DNA from: Propionibacteriaceae bacterium
GTDB lineage: Bacteria > Actinomycetota > Actinomycetes > Propionibacteriales > Propionibacteriaceae
Length of the DNA stretch: 47,458 bases
Assembly: GCA_031261485.1 (NCBI GenBank)
Contig: JAISJO010000060.1
Span: 1 to 47,458, forward strand
Direction: 5' to 3'
Under the pieces are notes generated by a model that was given only the letters and a program-made list of their open reading frames with translations, was not told where the DNA came from and made no database searches. This document shows positions 1 through 47,458 of this stretch, piece by piece. The position numbers were made by a program, and so were the translations under genes. Numbering within the stretch: position 1 is the first letter of the stretch; each line of letters opens with the position of its first letter.

Positions 1-48
1 AGACGGTCAAGGAACTGTGACATGACAAGGACTTTCTACGACTAACAC

Positions 49-969
49 TTACTTGATTGCTCCCGTGATGCCATTGGCGAAGGACCGCTGAAGCACAAGG
101 AAGATGATCATGGTCGGCAGGGACGCGAGGAGGACGGCGAGCATGAGCACTCCGTAATTCATCACGTACCCAGCGCGAAGGTTGGAAATCAACATGGGCA
201 TGGTTTGTACTGCGTTGTCCACCAAAATCACACGAGGCCATAGGAAGTTGTTCCATGCCGCCATGAAGGTGATGACGGCTGCGGCGGAATACGTGGACTT
301 CATCGTGGGGATGAAGATGCGCAGGAAAATCATGATCTCGCTCAGCCCGTCGATACGCGCGGCTTCGATGATTTCGTGGGGGAACGAGCGCGAGGCCTGG
401 CGGAACAAGAGGATGAGGAATGGCGTCGAAATCGCAGGCAAGATGACCGCGAAGGTCGAGTTGACCATTTTCAGGTCGGCGAACATCCTGAACAGAGGAA
501 TCATCGTTGCCGCGAAAGGAATCATCATGGCGAGCAGGAGGACGCTCATGACGCGGTCCTTACCCTTGGAGTGGAAGACTTCGAAGCCATAGCCAGCGAT
601 GGAGCATACGACTAGCGACAACAGTGTGGTTGCGATGGCGTTGAGACTCGAATGCCACATGGCCGAACCAACAGATTGCGAAGCAAACAAGTCTGCGATG
701 TTGGCAAAGAGATTGCCGCCCGGCAACAGTCGTGAACTCAGAACGTCTTGGCTCGTGTTGGTGGCCGAGACGACCATGAAGTACAGCGGGAAGATGGACG
801 CCAGCGCGACAATAGACAAGAAGATATACGCAGGAGCACGACGGACCATCCGAAGACCTTTGCCCCGCGCCTTGCGCTCGCTAGGTCCAGGTGTGATACT
901 CAGGGACCCAGACGATGCTGCCACGGGCTCACCGACAACAAGAGAAGTTGAATCAGTCACGTTTGTCAC
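49..969 (-). CDS. Carbohydrate ABC transporter permease (CUT1, MalG type)
   Basis: Inner-membrane permease subunit of a CUT1 sugar importer, about 306 aa, the usual size for MalG-type subunits. After a ~40-residue polar N-terminus it has six predicted membrane segments. The ATPase-docking EAA loop is intact (EAARIDGLSEIMIFLRIFIP). The start is GTG at 969, which overlaps the 3' end of the upstream permease by 17 bp; a second in-frame GTG at 960 is possible. The overlap shows translation coupled to the MalF-type partner. It is the last gene of the ROK-SBP-permease-permease operon, and no ATPase is encoded here, so a shared MsmK-like ATPase elsewhere is inferred. The substrate cannot be read from the permease. 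Bases 1-48 downstream hold no gene I can see. Confidence 0.93.
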   Translation of the reverse strand: MTNVTDSTSLVVGEPVAASSGSLSITPGPSERKARGKGLRMVRRAPAYIFLSIVALASIFPLYFMVVSATNTSQDVLSSRLLPGGNLFANIADLFASQSVGSAMWHSSLNAIATTLLSLVVCSIAGYGFEVFHSKGKDRVMSVLLLAMMIPFAATMIPLFRMFADLKMVNSTFAVILPAISTPFLILLFRQASRSFPHEIIEAARIDGLSEIMIFLRIFIPTMKSTYSAAAVITFMAAWNNFLWPRVILVDNAVQTMPMLISNLRAGYVMNYGVLMLAVLLASLPTMIIFLVLQRSFANGITGAIK

Positions 970-1897
970 CCACCTTCATCTGAATGAAGGCCAGGATCGC
1001 CACCATGATGAGAATGGCGTACGACAAGGCCGAACCGTACCCAAAGTTGGGGTTGTTCCTGAAGCTCAGGTTGTACAAGTAGTGCGACATCGTCATGGAG
1101 GTGTTCGCTGGCCCGCCCTGGGTCAGGTTCCACGACTCGTCGAACAACTGGAGAGTACCATTTGTTGACATGATGGCTGTCAGAAGAATCATGGGCTTGA
1201 GTTGCGGCACGGTGACGTAGAAGAAGGTCTTGATCGGGCCAGCGCCGTCGATTCGCGCGGCCTCGAACGTCGCGTAATCGAGGTTTTGCAGTGCAGCAAG
1301 GTAAAACACCATGTTGTAGCCGGTCCAGCGCCATACCAGACCAAGGATGATGACGAAGCGGGCGGTCCCTGTTTGGGCCAGCCAATTGATGGGCGAACCG
1401 ATGAGGTGCATCCCTAGGAGCGCGTCGTTCACAATGCCGTCGTTGGAGAACATTGTGCGGAAGACAAGGGAGTATGACACGAGGGACACGGCGCAGGGCA
1501 GGAATATCGCTGTGCGCCAGAACGCCTTGAACTTCAAGTTCGGGTCGTTCAGGAGTGTCGCCAGAATCAGAGCCAGGACAAGCATGATGGGGACCTGGAT
1601 GACGAGGTAAATGAACGTGTTCTTCAGCGTAAGCAGGAAGACGTCGTCATGGAAGAGACGTTCGTAGTTGTACCACAAGGGGTCGGCGAAGTTCAGCCGT
1701 GTGCCCTTGCCTGTCTTGAGGGACAGGATGAAGGCCTGAATCATGGGGTAGAAGTTCATCCACAAGATGAGCAGGGAGGCCGGTAGAAGGAAGGTCCAGC
1801 CGGTGAGACTGCGGCGCGACTCGATGCCGAATCGGCGTTTCTGCTTGTCAGACTCAGTATCTAACGCTGTGGTGGAGCGTGGAATGGTGCGAGGCAC
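953..1897 (-). CDS. Carbohydrate ABC transporter permease (CUT1, MalF/UgpA type)
   Basis: Second permease of the first sugar operon, about 314 aa. It has a short cytoplasmic N-terminus, six predicted membrane helices and an intact EAA loop (EAARIDGAGPIKTFFYVTVP). The GTG start at 1897 is supported by a strong TAGGAGGT ribosome site 5 bases upstream. It lies 74 bp after the solute-binding protein gene, and that gap holds a strong GC hairpin. Its 3' end overlaps the next permease gene. By family it forms a heterodimeric pore with the MalG-type partner and takes sugar from the lipoprotein encoded upstream. The exact substrate is unknown. Confidence 0.93.
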   Translation of the reverse strand: MPRTIPRSTTALDTESDKQKRRFGIESRRSLTGWTFLLPASLLILWMNFYPMIQAFILSLKTGKGTRLNFADPLWYNYERLFHDDVFLLTLKNTFIYLVIQVPIMLVLALILATLLNDPNLKFKAFWRTAIFLPCAVSLVSYSLVFRTMFSNDGIVNDALLGMHLIGSPINWLAQTGTARFVIILGLVWRWTGYNMVFYLAALQNLDYATFEAARIDGAGPIKTFFYVTVPQLKPMILLTAIMSTNGTLQLFDESWNLTQGGPANTSMTMSHYLYNLSFRNNPNFGYGSALSYAILIMVAILAFIQMKVGDKRD

Positions 1898-1921
1898 TGG
1901 ACCTCCTACTTGAGGGTTGTG

Positions 1922-1945
1922 GGGGGGCCGGAATCCCGACCCCCC
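1922..1945 (-). promoter_or_regulatory. Intercistronic GC hairpin after the binding-protein gene
   Basis: The gap between the SBP stop and the MalF-type permease holds a stem of six G against six C plus CGG/CCG, with one C-A mismatch and a 4-base loop. No U-tract follows on the minus strand. Such hairpins after malE-like genes usually protect the upstream mRNA and lower downstream expression, giving binding protein in excess. The second sugar operon has an analogous hairpin at the same place (6570-6601). Confidence 0.65.
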
Positions 1946-1971
1946 GTTGGTTGATGATGCCAGTGCGGCGA

Positions 1972-3273
1972 TTACTGCATTGCGAACTCGACGGTGGACT
2001 GCGCCTCGGCAAGAGCGGTGGCAGGGTCAGCACCATTGAGAATCTTCGTGATGGCAGCGCCCACAGCGTCGCGGGCCTCGTAGTAGTAAGCACCAGTGTT
2101 ATTGCTCGGAACCTTGGCAGCGTAGTCGACGATCTTGGAGTAAATCGCGTCTCCCCCGAAGAAGGCCTGCGGCTCGGCGTACACCTTCGACTCGCCAGCG
2201 GGCAGCCAGTTGGCCAGAGCGCCGGAAGACGGGAGGATCGTGTCGTAGAATTCGGTCGAACCAGCGAAGGTCGCCTTCAGGAAGTCCGCAGCCAAGGCGT
2301 AATTGGCATTGGACGTGATAGCCCAAGAAGAACCACCATTGGCCGAGTAGTTGGTCGCGCCGGAGACGTTCGAGAACTTGGGCAGGTTGGTGATGTCCCA
2401 CTTGCCGGACTGGTCGGCTGCGGAGGTGATGGAACCGATGATCCAGGAACCGTTGATGGTGCCAGCCACAGAGTTGTTCACGAAAGTGCCAATGTACTCA
2501 TCCCACGAGTTGACTTCGACAAAGACACCGGCCTTGACCAGTTGCTGATACATGTCGATGGACGCCAGGAGGGCATCATTGTCGGTGATGGTCGGGTTGC
2601 CCTTGGCGTCGAAGAGGGACGCGCCAGCGGACTGGAGCATCATCATGATCATATCGGAAGACCCGGCCTGGCCAGACAAGAGCGGTTTGCCTGTCTTGGC
2701 GAGCACGTCCTTGGCGATTGTCAGGTATTGGTCCCACGTGATATCGGTGAAATCAGCGACGGTGTACCCAGCCTGCGTGAGAACGTCGGTGCGCAAAGCG
2801 TCAATGGCAGCACCATTGTCGAAGGGCAGACCGTAGTTCGTGCCGTCGATGATGGAGTAGGCGACCACGCCAGCGGGGTACTGCTTGAAGTCGATTCCCG
2901 CGTTCTTGTAGTCCTGGAACAGGTCGGGATAAGCCAAAACGTTCTTCTGGAAGGCGTTGTTCTGCATCAGGAAGATGTCAGGCAACTGGTCGACCTGATT
3001 GGCTTGGCCCAGCGTCGTCAGTTTGGTCTGCAGATCATCCCACGGAGTCTCGACGATGTTGAGCTTGAAATCGGGGTGATCCTTCTGATAAATCTTCTCG
3101 GCTTCTTGCATCGCGTAGATGTTGAAGGCCGGGTCCCAGCACCAGACGGTGAGGGTATTGCCTGTGACCTCGCCACTAGGCTTGTCACCTGAGCATGCGC
3201 CGAGTCCTCCCATGGCCAGGCCCGCTGCGAGGAGCATCGCTGCTCCGCGAATAATGCGGCGATTATTCTTCAT
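1972..3273 (-). CDS. Sugar ABC transporter extracellular solute-binding lipoprotein
   Basis: Substrate-binding lipoprotein of the first CUT1 importer, 433 aa, a typical length for family 1 binding proteins. The N-terminus has two Arg, a hydrophobic stretch and the lipobox LGAC, so the mature protein should be lipid-anchored at about Cys27 on the outer face of the membrane. Aromatic-rich segments of the mature protein fit a sugar-binding cleft. The ATG at 3273 overlaps the stop of the upstream ROK regulator as ATGA, so translation is coupled; GAAAGGA lies just upstream. The gene is followed by a GC hairpin and then two permeases. Substrate is unknown; the nearby GH3 and xylose genes suggest plant-derived or host glycans, but that is inference. 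Confidence 0.94.
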   Translation of the reverse strand: MKNNRRIIRGAAMLLAAGLAMGGLGACSGDKPSGEVTGNTLTVWCWDPAFNIYAMQEAEKIYQKDHPDFKLNIVETPWDDLQTKLTTLGQANQVDQLPDIFLMQNNAFQKNVLAYPDLFQDYKNAGIDFKQYPAGVVAYSIIDGTNYGLPFDNGAAIDALRTDVLTQAGYTVADFTDITWDQYLTIAKDVLAKTGKPLLSGQAGSSDMIMMMLQSAGASLFDAKGNPTITDNDALLASIDMYQQLVKAGVFVEVNSWDEYIGTFVNNSVAGTINGSWIIGSITSAADQSGKWDITNLPKFSNVSGATNYSANGGSSWAITSNANYALAADFLKATFAGSTEFYDTILPSSGALANWLPAGESKVYAEPQAFFGGDAIYSKIVDYAAKVPSNNTGAYYYEARDAVGAAITKILNGADPATALAEAQSTVEFAMQ

Positions 3274-4541
3274 TGTTTTCCTTTCGGTCTGGCACGCCCC
3301 CCTGGGACGCGCGAGTCATTGTTGTTAGATGTGGTCTTGAGAAGAGAGGTTGTCTTCGTGGCGGGGTGGTCGAGGTAGTCCTCGAAGGCGGAAGCGGCCA
3401 TCCCGAGGGCGACGGTGTAGCCGTAGAGAGCGCTGATTTCCAGAGTGGTCGCCTGGTACGACGTGGGGAAGGCGCTTGCCTCGACGTACGGCCGAGCGGC
3501 GTCCAAGAGACGAGGCCCCAGCAGCGCGCCGATCCAACCGCCGATGAGGACGGTTTGGGGATTGAGCAGGTTGATGAGGGAGGCTAGCGCCACACCGAGG
3601 TAATGGGCGGTGGTGCGCACGACAGTCAAGGCAGTCGGGTCGCCCTCATCGCACGCTCGGGCCAGTCCAGTGAGGGCCTCCACCTGGTCCTCGTCATCGA
3701 GAAGTGGACTGGTCGGGTCGATTCCTCTGAGGGTTTCGAGAATGCCGGGCGATCCGATGTACGCCTCGACGCAACCCTTGGCCCCACAACGACACTGCCT
3801 GCCACCGGCGATGAGGACGGTGTGCCCCCATTCGCCCGCTGTGTTGGAGCGCCCACGGAATAGTGTGCCGCCGATGAGCACACCCGCGCCCACGCCTGTG
3901 CCGAGGTAGGCGATGACATGGTCTCCGTCACGCAACTCTGGCCGAGACCAGAACTCTGCGATGGCAAGGGCTTTCAGTGGGTTGTCCAAGAGTAAGGGCG
4001 CGCCCAAACGGTCGGAGAGCATATCGAGCAGTGGAACATTGTGCCATGCCCAGTAGGGAGAGAAGACAGAGGTGCCGCCGACTGGGTCAACCGCGCCTGG
4101 CGCAGAAACCCCGATGGCGAGGGGCTTCGTGTTGTGCTTGGCCACTTCAGCCTCGATGACTTCGGCGGCCTTGGCGACCACGTCGGCGGGGGTCGAGGCG
4201 TGGGAATCAATGGGCGCTTCTGAACTGGTGAGGGAGCGAAGCGCGGTGTCGAAGGTCTCGGCGTGTACGAAGGCTTCAGCGATTTCCACACCGAGGAGGA
4301 GGCCATGGTCGGGGTTGAGGGCGAGATTGGTGGTGGGCCTCCCCACAAGAGCCGCGTCGCGGGAGGCCTCCATGAGGACGCCACGGGTGAGCAGGTCTGT
4401 ACAGATGGTTCCCACGGTTGCGAAGCTCAGGCCGGTGATGTCGGCGAGCTCCCGACGCGATATTTCTCCCGCCACGTGGATCGAGCGCACAACGGCGAAG
4501 GCATTGTGCCGCCTGATGTCGGCTGCTGTACGCGAGGCCAC
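3270..4541 (-). CDS. ROK-family transcriptional regulator
   Basis: DNA-binding repressor of the ROK (NagC/XylR/Mlc) family, 423 aa. The N-terminal ~65 residues form a winged helix-turn-helix (core SRRELADITGLSFATVGTIC). The rest is a ROK fold with the zinc signature GEWGHT...CRCGAKGCVE, all Cys and the His present. Start is GTG at 4541 with GGGAAGG upstream. It is the first gene of the operon, with its stop overlapping the SBP start, so it is co-transcribed with the transporter it probably controls. A GATAAC direct-repeat motif 93 bp upstream (4634-4654), which recurs before the second sugar operon, is a candidate operator. The inducer is probably a sugar or sugar phosphate, not identifiable here. 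Confidence 0.92.
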   Translation of the reverse strand: MASRTAADIRRHNAFAVVRSIHVAGEISRRELADITGLSFATVGTICTDLLTRGVLMEASRDAALVGRPTTNLALNPDHGLLLGVEIAEAFVHAETFDTALRSLTSSEAPIDSHASTPADVVAKAAEVIEAEVAKHNTKPLAIGVSAPGAVDPVGGTSVFSPYWAWHNVPLLDMLSDRLGAPLLLDNPLKALAIAEFWSRPELRDGDHVIAYLGTGVGAGVLIGGTLFRGRSNTAGEWGHTVLIAGGRQCRCGAKGCVEAYIGSPGILETLRGIDPTSPLLDDEDQVEALTGLARACDEGDPTALTVVRTTAHYLGVALASLINLLNPQTVLIGGWIGALLGPRLLDAARPYVEASAFPTSYQATTLEISALYGYTVALGMAASAFEDYLDHPATKTTSLLKTTSNNNDSRVPGGRARPKGKQ

Positions 4542-4633
4542 GGACTCGCCTTCCCGTGCTTGTCAGGTCTTCTGCTTTGGAGACCGTGTTCAGCTTGGCC
4601 CTGCACGAGACTTTTGTCAAGACTTAGGCTATG

Positions 4634-4654
4634 GGTCGTTATAATATCGTTATC
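4634..4654 (-). promoter_or_regulatory. Candidate ROK operator: ATAAC direct repeat, 11-bp period
   Basis: On the minus strand the sequence reads GATAACGAT-ATT-ATAAC followed by GACC. Two ATAAC units sit one helical turn apart. A 21-bp match at 17 positions occurs at 8230-8250 upstream of the second sugar operon. The position upstream of the ROK gene fits autoregulation; assignment to this regulator is inference. Confidence 0.45.
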
Positions 4655-4666
4655 AAACGGTTTCGG

Positions 4667-4714
4667 CTTGCGAGAAGACTGTCAGATGGATTCTGCGACT
4701 TCGCGCAGAATGAC
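4667..4714. repeat. Family A dispersed repeat, right-end fragment
   Basis: About 48 bp matching the right end of the 148-bp family A element, ending in the intact terminal sequence TGCGACTTCGCGCAGAATGA plus C. The left end is missing. It lies between the two sugar operons. Confidence 0.75.
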
Positions 4715-4754
4715 GATAGGCGTTGGTCAGTGCTTCGCCAGTGAGGCGCGCCCC

Positions 4755-5648
4755 TTACCCCTTGACGGCACCTGCGGCCATACCCTGAATCATCCACTTC
4801 TGGACGAGCAGGAAGAGGATCAGGGGCGGCAGCGCAGCCAGAGTGGACACGGCCAGCATCTGGCCCCACTCGGTCGTGTACTGCTGAATGAAGAACCGCA
4901 AGCCAATGGGGATTGTTCGAACGGACTGCTTCTGGCTGAGGAAGGCCGACGCCACCATGTACTCGTTGTAGGCGAGCAGGAAAGCGTAAATGGCCACTGC
5001 CGCCGCGCCTGGGCCAGCCAGCGGCAAGACGATCCTGTACATCGCCGTGAACGACGTACACCCGTCCACTCGGGCCGCTTCTTCCAACTCCCGCGGAATC
5101 GAATCGAAGAAGCCCTTGAACATCCAGGTACAGAAGGGCAGTCCCATGACAACGTACAAAATGACTGCCGGCATCGGGGTGTTGAGCCAACCGAAGATGC
5201 GGAAGAGAACGAACAAGGCGATAACAGACAACACGATGGGGAAGAGTTGGAAGGCCATCAGGATGGACGACCAGACAGCGTTGACCTTTGTCTTGTAGCG
5301 CGATAGCGAATACCCCGCACACCCAGAGCAAATCAGCGTGAATCCGGTCGTGATAAGCGCAATCATGATCGAGTTGCGGAACCAGGTGGGGAAATCGGTG
5401 TTCTGGAGCACATTGACGTAGTTGTCCAGAGACAGCCTCTTGGGGAACAGAGTCGAACCCTTGAGAATGTCTATTGTTGGCCGGAGGGAGTTGATGGCCG
5501 TCAGGATCAGGGGCATGTTCGTGATGAGCATTGCCACGAGCAGGATGATGGACAAGGTCCATGCTTTCGCGCGTTTCTTGAACGCCTGCCGGTTGGACCT
5601 AGCGATTCGCCTGGTGGCGGGGCTGGTGGTACTCGTTGTCGTGCTCAT
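4755..5648 (-). CDS. Carbohydrate ABC transporter permease (CUT1, MalG type), second operon
   Basis: MalG-type permease, 297 aa, last gene of the second CUT1 operon. It has a Ser/Thr/Arg-rich cytoplasmic N-terminus, six predicted helices and an intact EAA loop (EAARVDGCTSFTAMYRIVLP). The ATG at 5648 overlaps the upstream permease stop as ATGA, so it is translationally coupled. Its sequence differs clearly from the MalG-type protein at 49-969, so the two operons are not a recent duplication and probably import different sugars. No ATPase gene accompanies it. Confidence 0.93.
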   Translation of the reverse strand: MSTTTSTTSPATRRIARSNRQAFKKRAKAWTLSIILLVAMLITNMPLILTAINSLRPTIDILKGSTLFPKRLSLDNYVNVLQNTDFPTWFRNSIMIALITTGFTLICSGCAGYSLSRYKTKVNAVWSSILMAFQLFPIVLSVIALFVLFRIFGWLNTPMPAVILYVVMGLPFCTWMFKGFFDSIPRELEEAARVDGCTSFTAMYRIVLPLAGPGAAAVAIYAFLLAYNEYMVASAFLSQKQSVRTIPIGLRFFIQQYTTEWGQMLAVSTLAALPPLILFLLVQKWMIQGMAAGAVKG

Positions 5649-6547
5649 GAGAGATCATCCGCCCTCTTCTGGAGCTTGAGCATGAAGTACGACAGGACGC
5701 CCAAGACGATGAGGGTCAGCACAGCCGAGGCGGAGCCTGTACCAAGATTTCGGTAGATGGCTTCATCGAAGGAGAAGACCATGAGATTGCGCGCGCTAGG
5801 AGAATTGTTGGTCAGTAGGTACGGGGTCTCGTAATCGTTGACCGACCAGATGGTCATGAGCACCCAGAGAATGGAACTCATGGGCAAGATTTGGGGCCAC
5901 GTTACGCTCCAGAACTTCTGCCAACGGTTCGCGCCGTCAATCTCGGCAGCCTCATCAAGAACCGTGTCGAGAGACTGAAGAGTGGCCATGAGGGAGACCA
6001 GCATGAAGGGGAAAGAGCGCCAGGCTTTGGCAATAATAGTAGCGACCACCGTTGCCTTGGGGTCGTTGAAGAAGAAGATCGTGTCAACCCCGAACCAGTT
6101 CAGAACCTGGTTGACTGCGCCGCGCTCGTCCTGCATCATCCAGCGCAGAGCGGTCATACCGACGATGGGCGGGACGACCCAGGGAAGGATGAACCCGACC
6201 CTGATGAAGCCCCGCATGGGGATGTCTTTGATGAGGAGCAGGGCCAGTCCGAGCCCGATGCCATACGACAAAAGTACGCCGCCGATGGCGAAGATAACGG
6301 AGAACCAGGCAGCCGACCAAAAATCAGGATTGTGCAGAACCAAAGAGTAGTTTTTCAGTCCGATCCAACCTTGACTCGGGTTGGTCGTCTTGCCCTTTTG
6401 GAAGGAGTAGAGAATGCCCTGGATGAGGGGGTAGGCCTGGGCGATACCAAGGAGGAGGATGCTGGGAACAGCGAGATTGATGCTGAGCAATCGATCACGG
6501 CGAGTCTGCAAGTCAGAGGCGCTGCGAGAGCCTTTGGCCTTGGCCAT
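5645..6547 (-). CDS. Carbohydrate ABC transporter permease (CUT1, MalF type), second operon
   Basis: MalF/UgpA-type permease of the second importer, 300 aa from the ATG at 6547. I chose this start because AAAGGAG lies 6 bases upstream; an in-frame extension to 6634 would run through the intercistronic hairpin and has no ribosome site. Six predicted membrane segments and the EAA loop EAAEIDGANRWQKFWSVTWP are present. The 3' end overlaps the MalG-type partner by 4 bp. It lies 118 bp after the solute-binding protein gene. Confidence 0.93.
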   Translation of the reverse strand: MAKAKGSRSASDLQTRRDRLLSINLAVPSILLLGIAQAYPLIQGILYSFQKGKTTNPSQGWIGLKNYSLVLHNPDFWSAAWFSVIFAIGGVLLSYGIGLGLALLLIKDIPMRGFIRVGFILPWVVPPIVGMTALRWMMQDERGAVNQVLNWFGVDTIFFFNDPKATVVATIIAKAWRSFPFMLVSLMATLQSLDTVLDEAAEIDGANRWQKFWSVTWPQILPMSSILWVLMTIWSVNDYETPYLLTNNSPSARNLMVFSFDEAIYRNLGTGSASAVLTLIVLGVLSYFMLKLQKRADDLS

Positions 6548-6569
6548 GTGGTCTCCTTTGACTGAGGTT

Positions 6570-6601
6570 GGGGTGGGGTTCCACAGTCGAAACCCCACCC
6601 C
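6570..6601 (-). promoter_or_regulatory. Intercistronic hairpin after second binding-protein gene
   Basis: A perfect 11-bp stem (GGGGTGGGGTT against AACCCCACCCC) with a 10-base loop lies between the SBP stop and the MalF-type gene. No U-tract follows, so an mRNA-stabilising or partial-attenuation role is more likely than full termination. It parallels the hairpin at 1922-1945. Confidence 0.7.
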
Positions 6602-6665
6602 GATTACTGAAGGTTTGCTTCCTTTCACTTGCACGTTACTTGGAAGGTCGCCTTACCGATTGATA

Positions 6666-8006
6666 TTACTTCCCTTCGTCCACGAAACCCTGGATCTTGG
6701 TCTGAGCGTTCGCTGCGAGTTGGGCGACGTTTCCGCCGGAGAACAAGCCGCGCTCAACATCCTGCATGGTGGAATCGCCGTCGATGGTGTTCATAGCGCC
6801 GAAGCCTGCGGCTGCCTGAGCGAACAGAGGCAGTGCAACAGGAGGGCCCCAAACCTTGATGGACTCGCGGTAAAGGAAGGCCGAATCGAGAGCAGGGTTG
6901 GAATCAATCGACTTGCGGGGGCTCACGCCAGAGGCGCCAGCCAGCATCAGTTCGCCACCGACTGAAGACCAGTACTCGATGAACTTCAGAGCCGCGTCCT
7001 TGTGGCCACGCTCTTCAGCCTGCTTGTAAGCCATGATGCCGTTGGTGAAGTAGAGGCCAGCCTTGGTGCCGTTCTCGTCAGCCAGGACGGGGAGTACCTT
7101 GGTTACCTTCTGGGTGTCGGCTGAAATGTGCGGGCCAAAGGACGGGGAGTCCATGACGAACGCTGCCTTGCCTTCATCGAACAATGCGATGGCTTCATCT
7201 TGGGTAATCGTCGTGGCCGTCGGGTTGATGCAGCCGGAGCCGCCCTGGCCCATGGAGGCGATGTAGTTGAGAGCGTCGATCTCACGAGGTGAGGTCAGAG
7301 CGGCATTGCCCTCCTTGTCGAACATGCCTGCACCGAAAGCGATGCCCTGCATGAAGGTCCAGTGGGGTGTGCCACCGTCGGCGATGCCATAGATGCCCGA
7401 GCCAAGTCCTGCAACCGCCTCGCATGCCGTCTTGAGTTCCGCATAGGTCGTGGGAACGTCCACGCCAGCCTGCTGGAGGAGGTCCTCACGGTAATACCAC
7501 ACGCGGATATCGGTTGCCCACGGGATGGCCAGGTAGTTGCCTTCGCCGTCCAGGTAGTAATCCATGGAGCCGTCGACGAAGTCGTCGTACGTGCCGTCTG
7601 CCTTCCACTTGTCGACAATGTCGTTCAGCGGGAGGATGGCGTCAGCGTCCTGCTGGAGGCCGAAGGGCTGGAAGCCGCCGCCGGTGGAGACATCGGGAGC
7701 CTCATTGGCGCCGACAGCCTGCGCGAAGGTCTGGTACCAGTTGTCCCAGGTCTTCATGGTGTAGTTGATCTTGATGCCAGGATTGTCGGCCTCGAACTTC
7801 GCAACGAGTTCCTTGGCCTTCACGTCGTACTGGCCAGCAGGGCCCCATGACATATCCCAGAATTCCAGGGTGACGGGCGCGGCACCAGATTCACTGGCAG
7901 CGCCTGTGCTGGAAGTGTCGGGGCTGGTGCAGCCAGCCATTCCGACCATGCTCGCTGCCGCGATCAGAGCGACAGCTGCGGTCCGGAACCTTCGATTGGT
8001 TCTCAT
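6666..8006 (-). CDS. Sugar ABC transporter solute-binding lipoprotein, second operon
   Basis: Family 1 solute-binding lipoprotein, 446 aa. The ATG at 8006 is preferred: GAAAGGA lies 9 bases upstream, and the in-frame GTG at 8024 falls inside that ribosome site. The signal peptide starts MRTNRRFR and ends in the lipobox MAGC, followed by a Ser/Thr/Ala-rich tether. The mature part opens with the typical SBP strand (VTLEFWDMSWG). By position it is the most highly expressed gene of the operon and is followed by a hairpin and two permeases. A LacI-type operator lies 111 bp upstream. The specific sugar is unknown. Confidence 0.94.
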   Translation of the reverse strand: MRTNRRFRTAAVALIAAASMVGMAGCTSPDTSSTGAASESGAAPVTLEFWDMSWGPAGQYDVKAKELVAKFEADNPGIKINYTMKTWDNWYQTFAQAVGANEAPDVSTGGGFQPFGLQQDADAILPLNDIVDKWKADGTYDDFVDGSMDYYLDGEGNYLAIPWATDIRVWYYREDLLQQAGVDVPTTYAELKTACEAVAGLGSGIYGIADGGTPHWTFMQGIAFGAGMFDKEGNAALTSPREIDALNYIASMGQGGSGCINPTATTITQDEAIALFDEGKAAFVMDSPSFGPHISADTQKVTKVLPVLADENGTKAGLYFTNGIMAYKQAEERGHKDAALKFIEYWSSVGGELMLAGASGVSPRKSIDSNPALDSAFLYRESIKVWGPPVALPLFAQAAAGFGAMNTIDGDSTMQDVERGLFSGGNVAQLAANAQTKIQGFVDEGK

Positions 8007-8116
8007 TTGATGTGTTCCTTTCACGTTTTGGTGTTGTGCCGACTGGCTGTTGGGAGGAGTTCATTCTCCGCTCCATACAGTGATTCACCCGGCTCAAAGG
8101 GGTTGCGGTTTCTTCT

Positions 8117-8132
8117 GTGGAACCGCTTCCAC
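8117..8132 (-). promoter_or_regulatory. LacI-family operator upstream of second sugar operon
   Basis: GTGGAACCGCTTCCAC has perfect 6-bp arms around a central CG and matches the general LacI-family consensus TGNAANCGNTTNCA at every fixed position. It lies 111 bp before the SBP start. No lacI gene is in the window, so a regulator acting from elsewhere is inferred. Confidence 0.65.
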
Positions 8133-8229
8133 TCTGCAAGGTTTCCCGGCAGTCTCATTGTGGGTTGGGACTAAGGGGAACCCCGTCCCAAGAATCTACT
8201 CCATTTCTCACCCGATGGGCGGTTTGGCC

Positions 8230-8250
8230 GATAACGATTTGATAACAACG
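8230..8250 (+). promoter_or_regulatory. Second copy of the GATAAC direct-repeat motif
   Basis: Reads GATAACGAT-TTG-ATAAC then AACG on the plus strand, 17 of 21 identical to the motif before the ROK operon at 4634-4654, in opposite orientation relative to transcription. It lies 224 bp before the SBP start of the second operon. Shared control by the ROK protein is a testable inference. Confidence 0.4.
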
Positions 8251-8643
8251 TGATGGGCCGTGCTATTTGCTCTCTTCGTGTCGGTCTCCGGCCACCTGGT
8301 TGCTCCTTCATGAGGATGGGCTTGGCGACGTGTTTTTCGTTGTCAGTGGGGTGATAAGTGATGGGTGAGCCAAGCAGAGTGCTCGCAGATTTGTTGGAGG
8401 ATGGGCAGGGCGGTTTCTTGAAAGTTTCGCTGCTGGTCAAGGAGCTTGGAGCCGACTCTGAGCCCGACACCCAGTGCCGGTATGATGAGAGAGCGCGGCT
8501 CCTGAGGGGCCGTGCCTGGTCGCAGTCGGCGAGCAGGCGATCACAGAAGGTCTGATGCCAAATGACGGTCCCGGTGCCGGTGATCGACTCTATCCGCTCC
8601 CAGATCAACACATTTACCGGAATCAATCCAAGGAGCATCACCC
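8251..8643. other. Intergenic region without a confident gene
   Basis: I see no convincing coding sequence in these 393 bases. Minus-strand frames give short open stretches of about 60-150 codons, but none has a recognisable domain or a ribosome site. A degraded gene is possible. The last bases carry the AAGGAG ribosome site of the downstream methyltransferase. Confidence 0.5.
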
Positions 8644-9390
8644 GTGTTCGACCTTCGCATCTTCTCCATCCGTGAGTCCCGTCACCGCATCCACAATCCG
8701 CTGACCCAAGCTCAGTTGGCCGACTTCGGCACCAGGCTCGACCTGACTCCAGGCACTCGTATTCTCGACTTGGCCTGCGGTTCCGGTGAATTGCTGTGCA
8801 CCTGGGCGCGCGACCACCAAGTCACCGGGCTAGGCGTGGACCTCAACCCCGACTTCCTCGCCCACGCCCGCGCCCGCGCCGACGAACTCGGCGTCACCGG
8901 CGCGGTGCGGTTCGTCGAGGCTGATGCCTCCGGGTACGCCAGCGATGAGCCCGTCGATGTCGCCGCTTGCGTAGGCGCGACCTGGATCGGCGGCGGAGTG
9001 CCCGGCACACTCGATCTGCTCGGCCGAAGCCTCACACCGGGTGGAATGATGCTGGTCGGTGAGCCGTACTGGCGCACCGTTCCCACCACACCCGAGGCGC
9101 TGGCGGGGTGTGAGGTGTCAACTGCCGAGGACTACCTGACTCTGCCCGACCTGCTGGCCTCCTTCGACGCACAGGGCTATGACGTGGTCGATATGATCTG
9201 CGCGACCGAGGAGTCTTGGGACCGTTACCAGGCGCCACAGTGGCTGACCATGCGCCGCTGGGCCGACACTCACCCCGATCACGAACTACACAACGAGATC
9301 CGCCGCCTGTTGACCGCCGAACCGCAGCAGTATGCCGCCTACACGCGCGCCTACTTCGGATGGGGAGTGTTCGCGCTCATCGCCCGATAG
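8644..9390 (+). CDS. Class I SAM-dependent methyltransferase
   Basis: Cytoplasmic S-adenosylmethionine-dependent methyltransferase of 248 aa with a Rossmann fold. Motif I is ILDLACGSGE at about residues 39-48; the acidic end of strand 2 is in GLGVDLNPDF, and an acidic loop follows (VEADASGY). The C-terminal half has the SAM-MTase pattern GGMMLVGEPYW. The start is GTG at 8644, chosen because AAGGAG lies 8 bases upstream. Its substrate is unknown; small-molecule methyltransferases of this type are common orphan genes. It stands alone, divergent from the second sugar operon and convergent with the GH3 gene. Confidence 0.85.
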   Translation: MFDLRIFSIRESRHRIHNPLTQAQLADFGTRLDLTPGTRILDLACGSGELLCTWARDHQVTGLGVDLNPDFLAHARARADELGVTGAVRFVEADASGYASDEPVDVAACVGATWIGGGVPGTLDLLGRSLTPGGMMLVGEPYWRTVPTTPEALAGCEVSTAEDYLTLPDLLASFDAQGYDVVDMICATEESWDRYQAPQWLTMRRWADTHPDHELHNEIRRLLTAEPQQYAAYTRAYFGWGVFALIAR

Positions 9391-9485
9391 CTGACCACGA
9401 CACGCTGGTGTCGGGCCAGTTTACGATCTGCCCGCCACCAGCAATGCCCCCACAGACGTGTGCTCCCCGAAGGCCACGGACTCGG

Positions 9486-11984
9486 TTACTGATCTATGGT
9501 CGCGGTGAGGCGGATGTCCTCGACGTTGCGACCAATCAGCACACGGTAAGTGCCACTGGGCACGATCCAAGCGTGAGTTGCCTCGTCCCATACTTCGAAG
9601 GCTCTGCGGGCGATGGTGATCTCGGCCCGCGCATGACTTCCGGGCGCGACCTCGACATTGGCGAACCCAGCCAACCAGCGCAGCGGCCTGGGAGTGTCGG
9701 ACGGCGGAGCTTCCAGATACACCTGGACGACCTCGTTACCGCTGCGGGTTCCGGTATTGCTGATTGTCACTGCGACTGTTGCCCCGCCGTCGGGTGCTTG
9801 GCGCACGTCCGCGTCGGCGTACTCCCAGGTCGTCCAGCCCAAACCGAAGCCGAAGGGCCGAGCCGGAGTACGACCCAGGCGGCGCCAACCGCGATAGCCC
9901 ACATCGATGCCATCGGCGTAATCAACCACCAGATCCTCACCCACTGGAATCGCATCGGGCACGGGGACATCGGCGTACGAACCAGGCAGCGTCCAGGGCA
10001 GACGGCCCGACGGTTCTGTCCGACCGGATAGCACATCCGCCACCGGGCGACCGCCCTCCTGACCGGGGAACCATGTCCACAACACCGTGTTCGCCCGATC
10101 CAGCCAGGGCAGAATGACCGGAGCACCCGCGTTGACAATGATCACCGCATCGGGCCTGACAGCCAGAATCTGTTCGACCAGCAGGTCTTGCTCGCCGGGC
10201 AAGTCGAGGTTGCTGCGATCCCAGCCCTCGGATTCGACATCGGCATTGGTGCCGACAATGACAACGGGCAAGTCGACAGCCTTGGCTCGTTCCACGGCGG
10301 CCTTGATCAGTTCGGAAGAGGTCGGCTCGGGCGGGATGTGCTGAATGACAGCCCTGACGAAATGGGACCAATTGTCGCCCGTGTAATACTGCACCTCAGC
10401 TTGCAGTCGGGCCGTGCCTCCGCCGGCCACGGCCTTACCGTAAGAAGGGACGTTGCGGTGTTGAGAGCGGAGGTACACCTGGTCAGAGGTCAGTTTCTCG
10501 TCGCTGGCCGATACTAGGTCGTCGTTGACCCTGACGATGTGGGCACCCGGCATGGCCGCACCCACCCAATGCTCGCCTGGCTCCGGGATGGCGATATCTG
10601 TTGTCAGACGTACGGTGGCTGTCTCGTGGGGCAAGGGCTCTTTGGAGAAGATGTCGGGGTCTTGCCAGGTCGTCTCCATCAAGACCGTGCCGTCGTCGGC
10701 CAGCGCTTCCACATGGATGCCGGGCTCGTCGGTGACGGGGTTGGTCAGGCGGTCCGCGTGTGCCGTGGGTGGATTGACGCGGGCGCGTGTGCCTTCGATG
10801 ACTTCCACTGTCGCGTTGGGGAAGGCAAGAGAGAACGCTTCTTTGGCGGTGTATGTGCGTTCCGGGTTGACCAATGCGGAACCGCCGCCCTGGACGAAGG
10901 TGTTGACGGCGTTCGGCCCGATGAGGGCGATGCTGCCGATGGTTTCGGGGACCGGGACTGGCAAAGCGTCATTCTTGTTGGCGAGTACGACGACCGCGCG
11001 AGCCGCCAAGGTTCGGATGAAGTCATCGGCGTCGGCGACTGCATGGGCTGGGGTCGCCGGTTCGTACCCGTCCAACGCGCCTACCCTACTGGCCAGCAGG
11101 AGAATGCGAAGTACCTTGTCATCGATGTGTTCCTCACTGACTAGACCGTCCTGGACGGCTTTCAGGAGTTGCCCGGATGACCAAGGTCCAGCAGGCCCAG
11201 GCATGACCAAGTCCAGGCCGCCGAGGGCCGGTTCGACAGTGGTCTTGGTGGCTGTCCAGTCGGAGACCACCAGGCCGTCGTACCCCCATTCGTCTTTCAA
11301 TATCTCGGTCAGAAGGTGGTGGTGGGCCACAGCGGGGGCCGATTCCACGCCATCGTCGAGGCGGTTGTACGAGGCCATGATCGACCAGGCGCCCGAGGAC
11401 GTGCAGGCTTTTTCGAAGGGCGCCATGTACACCTCGCGCAACCCCTGTTCGCTGACACGGGAGAGGTATTCGGTGCGCAGGGTCTCCGAGTCGTTGGCGA
11501 TGAAATGCTTGACGCAGACGCCAATCCCCTCGCCCTGGATGCCGTCGATGATGGCACACCCAATCTCGGCGGAGAGTAGGGGATCCTCCGATTGTGCCTC
11601 GAAATGTCGGCCTCCGACAGGGGTTCGCTGGATGTTCACGACCGGGGCCAGGATGACGTCGACCCCGTGGCGCTTCGCCTCTTCGGCGTGTACCGACCCA
11701 GCCTTTACCGCCAGGTCCCGATCCCAGGTGGCCGCAATGGCCGTTGGGTTGGGCAGTGATATCGAGTGCTCGTCCTCGATGACTTCCTCACCCCTGATTC
11801 CCGTCGGCCCGTCTGAAACCACAACCTCCCGAAGCCCGATCTGCGGTCGCGCGTACAACCTCCAATGCGTCTTACCTGTCAGGAGTTCGCACTTCTCTTC
11901 CAGAGTCAGCTTGGCCAGTCTCGCCCTCAGGTCCTCCGAGAAGGAAGGGTTGGGACGCGGAGCAGATGGCAATGTGGTAATCAC
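9486..11984 (-). CDS. Glycoside hydrolase family 3 beta-glycosidase with PA14-type insert
   Basis: Exo-acting retaining beta-glycosidase, 832 aa, without a signal peptide, so it probably acts in the cytoplasm on imported oligosaccharides. The N-terminal GH3 barrel spans about residues 20-300, with the KHFIAND motif near residue 159 and the nucleophile Asp242 in GLVVSDW. The C-terminal alpha/beta domain is split by a PA14-like beta insert (about 412-548). A fibronectin III-like domain ends the protein (about 735-825). This architecture is known for beta-glucosidases and also for beta-xylosidases or galactosidases, so specificity is open. The GTG start at 11984 has a modest GAGG site upstream. 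Neighbouring importers and xylose genes suggest a role in plant glycan or xylo-oligosaccharide use, by inference. Confidence 0.93.
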   Translation of the reverse strand: MITTLPSAPRPNPSFSEDLRARLAKLTLEEKCELLTGKTHWRLYARPQIGLREVVVSDGPTGIRGEEVIEDEHSISLPNPTAIAATWDRDLAVKAGSVHAEEAKRHGVDVILAPVVNIQRTPVGGRHFEAQSEDPLLSAEIGCAIIDGIQGEGIGVCVKHFIANDSETLRTEYLSRVSEQGLREVYMAPFEKACTSSGAWSIMASYNRLDDGVESAPAVAHHHLLTEILKDEWGYDGLVVSDWTATKTTVEPALGGLDLVMPGPAGPWSSGQLLKAVQDGLVSEEHIDDKVLRILLLASRVGALDGYEPATPAHAVADADDFIRTLAARAVVVLANKNDALPVPVPETIGSIALIGPNAVNTFVQGGGSALVNPERTYTAKEAFSLAFPNATVEVIEGTRARVNPPTAHADRLTNPVTDEPGIHVEALADDGTVLMETTWQDPDIFSKEPLPHETATVRLTTDIAIPEPGEHWVGAAMPGAHIVRVNDDLVSASDEKLTSDQVYLRSQHRNVPSYGKAVAGGGTARLQAEVQYYTGDNWSHFVRAVIQHIPPEPTSSELIKAAVERAKAVDLPVVIVGTNADVESEGWDRSNLDLPGEQDLLVEQILAVRPDAVIIVNAGAPVILPWLDRANTVLWTWFPGQEGGRPVADVLSGRTEPSGRLPWTLPGSYADVPVPDAIPVGEDLVVDYADGIDVGYRGWRRLGRTPARPFGFGLGWTTWEYADADVRQAPDGGATVAVTISNTGTRSGNEVVQVYLEAPPSDTPRPLRWLAGFANVEVAPGSHARAEITIARRAFEVWDEATHAWIVPSGTYRVLIGRNVEDIRLTATIDQ

Positions 11985-12104
11985 GGTGGGGCCTCTTCAT
12001 GATGGGACAACGGCGATGCTGTCGCTTAGGTATGAAGGTAGGACTGTGCTCAGCAATCTGTCAAGCATGTGTCACTGGTTCCCACTGGGGACTTGGTCAG
12101 TGCT

Positions 12105-12536
12105 TCACTGGCGGCCAAGCAGTTCGCTCGCGGTACAAACCCGAAGACCGTGTGCCTCCGCAACTCGTGCCATGGCTAGGTCATATGTGACCAGGGCCGC
12201 CACGTCGCTCTGGATTGCTAATGCGGTTGCGAGATGGAGCGCGTCAAGGCTCTTCAGCGTCTCTGGAATACTCTCTGCCGAACTTAGGATGGCATCGCTG
12301 AGGCGGACCAGGGACACTCTGGTCAGCATCGCCTCAATGCCAGGCCGCGGGTCCACGCCGCCGTGAACTTTGTTTGCCAAACGGATGCCAACCCGGCGGG
12401 CCTCCAGACGAAGCACCTCTGAACTGACAAGCTCGTTCCCCTGCGTGCCATGTACAAGGTCGCGACAAGCCTGATGGTCGCTGGAATTGGACAGCAAGCC
12501 TCGTAGAAATGCTGACGTGTCAATGTAAACGATCAC
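12105..12536 (-). CDS. vapC: PIN-domain toxin, VapC family
   Basis: Probable Mg-dependent endoribonuclease toxin of 143 aa. The PIN active-site acidic residues are visible: Asp6 in VYIDTSAF, Glu40 or Glu45 in SSEVLRLE, Asp98 in LDALHLATA and Asp119 in TYDLAMA. The GTG start at 12536 overlaps the antitoxin stop as GTGA, the usual coupled order of antitoxin then toxin. The RNA target (tRNA or rRNA in characterised VapCs) is unknown. All key residues are present, so it looks functional. Confidence 0.92.
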   Translation of the reverse strand: MIVYIDTSAFLRGLLSNSSDHQACRDLVHGTQGNELVSSEVLRLEARRVGIRLANKVHGGVDPRPGIEAMLTRVSLVRLSDAILSSAESIPETLKSLDALHLATALAIQSDVAALVTYDLAMARVAEAHGLRVCTASELLGRQ

Positions 12537-12796
12537 AATGCCTCGCCACGCTCATCATCAAGCAATTCATCAACCCCGATGTCGATGCTCACCGGTTCCC
12601 ATTCCGGTCCTGGCTGGGCCATGATGACCTGTCCATCAGTCACGAGCTCTTCGTACGCCCCGGTCGGTGTGAATGGAATCAACCTGGCCACAGGGCGGCC
12701 CCGCGAGGCGATAACAAGGTGCTCGCCAGCGCTCGCCCGCTGCAGGACGGCAGAAGTGTTTTGATTCAGCTCACGCACAGAAATGGCAAGTGACAT
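12533..12796 (-). CDS. Phd/YefM-family antitoxin
   Basis: Antitoxin of 87 aa with the Phd/YefM N-terminal DNA-binding fold (SVRELNQNTSAVLQRASAGE, then IASRGRPVARLIPF). The C-terminal third is variable and should bind the VapC toxin encoded next. The ATG at 12796 begins the conserved fold directly. A 13-bp perfect palindrome lies 17 bp upstream and fits autorepression by the complex. A family B repeat begins 78 bp upstream. Confidence 0.92.
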   Translation of the reverse strand: MSLAISVRELNQNTSAVLQRASAGEHLVIASRGRPVARLIPFTPTGAYEELVTDGQVIMAQPGPEWEPVSIDIGVDELLDDERGEAL

Positions 12797-12812
12797 AAGT
12801 CCAGCGTACCAT

Positions 12813-12825
12813 CATGTCAGACATG
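12813..12825 (-). promoter_or_regulatory. Palindromic operator of the phd-vapC pair
   Basis: CATGTC-A-GACATG, a perfect 13-bp palindrome 17 bp before the antitoxin start. Position and symmetry fit the autoregulatory site of a Phd-type antitoxin. Confidence 0.5.
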
Positions 12826-12873
12826 GTTCTACAACTATCGCCAATCTCTGGCCCTCCAATGCAAGGATGCCAG

Positions 12874-13017
12874 CCGACTTTGGCCTACTCCGTGCGACTG
12901 GGTAAGCGCCATTCGGTCTAGGTGCAAAGTTCGCCAATTCCGAGGCCGATTTCGGGTTGAGTTTGATCCAACACCGACACGGGGCTCCAGTAATGCACGG
13001 AAGTGGCCAAACTTGAA
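12874..13017 (+). repeat. Family B dispersed repeat, copy B1
   Basis: About 144 bp, beginning with GACTTTGGCCTA and ending with GTGGCCAAACTTGAAC, a terminal inverted repeat. An internal GCAAAGTTCGCC...TTCCGAGGCC segment is shared with copies B2 (25325-25470) and B3 (46888-47034). No start-to-stop gene explains it; the minus-strand open frame 12835-13425 across it has no domain and overlaps the ROK gene. It fills most of the gap between the ROK gene and the antitoxin. Confidence 0.75.
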
Positions 13018-13174
13018 CGAGCAGACTTCCGCAGGAAGTCCTACGACACGAAGTGCCTTGTCACGAACCCTTCCGCAATGTCTACTGTGGCGGAGGAAAA
13101 TGCCGAACTCCTCTAGCACCTGGTAGCGAGGGTACCCACGCGATGCGACGAGACTGACGAGGAACCGCCGCTCT

Positions 13175-13264
13175 CCTGCCCCTACCCCCAAACTAGGGAG
13201 GTGGTCGACTGGGGAACTCCGACCTATGGGTTGTTCGCCCCTTACCCCCAAACGAGGGAGGCGG
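13175..13264. repeat. 60-bp-period direct repeat of the ROK gene 3' end
   Basis: About 28 bp containing the last codons and stop of the ROK gene (13235-13264) is repeated exactly 60 bp downstream (13175-13204) with about 4 mismatches. Both copies spell SLVWG then a stop on the minus strand. This may be a remnant of a short duplication. Confidence 0.6.
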
Positions 13265-14513
13265 GGTTGGCCATGATGGGGTCTAGGGCGGCCATCGCGC
13301 CTCCGGTGATGGCGGGGTACGACCCGGCTGTGCTGGCACGTACGGACAACTCGGAGCCGACCCAGCGGGAGGCGAGCACGCGCGAGGACAGTTGTTTCAT
13401 GAGGCCTGGCGCGAGCGCATCGCACAGGGGTGCGAAGTCACCGCCGAGGACCACGCAGTTCACGTCCACGAGGTTCATGCAGTTGGCCAAGGCGACTCCT
13501 AAGGCGTCTGCGGCTGCCTCGACTGCACCTACCGCCCGCTTATTACCCCTGGTCAACGCGGATACGAGGTCGGCGACATCGGAACGGTCGCCCAAACCTG
13601 CCGCCTCCATCAGCGAGCGCTTGCCCGCGTACATCTCCAGGCACCCAGCCGAACCACAGGCGCACAACGGTCCCGCCGGGTCGACGGCGACGTGCCCGAT
13701 TTCTCCGGCCCAGCCGTGCAATCCGGAGAACACCCGCCCATCGACCACGATGGCAGCGCCGATGCCGACCTCGCCGGACACGTAGATGAACGACGAACCC
13801 TTGTGCGCGTCGATTTCCACACGGGCTGCAAGATTTGCTTCATTGTCTGTCGTCAGATTCTCGACAAGGAGGGTGTGCAAGAGTGTCCGGGCGGAGGCAG
13901 CGGAGTGGTCAAGGCCCTTCAATGCAGACGCGAGGACCGCTCGTACATCGACGTCGCGCCAGCCGAGATTGGGGGCGAGGCGCAGGGGTCCAGCGGGGTG
14001 GTCGGCGATACCGGGGAGGGCCAGACTCGCGCCCACCAAACGTACTCCCGCCCGGTCCAAGGCCTTCACCTCGTGGGCAACGCGGTGTACCAGGGACCCA
14101 AGCACAGCCTCAGGCTCGGACCCGCGCAGGTTCTCGCGCGCGATGGATTCAGTCAGGACCCGCCCAGATATGTCGATGGCCCGCAGGCCCAGGAAGTCCA
14201 CATTCACTTCTAAGCCCAGGGCCGCAACAGTGGATTCCGCCAGGCGCAAAGGGATGGCCGGACGACCTGCTCGTTGCGACGAAATAGGGTCTCCTTCGAC
14301 CACCAAACCAGCATCGATCAAGGTCCCGACAAGGGAAGACACAGTCGCTTTTGTGAGGCCAGTCGTGTCCGCGATATCTGCCCTGGAGGGAGGGTCGTCG
14401 AGGGCCGCCTCACGTACATGCGAGAAGACGAGCGACAGGTTGTGCTCGCGCAAAGACCGCTGCCCGGCGCGTGTCATCGCACCTGCTGTGAGGGCGGAAC
14501 TGCGCTGAATCAT
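13242..14513 (-). CDS. xylR: ROK-family regulator, XylR-like
   Basis: ROK-family repressor of 423 aa, divergent from the xylose isomerase gene. The N-terminal winged helix-turn-helix covers about residues 40-85 (SRADIADTTGLTKATVSSLV). The ROK domain carries the zinc site GEIGH...CACGSAGCLE, intact. ATG at 14513 has AGGAAGA upstream. Its place opposite xylA argues for control of xylose use with xylose as inducer, as in XylR proteins of this family; this is inference from context. It is only distantly similar to the ROK regulator at 3270-4541. A 28-bp duplication of its 3' end lies just downstream. Confidence 0.88.
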   Translation of the reverse strand: MIQRSSALTAGAMTRAGQRSLREHNLSLVFSHVREAALDDPPSRADIADTTGLTKATVSSLVGTLIDAGLVVEGDPISSQRAGRPAIPLRLAESTVAALGLEVNVDFLGLRAIDISGRVLTESIARENLRGSEPEAVLGSLVHRVAHEVKALDRAGVRLVGASLALPGIADHPAGPLRLAPNLGWRDVDVRAVLASALKGLDHSAASARTLLHTLLVENLTTDNEANLAARVEIDAHKGSSFIYVSGEVGIGAAIVVDGRVFSGLHGWAGEIGHVAVDPAGPLCACGSAGCLEMYAGKRSLMEAAGLGDRSDVADLVSALTRGNKRAVGAVEAAADALGVALANCMNLVDVNCVVLGGDFAPLCDALAPGLMKQLSSRVLASRWVGSELSVRASTAGSYPAITGGAMAALDPIMANPASLVWG

Positions 14514-14623
14514 GTGGTCTTCCTCGGTCGAACATGGTCAGTCTAGTGTCTTGTGCCAAATCGCTGGAGTTGCTGGCCTCTTTGGGACCACTGGTTGCTG
14601 ATCAACCGTCGACCAAGCTATCT

Positions 14624-14771
14624 GTCATTCTGCGCGAAGTCGCACAAGCGATTGAGCCGAGAGACGCGAAGCTCGCTTCGTGGCCGAGGCGATTGAAGCT
14701 TGTTGCAGGCGCGAAGCGCCGAACAGTATCTACACTTGCTAGATGGATTCTGCGACTTCGCGCAGAATGAC
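14624..14771 (+). repeat. Family A dispersed repeat, full copy A1
   Basis: 148 bp bounded by perfect 21-bp terminal inverted repeats (left end G + TCATTCTGCGCGAAGTCGCA). The interior has further hairpins such as GGCGCGAAGCGCC. A second full copy in inverse orientation is at 36899-37049, roughly 90% identical by eye. No transposase is encoded. It sits between xylR and xylA. Confidence 0.9.
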
Positions 14772-14794
14772 GATGTGGGCTGAATGCTCACTTG

Positions 14795-14822
14795 TAAACA
14801 GCCCCCGAATGGAATATGTTTA
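14795..14822. promoter_or_regulatory. Candidate xylose operator
   Basis: TAAACA and TGTTTA form an inverted repeat with a 16-bp spacer, 44 bp before the xylA start. The TGTTTA/TAAACA half-sites resemble those reported for XylR-type ROK proteins, but the long spacer is unusual. Low confidence. Confidence 0.3.
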
Positions 14823-14865
14823 TCCATAGAACTATTTCATCGGATGCTCCAAGGAGGCTTCATCC

Positions 14866-16056
14866 ATGTCCATTCCCACACCTACACGCGACGACCATTT
14901 CTCGTTCGGAATGTGGACCATCAACTGGCCCGCACAAGACCAGTTCGGCTCCGCCACCCGCGCCATGATGGACCCTGTGTACATCGTCCACAAGCTCGCC
15001 GAAATCGGCGCATGGGGCATCACGTTCCATGACGACGACCTCGTCCCCTTCGGCACCTCTGACGCTGAGCGCGACAAGATCATTGCCGGCTTCAAGAAGG
15101 CACTCGCCGACACTGGCATTGTCTGCGAAATGGTGACCACGAATACCTTCTCCCACCCGCTGTTCAAGGACGGCGCTTTCACATCTAACGACCGCCGAGT
15201 GCGCCGCTTCGGCCTGCGCAAGGTCCTGCGCAACGTGGATCTCGCCGCCGAACTGGGCGCGACAACGTTCGTTATGTGGGGCGGGCGCGAGGGCGCTGAG
15301 TACGACACCTCCAAGGACTACAACGCGGCGCTCGACCGTTACGCCGAAGGTCTCGACACCGTCGCTGGTTACATCAAGTCCCAGGGGTACAAGCTGCGCA
15401 TCGGCCTAGAGCCCAAGCCGAACGAACCGCGCGGCGACATCCTCCTGCCGACCGTCGGCCATGCCATCGCGTTCATCGACCGGCTCGACAATGGCGACAT
15501 CGTGGGCCTGAACCCCGAAGTCGGCCACGAGCAGATGGCGTGCCTCAATTACACTGTCGGCATCGCCCAGGCTTTGTGGTGCGGCAAGCTGTTCCACATC
15601 GACCTCAACGGCCAGAAGTCCATCAAGTACGACCAGGACCTCGTCTTCGGCCATGGCGATCTCATGAGCGCTTTCGGCACTGTCGACCTGCTGGAGAACG
15701 GCTTTCCGAACGGCGGTCCCACCTACACCGGCGCGCGCCACTTCGATTACAAACCGAGCCGCACCGAGGACGAAGAGGGCGTGTGGGAGTCCGCGAAGGC
15801 AAACATGGCCATGTACCTCCTGCTCAAGGAACGCGCCAAGGCCTTCCGCGCCGACTCCGAGACGCAGGACCTGCTCAAGTCCTCCGGCGTGTACGGTCTG
15901 GCTGAGCCGACGCTGGCCCCCGGCGAGAGCCTCGAATCCTTCATCGCCGACCGCTCCACCTTCGAGGACGTCGACCCTGAAGAGCTGGCTGACCGCGGGT
16001 ACGGTTTCGTCCGCCTCAACCAGATTGCCACCGAGTACCTCCTGGGTGCTAGGTAA
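14866..16056 (+). CDS. xylA: Xylose isomerase
   Basis: Cytoplasmic metal-dependent enzyme that converts D-xylose to D-xylulose (and glucose to fructose), 396 aa, the size of the short actinobacterial class. Catalytic and metal residues are visible: His55 in [12 protein letters not shown], Glu182 and Lys184 in [11 protein letters not shown], Glu218 and His221 in NPEVGHEQM, and Asp246 in HIDLNGQK. Start is ATG with AAGGAGG 7 bases upstream. It is divergent from the ROK regulator and followed by a strong hairpin terminator, so it is monocistronic. Its usual partner xylB lies 6.7 kb downstream, beyond a toxin-antitoxin pair and three propeller genes. Confidence 0.97.
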
Positions 16057-16110
16057 GCACGTCGTTTGTGGTGTGGCCTACCGATTCGGGACACACCACG
16101 TGCCGGGCTG

Positions 16111-16160
16111 AACGCCATCTGCGTGTACACAAGGGAAGGGTGTACACGCGGGTGGCGTTT
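16111..16160 (+). terminator. Large hairpin terminator between xylA and tacT
   Basis: Twenty-base arms with three central mismatches: AACGCCA-TCT-GCGTGTACAC pairs with GTGTACACGC-GGG-TGGCGTT around a 9-base loop. Only a short T run follows. It lies between convergent genes and could serve both directions. Confidence 0.6.
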
Positions 16161-16228
16161 GTGCGTTGTGGGGCGGGACCGGGGACTCATGCCGAAATCT
16201 CAGGAAACAACGAGAACTTCTCTCGACA

Positions 16229-16741
16229 CTATCGTTGACCGTCGAAATAGCGGGACAATACCTTGATTGGAACCATGAGTTGAAGCGGGTCGACAGGAGA
16301 CGTGAGAAAGTCACCGTGGGCCAGATAGAACAATTTGGCATTCTCGTCTCGACAATGGACAAGAACAGCAGCCGCTGCTATCGATTCGCTCAACCCGATG
16401 GCCCGTACTAGACAATCGCGCAGCATGCCAATGCCAAGACCACGCCCGTGCCAGGTGCTGTCAACCGCCAAGCGGGCCAATAAGACGCACGGGATTTGTG
16501 AAGGCCGACGGTTAGGATTGATGCCTTGCGGTGCGGCATTCTTCGACACCGCAGCCATGCAAATCGCGTAATACCCCACAACACGCCCACTATCGACCGT
16601 GACATAAGTTGTAGCGTTGTGAGCCGCCTGATTCTCCCATGCGAAACGTGTCAGCCACTGATCCAATTCAGGAACGCCACAATCGAACCCCTCCACAACG
16701 TCATGTCGGGCCAGTTTGCGCGGGGAAACCAAACCTGTCAT
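16229..16741 (-). CDS. tacT: GNAT acetyltransferase toxin, TacT/AtaT family
   Basis: Toxin of 170 aa with the GNAT fold. Family members acetylate the amino group of charged tRNA using acetyl-CoA and block translation. The acetyl-CoA loop is LARLAVDSTWHGRGLGIGML, with the RGxG pattern. The C-terminal YLAHGDF...SPVDPLQLM is typical of the family, with the conserved Tyr in LFYLAHG. ATG at 16741 overlaps the antitoxin stop as ATGA. The active-site features look intact. Confidence 0.9.
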   Translation of the reverse strand: MTGLVSPRKLARHDVVEGFDCGVPELDQWLTRFAWENQAAHNATTYVTVDSGRVVGYYAICMAAVSKNAAPQGINPNRRPSQIPCVLLARLAVDSTWHGRGLGIGMLRDCLVRAIGLSESIAAAAVLVHCRDENAKLFYLAHGDFLTSPVDPLQLMVPIKVLSRYFDGQR

Positions 16742-17037
16742 TCAGCATCAAACACCAGCGGGCGTGCGAACAACCCGTCAAACCGTGGCGTGGGGGCAAC
16801 CGGGGCATCAAGTAGACGCTCAAACTCGGCGAACTGTTCCTCAGAAACCGTGAACCACCGCCGGTCAGCAAGAACCCTCTCTGCTTGCTCAACTGCACTA
16901 GTCAACACAAAATCAGTCATCGTTCGATCCGTGGCCTCAGCCGCACGACGCAGAACCGCCTCCTGCCGTTTGGTCGCGCGAAGATTGATCCGCTGCTCCC
17001 TCCCAGGACGCTCCAACACACTCGACCCAGTGCCCAT
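16738..17037 (-). CDS. tacA: DUF1778 antitoxin, TacA family
   Basis: Ribbon-helix-helix antitoxin of 99 aa. The N-terminus contains RINLRATKRQEAVLRRAAE, the beta-strand and helix of the DUF1778 fold. The C-terminus (FAEFERLLDAPVAPTPRFDG) is the typical toxin-neutralising tail. I chose ATG at 17037 because GGAGGG lies 7 bases upstream; the in-frame GTG at 17043 is too close to that site. Coupled to tacT by a 4-bp overlap. A 19-bp palindrome upstream is the likely autoregulatory operator. Confidence 0.9.
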   Translation of the reverse strand: MGTGSSVLERPGREQRINLRATKRQEAVLRRAAEATDRTMTDFVLTSAVEQAERVLADRRWFTVSEEQFAEFERLLDAPVAPTPRFDGLFARPLVFDAE

Positions 17038-17061
17038 GTCCACACCCTCCAGCTATCAGTC

Positions 17062-17080
17062 GTGAGTACAGTGTACTCAC
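17062..17080 (-). promoter_or_regulatory. Palindromic operator of tacAT
   Basis: GTGAGTACAGTGTACTCAC has perfect 9-bp arms around one base and lies 25 bp before the tacA start. RHH antitoxins bind short palindromes of this sort. Confidence 0.65.
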
Positions 17081-17330
17081 AAACTGGGATCATGCACAAG
17101 CCTTCGGCCCCCTGGTTACGTTCGTCACCATGTACTCTCAGTCCACTTCCACTGTCGCGTTCAGGCGAAGGCCCCAGCGTTCGTCGAGGCTGCCGGTCAG
17201 GGGCAGCGCCGGATGAAGGCGCGAAGGGGATGACGGCAATTGAGCGACAGGCTTTGCGAGGGTGTCGAGGCGATGCTCAGTGAACCGTTCGACGATTCTT
17301 CGGGTTGTCCTTCGTCTGCGGTAAAGGGTC

Positions 17331-17359
17331 TTGACTTGCAATTACGCCCCCATTACCTT
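17331..17359 (+). promoter_or_regulatory. Promoter of first propeller gene
   Basis: TTGACT, 17-bp spacer, TACCTT. The same arrangement with nearly the same spacer sequence precedes the two paralogous genes (18975 and 20925), which supports it as the functional promoter. A conserved GTAAAGGGTC lies just upstream. The stretch 17081-17330 holds no gene that I can support. Confidence 0.7.
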
Positions 17360-17373
17360 TATTTCTAGGGAAA

Positions 17374-17412
17374 CTGGGTCAGTGCCGACCTGGGCATCCG
17401 CGTGCTGGATGT
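17374..17412 (+). ncRNA. Two-hairpin structured 5' leader, copy 1
   Basis: Hairpin I pairs CTGGGTC with GACCTGG (two G-U wobbles). Hairpin II pairs GCATCC with GGATGT. The two other copies keep both stems with compensatory changes. It starts about 9 bases after the expected transcription start and ends 23 bases before the ATG. A regulatory role is inferred. Confidence 0.5.
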
Positions 17413-17435
17413 ACCCTGATTGAAAGGGATACTAG

Positions 17436-18917
17436 ATGCCTGACATGACTAATACGAGTGCGGTCGCGACCACCGCAATATCGCGAAACAAGCACAGCCA
17501 CAAACGATCAGTCATCGTTGTGAGCTGCATTGCTACTTTGCTGGGCCTTACGGCATGCTCTGGCGGCGGACAAGTCACTCCTCCCGACGGCACGTCAGCC
17601 GGCACCCAAGGCGGCGGACCTGCAACTACGGCGATTGCCATGCCACCTGTCGACCCTTGGGCCCATACCTACGGTGGTGGCGGCCAGGACTCTTTCTCTC
17701 CTGTGACAGTCGCGGACAACGGCGACATCATCGCAGCCGGGTACACCGACTCGACCGACGGAGACTTCCCCGCCACGCACGGGCAGGACAATGATGATGC
17801 CATGCTTGCGCGATTCACACCGACCGGCGACCTCATCTGGGCCCACACCTACGGCGGCACCAACGACGAGGGATTCTATTCTCTGGCAGTCGCGGACAAC
17901 GGCGACATCATCGCAATCGGAGCCACCAGTTCAGCAGACGGGGACTTCCCCAGCGCCCACGGAGTAGACAACTTCGATGCGGTCATCGCACGCTTCACCC
18001 CAACCGGAGACCTCATCTGGGCACATACCCTCGGCGGCCCCGACAGGGAATTCTTCGAGTCTGTGACGATCGCGGACAACGGCGACATCGTCACAGCCGG
18101 ATACACCTACTCAAGCGAGGGAGACTTCCCCACAACCCACGGCGACGACAACTTCGATGCGGTCATCGCACGCTTCACCCCAACCGGAGACCTCATCTGG
18201 GCACATACCCTCGGCGGCAGCGGCCTCGACTACTTCTCTTCCGTGGCAGTAACGGACAATGGCGATATCGTCACAGCCGGGTACACCATGTCGAAGGATG
18301 GAGACTTCCCCATGGCGCACGAAGAAAAGGCTGATGCGCTGATCGCACGATTCACCCCAACTGGAGACCTCATCTGGGCACATACTCTGGGCGGCAGCGG
18401 CGAAGACTACTTCCAGGCTCTGGTCGTGGCGGACAATGGCGACATCATCGTCACCGGAGCCGCCATGTCAGCAGACGGAGACTTCCCCGCCACCCACGGA
18501 GCAGACAATCGAGATGCGCTGATCGCACGATTCACCCCAACTGGAGACCTCATCTGGGCACACACCTTCGGCGGCACCAAGGACGACTACTTCGTGTCTG
18601 CGACAGGAGCGGACAACGGCGACATCATCACAGCCGGATACACCTACTCAACTGATGGAGACTTCCCCAGCACTCACGGCGAAGAGCAGCGAGATGCGCT
18701 GATCGCACGATTCACCTCAACCGGGGACCTCGTCTGGGCCCACAGCTACGGCGGTAACAACAACGATTACTTCGACTCTGTGATAGGTGCGGGCAACGGC
18801 GACATTATCGTCACCGGATATTCCGACTCAACCGACGGCGACTTCCCGGCCACCCACGGAGCAGACAATCGGGATGCCCTGATCGCCAGATTCACCGAGA
18901 AGGGTACCCTGACCTGA
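17436..18917 (+). CDS. Seven-repeat propeller-type lipoprotein, paralogue 1
   Basis: Secreted lipoprotein of 493 aa, function unknown. The N-terminal signal with lipobox LTAC anchors Cys41 to the membrane; a Gly/Thr/Pro tether follows. Seven tandem repeats of ~50 aa then fill the protein. Each starts like WAHTYGG, continues with VADNGDIIAAGYT and DGDFP.THG.DN.DA, and ends ARFTPTGDL. These resemble SBBP/beta-propeller repeats, and seven copies fit one closed seven-bladed propeller. The ATG at 17436 has GAAAGGG upstream. It is the first of three tandem paralogues with the same promoter and leader. DNA between repeats is highly similar, so gene conversion is likely. An extracellular binding or scaffold role is a guess. 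Confidence 0.85.
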   Translation: MPDMTNTSAVATTAISRNKHSHKRSVIVVSCIATLLGLTACSGGGQVTPPDGTSAGTQGGGPATTAIAMPPVDPWAHTYGGGGQDSFSPVTVADNGDIIAAGYTDSTDGDFPATHGQDNDDAMLARFTPTGDLIWAHTYGGTNDEGFYSLAVADNGDIIAIGATSSADGDFPSAHGVDNFDAVIARFTPTGDLIWAHTLGGPDREFFESVTIADNGDIVTAGYTYSSEGDFPTTHGDDNFDAVIARFTPTGDLIWAHTLGGSGLDYFSSVAVTDNGDIVTAGYTMSKDGDFPMAHEEKADALIARFTPTGDLIWAHTLGGSGEDYFQALVVADNGDIIVTGAAMSADGDFPATHGADNRDALIARFTPTGDLIWAHTFGGTKDDYFVSATGADNGDIITAGYTYSTDGDFPSTHGEEQRDALIARFTSTGDLVWAHSYGGNNNDYFDSVIGAGNGDIIVTGYSDSTDGDFPATHGADNRDALIARFTEKGTLT

Positions 18918-18974
18918 GCTTGGCACATGGTAGGTCGTCGGTGCTCTGAGTTGTCCTTCGAGTGCGATAAAGGG

Positions 18975-19003
18975 TTGACTTGCGATAATGCCCGCACTAT
19001 CTT
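18975..19003 (+). promoter_or_regulatory. Promoter of second propeller gene
   Basis: TTGACT, 17-bp spacer, TATCTT, paralogous to 17331-17359. The spacer keeps the pattern TGCGATAATGCCCGCAC. Confidence 0.7.
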
Positions 19004-19017
19004 TGTTTGTGAGGAGA

Positions 19018-19067
19018 CCAAGTCTGCTCTGACTTGGGCATCTGACCCGCCGAGGGACACCAGATGC
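19018..19067 (+). ncRNA. Two-hairpin structured 5' leader, copy 2
   Basis: Hairpin I is a perfect 7-bp stem (CCAAGTC with GACTTGG). Hairpin II pairs GCATCTG with CAGATGC around a longer loop. The primary sequence differs from copies 1 and 3, but pairing is kept, which is the best evidence for selected structure. Confidence 0.5.
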
Positions 19068-19089
19068 GCCTTGATCGAGAGGGGCGCCA

Positions 19090-20865
19090 ATGCCTGACTT
19101 GACTGACCTGAGTGTGGCTCAAGCCGCAGTCACGAACCCCGCAACAACTCCCGCCGACCTGGCCCTCATCACGCAACACCACCCCAGTCTGCGCATCTTC
19201 GTCGCCCGACACCCGGGCGCGTACCCAGCATTACTGGACTGGCTCGACGGTTTGGGAGACCCGGCTCTGTCAGCCGCAGTACAAGAACGACGAGCTGCTC
19301 TTACCCAACCTTCGCCCACGCCAACCGCGCCTGTACCCCAAACCTCCCTGCCACCTACCCCTGTGTTTACGCAACCTGTGTCTTCACCGCAATCCCCCGA
19401 CGCTCCGGGCCTTACTGCATCGTCCTACACACCACAGGTTGGCACACCACCGTACGCCCCACAGCAATATGGCCAGGAGCAATACGCCCCAGCGCCGACA
19501 AAGAAGCGAAGCCGCAAATTGTTGATTGTCATCATCGGTTGCGTAGTCGTAGTCGCTCTCCTCATCGTCGGCTTTGTGGTCATCCTCCCCAAGCTCACTT
19601 CGTCCGACCACTGGGCCAACACCTTCGGCGGCAGCAAGTCCGAGTCATTCTCTTCTGTGGCGATAGCGGACAACGGCGACATCATCGCGGTCGGATACAC
19701 CGACTCGACCGACGGAGAGTACCCGAAGACGCATGGGCCCGACAATCAAGACGCGGTGATCGCTCGATTCACCCCAACCGGCGACCTCATCTGGGCACAC
19801 AGTTACGGCGGCAGCGGCTACGACTTCTTCACTTCGGTGGCAGTGGCGAGTAACGGCGACATCATCACCACCGGGTACACCTTCTCGACCGACGGAGACT
19901 TCCCAGTCCGTGGCGATGGATTCCATCGTGATGCGCTGATCGCGCGATTCACCTCGACTGGCGACCTTATCTGGGCACAGGCTTTGGGCGGCGACGACGA
20001 AGACTACTTCCAGTCTGTGACAGTGGCAGGCGACGGCGACAGCATCGCAGTCGGATACACGTACTCCACCGACGGAGATTTCCCCATCTCGCACGGCGGA
20101 AGCAATCCCGATGCGGTCATCGCACGATTCACCACAACCGGCGACATTGTCTGGGCGCAGACCTACGGCGGTGACTCCTACGACTCATTCGAGTCCGTGG
20201 CGGTCGCAGACAACGGCGATATCATCGCCACCGGAGTCACCATGTCAATCGACGGAGACTTCCCCGGCACCAACGAAAGCTCCGACGCGGTCATCGCGCG
20301 GCTGACCTCAACCGGCGACATCGTCTGGGCGCACGCCTTGGGCGGCAGCAGCGAAGACTTATTCGTTTCGGTGGCGGTCGCAGACAACGGCGACATCATC
20401 GCCACCGGAGTCACCCTGTCAATCGACGGAGACTTCCCCGGCACCCACGCAGAAGACACTGTCGATGCAGTGATAGCCCGCTTCACAGGAGACGGCGACC
20501 TCCTCTGGACCCAGGTCTATGGCGGCAACGACGACGACTTCTTCCAGTCTGTGGCCTTGGCGAGCAACGGTGACATTGTCATTGCTGGGTACACCTACTC
20601 AACAGACGGAGACTTCCCAGGCACCCACGGAGAATACAATCGGGACGCCGTCGTCGCACGATTCACCGCAACCGGCGAGCGCGTCTGGATCCACGTCTAC
20701 GGCGGCAGCGGCGCCGATTACTTCTCTTCAGTGGTCATCGCGGACAACGGCGACATCATCGCCACCGGATTCACCGAATCAACCGACGGAGACTTCCCCG
20801 GCGGCGGAGATGAGAATCGGGATGCACTGATTGCCCGGCTCACCAAGTCGGGTGACCTGACCTGA
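19090..20865 (+). CDS. LRV-like domain, transmembrane helix and seven-repeat propeller, paralogue 2
   Basis: Membrane protein of 591 aa, function unknown. Residues 1-70 resemble the variant leucine-rich (LRV-like) repeat found in actinobacterial proteins (NPATTPADLALITQHHPSLR). A Pro/Gln-rich linker follows, then a basic patch KKRSRK and one long hydrophobic helix (about 145-168). Seven ~50-aa repeats of the WAH.YGG...ADNGDIIA.GYT type form the C-terminal part. Topology should be N-terminus in the cytoplasm and propeller outside, unlike the two lipoprotein paralogues. ATG at 19090 follows a GAGAGGGG site. It shares promoter and leader architecture with its neighbours. A sensor that links an external propeller to an internal LRV domain is conceivable but unproven. 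Confidence 0.82.
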   Translation: MPDLTDLSVAQAAVTNPATTPADLALITQHHPSLRIFVARHPGAYPALLDWLDGLGDPALSAAVQERRAALTQPSPTPTAPVPQTSLPPTPVFTQPVSSPQSPDAPGLTASSYTPQVGTPPYAPQQYGQEQYAPAPTKKRSRKLLIVIIGCVVVVALLIVGFVVILPKLTSSDHWANTFGGSKSESFSSVAIADNGDIIAVGYTDSTDGEYPKTHGPDNQDAVIARFTPTGDLIWAHSYGGSGYDFFTSVAVASNGDIITTGYTFSTDGDFPVRGDGFHRDALIARFTSTGDLIWAQALGGDDEDYFQSVTVAGDGDSIAVGYTYSTDGDFPISHGGSNPDAVIARFTTTGDIVWAQTYGGDSYDSFESVAVADNGDIIATGVTMSIDGDFPGTNESSDAVIARLTSTGDIVWAHALGGSSEDLFVSVAVADNGDIIATGVTLSIDGDFPGTHAEDTVDAVIARFTGDGDLLWTQVYGGNDDDFFQSVALASNGDIVIAGYTYSTDGDFPGTHGEYNRDAVVARFTATGERVWIHVYGGSGADYFSSVVIADNGDIIATGFTESTDGDFPGGGDENRDALIARLTKSGDLT

Positions 20866-20924
20866 GTCTTGCGCGCTGCGGGATGTGGGTTTTCCGGGTT
20901 GTTCTGTTCGTGCGGTAAAGGGTC

Positions 20925-20953
20925 TTGACGTGCGATAACGCCCCCATTACCTT
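20925..20953 (+). promoter_or_regulatory. Promoter of third propeller gene
   Basis: TTGACG, 17-bp spacer, TACCTT, nearly identical to the promoter at 17331-17359. Confidence 0.7.
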
Positions 20954-20967
20954 TATTTCTAGGGAAA

Positions 20968-21006
20968 CCAGGTCAGTGCCGACTTGGGCATTCGCATGCT
21001 GGATGC
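20968..21006 (+). ncRNA. Two-hairpin structured 5' leader, copy 3
   Basis: Hairpin I pairs CCAGGTC with GACTTGG (one G-U). Hairpin II pairs GCATTC with GGATGC (one G-U). Pairing is preserved relative to copies 1 and 2. Confidence 0.5.
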
Positions 21007-21028
21007 ACCCTGATTGAAAGGGATACTA

Positions 21029-22507
21029 GTGCCTGACATGACTCACCTGGTTGCGGCCCCAACCACCGCGGTACCGAGAAACACACATAGCCACAAACGT
21101 TCAGTCATCATTGTGAGCTGCATTGCTACTTTGCTGAGCCTTGCGGCGTGCTCTGGAGGAGGACAGGTCACTCCTCCCGACGGCACTTCAGCCCCCAGCC
21201 AAGGCAGCCAGACCACAGGCGAAGCCCCAACCACGGCCAAGCCCGTGACACTCGTCGATCCGTGGGCGCGCACCTACGGAGGCAATGAGGACGACGCCTT
21301 CTCCGCTGTGGTGATCGCGGACAACGGCGACATCATCGCTGCCGGAACGACCAGCTCAGTCGAGGGAGACTTCGCAGGCACGCACGGGCCGGACAATTTG
21401 GACGCGCTGCTCGCACGATTCACCCCAACCGGCGACCTCGTCTGGGCGCACACCTATGGTGGCAGCGACGACGACTACTTCGCTTCTGTGGCAATCGCGG
21501 ACAACGGCGACATCATTGTTGCTGGATACACCTACTCGCTCGACGGAGACTTCCCCAGCGCCAATGGGCAAGACAAGCGCGACGCGGTGATTGCACGATA
21601 CGACCCAACTGGCGACGTCAACATCTGGACTCATATCTTGGGCGGCACCGGCGACGATTACTTCCGGGAGGCGAAGGTGGCGGACAACGGCGAGATCATC
21701 GTGATCGGATTCACCAACTCAACCGACGGAGACTTCCCAAGCACTCACGAACAAGGAGACGGGGTGATTGTCCGGTTCGCAGGGTTCGGCAACATCATAT
21801 GGGCGCACGCTTTTAGCGACGGCAACATCAATTCCTTGTCTTCTCTTGCACTCGCGGGTAACGGCGACATCATCATCGCCGGAGCCACGCAGCCGACCGA
21901 GGGAGGCTCTGGCACCACTCACGGAGGCGCGGACGCGCTCATCACACGATTCACGTCGACCGGCGATGTCATCTGGACCCACAACTACGGAGGCAACACC
22001 ACAGACTACTTTTCAATTGTGGCGCTCGCGGATAACGGCGACATTGTCATCACCGGATACACCAACTCAACCGACGGAGACTTCCCCAGCATCCACGGAG
22101 ACACCAACCACGATGCGGTCGTCGGACGATTCACCTCGACCGGCGATATCATCTGGGTACACACTCTCGGCGGCAACAGCTACGACTTGTTTACTTCTGG
22201 AACAATCGCGGACAACGGCGACATCATCGCCACCGGCAACACTTTGTCATCAGAAGGAGACTTCATCACCCACGGAAGCTCGGATGCGCTTATCGCCCGA
22301 TTCACAGGGTCCGGTGATCTCCTCTGGGCAAAGGTCTGCGGAGGAGGCAGCTACGACACCTTCATGTCAGTTGCGGTCGCGGATGACGGTGACATCGTCG
22401 CAGTCGGATACACCAAGTCACCAGACGGAGATTTCCCTGCCACCCACGGTGAGGACAATCAGGACGCCCTGGTCGCCCGGTTCACCGAGGCGGGTAGCCT
22501 GACCTGA
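21029..22507 (+). CDS. Seven-repeat propeller-type lipoprotein, paralogue 3
   Basis: Secreted lipoprotein of 492 aa, close paralogue of the product of 17436-18917. I chose GTG at 21029 because it aligns with the ATG of paralogue 1 and GAAAGGG lies 8 bases before it; the in-frame TTG at 21014 falls inside that site. Lipobox is LAAC. Seven ~50-aa propeller-type repeats follow; the fourth is the most divergent (IWAHAFSDGNINSL, losing the GG). The N-terminal ~55 residues and the upstream DNA are almost the same as in paralogue 1, so the copies arose by duplication that included the leader. Function unknown. Confidence 0.85.
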   Translation: MPDMTHLVAAPTTAVPRNTHSHKRSVIIVSCIATLLSLAACSGGGQVTPPDGTSAPSQGSQTTGEAPTTAKPVTLVDPWARTYGGNEDDAFSAVVIADNGDIIAAGTTSSVEGDFAGTHGPDNLDALLARFTPTGDLVWAHTYGGSDDDYFASVAIADNGDIIVAGYTYSLDGDFPSANGQDKRDAVIARYDPTGDVNIWTHILGGTGDDYFREAKVADNGEIIVIGFTNSTDGDFPSTHEQGDGVIVRFAGFGNIIWAHAFSDGNINSLSSLALAGNGDIIIAGATQPTEGGSGTTHGGADALITRFTSTGDVIWTHNYGGNTTDYFSIVALADNGDIVITGYTNSTDGDFPSIHGDTNHDAVVGRFTSTGDIIWVHTLGGNSYDLFTSGTIADNGDIIATGNTLSSEGDFITHGSSDALIARFTGSGDLLWAKVCGGGSYDTFMSVAVADDGDIVAVGYTKSPDGDFPATHGEDNQDALVARFTEAGSLT

Positions 22508-22641
22508 GGTATGTGCGCCCGCGGGGTCGGCACCAACCCGGCGGACCAGTGACGAGGTGAATATTGGCCGCAGGCGCTCGCGCAGTACACCACCGAATCC
22601 GGGTAATCTTTACCTCAAGGAAACGCTGACTACCGCATATC

Positions 22642-22717
22642 GTCCTTCTGCACAGGCGAAGCGCTAGTCGCAGATCTATACGTGTCAGATGGGTTCTGTG
22701 ACTTCGCGCAGGATGAC
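22642..22717 (+). repeat. Family A dispersed repeat, internally deleted copy
   Basis: 76 bp with a degenerate left end (GTCCTTCTGCA) and a good right end (TCAGATGGGTTCTGTGACTT, then CGCGCAGGATGAC). Most of the interior is missing. It lies in the leader region of xylB. Confidence 0.7.
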
Positions 22718-22779
22718 GGCGTTGAGTGAAGACATGAGCTAGCCAGCATTTCCGGAACGATGCCCACAAAGGAGTAGAT

Positions 22780-24219
22780 ATGGCACTCGTCGCAGGGGTT
22801 GATACCTCCACCCAGTCATGCAAGATCGTCGTGCGCGACGCCGAAACAGGGGCGCTCGTCCGTTCCGCCAAGGCGTCCCACCCGGACGGCACGGAAGTCC
22901 ATCCCGATTTCTGGTGGGCTGCATATAACGAAGTCGTCGCGGCTATTGGTGGCCTTGACGATGTCGCAGCCATCGCCGTGGGCGGTCAGCAGCACGGTAT
23001 GGTGTGCCTGGATTCCGATGGGGAGGTTGTACGCCCGGCCCTGCTGTGGAACGACACCCGCTCAGCCGAAGCGGCCGAGGCGCTCATCCTTGAATTGGGT
23101 AAGGGCGACCGCGACGCTGGGGCGCGCGCATGGGCCGAAGCCTGCGGTTCCGTCCTGGTGGCGTCGCTGACCATCACCAAACTGCGCTGGTTGCGCGACG
23201 CCGAACCGGACAATGCTGCACGAGTCGCCGCTGTGTGCCTGCCGCATGATTGGCTGAGTTGGCGTATCGCTGGGCACGGCCCGAAATCCCAGGGTGGCGA
23301 TGGGGACCTGTCCGCGCTGTTGACCGACCGTTCCGATGCGTCCGGGACTGGGTACTGGTCGCCCCAGACCAACGACTATCGCCCTGACTTGCTGGAACTC
23401 GCCTTTGGGGCAGTACCGTTGCTGCCGCGCGTTCTTGGGCCGAACGAGAGTGGGGCTTCGACTCCGTGGGGGGCGCCCATTGGACCAGGAGCAGGCGACA
23501 ATGCTGCTGCTGCACTCGGCTTGGGTTTGGTCGCCGGGTCGGTCTCGATTTCCTTGGGCACTTCCGGCGTGGTCTCCGCCATCTGCCCCACGCCCATCGC
23601 TGACCCGTCAGGCCTGGTCAACGGGTTCGCCGATGCCACAGGCGCGTACCTGCCGCTGGCGTGTACACTCAACGCCTCGCGCATCATCGACGCGGCCAAG
23701 AGCATCCTCGGAGTCTCCTACGAGGACATCGCCAACCTGGCCCTGGGCGCGAACCCAGGAGCGGATGGCCTAGTCCTCGTCCCGTACTTCGAGGGCGAAC
23801 GTACCCCCAACAAACCACACGCCACCGCGTCCCTGCACGGCCTGACCCTGAAGACATCCACCCCGGCGCATGTGGCCCGCGCTTTCGTGGAAGCACTGCT
23901 GTGCTGCCAGGCCGATGGGTTGGATGCCATGGTTCGATTGGGAGTCAAACCAGACCGTGTCTTCCTCATCGGTGGAGGTGCGAAATCCCCCGCGACAAGG
24001 ACAATCGCTCCCAGCGTCTTCGGGCATGATGTCATCGTCCCCCCCGATGGTGAGTACGTCGCCGATGGCGCAGCCCGCCAAGCCGCCTGGGTCCTCTCCG
24101 GCGCAGAACAGCCCCCGACATGGCCCATCGAGGGGTCGGTCACGTACACCGGTGTGTACGAACCCGTCATCCGCGAGCAGTACGGGAATGTACGGGAACT
24201 TACCTTCCCCAATCGGTAG
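22780..24219 (+). CDS. xylB: Xylulokinase
   Basis: FGGY-family sugar kinase of 479 aa that phosphorylates D-xylulose to xylulose 5-phosphate for the pentose phosphate pathway. It begins with the phosphate-binding motif [16 protein letters not shown]. The substrate loop GGQQHGMV and the LWNDTR segment are typical of xylulokinases. The catalytic base is probably Asp240 in [24 protein letters not shown] and [12 protein letters not shown] belong to the ATPase fold. Start ATG has AAAGGAG upstream. It works after XylA, encoded 6.7 kb away on the same strand, but not in one operon with it. Confidence 0.96.
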
Positions 24220-24221
24220 TC

Positions 24222-24821
24222 TCAGAGCAAGCCCACCAGGTGGGCCATCAGCCTGGCCGCTTGCGATGCACCAGCCTGACGCAGGGCAAGAACCGTTGAC
24301 TCATCTGTAGCGCCACGAAGCGAGTCAACGGAGGCTCGATGTACCCAAAGCATCGACTGTTGGTAATCCTGAATGAGTTGGCAGAGCAGGTCGTCTGGTG
24401 TCACCACTGTCAGACCAAGATCCACCATGATGCTGGACGGGAAGTCTTTGACATTGTGAGTACAAATGAACGGGGCATCTGCGGCGATGGCAGCCGCAAT
24501 TATGTGACGGTCATCCTCGTCTGGCAGCTCGATCCCAGCGAGCAAGGCGAACTGTTCCGAATCCGGGTCTCGCTGTGCGTATGGAAAGGTTGTGTTCATG
24601 GCTCGAATGAGACGATCAGCCGAGGCTTGGCTGAAGTTTGGACGGTTATCCATGAGGTGTTCAGTGAGCTCGAAGAGAATTCTTTGGCTCCACACGACAG
24701 AAATCAGTCGAGCACGCATCGCGTACAACAAGTAGTCACGCAGGACTCGCGAATAGAGGACGTTAGCATCTGCCAGGTAGACCTCAATGACCTGATTGTG
24801 GGAAGTCTCGGGTCTGTTCAC
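24222..24821 (-). CDS. PIN-domain protein, probable toxin of an excisionase-linked pair
   Basis: PIN-fold protein of 199 aa, a probable ribonuclease toxin. The first acidic residue is in VYLADANVLYSR and a second cluster is in ELPDEDDRHIIAAAI, followed by the strand-Asn pattern FICTHNVKDFP. I chose the GTG at 24821 since it overlaps the upstream stop as TAGTG, giving coupled translation; an extension to 24905 would run inside the upstream gene. Paired with a small helix-turn-helix protein, it resembles known PIN/excisionase-type toxin-antitoxin modules of actinobacteria. It converges on xylB with only 2 bases between the genes. Confidence 0.82.
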   Translation of the reverse strand: MNRPETSHNQVIEVYLADANVLYSRVLRDYLLYAMRARLISVVWSQRILFELTEHLMDNRPNFSQASADRLIRAMNTTFPYAQRDPDSEQFALLAGIELPDEDDRHIIAAAIAADAPFICTHNVKDFPSSIMVDLGLTVVTPDDLLCQLIQDYQQSMLWVHRASVDSLRGATDESTVLALRQAGASQAARLMAHLVGLL

Positions 24822-25204
24822 TAGTCGGTCAACCCGAGTTCGTTCTGGAGTGCAATCAATTCGGCCATGGCGGCTTCTTGCCGAGCATCTTCGATATCGA
24901 GCCAACGGTGAATCGCGTCGACGCGAATACGATGGTGTGCACCAACCATGCGGAACGGAAGTTTCCCCTCATCCATCAGGTTGCGCACCTGGGCGCGGGA
25001 CATTCCCATCATGCTAGCCGCCTGAGTCGGACTGACCTCTCGTAGCCCATGAGTAATCACGACTTCTTGCCCTCGGGCCTGAGCGTCCATCCATGCCGCC
25101 AGCATCTCGGCCGTCTCGCGCGACAAAGCCACCTGAATATCGTCGCCACCTGAGGACACGGCATTATGCAAGGCGAGCCTGTCGCGTTCAAGGACCGGAG
25201 TCAT
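24821..25204 (-). CDS. Excisionase-like helix-turn-helix protein, probable antitoxin
   Basis: DNA-binding protein of 127 aa. The C-terminal half is an excisionase/MerR-like winged helix (SPTQAASMMGMSRAQVRNLM, then EGKLPFRMVGAHHRIRVDAI). The acidic C-terminus probably contacts the PIN partner. I prefer ATG at 25204 (GGAG 9 bases upstream); ATGs at 25213 and 25219 are alternatives. The open frame runs on to 25546, but that extension is a translation of the family B repeat and not real protein. No integrase is nearby, so it is an antitoxin or regulator and not a phage excisionase. Confidence 0.8.
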   Translation of the reverse strand: MTPVLERDRLALHNAVSSGGDDIQVALSRETAEMLAAWMDAQARGQEVVITHGLREVSPTQAASMMGMSRAQVRNLMDEGKLPFRMVGAHHRIRVDAIHRWLDIEDARQEAAMAELIALQNELGLTD

Positions 25205-25324
25205 GATCAGCATCTCCATCTGTCGTATCTGCGTTATCTGTTGCAAGTGTACTGCGGGGGCAGCTTCACGGTCAATACTCGAACCCGAAACCCTCGTGGG
25301 CATTGGAAAGACAGTGTCTGCTCT

Positions 25325-25470
25325 GGCGAACTTTGGCCTAGTCCGTGCGATTTCTGGGGTAGCGGTCGAACTTGGCTCAAAGTACGCCCGATTCCGGGCC
25401 GATAATGGGCCATCTTTGGTCCGACTCCGCATGCGGCCCCCGCAACAGGACGAAGTAGGCCAAAGTTGGA
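25325..25470 (+). repeat. Family B dispersed repeat, copy B2
   Basis: 146 bp starting GGCGAACTTTGGCCTA and ending TAGGCCAAAGTTGGA, a near-perfect inverted terminal repeat. Internal GGCTCAAAGTACGCCC and GGGCCATCTTTGGTCC align with B1 and with the reverse complement of B3. It lies 121 bp upstream of the excisionase-like gene, in the same orientation as B1 to its antitoxin. The remaining gap (25471-25690) shows no gene. Confidence 0.8.
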
Positions 25471-25563
25471 CCCTGCTGAGCACGGTGACCTGCGCGCCGG
25501 GTGCGACATGAACTCCAGAACGCCATAGAGGCAGGATGTCGGACAAAACGTGTCACTTCCCAA

Positions 25564-25586
25564 CCCCGCCGCGCCCGGCGCGGGGG
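25564..25586 (-). terminator. Possible terminator of the B12 transport operon
   Basis: GC-rich stem (CCCCGC against GCGGGG) about 105 bp after the ATPase stop. The T run that follows on the minus strand is weak and distant. Low confidence. Confidence 0.3.
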
Positions 25587-25690
25587 GTCCCCACATACCG
25601 GAGGACGGCCGCGCCCAAATCCAACACACCCAAAGCCGGGCCGCCCGAGGATGTGTGGGGGTTAGCCGAGGCAGGACGGGGAGTCGGCAC

Positions 25691-27757
25691 TCACTTAGGG
25701 GAGTGGGACCGCGTCACCGCATTGACGATGTCCTCGACGATGACAACACCCTCTAGGATTCCTCGGCTCATACGGGCGGCGGCTGTGGTGTAGAAGGTGT
25801 TTCCTGCGAAGAACTCGCGCGGCTCCCCTACGGAAATCGCCTGTCCGTTGAAGAACATGGCGCACTTGGTGGCGTGGCGGGCACAGAACTCGATGTCGTG
25901 GCTGACCATGAGGACCGTCAAGCCCTCTTGTTCGCGCAGTCGGGACAGGATGGAGGCCAGGCGCGACTTGAAGAAGGCATCCATGCCCTTCGTCGGCTCA
26001 TCGAGAAGAAGGAGTCTTGGGCGAGCCAGTAACGCCATGGCCAGGGCGACTCGCTGCTGTTCGCCGCCGCTGATGTCGTACGGGTGGTTGTGCCGGATGT
26101 GGCCAATCTCGGCCAGGTCGATCACTCGGGCCACCTCGGCGTCCACTTTGTCGGCAACTTCGGACTTGGTGACACCACGTAGGCGGACTTGGTAAGTGGC
26201 CACGTCCTGTAGGTCGTTCAAGACGGTGTTGCGGAGGAAGAGTGTCTGGGGATTCTGAGGAACTGCCACTAGCCCTGCCTCGGCCAAGGCTCGCCCTGAG
26301 GACTTTGCTGGGGTCAGGCCAAGGACGTTCACGCGGCCTCTGTGAGGGCGGTATTGTCCCGTGAGGACTCCTAACATTGTGGATTTGCCTGTTCCGTTGC
26401 CGCCTACCACGGCGTACAACTCGCCAGGTTGTATGGTGAGGGCTAGGTCACGCAGTACATCGGGGGAAGATTGCTCGTACCGGAACCAGACTTCACTTAG
26501 GGATACGATGGGGGTTTCGGTAGTCGAAGTGTGCTGAATCGGGGTGTTTTTGTTGGTATTACCGCCCGGTAATTCCGCTTCAGATGAAGTGGGGCTGTCC
26601 GATATGGATTCTGCGACTGCGTTGCTCTCCGCGCAGAATGACGAGTGAGACCCGTCCAGCGTGGATCCTGCAACTCCGGTCCCCTCCGCATGGAATGACG
26701 AGGAAGGGTCATATTGCTCTTGCCCGGGAGGGATGGATGTTGCGACTCCGGTACTCGCCGCGCGGCATGACAGCGTGGACCCATTCGACGTGGGCTTCGC
26801 GACTTCGTTGCTCTTTGCGGAGGATGACAGCGTGGACCTGTCCGATACGGATTCTGCGACTCCGCTACTCTTTGCGCAGAATGACGGGCGGGACGACGAC
26901 AATGCCGCACTCAACCACGTACGCCCATCGCGTATCGTCACCGGCACATTGTCCGCGACCGCCTTATCCCCGATAACCCCCAAGTATGCCCGAATCGGTG
27001 TGGGCAGTGCCTGTGCCATGGGGTCGCCTGTCTCTCCCAAGGCCACGGCGACCTCGCCAGGCGTCCCCTCGGCGATGATCCGGCCCGACTCCATGACTAT
27101 TGCCTTGTCAGCAGCGGAAAATGCCTTCTCTAGACGGTGTTCTGAGAGCAGGATTGTCACCCCCAACTCATCGTTGAGTTTCTGGAGTGTGGACACGAAC
27201 TCCTCGGCAGCAATGGGGTCCAACTGGCTGGTGGGCTCGTCCAGAATGAGTACATCGGGCTGCATCGCCATGACCGCAGCCAAGTTGAGTATCTGCTTCT
27301 GACCCCCCGACAGTTCGTCGACCAGTGCGTCGTACCACTGCTGTATCCCGAAGAAACTGGCCACTTCGGCCACCCGCCGCCGAATGGTGGGCGTGTCGTG
27401 CCCCAGGCTCTCCAGACCGAAGGCCAGTTCGTGCCACACCTTGTCCGTGACGACTTGGTTCTCGGGCGACTGCGACACGAAACCGATGCGCGACGCCTGT
27501 TCTCGAGCCGGGACCTCCCCCAAGCCACGGCCGTCGAACAGGATGCGCCCACGCACACTCCCATGTGGCGCCAGAACAGTTTTCAGATGCCGCAATAGGG
27601 TTGTCTTGCCGCATCCTGAACGCCCCGCGAGGACCACGAACTCACCCGGGTACACGCTCACATCGACTCTGTCGAGGGCTAGTCGCTCAGTTTGAGGGTA
27701 AGCGAAACTGAGTCCTTCGACATGGAACAATGACGCAGCAGGCAAAGGCTCAGGCAT
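25691..27757 (-). CDS. ECF transporter ATPase with two fused ATP-binding domains
   Basis: Energising subunit of the ECF vitamin transporter, 688 aa, fusing the two ATPases (EcfA/EcfA') that are usually separate. Domain 1 (about 10-260) has Walker A GRSGCGKTT, signature LSGGQKQ and Walker B VLILDEPTS. Domain 2 (about 430-670) has GGNGTGKST, ISGGEQQR and LLLLDEPTKG. The linker between them (about residues 290-395) contains five degenerate family A repeat units and reads as SFCAKSSGVAES-like repeats. ATG at 27757 overlaps the T-component stop by 8 bp (ATGCCTGA). By context it powers cobalamin uptake together with the S and T subunits upstream. Confidence 0.93.
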   Translation of the reverse strand: MPEPLPAASLFHVEGLSFAYPQTERLALDRVDVSVYPGEFVVLAGRSGCGKTTLLRHLKTVLAPHGSVRGRILFDGRGLGEVPAREQASRIGFVSQSPENQVVTDKVWHELAFGLESLGHDTPTIRRRVAEVASFFGIQQWYDALVDELSGGQKQILNLAAVMAMQPDVLILDEPTSQLDPIAAEEFVSTLQKLNDELGVTILLSEHRLEKAFSAADKAIVMESGRIIAEGTPGEVAVALGETGDPMAQALPTPIRAYLGVIGDKAVADNVPVTIRDGRTWLSAALSSSRPSFCAKSSGVAESVSDRSTLSSSAKSNEVAKPTSNGSTLSCRAASTGVATSIPPGQEQYDPSSSFHAEGTGVAGSTLDGSHSSFCAESNAVAESISDSPTSSEAELPGGNTNKNTPIQHTSTTETPIVSLSEVWFRYEQSSPDVLRDLALTIQPGELYAVVGGNGTGKSTMLGVLTGQYRPHRGRVNVLGLTPAKSSGRALAEAGLVAVPQNPQTLFLRNTVLNDLQDVATYQVRLRGVTKSEVADKVDAEVARVIDLAEIGHIRHNHPYDISGGEQQRVALAMALLARPRLLLLDEPTKGMDAFFKSRLASILSRLREQEGLTVLMVSHDIEFCARHATKCAMFFNGQAISVGEPREFFAGNTFYTTAAARMSRGILEGVVIVEDIVNAVTRSHSPK
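26601..26886. repeat. Five degenerate family A units inside the ATPase linker
   Basis: Five copies of a GGATTCTGCGACT...GCGCAGAATGAC-like unit, spaced 57-70 bp, at about 26601, 26660, 26732, 26789 and 26844. All lie in the coding region between the two ATPase domains and keep the frame open. Conserved protein consensus is about SSFCAESNxVAESxSD. Confidence 0.8.
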
Positions 27758-29081
27758 GACTCCCCCCGCCCCCAAAGGCTAGTGCCCGCCAATCCTCCAC
27801 CTCGACTCTGGTCTGCCCCGCACTGGCGAGTCCCCTCTTCCAACGCTGATCGCTGACCACGTCAATAGCCACAGGCCCGAAGCAAATTGCCGCGTGACAA
27901 GCATAAGCGATGACCGCCCACAAGTTCAGCGGGTTCATGATGAACTGCGGAAAGTACGTCACCGACAGCACCGACTTACCAACGAAAACGCACACCAGCC
28001 CCACCAGTATCCCAAAAGCAATAGCAATGTTTCGGTCGCGCGTGTCGAAACGATAGAGGGAGTAAGCGGTGCGCCCCTTGAGCCCGTATCCCCTGGCCCG
28101 CATGGAATCGCCTGTCTCGATGGCATTTTCCAGCGCCCATGTCACCATGATGGACAGAATCGACGTGCCCGCACGTACCTTGGCCATTGTCCTTCGCCAG
28201 AGGCTCCCTCCCGGGCTCCCCGGCTGAGTCGGAGTCGGCGAACTACTCGCAATGTCCACGCCCAAGCCCTGCCGAGCATGAGCCACGAGGGCGAGTTGGC
28301 GGCGATACTTGGGAATCAGCCGCAGAGCCATCGAGATGATGAGAGACAAAGAAGGAATGATGCGGCCGAAGAGGTATATGAACTTGTCAGACGCGATGAC
28401 CGCGTTGTAGCAGGTGAACCAAATGAGCACCGCGCCGACCATGACCGCACCCCAGACGCCGTAGTTGAGCGCTTCCACTGTCCACGGGTTGCCGTTGAGG
28501 TAGAACAGAATGGTGACGCCAGCGTGGTTGAACGCCGGGTTGAGTATGGCCGCTAGGACCATCACGGGCAAGACGAAACCCAGATTGAAGAGCAGGGAAC
28601 GTCGGCCACGCAGGTACGTTGAGTACGCCACGGCAGCGAGAAGTGAGATCGCCAGCAGGACGGGGTGCAGGAAGAACAGGGTGATGACAAGGACATAGGC
28701 GAAGTACGCGAACTCCAGCAGCGGGTGGTACGTTGCGAACTCGGAGGAACGGTGCGCGGCCTGACTGCGGTCGGTTTCCTCCCCTGAACGTGGATGCTGC
28801 GACTTGCGCGCAGCATGACGGGATAGGGGGTTCTTCTCCTCGGCGCCGACTTGCCTGTCCTGGTGCACCCGTCGCAATGCGTCCTCCGCTACCCCACGTC
28901 TGTCATCCTGCGCTCCCCCATGTTCACCATATTGCGCTCCACCGCGACCGTCATCCTGCGCCATCCCGCGACTGGCACCCAGCGGTTCCAATCGCCCGTC
29001 ATCCTGCGCCGTTGCGCCGGGACCGTCATCCTGCGCGAAGTCGCAGGATCCATCAAGTCGATACTGCGTCGCCTCAGGCAT
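27750..29081 (-). CDS. ECF transporter transmembrane T component with repeat-derived N-terminal extension
   Basis: Membrane coupling subunit (EcfT/CbiQ type), 443 aa, longer than the family's usual 250-300. Residues 1-115 are a hydrophilic, Gln/Asp/Arg-rich extension with CDFAQDDG, TAQDDGR and MAQDDGR repeats coded by family A sequence. Predicted membrane helices begin near residue 120. The cytoplasmic coupling region shows RLIPKYRRQLALVAHARQ and GDSMRARGYG, the two Ala-Arg-Gly-type motifs that contact the ATPases. ATG at 29081 overlaps the S-component stop by 8 bp (ATGCCTGA), so the extension is very probably translated. Its ATPase partner overlaps at the other end in the same way. Confidence 0.9.
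   Translation of the reverse strand: MPEATQYRLDGSCDFAQDDGPGATAQDDGRLEPLGASRGMAQDDGRGGAQYGEHGGAQDDRRGVAEDALRRVHQDRQVGAEEKNPLSRHAARKSQHPRSGEETDRSQAAHRSSEFATYHPLLEFAYFAYVLVITLFFLHPVLLAISLLAAVAYSTYLRGRRSLLFNLGFVLPVMVLAAILNPAFNHAGVTILFYLNGNPWTVEALNYGVWGAVMVGAVLIWFTCYNAVIASDKFIYLFGRIIPSLSLIISMALRLIPKYRRQLALVAHARQGLGVDIASSSPTPTQPGSPGGSLWRRTMAKVRAGTSILSIMVTWALENAIETGDSMRARGYGLKGRTAYSLYRFDTRDRNIAIAFGILVGLVCVFVGKSVLSVTYFPQFIMNPLNLWAVIAYACHAAICFGPVAIDVVSDQRWKRGLASAGQTRVEVEDWRALAFGGGGSHA
28790..29060. repeat. Family A units inside the T-component N-terminus
   Basis: One near-complete palindrome (TGGATGCTGCGACTTGCGCG CAGCATGAC, 28790-28819), a good left end (29022-29055, GTCATCCTGCGCGAAGTCGC) and three short GTCATCCTGCGC units near 28901, 28949 and 28997. 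They lie in the first ~100 codons of the T-component gene. Confidence 0.75.
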
Positions 29082-29934
29082 GGAGTCCGACCAGTTCGTG
29101 AGTATCGGCTTCGGTTACGTCCAAATCGGCAGAAGTTGTTTGCAGAAGTATGAGGTCCTCATCAGTGAGAGGCACATCGACGGGGTCGGGCTGCATCAGA
29201 CCGTATTTCACCTTGACACGCTGTATTTTCTCGATCATGGGGTGAGCCAGAATCAGGAGGAATATGACTGTGGACGCTGCGTGCATGGCGTTGAAAGGCG
29301 CTCCGGAAGCTAGCAGAGACAACCATCCTTGCCACGACACTCCGTACGACGCGAACATCAGCAGCGAGCCTGTGTCGACGATGAGCCCGTACAAGACCTG
29401 TACCGACACTGCGCCAAAGACACACAACGCTGCCAGTTGCCGTACCTCGGAGCGTCGGCGCGAACGTACATCCTCGTACACACCCACATGCTCAAATCGA
29501 TGCGAAAACAACAACCCTGCCAAGAACCCAATCAGACCGAAGGCGAGCATCTGCCACGGCGTCCACGGCCCCTGCCCCATGACGAAGTTGGAGAGGAAAG
29601 CGGTCAGGGCACCGACCAAGAATCCGGTCTGAGGGCCGAGTGTCACCGCAGCGATGATGACGATGGCCGCGACGGGCTTGAATTGAGGAACCATGAAGAA
29701 GGCGGCGCGTCCCACGACGCCGATGGTCACCAAGACAGCGACAACGACAAGTTCGCGGGCATGGGGTCGCCGAGCCTCGAACGACACAACGAACGGCAAG
29801 ATTGCGGCCACCACAATCACCATCCCGACAAGGTAATATCCCCGATCGCCCAGGAAGGCCACGTCCAATCCGATGGCCGAGATGGCAAGGAGGAATGCCG
29901 CTGCCGTGCTCAATTTCGTCGTTGCGTTCATCAT
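29074..29934 (-). CDS. ECF transporter S component, probably cobalamin-specific
   Basis: Substrate-binding membrane subunit of 286 aa with about six predicted helices. Segment FMVPQFKPVAAIVIIAAVTL, then LGPQTGFLVGALTAFLSN and GQGPWTPWQM, matches CbrT-like S components known for vitamin B12. The ATG at 29934 overlaps the upstream stop as TGATG; ORF extension to 29961 is not needed. B12 specificity is supported by the cobalamin riboswitch and the transcobalamin-like gene in front of it. The C-terminal ~50 residues are soluble and acidic, which is longer than usual. It should assemble with the T and fused ATPase subunits encoded next. Confidence 0.85.
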   Translation of the reverse strand: MMNATTKLSTAAAFLLAISAIGLDVAFLGDRGYYLVGMVIVVAAILPFVVSFEARRPHARELVVVAVLVTIGVVGRAAFFMVPQFKPVAAIVIIAAVTLGPQTGFLVGALTAFLSNFVMGQGPWTPWQMLAFGLIGFLAGLLFSHRFEHVGVYEDVRSRRRSEVRQLAALCVFGAVSVQVLYGLIVDTGSLLMFASYGVSWQGWLSLLASGAPFNAMHAASTVIFLLILAHPMIEKIQRVKVKYGLMQPDPVDVPLTDEDLILLQTTSADLDVTEADTHELVGLHA

Positions 29935-30944
29935 CACCCGCACTGCCCCGTGGCCGTACAACTGCCGCCCACGTCCGTTCCCAAGTCGCAGGTGTACCGC
30001 AACTCGATGACATCGCCATCGCTGAGAGCGTATTGGCTAGAACCATAGTTCGGGTACCAACCGTTGACCTTGTACATCCAGCCCGACAGCGGCCCGACGT
30101 CGAACTCATAGATATGGCCGATGCCCTCGATATAGCGACTGCCGTACATGGGGTTGTACATCGATTCCATCGGGATGCCATACGCCTGGGTCGTGCGCGC
30201 GAGCACATCGTAAACCGTCTCGCCAGGTGTGTAATTCACGACAACCGGGGTGAGTATCCACCCGCTGGCGGGAACGTAGGGCTTCTTAGCTGAAGCAACG
30301 TTGCCCATGTTGTTCAGTACCGTCTTGACGTCGATGGACAAGGTAACGGTGTGTACCACTGCGGGCGGTGGAGGAGGTGGTGCCACGGGCGGTTGTGGCG
30401 TTGGCTGAGGTGGCTGGGCGGGCTGAGCGGGTTGGCTCCCGGAATCACTCCCTGAACCGCCGCCCGAATTGGACCCGCCGCTTGTTCCGCTGCCCGACCC
30501 ACCACTCGTGCTGGTCGTACTCCCGCTGCCCGACGCGCCACCATTCCCAGTCCCACCTGAAGCAGTGCCGTTTGCTGCCGCTGTACCGGGATCACCCGAA
30601 CTGCCCGCTGAACCAGCAGCAGTCAAACCATCCGACGCATTGCCGCTTGCGCCAGGGGCTGGGTCGCCCGTTCCCGACGCCCTCGCGGTTGCAACTCCCA
30701 CACCGCTTGACGATGCCGCACCCGCCGGACTTGCCACCCCTGTCTGAGAAGGACCAGAACCCAGGGCTAATTCGCTGCCTGAACTCTGGCGTGGAATGAA
30801 CACAATGGCGAGCGCCACAGCAACCACGACGACCAGGCCAGACAGGAGTGCCCTTGTCAGAGGTCGTTTGAGGAGCGCCGTGATCTTTTTCAGCATGGCT
30901 GACTCACTTGGCGGGGGGAGAGGGTGCGGGATGTCATCGGGCAT
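29934..30944 (-). CDS. Membrane-anchored protein with transcobalamin-like DUF4430 domain
   Basis: Surface protein of 336 aa. One membrane helix (about 30-50) is followed by ~140 residues of Gly/Ser/Ala-rich linker and a Pro run (PPVAPPPPPPA). The C-terminal ~130 residues are a DUF4430 domain (GWMYKVNGWYPNYGSSQYAL, SDGDVIELRYTCDLG), the fold of the beta domain of transcobalamin and intrinsic factor. By this homology it should help hold cobalamin at the cell surface and pass it to the S component encoded next. The start is uncertain: the ATG at 30944 has AAAGGA only 1-2 bases away, while Met17 (30896) has no ribosome site. A cobalamin riboswitch lies directly upstream. Confidence 0.85.
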   Translation of the reverse strand: MPDDIPHPLPPPSESAMLKKITALLKRPLTRALLSGLVVVVAVALAIVFIPRQSSGSELALGSGPSQTGVASPAGAASSSGVGVATARASGTGDPAPGASGNASDGLTAAGSAGSSGDPGTAAANGTASGGTGNGGASGSGSTTSTSGGSGSGTSGGSNSGGGSGSDSGSQPAQPAQPPQPTPQPPVAPPPPPPAVVHTVTLSIDVKTVLNNMGNVASAKKPYVPASGWILTPVVVNYTPGETVYDVLARTTQAYGIPMESMYNPMYGSRYIEGIGHIYEFDVGPLSGWMYKVNGWYPNYGSSQYALSDGDVIELRYTCDLGTDVGGSCTATGQCG

Positions 30945-30969
30945 TTCCTTTTATCAGACCACGGATCAG

Positions 30970-31075
30970 GAAGCGCTACCACAAGCAGGCTTTCGGACTC
31001 ATCGCCAAGCGATTTACCGTTGCGGGTCAGTGCCGGGTTTCGACCGGCTTCCCCTGCTTGTGAAAGTGATTATTG
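30970..31075 (-). promoter_or_regulatory. Cobalamin riboswitch 1
   Basis: On the minus strand the core reads GGGGAAGCCGGT, CACTGACCCGCAACGGTAA and GAGTCCGAAAGCC, all diagnostic for cobalamin riboswitches. An outer stem pairs CACAAGCAGG with CCTGCTTGTG (31053-31062 with 30980-30989). The 3' side runs into AGGAA (30945-30949) just before the ATG, which can pair with TTCCT at 30968-30972, so control of translation is likely. The layout is compact. Confidence 0.9.
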
Positions 31076-31152
31076 AGTTTGTCGCGGCGTGTCATCACAC
31101 GACCGCCCTATTGAATCTATCGGTAGCGCATGGGCAGAAGCAAGAATGAGCG

Positions 31153-31185
31153 AGCGGGCCGAGGAATGGGGCGCTTCGGCCCGCT
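31153..31185 (-). terminator. Rho-independent-like terminator after the intrinsic-factor-like gene
   Basis: Ten-base stem AGCGGGCCGA with TCGGCCCGCT, followed on the minus strand by a T-rich stretch (CGCTCATTCTTGCTTC). Lies 31 bp after the stop of the gene at 31216-33144. Confidence 0.65.
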
Positions 31186-31215
31186 ACTCAGGCCTACCTA
31201 CTTGGGAACCGCAGA

Positions 31216-33144
31216 CTAAACAGCACTTGTCTCCACTCTCCTGCGGCGAGCCACACCGAGACCCACAGCACCACTTGCCAATAGCAGCAACGAGAGTTCG
31301 GCTAGTAGAGCGGAAGGACTTGCCGCAACCGCATAACCGCCGGTGTTGACCGCAACCGTATTGCCCGGCCCGGTGGGGCTGCCGGGCGTTGTGGGGCTGA
31401 CCAAACTGACGTCAGTCATGTCGTACAAGTGACTCTGACCAACAAGTTCCCGATACGCAGACACCAAGGCGTACAAACCTTGCTCGGTCGACATGCCGTT
31501 CGCCGGGCCACCCGCATTGTGAGAAAACGCCGTTTGCCCGTTGTTCAAGTCGACACGGTAAGCGGCCAGCGCATCGTATACGATCAGTCCATTCTTGACG
31601 AACCTCGCATCATCGACCGGGATTCCCAGGCCATTGAGTGCGACCAGTACCTGCGCTGCAGACTCCGCACTCGGGTCACCGACGAAAGGACCGAACCCAG
31701 CAGCACGGAACCCACCATCAGGCAATTGCCAGTCTGACAAGGTGGAAAGCGCCCGGTCAATGGCGGCAGCGACATCAGGCTGGTCCTTGTAGGGCGCCAG
31801 TGCCTGCAAAGCCATGCCTGTGATATCGGGGTCTTCACCCGAGCCGCTCAAGGCCCAACCGCCACCTGGCAACTCTCTAGACAAGATGTCAGCAATGAGA
31901 CTTGACCGCGTCGTCTGGTCGGACGAATCAACACAAGTGGCAACAGGATACTGTGCTGTGTCCAGCGCCAGGAGCGCCCATACCGCCCCATTGATTCCCT
32001 GGAGGGTGACCTTCGATTGGCAGCCCAAAGGTGCAGTCAGGTCGTAGCCGGCGACGTTTCGGGCGTCCACACCGAGGGCGGTCACCGCGAGGATGACACG
32101 AGAGTATTCGGTGTATCGGTTCGTGCTCAGGACTCCGTCGGTCTCGACCAAGTGCTGCTCCAAGGATTCCAGGTAAAGTGCCTTGTCAGCCTCAGATAGG
32201 AATCCGCCGCGTGCCAGCCCCATGACGACCCACTCGGCGCCAAATGCAGGGCCGCCACCTACGGTCAGCGCGTTATTCTCGTAGGCGGCGACCCTCTCCA
32301 ACAAAGACATGACGTCGTCAGAAGACGGTGGGGTTCCAGGCAGTTCCGGCTCAGGGGTCCCAGATCCGGGATCTCCAGGCTCAGGCGACTGACTGGTCAA
32401 CTGTGCCAGCGCTGCATCAACTCCGGCCTGACTGGACTCGATATCAGACAAGACAGCGATGGCATTGTCGTATGCGTCCTGCATGCCGGACTGGGCCAAC
32501 TGCGCGGCCTTGTCCGCCGCCGAATTGATGGCAGCGACCGCCTTGGTGAGGGCATCCTTGTTAGCCTGGGTAATGAGGTTGGGAGACCACGCACCCTCCA
32601 CGCCCAAGTCAGAGCCGTAATCGGTCACGGAGAACATGAGCCGGACGACATCGCCTGCCTGTACCTCGTAGTCGGACATTCCCACTTGTCCCATCTCATT
32701 GTTGGCCACCCACATCCAGCCGGACATGAAGAAGTAATCACCCTGGCCGAGCCAGTCAGGGGACGCGCGCCCTTCGACGTCCTCATCCCAATAGTCCTCA
32801 ATGCGCTCTGTGATGTAGTCAGGGATGTCGGCGGTCGCGGAACCGGCATCGTCTTTCAGCGCGACGAGGTAGAAGTTCGACGCGACACTGCCGATGTTTG
32901 TGTATTGAATACCTTCCGAGGTAAGGGTCTGCGCGAGCATTTGCGCCGCAGTCAGGCCCGAGGTTACCGGCACCTCGACGGGCTCAAGAACGTACCCCTG
33001 CCCGAGGGTGAAACGCTCGATACTGAGATATGCGACATTGTCTGCTGCATTTGCTGGCGTGATACTGATGCCGAGGCTGAGCAAGATACCGAGCACGAGT
33101 GCCAGTGTCCTTCCCCGTGGACGACTTGTTTGTGGTTGTTCCAT
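31216..33144 (-). CDS. Secreted intrinsic-factor-like protein: DUF4430 plus prenyltransferase-like barrel
   Basis: Surface protein of 642 aa. The ATG at 33144 is chosen for its AAGGAG site 7 bases upstream. A signal peptide ends at ANA-AD (about 33). Residues ~35-170 form a DUF4430 (transcobalamin-like) domain with SGWMWVANNEMGQ. A FIVAR-like three-helix segment (~175-235) follows, then a Pro-rich linker. The C-terminal ~330 residues are alpha/alpha-barrel repeats of the prenyltransferase type (INGAVWALLALD, DITGMALQAL, LPDGGFRAAGFG), the fold of the alpha domain in transcobalamin and intrinsic factor. A hydrophobic helix and RRRR tail end it, without LPXTG. Domain order is the reverse of the human proteins. 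Riboswitch control points to cobalamin capture. Confidence 0.88.
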   Translation of the reverse strand: MEQPQTSRPRGRTLALVLGILLSLGISITPANAADNVAYLSIERFTLGQGYVLEPVEVPVTSGLTAAQMLAQTLTSEGIQYTNIGSVASNFYLVALKDDAGSATADIPDYITERIEDYWDEDVEGRASPDWLGQGDYFFMSGWMWVANNEMGQVGMSDYEVQAGDVVRLMFSVTDYGSDLGVEGAWSPNLITQANKDALTKAVAAINSAADKAAQLAQSGMQDAYDNAIAVLSDIESSQAGVDAALAQLTSQSPEPGDPGSGTPEPELPGTPPSSDDVMSLLERVAAYENNALTVGGGPAFGAEWVVMGLARGGFLSEADKALYLESLEQHLVETDGVLSTNRYTEYSRVILAVTALGVDARNVAGYDLTAPLGCQSKVTLQGINGAVWALLALDTAQYPVATCVDSSDQTTRSSLIADILSRELPGGGWALSGSGEDPDITGMALQALAPYKDQPDVAAAIDRALSTLSDWQLPDGGFRAAGFGPFVGDPSAESAAQVLVALNGLGIPVDDARFVKNGLIVYDALAAYRVDLNNGQTAFSHNAGGPANGMSTEQGLYALVSAYRELVGQSHLYDMTDVSLVSPTTPGSPTGPGNTVAVNTGGYAVAASPSALLAELSLLLLASGAVGLGVARRRRVETSAV

Positions 33145-33210
33145 GTTATGGCTCCTTGTTGGCGGTGGTTGCGCTGCCATCCACGGAGCATCCACCCTGG
33201 GACACTGCCA

Positions 33211-33250
33211 ACAAAAAAGGCAACCTGGAACTCAATAGTTCCTGGTTGCC
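33211..33250 (-). terminator. Riboswitch-associated terminator
   Basis: On the minus strand GGCAACC and AGTTCC arms pair in a 14-bp stem with one mismatch (33219-33250), followed by TTTTTT (33213-33218). It lies between riboswitch 2 and the start codon, so it fits transcription attenuation by cobalamin. Confidence 0.8.
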
Positions 33251-33268
33251 AACCCCTAGAAAACAAGA

Positions 33269-33298
33269 ATGCTCTCTAGATAGCGACCCAGAGAGCAT
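33269..33298 (-). promoter_or_regulatory. Second hairpin of the riboswitch 2 expression platform
   Basis: ATGCTCTCT pairs perfectly with AGAGAGCAT around a 12-base loop, followed by TTCTTGTTTTC on the minus strand. It may be a second terminator in tandem or an anti-terminator partner. Confidence 0.5.
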
Positions 33299-33344
33299 GC
33301 GTCAATTCCTTGACTTACGCCCCGCAGACCCCGACGGTTGGAAA

Positions 33345-33440
33345 CGCTGCTGCAAGAGGGCATTCGGACTTATCGCTGATGCGATCTACCGTTGCGGGTC
33401 AGTTCCGGATTTTGACCGGATTCCCCCGCCTGCAGAGATA
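33345..33440 (-). promoter_or_regulatory. Cobalamin riboswitch 2
   Basis: Minus-strand core GGGGGAATCCGGTCAAAATC, ACTGACCCGCAACGGTAGAT and AAGTCCGAATGCC matches the cobalamin riboswitch consensus and shares a 16-base block with riboswitch 1. An outer stem pairs CTGCAG-type arms near 33346 and 33435. Two hairpins and a T-tract follow before the gene. This accounts for most of the 532-bp gap between 33144 and 33677. Confidence 0.9.
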
Positions 33441-33606
33441 TTCAGTTATCGCCGCCCCTCCGAGAAGGTGACAGCACGGCCAATCTAGCGGTACCAACGG
33501 TGTGTCTCCAAATCGTTGTCTCCATCAACTCAAGAAAGGCTGTGCATAACCCGCATTGGGAAGTGAATCCCGCTTAGTGTGAATCGAGCGGCACAGCTTG
33601 TGAGTC

Positions 33607-33619
33607 GTGATAGTATCAC
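33607..33619 (+). promoter_or_regulatory. Palindromic operator upstream of the HicB-like gene
   Basis: GTGATAGTATCAC, a perfect 13-bp palindrome that includes a TAGTAT -10-like box. It shares the core GATAGTATC with the palindrome before the ArsR-family gene at 45726. Confidence 0.5.
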
Positions 33620-33635
33620 TATTGGTACTGGAGAG

Positions 33636-33680
33636 ATGATGCGAAGAGATCAACTCCTGGCACAAGAGGAGCAGGAATGA
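33636..33680 (+). CDS. 14-codon leader ORF, possible HicA remnant
   Basis: ATG ATG start, reading MMRRDQLLAQEEQE then TGA, with GGAG 5 bases before the second ATG. Its stop overlaps the HicB-like start as ATGA. The first residues resemble the M(K/T)RRDLL start of HicA toxins, and HicA normally sits here. Either a truncated hicA or a coupling leader peptide; tentative. Confidence 0.35.
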   Translation: MMRRDQLLAQEEQE

Positions 33681-34006
33681 ACGTCGCCGACCATTACACC
33701 TACCGCGTCCACTGGTCCGCCGAAGATGACGCCTACGTCGGGACTGTCGCCGAAATGCCATCTCTATCCTGGATTGCAGACGACCAAGACGACGCCTTTG
33801 TTGGCATCCGCACGCTGTGCGTCGAGGCGGTCGACGACATGCTGGCGGATGGCGAAACCCCACCCGCGCCACTCGCCGACCGGGAGTACTCTGGCAAGTT
33901 CGTTGTCCGCGTGCCACCAGAAGCCCACCGCCTCTTGGTCATCGAAGCGGCCGAACAGAACGTCTCCCTGAACCGCCTCGCAGTGTCCCGACTCGTCCGC
34001 GCATAA
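33677..34006 (+). CDS. hicB: HicB-family antitoxin-like protein, orphan
   Basis: HicB-like protein of 109 aa. The N-terminal ~65 residues have the partial RNase H-like fold (YTYRVHWSAEDDAYVGTVAE, then PSLSW). The C-terminal ~40 residues are a ribbon-helix-helix DNA-binding domain (KFVVRVPPEAHRLLVIEAAE). AGGAG lies 5 bases before the ATG. No HicA toxin is encoded beside it; only a 14-codon leader ORF overlaps its start. It may be a degenerated toxin-antitoxin system or a stand-alone regulator. A palindrome 58 bp upstream fits autoregulation. Confidence 0.85.
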   Translation: MNVADHYTYRVHWSAEDDAYVGTVAEMPSLSWIADDQDDAFVGIRTLCVEAVDDMLADGETPPAPLADREYSGKFVVRVPPEAHRLLVIEAAEQNVSLNRLAVSRLVRA

Positions 34007-34281
34007 GGTGTCGCTAGCTTCATCTCCACCGCCTGAATTCTGCTCAGCCCTCTCGCCCTGCAAAGAACCCAAACATAGGCAAAGTACGCGCGGATAGCTG
34101 GAAAATGGGCAGTGTGTGGAATAATGGACGAAGAAGTGAATCCGCAAGCCAGTGGAACTCACAGCACATGAAGTTAACCGCGACCTTATGGACCGCGCGG
34201 AGCAGATTGTGCATTGTCAGACTTGAGTCAGCGGTCAGCCCGCTGTGGCACCATCGCACTTGCGGTGAGTAAGGAGCAGAT

Positions 34282-36801
34282 ATGCTCGACGAGAACAATA
34301 CTAATTCAACTAGTGAACCCGTGGAACCCAACGCGCCAAAGACCCGCCGTTCCACGCGAGCACCCGGAACATCCAAGGCCACCAAGGCTGCGGCAAGCGC
34401 GGAGGCCGCATCCCCCACCTTGCCGCTGACCACCGATGGGGCGCCTGCCACGCGCACTCGGCGTACACGAAAGGTCGCGTCCCCCACCGCAGACGGCGAC
34501 GCTCCCACCCAAAGCGACCAGGCCGTACTTCCCACTGCCGCCGAATCCGGAACCGATTCCGCGCCGAAGACTGCTCGCTCGCCACGCAAGCGTACGACCA
34601 AAGCGGCCGCTACCGAATCCGCCGCCGCACCCGAGTCCGAGCCTTCTTCCGAGCCGACTCACCCCTCAGTCACAGACTTGGAATCCCATTCGGAGACACA
34701 CAGTTTTGCACCCAAAGGCAGGGGAGGCCGCAAGCGTACCCGCACATCAGATGCCGAATCTGGCGAGGAAACACGCTCCGAGTCTCCCAGCGCGACAGGT
34801 GACGCCGAGGTGCAGGTCGAGGAGTTCGTATTCGCTCCCGCGCCCGCCGGTACCGACGACCCCATTGCTGAAGCCCTCAACGAATTGGGCCGCACTCGAC
34901 GCAGCCGCAACCGCCGCCCAGTCTCTGACTCTGGCACCGCCGCATCGGAAGATGTTCTCCACGACCTGGACTTGCAAGACCTGGCCCAGGCCATCGCGTC
35001 TGACGAGTCAGAACCAGCCGGAGATGAAGATGGGGACGACACTCCTCGCCGCCGTCGCCGCCGCCGTGGTGGCCGCAATCGCCGCCGCACGGGTCGTGAC
35101 TTCCAGGAGCGCGAGGACGAGGAAGACGAAGAAGTAAGCGAAGCCGCCGACGAGAACCAGGGCGAAGCCCCGGAAGAATCCGATGGCGAAACTGAGGATG
35201 ATGGAGCAACCCATCGTCGCCGTCGTCGCCGCCGCCGTGGCGAGGAAGTCGACGACGAGACTGCTGCCGACGCTGAAGTTGTCGTCAAGGTCCGCGAACC
35301 TCGGTCAACACAGAAACCGGCAAGGGGTGGCCAGGATGTGACCGGCATAGACGGGTCCACTCGTCTCGAGGCCAAGAAACAGCGCCGCCGCGAAGGTCGG
35401 GCTGCGTCACGCCGCCGTGCGCCGATCCTGTCAGAGGCCGAGTTCCTGACCCGCCGCGAGTCAGTTGAACGCAAAATGCTCATTCGCCAGAAAGAGGAGT
35501 ACTCCCAGATTGCCGTGGTCGAAGACGGGGTGCTCGTGGAGCATTACGTCGACCGCGCGTCGGCTACCTCACTCATCGGCAACATTTACCTGGGCAAGAT
35601 TCAGAACGTCCTGCCTGGCATGGAGGCCGCCTTCATCGACATCGGGCGCGGACGCAACGCCGTGTTGTACGCCGGTGAGGTCGATTGGGATTCCTTCGGT
35701 GAGGCCGGTGCGAATCGCAAGATTGAAGAAGTATTCTCTGCTGGGCAGTTGACTCTCGTCCAGGTCAGCAAGGACCCGGTGGGCGCCAAGGGCGCACGCC
35801 TTACCTCTCATATTTCCATCCCTGGAAGGTACGTCGTTTACGCTCCTCAGGGCCATATTTCCGGAATCTCGCGGAAGCTGAGCGAAATCGAACGCAACCG
35901 CCTGAAGTCCATCCTCGACTCCCTTGTCGGCGAGAAAGCTTCTGTTGTCATCCGTACAGCCGCTGAAGGCGCGTCGGAAGAGGAGTTGGTGCATGACATC
36001 AACAGACTCAAAGCTCAGTGGGAGGTCATCGAGAAGAAGACCTCTACAGGCAAGCAGTCGCCACAGCTGCTTTACGCCGAGCCTGATCTGACAATGAGAA
36101 TTGTGCGCGACCTGTTCACCGAGGATTTCACGTCTTTGGTCGTGGACGGCAACGGCGGAATGGAAGACTCCTACGAAGTTGTCGAGGCGTACGTCCAGCA
36201 CGTCGCTCCCCACCTCGCCGACCGTATCGTCAAATGGGACCGCGCGACACAAGGCGACCTGTTCGCAAATTACCGTATCGACGAACAAATCGCCAAGGCG
36301 TTGGACAACAAGGTGCATTTGCCCTCTGGTGGCTCGCTGGTCATTGATCGCACAGAAGCCATGACGGTCATCGATGTCAACACCGGCAAGTTCACCGGCT
36401 CGGGCGGTAACTTGGAAGCCACCGTCACCGCCAACAACCTGGAGGCAGCCGAGGAGATCGTGCGCCAACTGCGCTTGCGCGACATCGGCGGCATCATCAT
36501 CGTGGATTTCATCGACATGGTGCTTGCAACCAATAGAGAACTGTTGTTGCGCCGCCTCATTGAGTGCCTGGCGAGGGATCGCACGCGGCATCAAGTCTCA
36601 GAGGTCACCTCTTTGGGGCTGGTCCAACTGACCCGCAAGAAGGTGGGCACTGGTTTGGCCGAGGCGTTCACCAAGGTGTGCGAGACCTGCGGCGGCGAAG
36701 GCCATATCAGGTACGAGGAGCCGGTCGACACCCAAGCTCCCGCTGATGGTGGCGAGCGTCACGCCCGTACGAGTGCCCCCAGGACCCGCCGCAAGAACTG
36801 A
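34282..36801 (+). CDS. rne: Ribonuclease E/G
   Basis: Endoribonuclease of 839 aa for rRNA maturation and mRNA decay. As in many actinobacteria, the catalytic core is preceded by a long disordered N-terminus (about 1-370), with Ala/Pro/Thr-rich, then Arg-rich (RRRRRRRGGRNRRR) and acidic (REDEEDEEVSE) blocks; such regions bind RNA and partners. The S1/RNase H-like part begins near EEYSQIAVVEDGVLVEHYVD (about 405). The DNase I-like catalytic site has MTVIDVNTGKFTGSG near residue 694 and IVDFIDM near 742. The Zn-link is present as CETCGGEG near residue 800. ATG has AAGGAG upstream. It stands as a single gene between hicB and repeat copy A2. Confidence 0.96.
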   Translation: MLDENNTNSTSEPVEPNAPKTRRSTRAPGTSKATKAAASAEAASPTLPLTTDGAPATRTRRTRKVASPTADGDAPTQSDQAVLPTAAESGTDSAPKTARSPRKRTTKAAATESAAAPESEPSSEPTHPSVTDLESHSETHSFAPKGRGGRKRTRTSDAESGEETRSESPSATGDAEVQVEEFVFAPAPAGTDDPIAEALNELGRTRRSRNRRPVSDSGTAASEDVLHDLDLQDLAQAIASDESEPAGDEDGDDTPRRRRRRRGGRNRRRTGRDFQEREDEEDEEVSEAADENQGEAPEESDGETEDDGATHRRRRRRRRGEEVDDETAADAEVVVKVREPRSTQKPARGGQDVTGIDGSTRLEAKKQRRREGRAASRRRAPILSEAEFLTRRESVERKMLIRQKEEYSQIAVVEDGVLVEHYVDRASATSLIGNIYLGKIQNVLPGMEAAFIDIGRGRNAVLYAGEVDWDSFGEAGANRKIEEVFSAGQLTLVQVSKDPVGAKGARLTSHISIPGRYVVYAPQGHISGISRKLSEIERNRLKSILDSLVGEKASVVIRTAAEGASEEELVHDINRLKAQWEVIEKKTSTGKQSPQLLYAEPDLTMRIVRDLFTEDFTSLVVDGNGGMEDSYEVVEAYVQHVAPHLADRIVKWDRATQGDLFANYRIDEQIAKALDNKVHLPSGGSLVIDRTEAMTVIDVNTGKFTGSGGNLEATVTANNLEAAEEIVRQLRLRDIGGIIIVDFIDMVLATNRELLLRRLIECLARDRTRHQVSEVTSLGLVQLTRKKVGTGLAEAFTKVCETCGGEGHIRYEEPVDTQAPADGGERHARTSAPRTRRKN

Positions 36802-36898
36802 TTGGGCAGCACAGGTCCAGTCAGGAGAGTTTGCGTATCACTGGCGTGACTGGGCCGCTTTGGCCACGCCACGAGGGAAGTTCTGATAAATGCATCCC

Positions 36899-37049
36899 GT
36901 CATGCTGCGCGAAGTCGCAGCATCCATCTGACAAGCGTAGATTCTGTTCGGCGCTATCGCGCCTGCAACAAGATGCTCAATCGCCTCGGGCACGAAGCAA
37001 GCTTCGAGTCTCTCAGCTCAATCGCTTGTGCGACTTCGCGCAGAATGAC
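36899..37049 (-). repeat. Family A dispersed repeat, full copy A2
   Basis: 151 bp, the reverse complement of copy A1 with short indels; the terminal inverted repeats differ by one base. It fills the gap between rne and the hydratase-like gene. Confidence 0.9.
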
Positions 37050-37068
37050 AGTCGGACTGGTCCATTAA

Positions 37069-38148
37069 TCAGCCTGCAAGTGTTTCTTGCACTTCTTGGG
37101 GCGTCACCTCTTCCAGACGGGCGTGGTGCCAATGCGGGGTGCGGTCTTTGTCGAGCAACTGGGCACGTACACCTTCGATGAAGTCTGAACCGATACCGAT
37201 TGTCCTTGCCAGAGCGGAATCTCGGGCGAATACTGCATCCAGATTGGGTAATGTTTCGGCTTGCCTCACTGCTGCGAGAGTGACAGCGACGGACAGGGGT
37301 GCCTTCTCGCGGATGGTGACGGCTGTGGCCTGGGCACGTTCGTTGGGGTGCGATTCCAGACGGCTGACGATGTCCAGCGCGTTGTCACCCGTGAAGCACT
37401 GGGCGATCCACTCGGAATCATGGGCTAGTTGGGAGTTCAAAGCGTAGGCGGAATCCTTTCCGACATGGGCAAACACTTCGCCAGGTACGTGGATTGTGGA
37501 CTCTGCGACTTTCGCGCAGGGTGACGGGGCAGAATGGCTCTCGGGGTTGGCCAGCGCTTCCCTGGGGGCGGAGCTCGCACCCTCGCCGGTCGTCTCCATG
37601 ACTTCGTCCACGACCCCGGCGTACAAGGCTGAGGCGGCGTCGATGGTGGTGCCGGTCATGCCCATGTACACCCCGAGGTTTCCGGGGATCCGCGACAGTT
37701 CGTATGTCGTCCCGACATCCGGCCAAAGGCCGATACCGACCTCAGGCATTGCCCATTGCAGGTCGGTGCTGGCCACCCGACGCGAGGCCCGCATGGCCAA
37801 TCCAACTCCCCCGCCCATCGTGACGCCGTGGAGGTGAGCCGTCAGTGGAAGGGGTGAATGTGCGAGAAGGGCGTCCAAGCGATACTCGTCGTCGAGAAAT
37901 CCCACACCCAGCGCGGGGTCCTCGACCACCAGATTGCGCATCTGCCGGATATCCGCCCCGGCACAGTACCCACGCGAACCCTCGCCGCTCAGGTCCAGCG
38001 ATATGACCTCGTCCGACTCAAGCCACGCAGTCACCTGAGATTCGATGGCGTAGAACATGGCTTGCGACAGGGCGTTGATGGCGCGTGGCCGGTTCAGGTG
38101 AATGTACCCGATGCCGTCCCTTACCCAGAATTGCACCTCAGTATCCAT
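37069..38148 (-). CDS. Enoyl-CoA hydratase/isomerase family protein, 3-hydroxyisobutyryl-CoA hydrolase-like
   Basis: Crotonase-fold protein of 359 aa, the length of 3-hydroxyisobutyryl-CoA hydrolases (valine degradation). The oxyanion-hole segments are GYCAGADIRQM and GVTMGGGVGLAM. The HIBCH-type signature MPEVGIGLWPDVGTTYELSR contains the catalytic Glu and Asp. I start at ATG 38148 (GAAGGG 10 bases upstream); the Arg-rich extension to 38244 overlaps the next gene and is unlikely. About residues 210-222 (SHSAPSPCAKVAES) are coded by a family A fragment in an otherwise family-specific loop. Function as hydrolase is by family. Other valine genes are not in the window. Confidence 0.85.
   Translation of the reverse strand: MDTEVQFWVRDGIGYIHLNRPRAINALSQAMFYAIESQVTAWLESDEVISLDLSGEGSRGYCAGADIRQMRNLVVEDPALGVGFLDDEYRLDALLAHSPLPLTAHLHGVTMGGGVGLAMRASRRVASTDLQWAMPEVGIGLWPDVGTTYELSRIPGNLGVYMGMTGTTIDAASALYAGVVDEVMETTGEGASSAPREALANPESHSAPSPCAKVAESTIHVPGEVFAHVGKDSAYALNSQLAHDSEWIAQCFTGDNALDIVSRLESHPNERAQATAVTIREKAPLSVAVTLAAVRQAETLPNLDAVFARDSALARTIGIGSDFIEGVRAQLLDKDRTPHWHHARLEEVTPQEVQETLAG
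37489..37524. repeat. Family A fragment inside the hydratase-like gene
   Basis: GTGGATTGTGGACTCTGCGA, then CTTTCGCGCAGGGTGAC, a right-end-like fragment kept in frame within the coding sequence. Confidence 0.65.
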
Positions 38149-38197
38149 TGCCGCTAAGCCCTTCTCTTGTCCGTATTCTTCGACAGAATCCCTTGTC

Positions 38198-39622
38198 CTA
38201 GGCCTTTTCCGTCTTCGCCGCCTGGCCCGACTCTTGTTTGCCACCCTTGCCCGACTTGCTCGGTTTCGGTGTCTTGGCGCCCCAGTCGTCGGGAAGCCAG
38301 GCGGGATCCACCTCGGCGGCCAGTGCGGCGATACGAGCCTTCACCCGGGCTCGGTCACCCTTGGGCGCGTCGGGACCGAGTTCGTACAACTCCACCCTGA
38401 CCCGCGTCAGTTCGTCGGCGAACGTGGGAGCACCACCTACTTCTTCGGCTGCCCGCATCCACCCATAGTCACGATTGATCTTGAGCAACTCCGGCTCGAC
38501 CGTTAGCGCACCATGTACATCCACGCGCGGCTCAATGACAACTGCACCTGCCGTGCGAGCCCAGGCGACTTCGTCACGGTTGGACTCATCCATGAGAATG
38601 GAGATTGTGCGCATCATGGTGGAGACCATGTCCTTGGCCGAGTAATCCTCCCAGGGAACTCCTGGTGGGCTAGCCACAACGACATAGGGTTTCGTCACGC
38701 CTAGCTTAGCAACGGCCATTTCGACAGGGATGTTTTCGCGGGTGCCGCCATCGACGTACACCTCGCCGCCCAGCTTGACCGGCCTAAACACACCAGGAAT
38801 CGCGCACGACGCCCAGAGGCCCAAGCTGAGGTCATGCACCTGGTCTGACAAAGGAACATCATTCGCATCGACAATGATCCCGTCTTGACGCATGAAGTGC
38901 AGGTCGCCGGAATTGAGACCGACGAACGCCATGCGCAACTCGACCCCTGATTCGCTCACTGCCTTCTTGTCCCATCCAGATTCGAAGAGCAAGCGGTAAA
39001 TCAGTGAGCCAGGCCGATAGGCCGAAGCCGCACGCTCCGCCCCTCTCACGGTTGCCGCGATACCTGCCCCCGCCCGACCAATCTTGGGCAAGACACTAAT
39101 GGCTTGCCAGAGCATAGAAACAGAGAAATCTGAGTCTGTCGAAGGGTCGTATTTCATGGCCTCTTTGACCGCTACTTCCGGGTCGTCGGCATCGGCCTCG
39201 ACAGCAGTTGGTTCCGGGACCCGCTCGGGCAGGACCTCCGCGATTTCCTCCCACTGGGCTTTGAGGCGAGTAAACCACGCTTGTTCGGCGAACATGTCTG
39301 AGGAATCCTTCATGCCCAACCAGTACGTCTCCAGGAGCTTGAGTTGTTCTTCCTGCTTGTCAGGCTCCGATTCCTGCGCCAGCATGGACCCGATGATGGA
39401 GCCCGCTGAAGTGCCGGCAATCTTGGTGGGCGCGACGAGTTTGTTGGCATAGAGGTATCTCAGTGCGCCGATTTGGAAGGACGCGCGCGCCCCGCCACCG
39501 GAGAGCACGAGCCCCTCGACTTCCGCCTGGGGTCCGATGTTGCGTAGGTGCGCCAAGGCGAGCAACCTGTCGAACCATCCGTTCTTTGCCATAGTCTCAA
39601 GTTTACGACTGAAATGATCCAC
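38198..39622 (-). CDS. Patatin-like phospholipase
   Basis: Serine lipid acyl hydrolase of the patatin family, 474 aa. The oxyanion hole is GGGARASFQIGAL (about 43-55), the nucleophile Ser is in the GXSXG motif GTSAGS (about 72), and the catalytic Asp is in VDGGTREN. It has no signal peptide, so it is intracellular or delivered by another path. The C-terminal ~50 residues are Lys/Gly/Ser-rich. GTG at 39622 has AGGAG 5 bases upstream; ATG at 39592 is an alternative without a ribosome site. It is divergent from the TPR gene. The substrate is unknown. Confidence 0.92.
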   Translation of the reverse strand: MDHFSRKLETMAKNGWFDRLLALAHLRNIGPQAEVEGLVLSGGGARASFQIGALRYLYANKLVAPTKIAGTSAGSIIGSMLAQESEPDKQEEQLKLLETYWLGMKDSSDMFAEQAWFTRLKAQWEEIAEVLPERVPEPTAVEADADDPEVAVKEAMKYDPSTDSDFSVSMLWQAISVLPKIGRAGAGIAATVRGAERAASAYRPGSLIYRLLFESGWDKKAVSESGVELRMAFVGLNSGDLHFMRQDGIIVDANDVPLSDQVHDLSLGLWASCAIPGVFRPVKLGGEVYVDGGTRENIPVEMAVAKLGVTKPYVVVASPPGVPWEDYSAKDMVSTMMRTISILMDESNRDEVAWARTAGAVVIEPRVDVHGALTVEPELLKINRDYGWMRAAEEVGGAPTFADELTRVRVELYELGPDAPKGDRARVKARIAALAAEVDPAWLPDDWGAKTPKPSKSGKGGKQESGQAAKTEKA

Positions 39623-39752
39623 GTCTTCTCCTGGTGGCCAAGCGTTTCGGGCTCCTAGGACACAAGGGTGGCCGTGGCGTTATTCTTAGTTGCGTCACTA
39701 GCTGGAGAAAGCACGATGCCGCGAGAAGTAACCACTGAGTGAAGGAGGCCGC

Positions 39753-42700
39753 ATGTCCGATAACCAGCACTGGCCTGCATTCGGTGGCACCGGTGCAGGC
39801 AGGCCCCTCTCGTTACCACAACTAACAACGCCTCCCGGTCAATTCCAACCAATCTCTCCACCGGGTTCTCGGTCTGCGCATCGCTGGACGGTCATTCTCG
39901 CCGCCTCTCTGATTGCCTTAGTACTCTTGACGTCCGCGGCCTTCCCTCTCCTTGCACGGGCCTACGCGGCCAGCTCCATCACCGCCAGTCTCGTCAGCCC
40001 AACCCAAACCCAGGGCACATCTCCATCACAGACCGGTTCGGGAACCTCGTCGGACGCTCCCCGGAGCCAAGCCTTGGGCATCCGTTCGCTCCCGCTCCTG
40101 AGCGATGCTGCTGTTGCCGCCTGGAGCGACGACCCCTCGACTGCGCTTGAGATGTCGGGGATGAGGGTGTTCGGCGATCAGTGGAATGAGGCAATTTCGA
40201 CGGCTGACTACTGGAGAAAGACAAGTCCTTACAGTTCGGACCCCGTGGGGCCGGGCTTGGGTATGTACCCATTCGACTACGGACCCGTGACGGCATACGC
40301 CCAATATGCCGTTATCCAAGGATCTGAGGAAGATGCGCTTGACCTAGTCGGACTGCTGATGCTGACTGCCGCCACCGCTCATTATGACAGCTCATATGAT
40401 CACTGGAACGAGAACTCATGGGACTCCAAGCCCGCGACCTCCATGGGCGGACGAGCGATTCTGGCTTTGTCGCTGGCGGACGCGGCGGCCAAACAGTTCG
40501 ACACATGCGACGCCCATCTGGCCAAGGCGCATGCCCTGTCGCTCCTGCAATTGGGTCCCTCCGCTTGGGGGGAAGACCTTGGAGAAGCATTCGATACCGC
40601 CGTCAGCGCCTGCCCGGCCGATCCGACGGCGAGTGTCTTGCAAGCGATGTTTGAGATAAAGGCAGGTTCTTCAACATGTGGAGATTCCCCCTCATGGAAA
40701 GCCTTTGCGTCACCCGACTCTTGGTCGAAACTCGCTGACGACACAGCTTTCCTAGTGGCCCAATGGCCCAACGTCGCCGCTGTCCATGTCGTCGCTGGTG
40801 ACACGTACCGAGTCTTGGCCGAGGTGGCTACCCCATTCTCCGCCCGGCATTACCGAGAACTGGCGACTGTCGAATACCAACATGCTATGGCCCTGTCGCC
40901 AGACCCGTCGATAGGGATTAGTCTCGCTGCCAACCTGCTGGAAGTCGGCAGGGTTGAGACCGCTCGAGAGGTCATCGACACGGTTGCCGCAGCAGCACCC
41001 GATGCGCCCGGTGTCCACTTGGCTCTGGCCCGAGTGGCCGCTTTTGAAGGTAATTTCGCGGCCGCGAGTCAGGAAGCCAGTCTGAGCACCCAAGACCTGG
41101 ACCTGCCCCGCGATCCCGTGCTGGTGCCCTCGCTGGTTCCTGTGACAGTGCCGGGCAATCCGGTCACGGTGACGATGCTCGGTGGGAGTTGGTGTGCCGG
41201 CGGTTCGAGTGTAGAAGACCTAGGGTTCGTGCCAACGTGGAGACCGACCATAACAATGACCTTTCTCATGCCTGCCTACTTCCGCGGTGAAGAGAACGTG
41301 GAGAAGGTCGACTTTGCGGAAGAGGAGAGGGAGGATTTTGCGCTCTTGGTAACCACGGTTGCCGGCGCTCCATCGGACCTCCAGGACAAGGTGCAGAACT
41401 TGCTGCGCCGATTTGGCCGTCTTGAGGAGGCGGCCACAGTCGTTACCCAGTGGACGGCTGCTCAACCTACCAGTGGACTCGCCTGGGAACGCTTGGGCGA
41501 GATCTACTTCCTGCAAGAACGATGGGCTGAGTCGCTGGATGCTTCTGTCAAAGCAACGGGCATTTATGACCGGACAGGCGCTGCGAAGGACTCCTACAAC
41601 CCCAAAGTGAACCGCTGCGACCGTGGGGACTTCACTGGCCCTGGTTGGGTGGAACTTCGTGAAGCGGCGACAGCCCGAAAGATGGGCGAGTATAGGCAAG
41701 CCCTAGCCGCTTTGGGTCATGCAACAACCAACATGCCCGTTCAGTGCGAATCTTCTGGCCTTGACGGCCGACTGTATCTGCCTTTGGAGCATGGCCAATT
41801 GGCCTACTTACAAGAAGACTACGAATCCGCCCTTCACTTCATGACCGAAGCCAGTGAACAACAGGTTGGTGAACGGGGTGCGGCCGAACAGGGTGCCAGT
41901 TTGTCCGCCTTCGCTCTTGGGCGATACGAAGAGGCTCTGAGCTGGGCCCAGCAGGCACTGATCATCGATCCGTACAATCCCCTCTATCAAGAAGCTGTGG
42001 CAGATGCCCAGCGCGCCTTGGGGCAAGACTCTCCCCCTTCCAGTCAGGATGAAAGCACCGGCCCGACAAGAACAGTTGACCCGAACGGATCCACGGCTGC
42101 AGGACCAGCAACAACCGAAGAACCCAGCACCCGAGCCGACCTCATCGCCATCTATCAAGCGTCGCTGGATCTGGATCCAACCCTGTTCTCGTCATGGAAC
42201 AACATGGGTGTACTCCTCGCCCAAGAAGGGGAAGTAGGCCAAGCGAAGGAGGCTTTTGAGCAGGCCATCGCCGTCATGCCCGATTATGCCTGGGCCTGGC
42301 ACAATCTTGGTGTGGTTGAGGCTGGCCAGTTCGGGCTTACTCACTTCTTGAGATCACAAGGCGCGCTCGGAATTGCCAATAACCTCAACACTTCCTTCAA
42401 GAACGCTGACCCAGTCCTCACCTTCGACGATAACGTCTATCAGTCGGGACTCGATGTGTCGAAAGCCATTCCGCCCGACTGGCGCCTCGCCAACACTGTT
42501 CGCACGACCCCTAGCCTGCTGACTATTGGGTTGGTCATCATCATTGTCCTGCGCGTTGCCTGGGACCTCGGCAAGGACTGGATCGCTGGTACGGGAGCCG
42601 CGAAGGCCATGAGTAGCCTCCGAACCAGTCGCCACTGGCCGCGCTGGCTCACCGGTCGTATCCACCCCATGATGACTGCACTCGTCAGCCTTGCCGCCCT

Positions 42701-43175
42701 CGTGTGGCTGACGGGGCCAGCCGGACTAGGGGAAACCATCGCCGTAGTCGCCTCGGCCGGAGCCCTCCTTGGACTCCACACTGTCATCCCCCACATCCTG
42801 AGCGACACTCCGGCCTCCGATCACACCAGTAGTCTGCCAGCTTCAGTGGTAACCGCTGTGCTCGCTCCTTTTGGCCTTGGTTTTGCCCCGCCCGCACCGC
42901 TAGCGGGAGTCAACGACCAAGCGCCCACCAAAGTGCGCTGGGCCGGGCCGATCAGCCTTGCGGCGATGAGCGTTGTCTTCGCCGGATTGGCCATCGCCAC
43001 TGGAGTGCCCATCACCAGAGCGCTCGCCATGGGAGCCCTCCTCGTGCTCTCCTCTGCGCTCGTCCCGGTCCACCCTCTCGACGGCTCACGCATTGACCTC
43101 GGCCGCTGGGCCGACCTCGCCGTCACTCTTGCCCTCGCTGGAGGCACCATCCTCATTGCCCTCGCCGTTATCTAG
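39753..43175 (+). CDS. TPR protein with degenerate site-2-protease-like membrane domain
   Basis: Membrane protein of 1140 aa, function unknown. After a Pro-rich start one helix (about 44-68) leads to a large predicted outside part of ~830 residues with several TPR-like repeats (WERLGEIYFLQERWAESLDA and NNMGVLLAQEGEVGQAKEAF). The last ~230 residues hold about six hydrophobic helices. They show AGP (TKVRWAGPISLAAMSVVF) and PLDG (VPVHPLDGSRIDLGRW), two hallmarks of M50 site-2 proteases. The HExxH zinc motif is not present; the nearest is GLHTVIPHI. So it is probably a non-catalytic M50 relative. ATG at 39753 has GAAGGAGG upstream. A hairpin with a T-tract follows. Confidence 0.8.
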   Translation: MSDNQHWPAFGGTGAGRPLSLPQLTTPPGQFQPISPPGSRSAHRWTVILAASLIALVLLTSAAFPLLARAYAASSITASLVSPTQTQGTSPSQTGSGTSSDAPRSQALGIRSLPLLSDAAVAAWSDDPSTALEMSGMRVFGDQWNEAISTADYWRKTSPYSSDPVGPGLGMYPFDYGPVTAYAQYAVIQGSEEDALDLVGLLMLTAATAHYDSSYDHWNENSWDSKPATSMGGRAILALSLADAAAKQFDTCDAHLAKAHALSLLQLGPSAWGEDLGEAFDTAVSACPADPTASVLQAMFEIKAGSSTCGDSPSWKAFASPDSWSKLADDTAFLVAQWPNVAAVHVVAGDTYRVLAEVATPFSARHYRELATVEYQHAMALSPDPSIGISLAANLLEVGRVETAREVIDTVAAAAPDAPGVHLALARVAAFEGNFAAASQEASLSTQDLDLPRDPVLVPSLVPVTVPGNPVTVTMLGGSWCAGGSSVEDLGFVPTWRPTITMTFLMPAYFRGEENVEKVDFAEEEREDFALLVTTVAGAPSDLQDKVQNLLRRFGRLEEAATVVTQWTAAQPTSGLAWERLGEIYFLQERWAESLDASVKATGIYDRTGAAKDSYNPKVNRCDRGDFTGPGWVELREAATARKMGEYRQALAALGHATTNMPVQCESSGLDGRLYLPLEHGQLAYLQEDYESALHFMTEASEQQVGERGAAEQGASLSAFALGRYEEALSWAQQALIIDPYNPLYQEAVADAQRALGQDSPPSSQDESTGPTRTVDPNGSTAAGPATTEEPSTRADLIAIYQASLDLDPTLFSSWNNMGVLLAQEGEVGQAKEAFEQAIAVMPDYAWAWHNLGVVEAGQFGLTHFLRSQGALGIANNLNTSFKNADPVLTFDDNVYQSGLDVSKAIPPDWRLANTVRTTPSLLTIGLVIIIVLRVAWDLGKDWIAGTGAAKAMSSLRTSRHWPRWLTGRIHPMMTALVSLAALVWLTGPAGLGETIAVVASAGALLGLHTVIPHILSDTPASDHTSSLPASVVTAVLAPFGLGFAPPAPLAGVNDQAPTKVRWAGPISLAAMSVVFAGLAIATGVPITRALAMGALLVLSSALVPVHPLDGSRIDLGRWADLAVTLALAGGTILIALAVI

Positions 43176-43197
43176 GAGCCGGGAAGGTAGTAGCACG

Positions 43198-43256
43198 TTT
43201 CAAGAGTTCGAGAGGCGGAAGACCGGTCTATTCTCTTGAGATATCTCTACTTTTTT
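43198..43256 (+). terminator. Probable terminator after the TPR gene
   Basis: TTTCAAGAG pairs with CTCTTGAGA (one G-U) around a 26-base loop with a nested GACCGGTC, followed by TCTCTACTTTTTT. It lies 22 bp after the stop and overlaps the 3' end of the convergent pentapeptide gene. Confidence 0.5.
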
Positions 43257-44014
43257 ACTGCATTGCCAGGGACTATGAAGCCCGCAGGCCAGGTGGTCGC
43301 GTCAGTGTACGTCGCACCGGCAAGGTCCGCACCCATGAGACTCGCGCCCGAGAAGTTCACTCCGTCAAGGGTCGCGCCACGCATGTCCGCCCCGGCCAAG
43401 TTCGCCCCCTGGAAGGAACTGCCGGTTAGGTCGGCGCCTCGCAAGTCGACCCCCACGAATGTCGCGCCATTCGCTATGACTATGTCAAGGGTCGCGCCAC
43501 GCATGTCCGCGTCAGTGAAGTCGGACGCGGAGAGAACGGCTTCAGTAAGGGTGGCGTTGCGTATGTCGGCGCCCTGGAAGTTTGCCGCTGTCAGCGTCAT
43601 ATTCGACATGTCTGTGTTGCGCAAATCCATGTACGAATAGTCCCCGCCAGGTTCGAGCCAGCCGTTGCCAGGAACGGGCCAGGGCTCCGCAGGAATCGGA
43701 ACTGGGTCGTATTCGAACGTATTGCTGACCGACCTGGTCATGCCCAGCCACGCGAAGACCCCGATGATGAGTAATGGCGCCGCCACCACGGCAGCGATGA
43801 CCGCAGCGACAAGTCGATTCCTCTTCTTGGAGGGCTTCGGCGACACAGGCTGGATAGCCTCCCGACTAACCTCGACGGTTCCATAGGGCGTCTGATACGG
43901 CTGTACATTGCTGGGTGCGGCAGGGTCTTGGTACAGCGGGAACGGTTCGGGTTGCGCGGGTGCCGAAGGTACGTAGGGCTGAAACCCCTCTTGTGGCTGT
44001 TGCGGCGTCGTCAT
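43247..44014 (-). CDS. Membrane-anchored pentapeptide-repeat protein
   Basis: Protein of 255 aa, function unknown. A Pro/Gln-rich cytoplasmic N-terminus of ~62 residues ends in KPSKKRNR, then one membrane helix (about 68-90). The outer part contains around 20 pentapeptide units of A(D/N)Lxx type (ANFQGADIRNATLTEAVLSA), which should form a right-handed quadrilateral beta-helix. Start ATG has GAGGAGGG upstream. Proteins with this layout are common in actinobacterial envelopes, and no partner is obvious here. It converges on the TPR gene. Confidence 0.88.
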   Translation of the reverse strand: MTTPQQPQEGFQPYVPSAPAQPEPFPLYQDPAAPSNVQPYQTPYGTVEVSREAIQPVSPKPSKKRNRLVAAVIAAVVAAPLLIIGVFAWLGMTRSVSNTFEYDPVPIPAEPWPVPGNGWLEPGGDYSYMDLRNTDMSNMTLTAANFQGADIRNATLTEAVLSASDFTDADMRGATLDIVIANGATFVGVDLRGADLTGSSFQGANLAGADMRGATLDGVNFSGASLMGADLAGATYTDATTWPAGFIVPGNAVKK

Positions 44015-44106
44015 CGGCCCTCCTCACTCGAAGTCCATTGTCCCATGCGACTGCTCGCTCGCGAGTTCCACTCCACCCTGAAGCATCCCTGGTTCTTGCG
44101 CCGCAC

Positions 44107-44772
44107 CTACTCGGCGAGGAAGCGCGCCTCGACCTGGGTCTCGGTTTCGATGTCCTCCGGTGTCAGGTCGTATCCCGCCCCGGTGTCACCCATGCCAACA
44201 CCCGCCTTCGCCAGGCCTCGCGGCATCATGCCCCTGTCACGCGCGGCGTACTGTGCATCCTCGTCACGGCCAAGTAATCCGGGGTCGGCCAACGACTGCA
44301 CGGACACGATGGTCAGGTCCGCCGCTTTGGCGAAGATATCAGCCCGAGCCTGGGCGTCCCTTACCGCTTCTGCGCCCAGGATACTACGCACAATGTCACG
44401 AGCCTCTGCTGAGAGCGCCCACTCGACATAGCTCAGCTGGACCACATCGGACACAACATCGAACAAGAACCGACTCATGACGGCGAAATCGGCGAAGGTG
44501 AGCCTCACGGACACCGACTCGGTGAACATCTGTCCGCTCTTGTCCTTCCAAGACCTCTGCGAAGCCTGGGCCACACTCGTCTCAACCAAGGCACCCTCGT
44601 TTTCCTTGGCCAGAGTCTTGGTCGCCGCCACCAGTTCAGTCACTGCTGCCGCGACTTCGGTATGGATACGCGCCCGATCTCGCCCCCTCTTGTTGACATC
44701 CAGATGAATGATGGCTCGGTCAGGCGCTCGCAGGTCGCGGGCCTGGCCCCGTACGATGATTTCCGTCGACAT
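44107..44772 (-). CDS. SIMPL-domain (DUF541) protein
   Basis: Protein of 221 aa of the SIMPL/DUF541 family. It opens with the family pattern IIVRGQARDLRAPDRAIIHL and has the alpha/beta core with the alternating region SVRLTFADFAVMSRFLFDVV. It has no signal peptide, so it is presumably cytoplasmic, unlike many family members. ATG at 44772 lacks a strong ribosome site. Function in bacteria is poorly known (stress-related in some). The neighbour LysE-type gene is on the same strand 41 bp downstream and may be co-transcribed. Confidence 0.85.
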   Translation of the reverse strand: MSTEIIVRGQARDLRAPDRAIIHLDVNKRGRDRARIHTEVAAAVTELVAATKTLAKENEGALVETSVAQASQRSWKDKSGQMFTESVSVRLTFADFAVMSRFLFDVVSDVVQLSYVEWALSAEARDIVRSILGAEAVRDAQARADIFAKAADLTIVSVQSLADPGLLGRDEDAQYAARDRGMMPRGLAKAGVGMGDTGAGYDLTPEDIETETQVEARFLAE

Positions 44773-44813
44773 GACGACAGCCTATCTCTTGCCGCTGTGC
44801 CCCGTCCCACTAC

Positions 44814-45422
44814 TTACCCCAAGGCGAGCGTCACAGCGATGAACACCATGACGGCGGCAATGAGCACATCCAGTACACGCCAGGCGAGCGGTTTGGCGAA
44901 CAGGGGCGCCAGCAGGCGGGCGCCATACCCAAGACCGAAGAACCACAGGACCGAGGCGGTCACGGCACCAGCGGCGAACCACCAGCGCAGTGTCGGGCCG
45001 TGGGTGTTGGCGATGGAGCCGAGAAGCATGACAGTGTCGAGGTACACGTGCGGGTTGAGGTACGTGAAAGCGGCTGCCTGGGCCAAAGCGGCCCCCAGCC
45101 CCAGTCTCGTTCCGGCACTGGAATCGACATCCATGGCCTTTGGTTTCATTGCTCGTTTCAAAGCGAACACGGCGTAGGCAAGGAGAAATACGACCCCGGC
45201 CCAACGCATGATGTCCAAGGCGATGGGTGCCCGCTCGACCAGTGCGCCGAGGCCAACGATACCCAAGGTGATGAGAACCGCATCAGACAAAGCGCACAAC
45301 AAACAAATAGCAAAGATGTGTTCTCGGCGTATTCCTTGGCGCAAGACGAAGGCGTTCTGTGCCCCGATGGCGACAATCAGAGAGAAGCCGGACCCCAATC
45401 CGGCCAGGGCGGCGGTCAGCAT
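44814..45422 (-). CDS. LysE/ArgO-family amino acid exporter
   Basis: Membrane exporter of 202 aa with six predicted helices. The N-terminal FSLIVAIGAQNAFVLRQGIR is the LysE/ArgO signature. Start ATG at 45422 is chosen for its TTGGGAG site; the extension to 45446 adds only eight residues. Family members export lysine or arginine, and this gene has the right length and no cut motifs. No LysG-type regulator sits beside it. It is followed by the SIMPL gene on the minus strand and lies opposite the CmtR-like operon. Confidence 0.92.
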   Translation of the reverse strand: MLTAALAGLGSGFSLIVAIGAQNAFVLRQGIRREHIFAICLLCALSDAVLITLGIVGLGALVERAPIALDIMRWAGVVFLLAYAVFALKRAMKPKAMDVDSSAGTRLGLGAALAQAAAFTYLNPHVYLDTVMLLGSIANTHGPTLRWWFAAGAVTASVLWFFGLGYGARLLAPLFAKPLAWRVLDVLIAAVMVFIAVTLALG

Positions 45423-45526
45423 GGAGTTCTCCCAACAAGGGGCCAACTCACGCCCATTCCGTTTCCTCTCTCCTCTCCCAGACGAGTTCGTCTGTGGAGA
45501 TTGGCTGATTGTCGACCACCTAGTCT

Positions 45527-45593
45527 GTCATCCTGCGCGAAGTCGCAGGATCTATGCTTGTCAGATGGATTCTGCGACTTCGCGCAGAATGAC
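45527..45593 (+). repeat. Family A repeat, short internally deleted copy A3
   Basis: 67 bp made of the two 21-bp terminal inverted repeats and a 25-bp middle (GGATCTATGCTTGTCAGATG and a few bases). It keeps both ends and loses the interior, as non-autonomous elements often do. Confidence 0.88.
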
Positions 45594-45725
45594 ACGACAA
45601 GACAACCCGCGTCTTCTTGGCCTCCTCCTTCATCTCCCAGTAATTATCACACTTACTGTGTTGACAAGCGCCTGGTGTCATGGGACGACCTTCGCACTAC
45701 AACGTCTTGTAATGCCCGGTCATGA

Positions 45726-45738
45726 ACGATAGTATCGT
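45726..45738 (+). promoter_or_regulatory. ArsR-type operator overlapping the promoter
   Basis: ACGATAGTATCGT, a perfect 13-bp palindrome ending 3 bp before the start codon. TAGTAT inside it (45731) with TTGTAA at 45707 (18-bp spacer) would place transcription start at or next to the ATG at 45742, with no ribosome site. This suggests a leaderless mRNA. Confidence 0.5.
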
Positions 45739-45741
45739 CGC

Positions 45742-46107
45742 ATGACGATACATACTGAGGTGGTCATCCCTCGCGGTGCCGAGGCGTTGTTCCGCTCATT
45801 GTCCGATCCTTCGCGACTGGCCATCATCACCTGCCTGGTCCATGGGGAACACCGGGTGACCGACCTGATGAGCGAAGTTGGGTTGTCGCAATCCACCGTC
45901 TCGGAGCACGTCTCGTGCCTGAAGGACTGCGGGCTGGTCCAGGGTCGGCACGAGGGTCGGCAGATCTTCTACTCACTGGCCCACGAGGAGGTTCTCACAC
46001 TCTTGGACGCAGCCTCGAATGTACTTGCGGCTACGGGATATGCCGTGGACGAGTGCCCAACCTATGGCAGAACAGCCCGAGTGGCGGCCCGTCGAGAGGG
46101 TGCATGA
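45742..46107 (+). CDS. ArsR-family metal sensor, CmtR-like
   Basis: Winged-helix repressor of 121 aa. The recognition helix region is GLSQSTVSEHVSCLKDCGLV. Cys59 and Cys63 fall in it as CLKDC, and Cys105 lies near the C-terminus (VDECPTYG). These match the spacing of the Cys57/Cys61/Cys102 metal site in mycobacterial CmtR, a Cd/Pb sensor. So it likely derepresses its operon on toxic thiophilic metal. Its ATG has no ribosome site, and the operator/-10 abuts it. The next gene is a cation transporter overlapping by 4 bp. Confidence 0.92.
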   Translation: MTIHTEVVIPRGAEALFRSLSDPSRLAIITCLVHGEHRVTDLMSEVGLSQSTVSEHVSCLKDCGLVQGRHEGRQIFYSLAHEEVLTLLDAASNVLAATGYAVDECPTYGRTARVAARREGA

Positions 46108-46817
46108 TGACTGCCCAACTCAGCGACGAGCGTCGCGCTGTCCTGCACCGGCGCGTCAAGCTCATCGTCGCGTTCACCATTACGTACAACGTCGTCGAAG
46201 CCGTTGTGTCGCTGCTGGCTGGTACGTGGGCGTCATCGGCGGCGCTCATCGGCTTCGGGCTCGATTCGACTATTGAGGTTGCCTCAGCAGTGGCGGTTGC
46301 CTGGCAGTTCAGTCGCAAGACCCCCGAACGGTGGGAACGGGCCACAGTCAGAGCCATTGCTCTTGCGTTCTTCGCGCTTGCGGCGTACGTCACAGTTCGG
46401 ACGATACTGACCCTGACCGGGTCGGGCGAGGTCGATCACTCTCCGTTGGGCATCGCCATTACCCTTGCTTCCATCCTCATCATGCCGACCCTAGCGGCCA
46501 TCGAAATCCGCACTGGCAAGGAGTTAGGCTCCAAGTCCGTACAAGCCGACGCCAAACAACTGCTGCTTTGCGTCTACCTGTCGGGGGCCGTGCTGCTCGG
46601 TCTGGCGCTGAACTCGTTGTTCGGTTGGTGGTGGGCCGATTCGGTTGCCGCCCTGGTGGTCGTCGTCTTGGCTGTACGGGAAGGTATCGAAGCCTGGGGT
46701 GGCGAAGTCGAGTCCCCGTTCGAGGTATTGGAGGACTTGGAGGACTTGGAGGACGAGCGAGTGCCCGACGAGTCTTGCGACTCTCCGACTTTCGCACAGA
46801 ATGCCGACATCGACTAG
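46104..46817 (+). CDS. CDF-like cation efflux transporter with repeat-derived tail
   Basis: Membrane protein of 237 aa with about six helices, of the cation diffusion facilitator type. The helix-II metal site region is GFGLDSTIEVASAVAVAWQF and helix V has SVQADAKQLLL and WWWADSVAALVVV, with the acidic residues expected for metal binding. It lacks the usual C-terminal cytoplasmic domain. It ends instead in LEDLEDLED and DSPTFAQNADID; the latter is coded by a family A fragment, so the original 3' end was probably replaced. ATG at 46104 overlaps the sensor stop as ATGA; the open frame from 45915 is a shadow. It probably exports the metal sensed by the CmtR-like protein. Confidence 0.87.
   Translation: MMTAQLSDERRAVLHRRVKLIVAFTITYNVVEAVVSLLAGTWASSAALIGFGLDSTIEVASAVAVAWQFSRKTPERWERATVRAIALAFFALAAYVTVRTILTLTGSGEVDHSPLGIAITLASILIMPTLAAIEIRTGKELGSKSVQADAKQLLLCVYLSGAVLLGLALNSLFGWWWADSVAALVVVVLAVREGIEAWGGEVESPFEVLEDLEDLEDERVPDESCDSPTFAQNADID
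46771..46804. repeat. Family A fragment at the 3' end of the CDF-like gene
   Basis: AGTCTTGCGACTCTCCGACT, then TTCGCACAGAATGCC, a degenerate right end read in frame as the last residues of the transporter. Confidence 0.6.
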
Positions 46818-46887
46818 GGAAGTGCTGATCAATGGCTTACTGTCCGCCGGGTCTAGGGCGTTGCGGCCTGCCCTGAGCGTCTGCCTT

Positions 46888-47034
46888 GGCGAACTTTGGC
46901 CACTTCCGGCAGTTCTGACAAGTGGGTCGCGTTCTTGGACCAAAGTTGGCCCAAAACAAGCCTCGGAATGGGCGAACTTTGAGCCTACTTCGACCCCGAC
47001 CACCGGAACCGTCCGGTTAAGGCCAAAGTTGGAC
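46888..47034 (-). repeat. Family B dispersed repeat, copy B3
   Basis: 147 bp bounded by GGCGAACTTTGGCC and GGCCAAAGTTGGAC. Its reverse complement aligns along its length with B2 (shared GTCGAAGTAGGCTCAAAGTT-like block and CCAACTTTGGTCC). It fills most of the gap between the CDF-like gene and the helicase gene; the rest of 46818-47173 shows no gene. Confidence 0.8.
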
Positions 47035-47173
47035 GACATTGGGGAAACCGGTCGCCAGGTCGCCTGTCAGAAGGACTGAGCCGCAGGACCCCGCGCCCGA
47101 TGACAGAGGCACAACGACGACGCCGACTAGTCGGACTTCTCCCGACTAAGGCGATTCGCGTCGGACTCGGCCC

Positions 47174-47458
47174 TTACCAACGGGGCTTGCGGCGTTCTTC
47201 GTAACGCGGCTTCTTGCCGCTTGCCCCTGGTCTGATTGTGCGGGAGTACGGGCGGGACTGGGAACGGGTGTCGCCGGTGTTTTCGACGTACGGGCGGATG
47301 CGCAGTTCTCGACCGTCAATTTGCGCCTGGCTGATCGCGCGCAACTCGTCGCGGCCCAGCGGGGTCTTCATGTCGACGACGGTGTAACGGCCGTGGATTT
47401 CGATGCGGCCCACTGATGCGGGCGCGGCGCCATGGTCGGCCATGATGTCCACGATGGT
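47174..47458 (-). CDS. DEAD-box RNA helicase, C-terminal part (truncated by window edge)
   Basis: The last ~95 codons of a gene that continues past the window end. They encode a DbpA-type RNA-binding domain (VGRIEIHGRYTVVDMKTPLG, ISQAQIDGRELRIRPY), as found after the helicase core in DeaD/CsdA-like proteins, then a basic Arg/Lys/Ser-rich tail. The helicase core itself is outside the window, so the assignment rests on this domain. The stop is TAA at 47174-47176. Confidence 0.8.
   Translation of the reverse strand, partial: TIVDIMADHGAAPASVGRIEIHGRYTVVDMKTPLGRDELRAISQAQIDGRELRIRPYVENTGDTRSQSRPYSRTIRPGASGKKPRYEERRKPRW

Follow-up and report, generated by a model that had tools for sequence, protein, structure and literature searches.

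In the window, the 47,458-nucleotide stretch of a Propionibacteriaceae genome analysed here, five minus-strand open reading frames (ORFs) extend from 25691 to 33144, at the positions already given in the first-pass annotation, and are arranged as two units. Unit 1 consists of the gene for a 642-aa surface protein alone and lies behind a cobalamin riboswitch aptamer at 33338-33476 on the minus strand (RF00174, 36.2 bits, E 1.1e-5). Unit 2 (25691-30944) encodes a 336-aa DUF4430 protein, the S and T components of an ECF transporter and a fused double ATPase, and is preceded by a second minus-strand aptamer at 30967-31076 (RF00174, 42.7 bits, E 1.5e-7). Both aptamers score above the Rfam gathering score of 31.5 bits for RF00174, in agreement with the first-pass annotation, which had recognized two minus-strand units, each with a cobalamin riboswitch; the end that it set for the locus, at 33440, was nevertheless too short, as it cuts the unit 1 riboswitch, the true extent of which reaches 33476.

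The unit 1 riboswitch has a probable expression platform at 33219-33298 on the minus strand, where two strong hairpins have the appearance of a terminator (33269-33298 and 33219-33250, the latter with a T run after it). The segment from 33205 to 33300 folds with -41.1 kcal/mol (z -4.9), and none of 200 shuffled sequences was equally stable. Because of the two hairpins, the T run and this exceptional stability, the unit 1 riboswitch likely acts through a transcription terminator switch, as far as can be read from the leader sequence. In the computed fold of the unit 2 leader, a clear expression platform is absent (z -0.41), and a scan for promoters and terminators did overall no better than on shuffled sequence.

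The two surface proteins

The gene of the 642-aa protein (31216-33144, minus strand) has a possible start at the ATG at 33144, directly 3' of an AAGGAG motif. Its product consists of what by appearance is a signal peptide, followed by a DUF4430-type beta domain, a linker, an alpha/alpha barrel, and a C-terminal hydrophobic stretch with a basic tail. The 336-aa protein (29934-30944, minus strand) starts with a hydrophobic segment that looks like a membrane anchor, continues with a Gly/Ser/Pro-rich linker and ends in a DUF4430 domain of the transcobalamin beta type. With a Pfam cut-off of 23.8 bits for DUF4430 (PF14478), the domain in the anchored 336-aa protein is recognized at 57.1 bits (E 2.5e-15) and that in the 642-aa protein falls slightly short at 23.1 bits; profile comparison, however, links the two domains to each other (99.5%, E 1.4e-22). 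The earlier description of a secreted protein combining DUF4430 with a barrel, and of a second, membrane-anchored DUF4430 protein, can thus be retained.

For the 336-aa protein, the structural model of the DUF4430 domain (pLDDT 96.8) has a beta-grasp fold, and its best 14 structural matches are all haptocorrin, intrinsic factor or transcobalamin, including 5np4, i.e. the isolated transcobalamin beta domain with cyanocobalamin. This bears out the proposal that DUF4430 has the fold of the beta domain of transcobalamin and intrinsic factor. Sequence identity to the beta domain of the mammalian carriers is 14-19%, and it is only structure comparison that reaches transcobalamin, which was not reached by the DUF4430 sequence profile among PDB sequences. 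By this structural likeness, the DUF4430 domains would bind cobalamin outside the membrane.

The barrel of the 642-aa protein, by structure comparison of the whole-protein model, is an alpha/alpha toroid. Its 50 listed matches are enzymes of the kind of terpene cyclases, sugar epimerases and unsaturated glucuronyl hydrolases. What had been claimed of it, i.e. the fold of the transcobalamin alpha domain, holds with respect to the toroid, but neither transcobalamin nor intrinsic factor is among these 50 matches of the whole-protein model, and the barrel sequence profile did not reach transcobalamin among PDB sequences.

The ECF transporter and its host

The ORF of the S component (29074-29961, minus strand; Pfam ECF_trnsprt, E 2.7e-13) overlaps the end of the preceding gene. 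In a search against all PDB sequences, the S component matched 6fnp_A, which is CbrT, with E 2e-8, followed by 4hzu_S at 0.27, and a family profile built on 41 of 81 relatives found CbrT at 3.2e-16, with 4hzu_S again next at 0.0047. It is closer to CbrT than to other S components, CbrT being nearly its sole match among solved structures; the cobalt-type CbiM family does not occur among its Pfam matches up to E 1. The T component (EcfT; 27750-29081, minus strand) gave no Pfam match over the cut-off and no NCBIfam match, and was assigned by its family profile, which matches the EcfT chains of 5d3m and 6fnp (E 4.1e-18), the latter belonging to the CbrT complex itself. The part of this ORF that is common to relatives spans 27837-28715. 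Since the approximately 120 N-terminal residues that precede it are outside this shared part and apparently derive from repeats (28887-29045), the true start of the T component may be located downstream of the ORF start. The double ATPase (25691-27775, minus strand) comprises two ABC domains in one chain (Pfam ABC_tran twice; TIGR04520, ECF_ATPase, 330.7 bits with a cut-off of 315), connected by a linker derived from a 63-nt repeat present in five copies at 26589-26894. Taken together, these assignments agree with the S-T-fused-ATPase composition noted at first pass, and the complex is predicted to drive cobalamin uptake by ATP hydrolysis.

CbrT transports cobalamin as well as cobinamide (PMC5997447). 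In the parts of that study drawn on here, the ECF-CbrT complex of Lactobacillus delbrueckii (PDB 6FNP; PMC5997447) resembles the present one in its homologous S component, EcfT and two ABC ATPase domains. CbrT of L. delbrueckii, however, is described there as one of eight predicted S components served by one common ECF module, and its gene stands in the context nrdJ-cbrS-cbrT-pduO, whereas the transporter found here has its own T component and fused double ATPase, with surface proteins encoded beside it.

The host genome contains no match for CbiC, CbiD or CobS, and it encodes MetH, methylmalonyl-CoA mutase and a PduO-type adenosyltransferase. By this gene content, the host is probably a B12 auxotroph able to use complete corrinoids only. 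Among 147 sampled genomes of the family, CbiC is found in 84 and DUF4430 is rare (8/147). Five of them encode a close S component (E at most 1e-60), and a CbiC match is absent in all five as against 58 of the 142 others (one-sided Fisher p 0.013, with kinship ignored).

Relatives of the locus and a version without DUF4430

For the best 80 of at least 593 S-component loci, Paenibacillus species among their hosts, the flanking DNA was analysed over up to 10 kb per side. ORFs for DUF4430 (65/80), the barrel (52/80), the T component (73/80) and the ATPase (77/80) lie near these S genes within this DNA. In 15 of the 80 loci neither a DUF4430 nor a barrel ORF is present, some of these loci being truncated at a contig end. 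The gene order, for which a search of other genomes had been suggested at first pass, is in most of the loci compared barrel, DUF4430, T, ATPase and finally S, with S ahead of T, as in the window, in two loci of Clostridiales Family XIII (L026, L027). Of the 80 relatives, 45 were scanned with Rfam; seven of these are truncated at their 5' side and one is without a surface gene. In the 37 assessable loci, a cobalamin-type riboswitch is present within 4 kb upstream of a surface gene in 30 and absent in seven; its distance to the first surface ORF is no more than 700 bases in 25. In L119, a further genome of the family, the barrel gene is immediately preceded by an aptamer of a different class, AdoCbl-II (36.9 bits against a cut-off of 36.5).

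A phylogeny of 82 S components places that of the window, with weak support (80/55), beside Clostridiales loci, three of which are of Family XIII, and a single clade of the four Propionibacteriaceae S components is rejected (p-AU 0.0025). As judged by this phylogeny, the locus likely entered or arose in the Propionibacteriaceae more than once.

A genome search also found a third cobalamin riboswitch, sub-threshold at 23.2 bits, on another contig (C86) of the same genome. Behind it are encoded a 437-aa surface protein that has the barrel only (SCO2321-like, E 2.8e-16, below the model's cut-off) and a protein of 228 aa that starts like a lipoprotein, is without a Pfam match and has relatives in 27 of the 147 family genomes. 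Membership of the latter in DUF4430 was considered but found no support, as profile comparison gave a probability of 0.2% and 0.5% and there was no match among PDB sequences.

In some relatives this small protein occupies the place of DUF4430, upstream of the T, ATPase and S genes. In six loci (L154-L159) it precedes ATPase and S genes of the same strand, with a T gene recognized in all but L154; a barrel gene directly precedes it in two of them (L154, L159), a barrel-like ORF is situated on the other side, after S, in L156 and L158, and none was recognized in L155 and L157. Two loci from the same genus (L160, L161) combine barrel and small protein, with no ECF gene within the stretch fetched. 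Of these eight stretches, L161 alone has a cobalamin riboswitch over the cut-off, at 34.5 bits and immediately upstream of the barrel gene; none reaches the cut-off in the other seven. CbiC is found in five of 23 genomes with the small-protein family versus 79 of 124 others (Fisher p 0.0004, with kinship ignored and four weak matches left out). S components from the native actinobacterial operons gave no CbrT match among PDB sequences, although they are recognized by the S family profile. It is a tentative and rather doubtful idea that the actinobacterial barrel-only (SCO2321-like) protein and the small secreted protein represent a split, two-chain counterpart of intrinsic factor, i.e. a second version of the same machine.

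Corrinoid scavenging as the proposed role

Overall, our data suggest that the locus serves a B12 auxotroph in scavenging corrinoids, through both capture and import, with a probability of about 0.82. Such a capture-and-import role, as first proposed from the sequence, is well supported by the riboswitches, the CbrT-type S component, the transcobalamin-type beta domain and the probable auxotrophy; the binding of corrinoids itself is what we infer. At low intracellular levels of coenzyme B12, both riboswitches would permit expression, in the case of unit 1 probably by the terminator not forming. At the cell surface, the 642-aa protein with its C-terminal anchor and the tethered 336-aa protein would then bind extracellular cobalamin via their beta domains, with the barrel possibly supplying the second half of the cobalamin site, and would pass it to the CbrT-type S component, with the EcfT and double-ATPase module powering its passage through the membrane. 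Complete cobalamin is the likely useful cargo, because CobS, by which cobinamide would be finished, was not found in the host genome. Once imported, the vitamin would serve MetH and, after PduO-type adenosylation, methylmalonyl-CoA mutase.

An alternative is that the ECF complex imports cobalamin, but that the surface proteins bind other ligands, e.g. glycans or other proteins, or merely anchor the system. The nature of the enzymes nearest to the barrel among the 50 matches listed (terpene cyclases, sugar epimerases, unsaturated glucuronyl hydrolases) would be in line with this, and so would one relative (L121) that has FIVAR domains and a carbohydrate-binding domain, the latter below its cut-off; moreover, a reviewer of the 2007 paper discussed below cautioned, in the portion considered here, against B12 as the sole ligand (PMC1796856). 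Nevertheless, we regard this alternative as improbable, as the DUF4430 fold specifically matches B12 carriers and the surface genes are under the control of cobalamin riboswitches even in loci where no S or T gene was recognized in the stretch fetched (L121, L122, L123).

Less probable still is that the barrel protein, instead of binding its ligand for uptake, is a secreted enzyme with a corrinoid or terpenoid as its substrate. The catalytic motif of class II terpene cyclases is the acid motif DXDD. Among 62 aligned barrels, however, the 52 with letters at this site all have DxDxT and none has DXDD, and the reading as an active class II terpene cyclase was rejected on this ground; in addition, the protein is apparently secreted and adjoins an importer. 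Cobalamin riboswitches also control cobalt and precursor transport genes, which counts for a substrate other than complete cobalamin, be it cobalt, a precursor of corrinoids or a piece of the lower ligand. Although CbrT also takes cobinamide (PMC5997447), this is the least probable of the alternatives, since the S component matches CbrT, with no CbiM among its Pfam matches up to E 1, and a host whose genome has no match for CbiC, CbiD or CobS would gain little from cobalt or precursors.

The idea of a scavenging system of this kind, although supported here, is not new. In the parts of their paper used here, Burroughs, Balaji, Iyer and Aravind described in 2007 a transcobalamin-like SLBB clade in bacteria, fused to alpha/alpha toroids in both orders, and predicted operons with a second extracellular SLBB protein, a CbiO-like ATPase and a CbiQ-like membrane protein, in hosts usually without B12 synthesis, for which scavenging of B12 or its precursors was the predicted role; transfer of such proteins to animals was proposed as well (PMC1796856). 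By their common transcobalamin fold, we take this SLBB domain to be Pfam DUF4430, and these operons thus have the same parts and the same predicted role as the present locus. The term riboswitch is absent from the main text of that paper, and its passages on the SLBB clade used here name neither an S component nor actinobacteria (PMC1796856). Most likely, the present locus is a further case of the kind of system predicted in 2007, one in which two riboswitches and a CbrT-type S component are seen in an actinobacterial genome. Experimental studies of DUF4430- or transcobalamin-like bacterial capture proteins were not found by title or abstract in a full-text literature search with most subscription journals outside its range. 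SEED annotations include a lipoprotein component of a predicted cobalamin ECF transporter.

In contrast to mammalian intrinsic factor, transcobalamin and haptocorrin, the 642-aa protein has the beta domain first, i.e. the reverse order, and the bacterial proteins look cell-anchored; the identity over the beta domain is low, and none of these carriers is among the 50 matches listed for the barrel in the whole-protein model. BtuG-BtuB of Bacteroides likewise captures B12 at the surface before import, but the likeness is one of logic only, as it consists of other proteins in another type of envelope.

B12 capture outside the cell appears largely untested in Gram-positive bacteria. In the present locus, a CbrT relative is combined, under B12 riboswitches and in a probable auxotroph, with surface proteins that share a domain fold with the animal carriers. 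On this compact set of genes the 2007 prediction could be tested, as could the proposed bacterial descent of animal B12 carriers.

Repeats across the window and genes beside its B12 locus

A 21-base repeat (TGCGACTTCGCGCAGRATGAC-like) is dispersed through the window in nine copies, as against none in shuffled sequence, at positions 4694, 14624, 14751, 22697, 29025, 36899, 37029, 45527 and 45573, and one of these copies lies inside the ORF of the transporter's T component. Repeats of another length, five units of 63 bases (26589-26894), are found within the linker of the double ATPase. The neighbourhood of the B12 locus includes a PIN-domain protein near one end (24222-24905, minus strand) and a HicB-family ORF near the other (33677-34006, plus strand).

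A barrel gene paired with a small protein

Another contig of the same genome, C86, encodes a barrel-only surface protein together with a 228-aa protein (minus strand, 9636-11551 of the fetched stretch L118), and ahead of both genes lies a sub-threshold cobalamin riboswitch (C86:25626-25774). The 228-aa protein belongs to a conserved family without a name, in which four cysteines are invariant across an alignment of 26 rows; four weak hits aside, 18 of the 23 genomes carrying this family lack a match to the ring-synthesis gene CbiC.

Riboswitch variety ahead of related surface genes

At locus L123 of family genome G095, which has CbiC, two cobalamin riboswitches are divergently arranged (9511-9830), one of them where a DUF4430 ORF of 1091 aa begins; no S or T gene was recognized within the 18 kb fetched. 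Tandem pairs of cobalamin riboswitches precede a single barrel-plus-DUF4430 gene in L040 (2355-2814) and likewise in L045 (661-1224). In L119, from family genome G109, an aptamer of a different class stands in front of a homologous barrel gene, namely an AdoCbl-II riboswitch (10440-10520) in place of RF00174.
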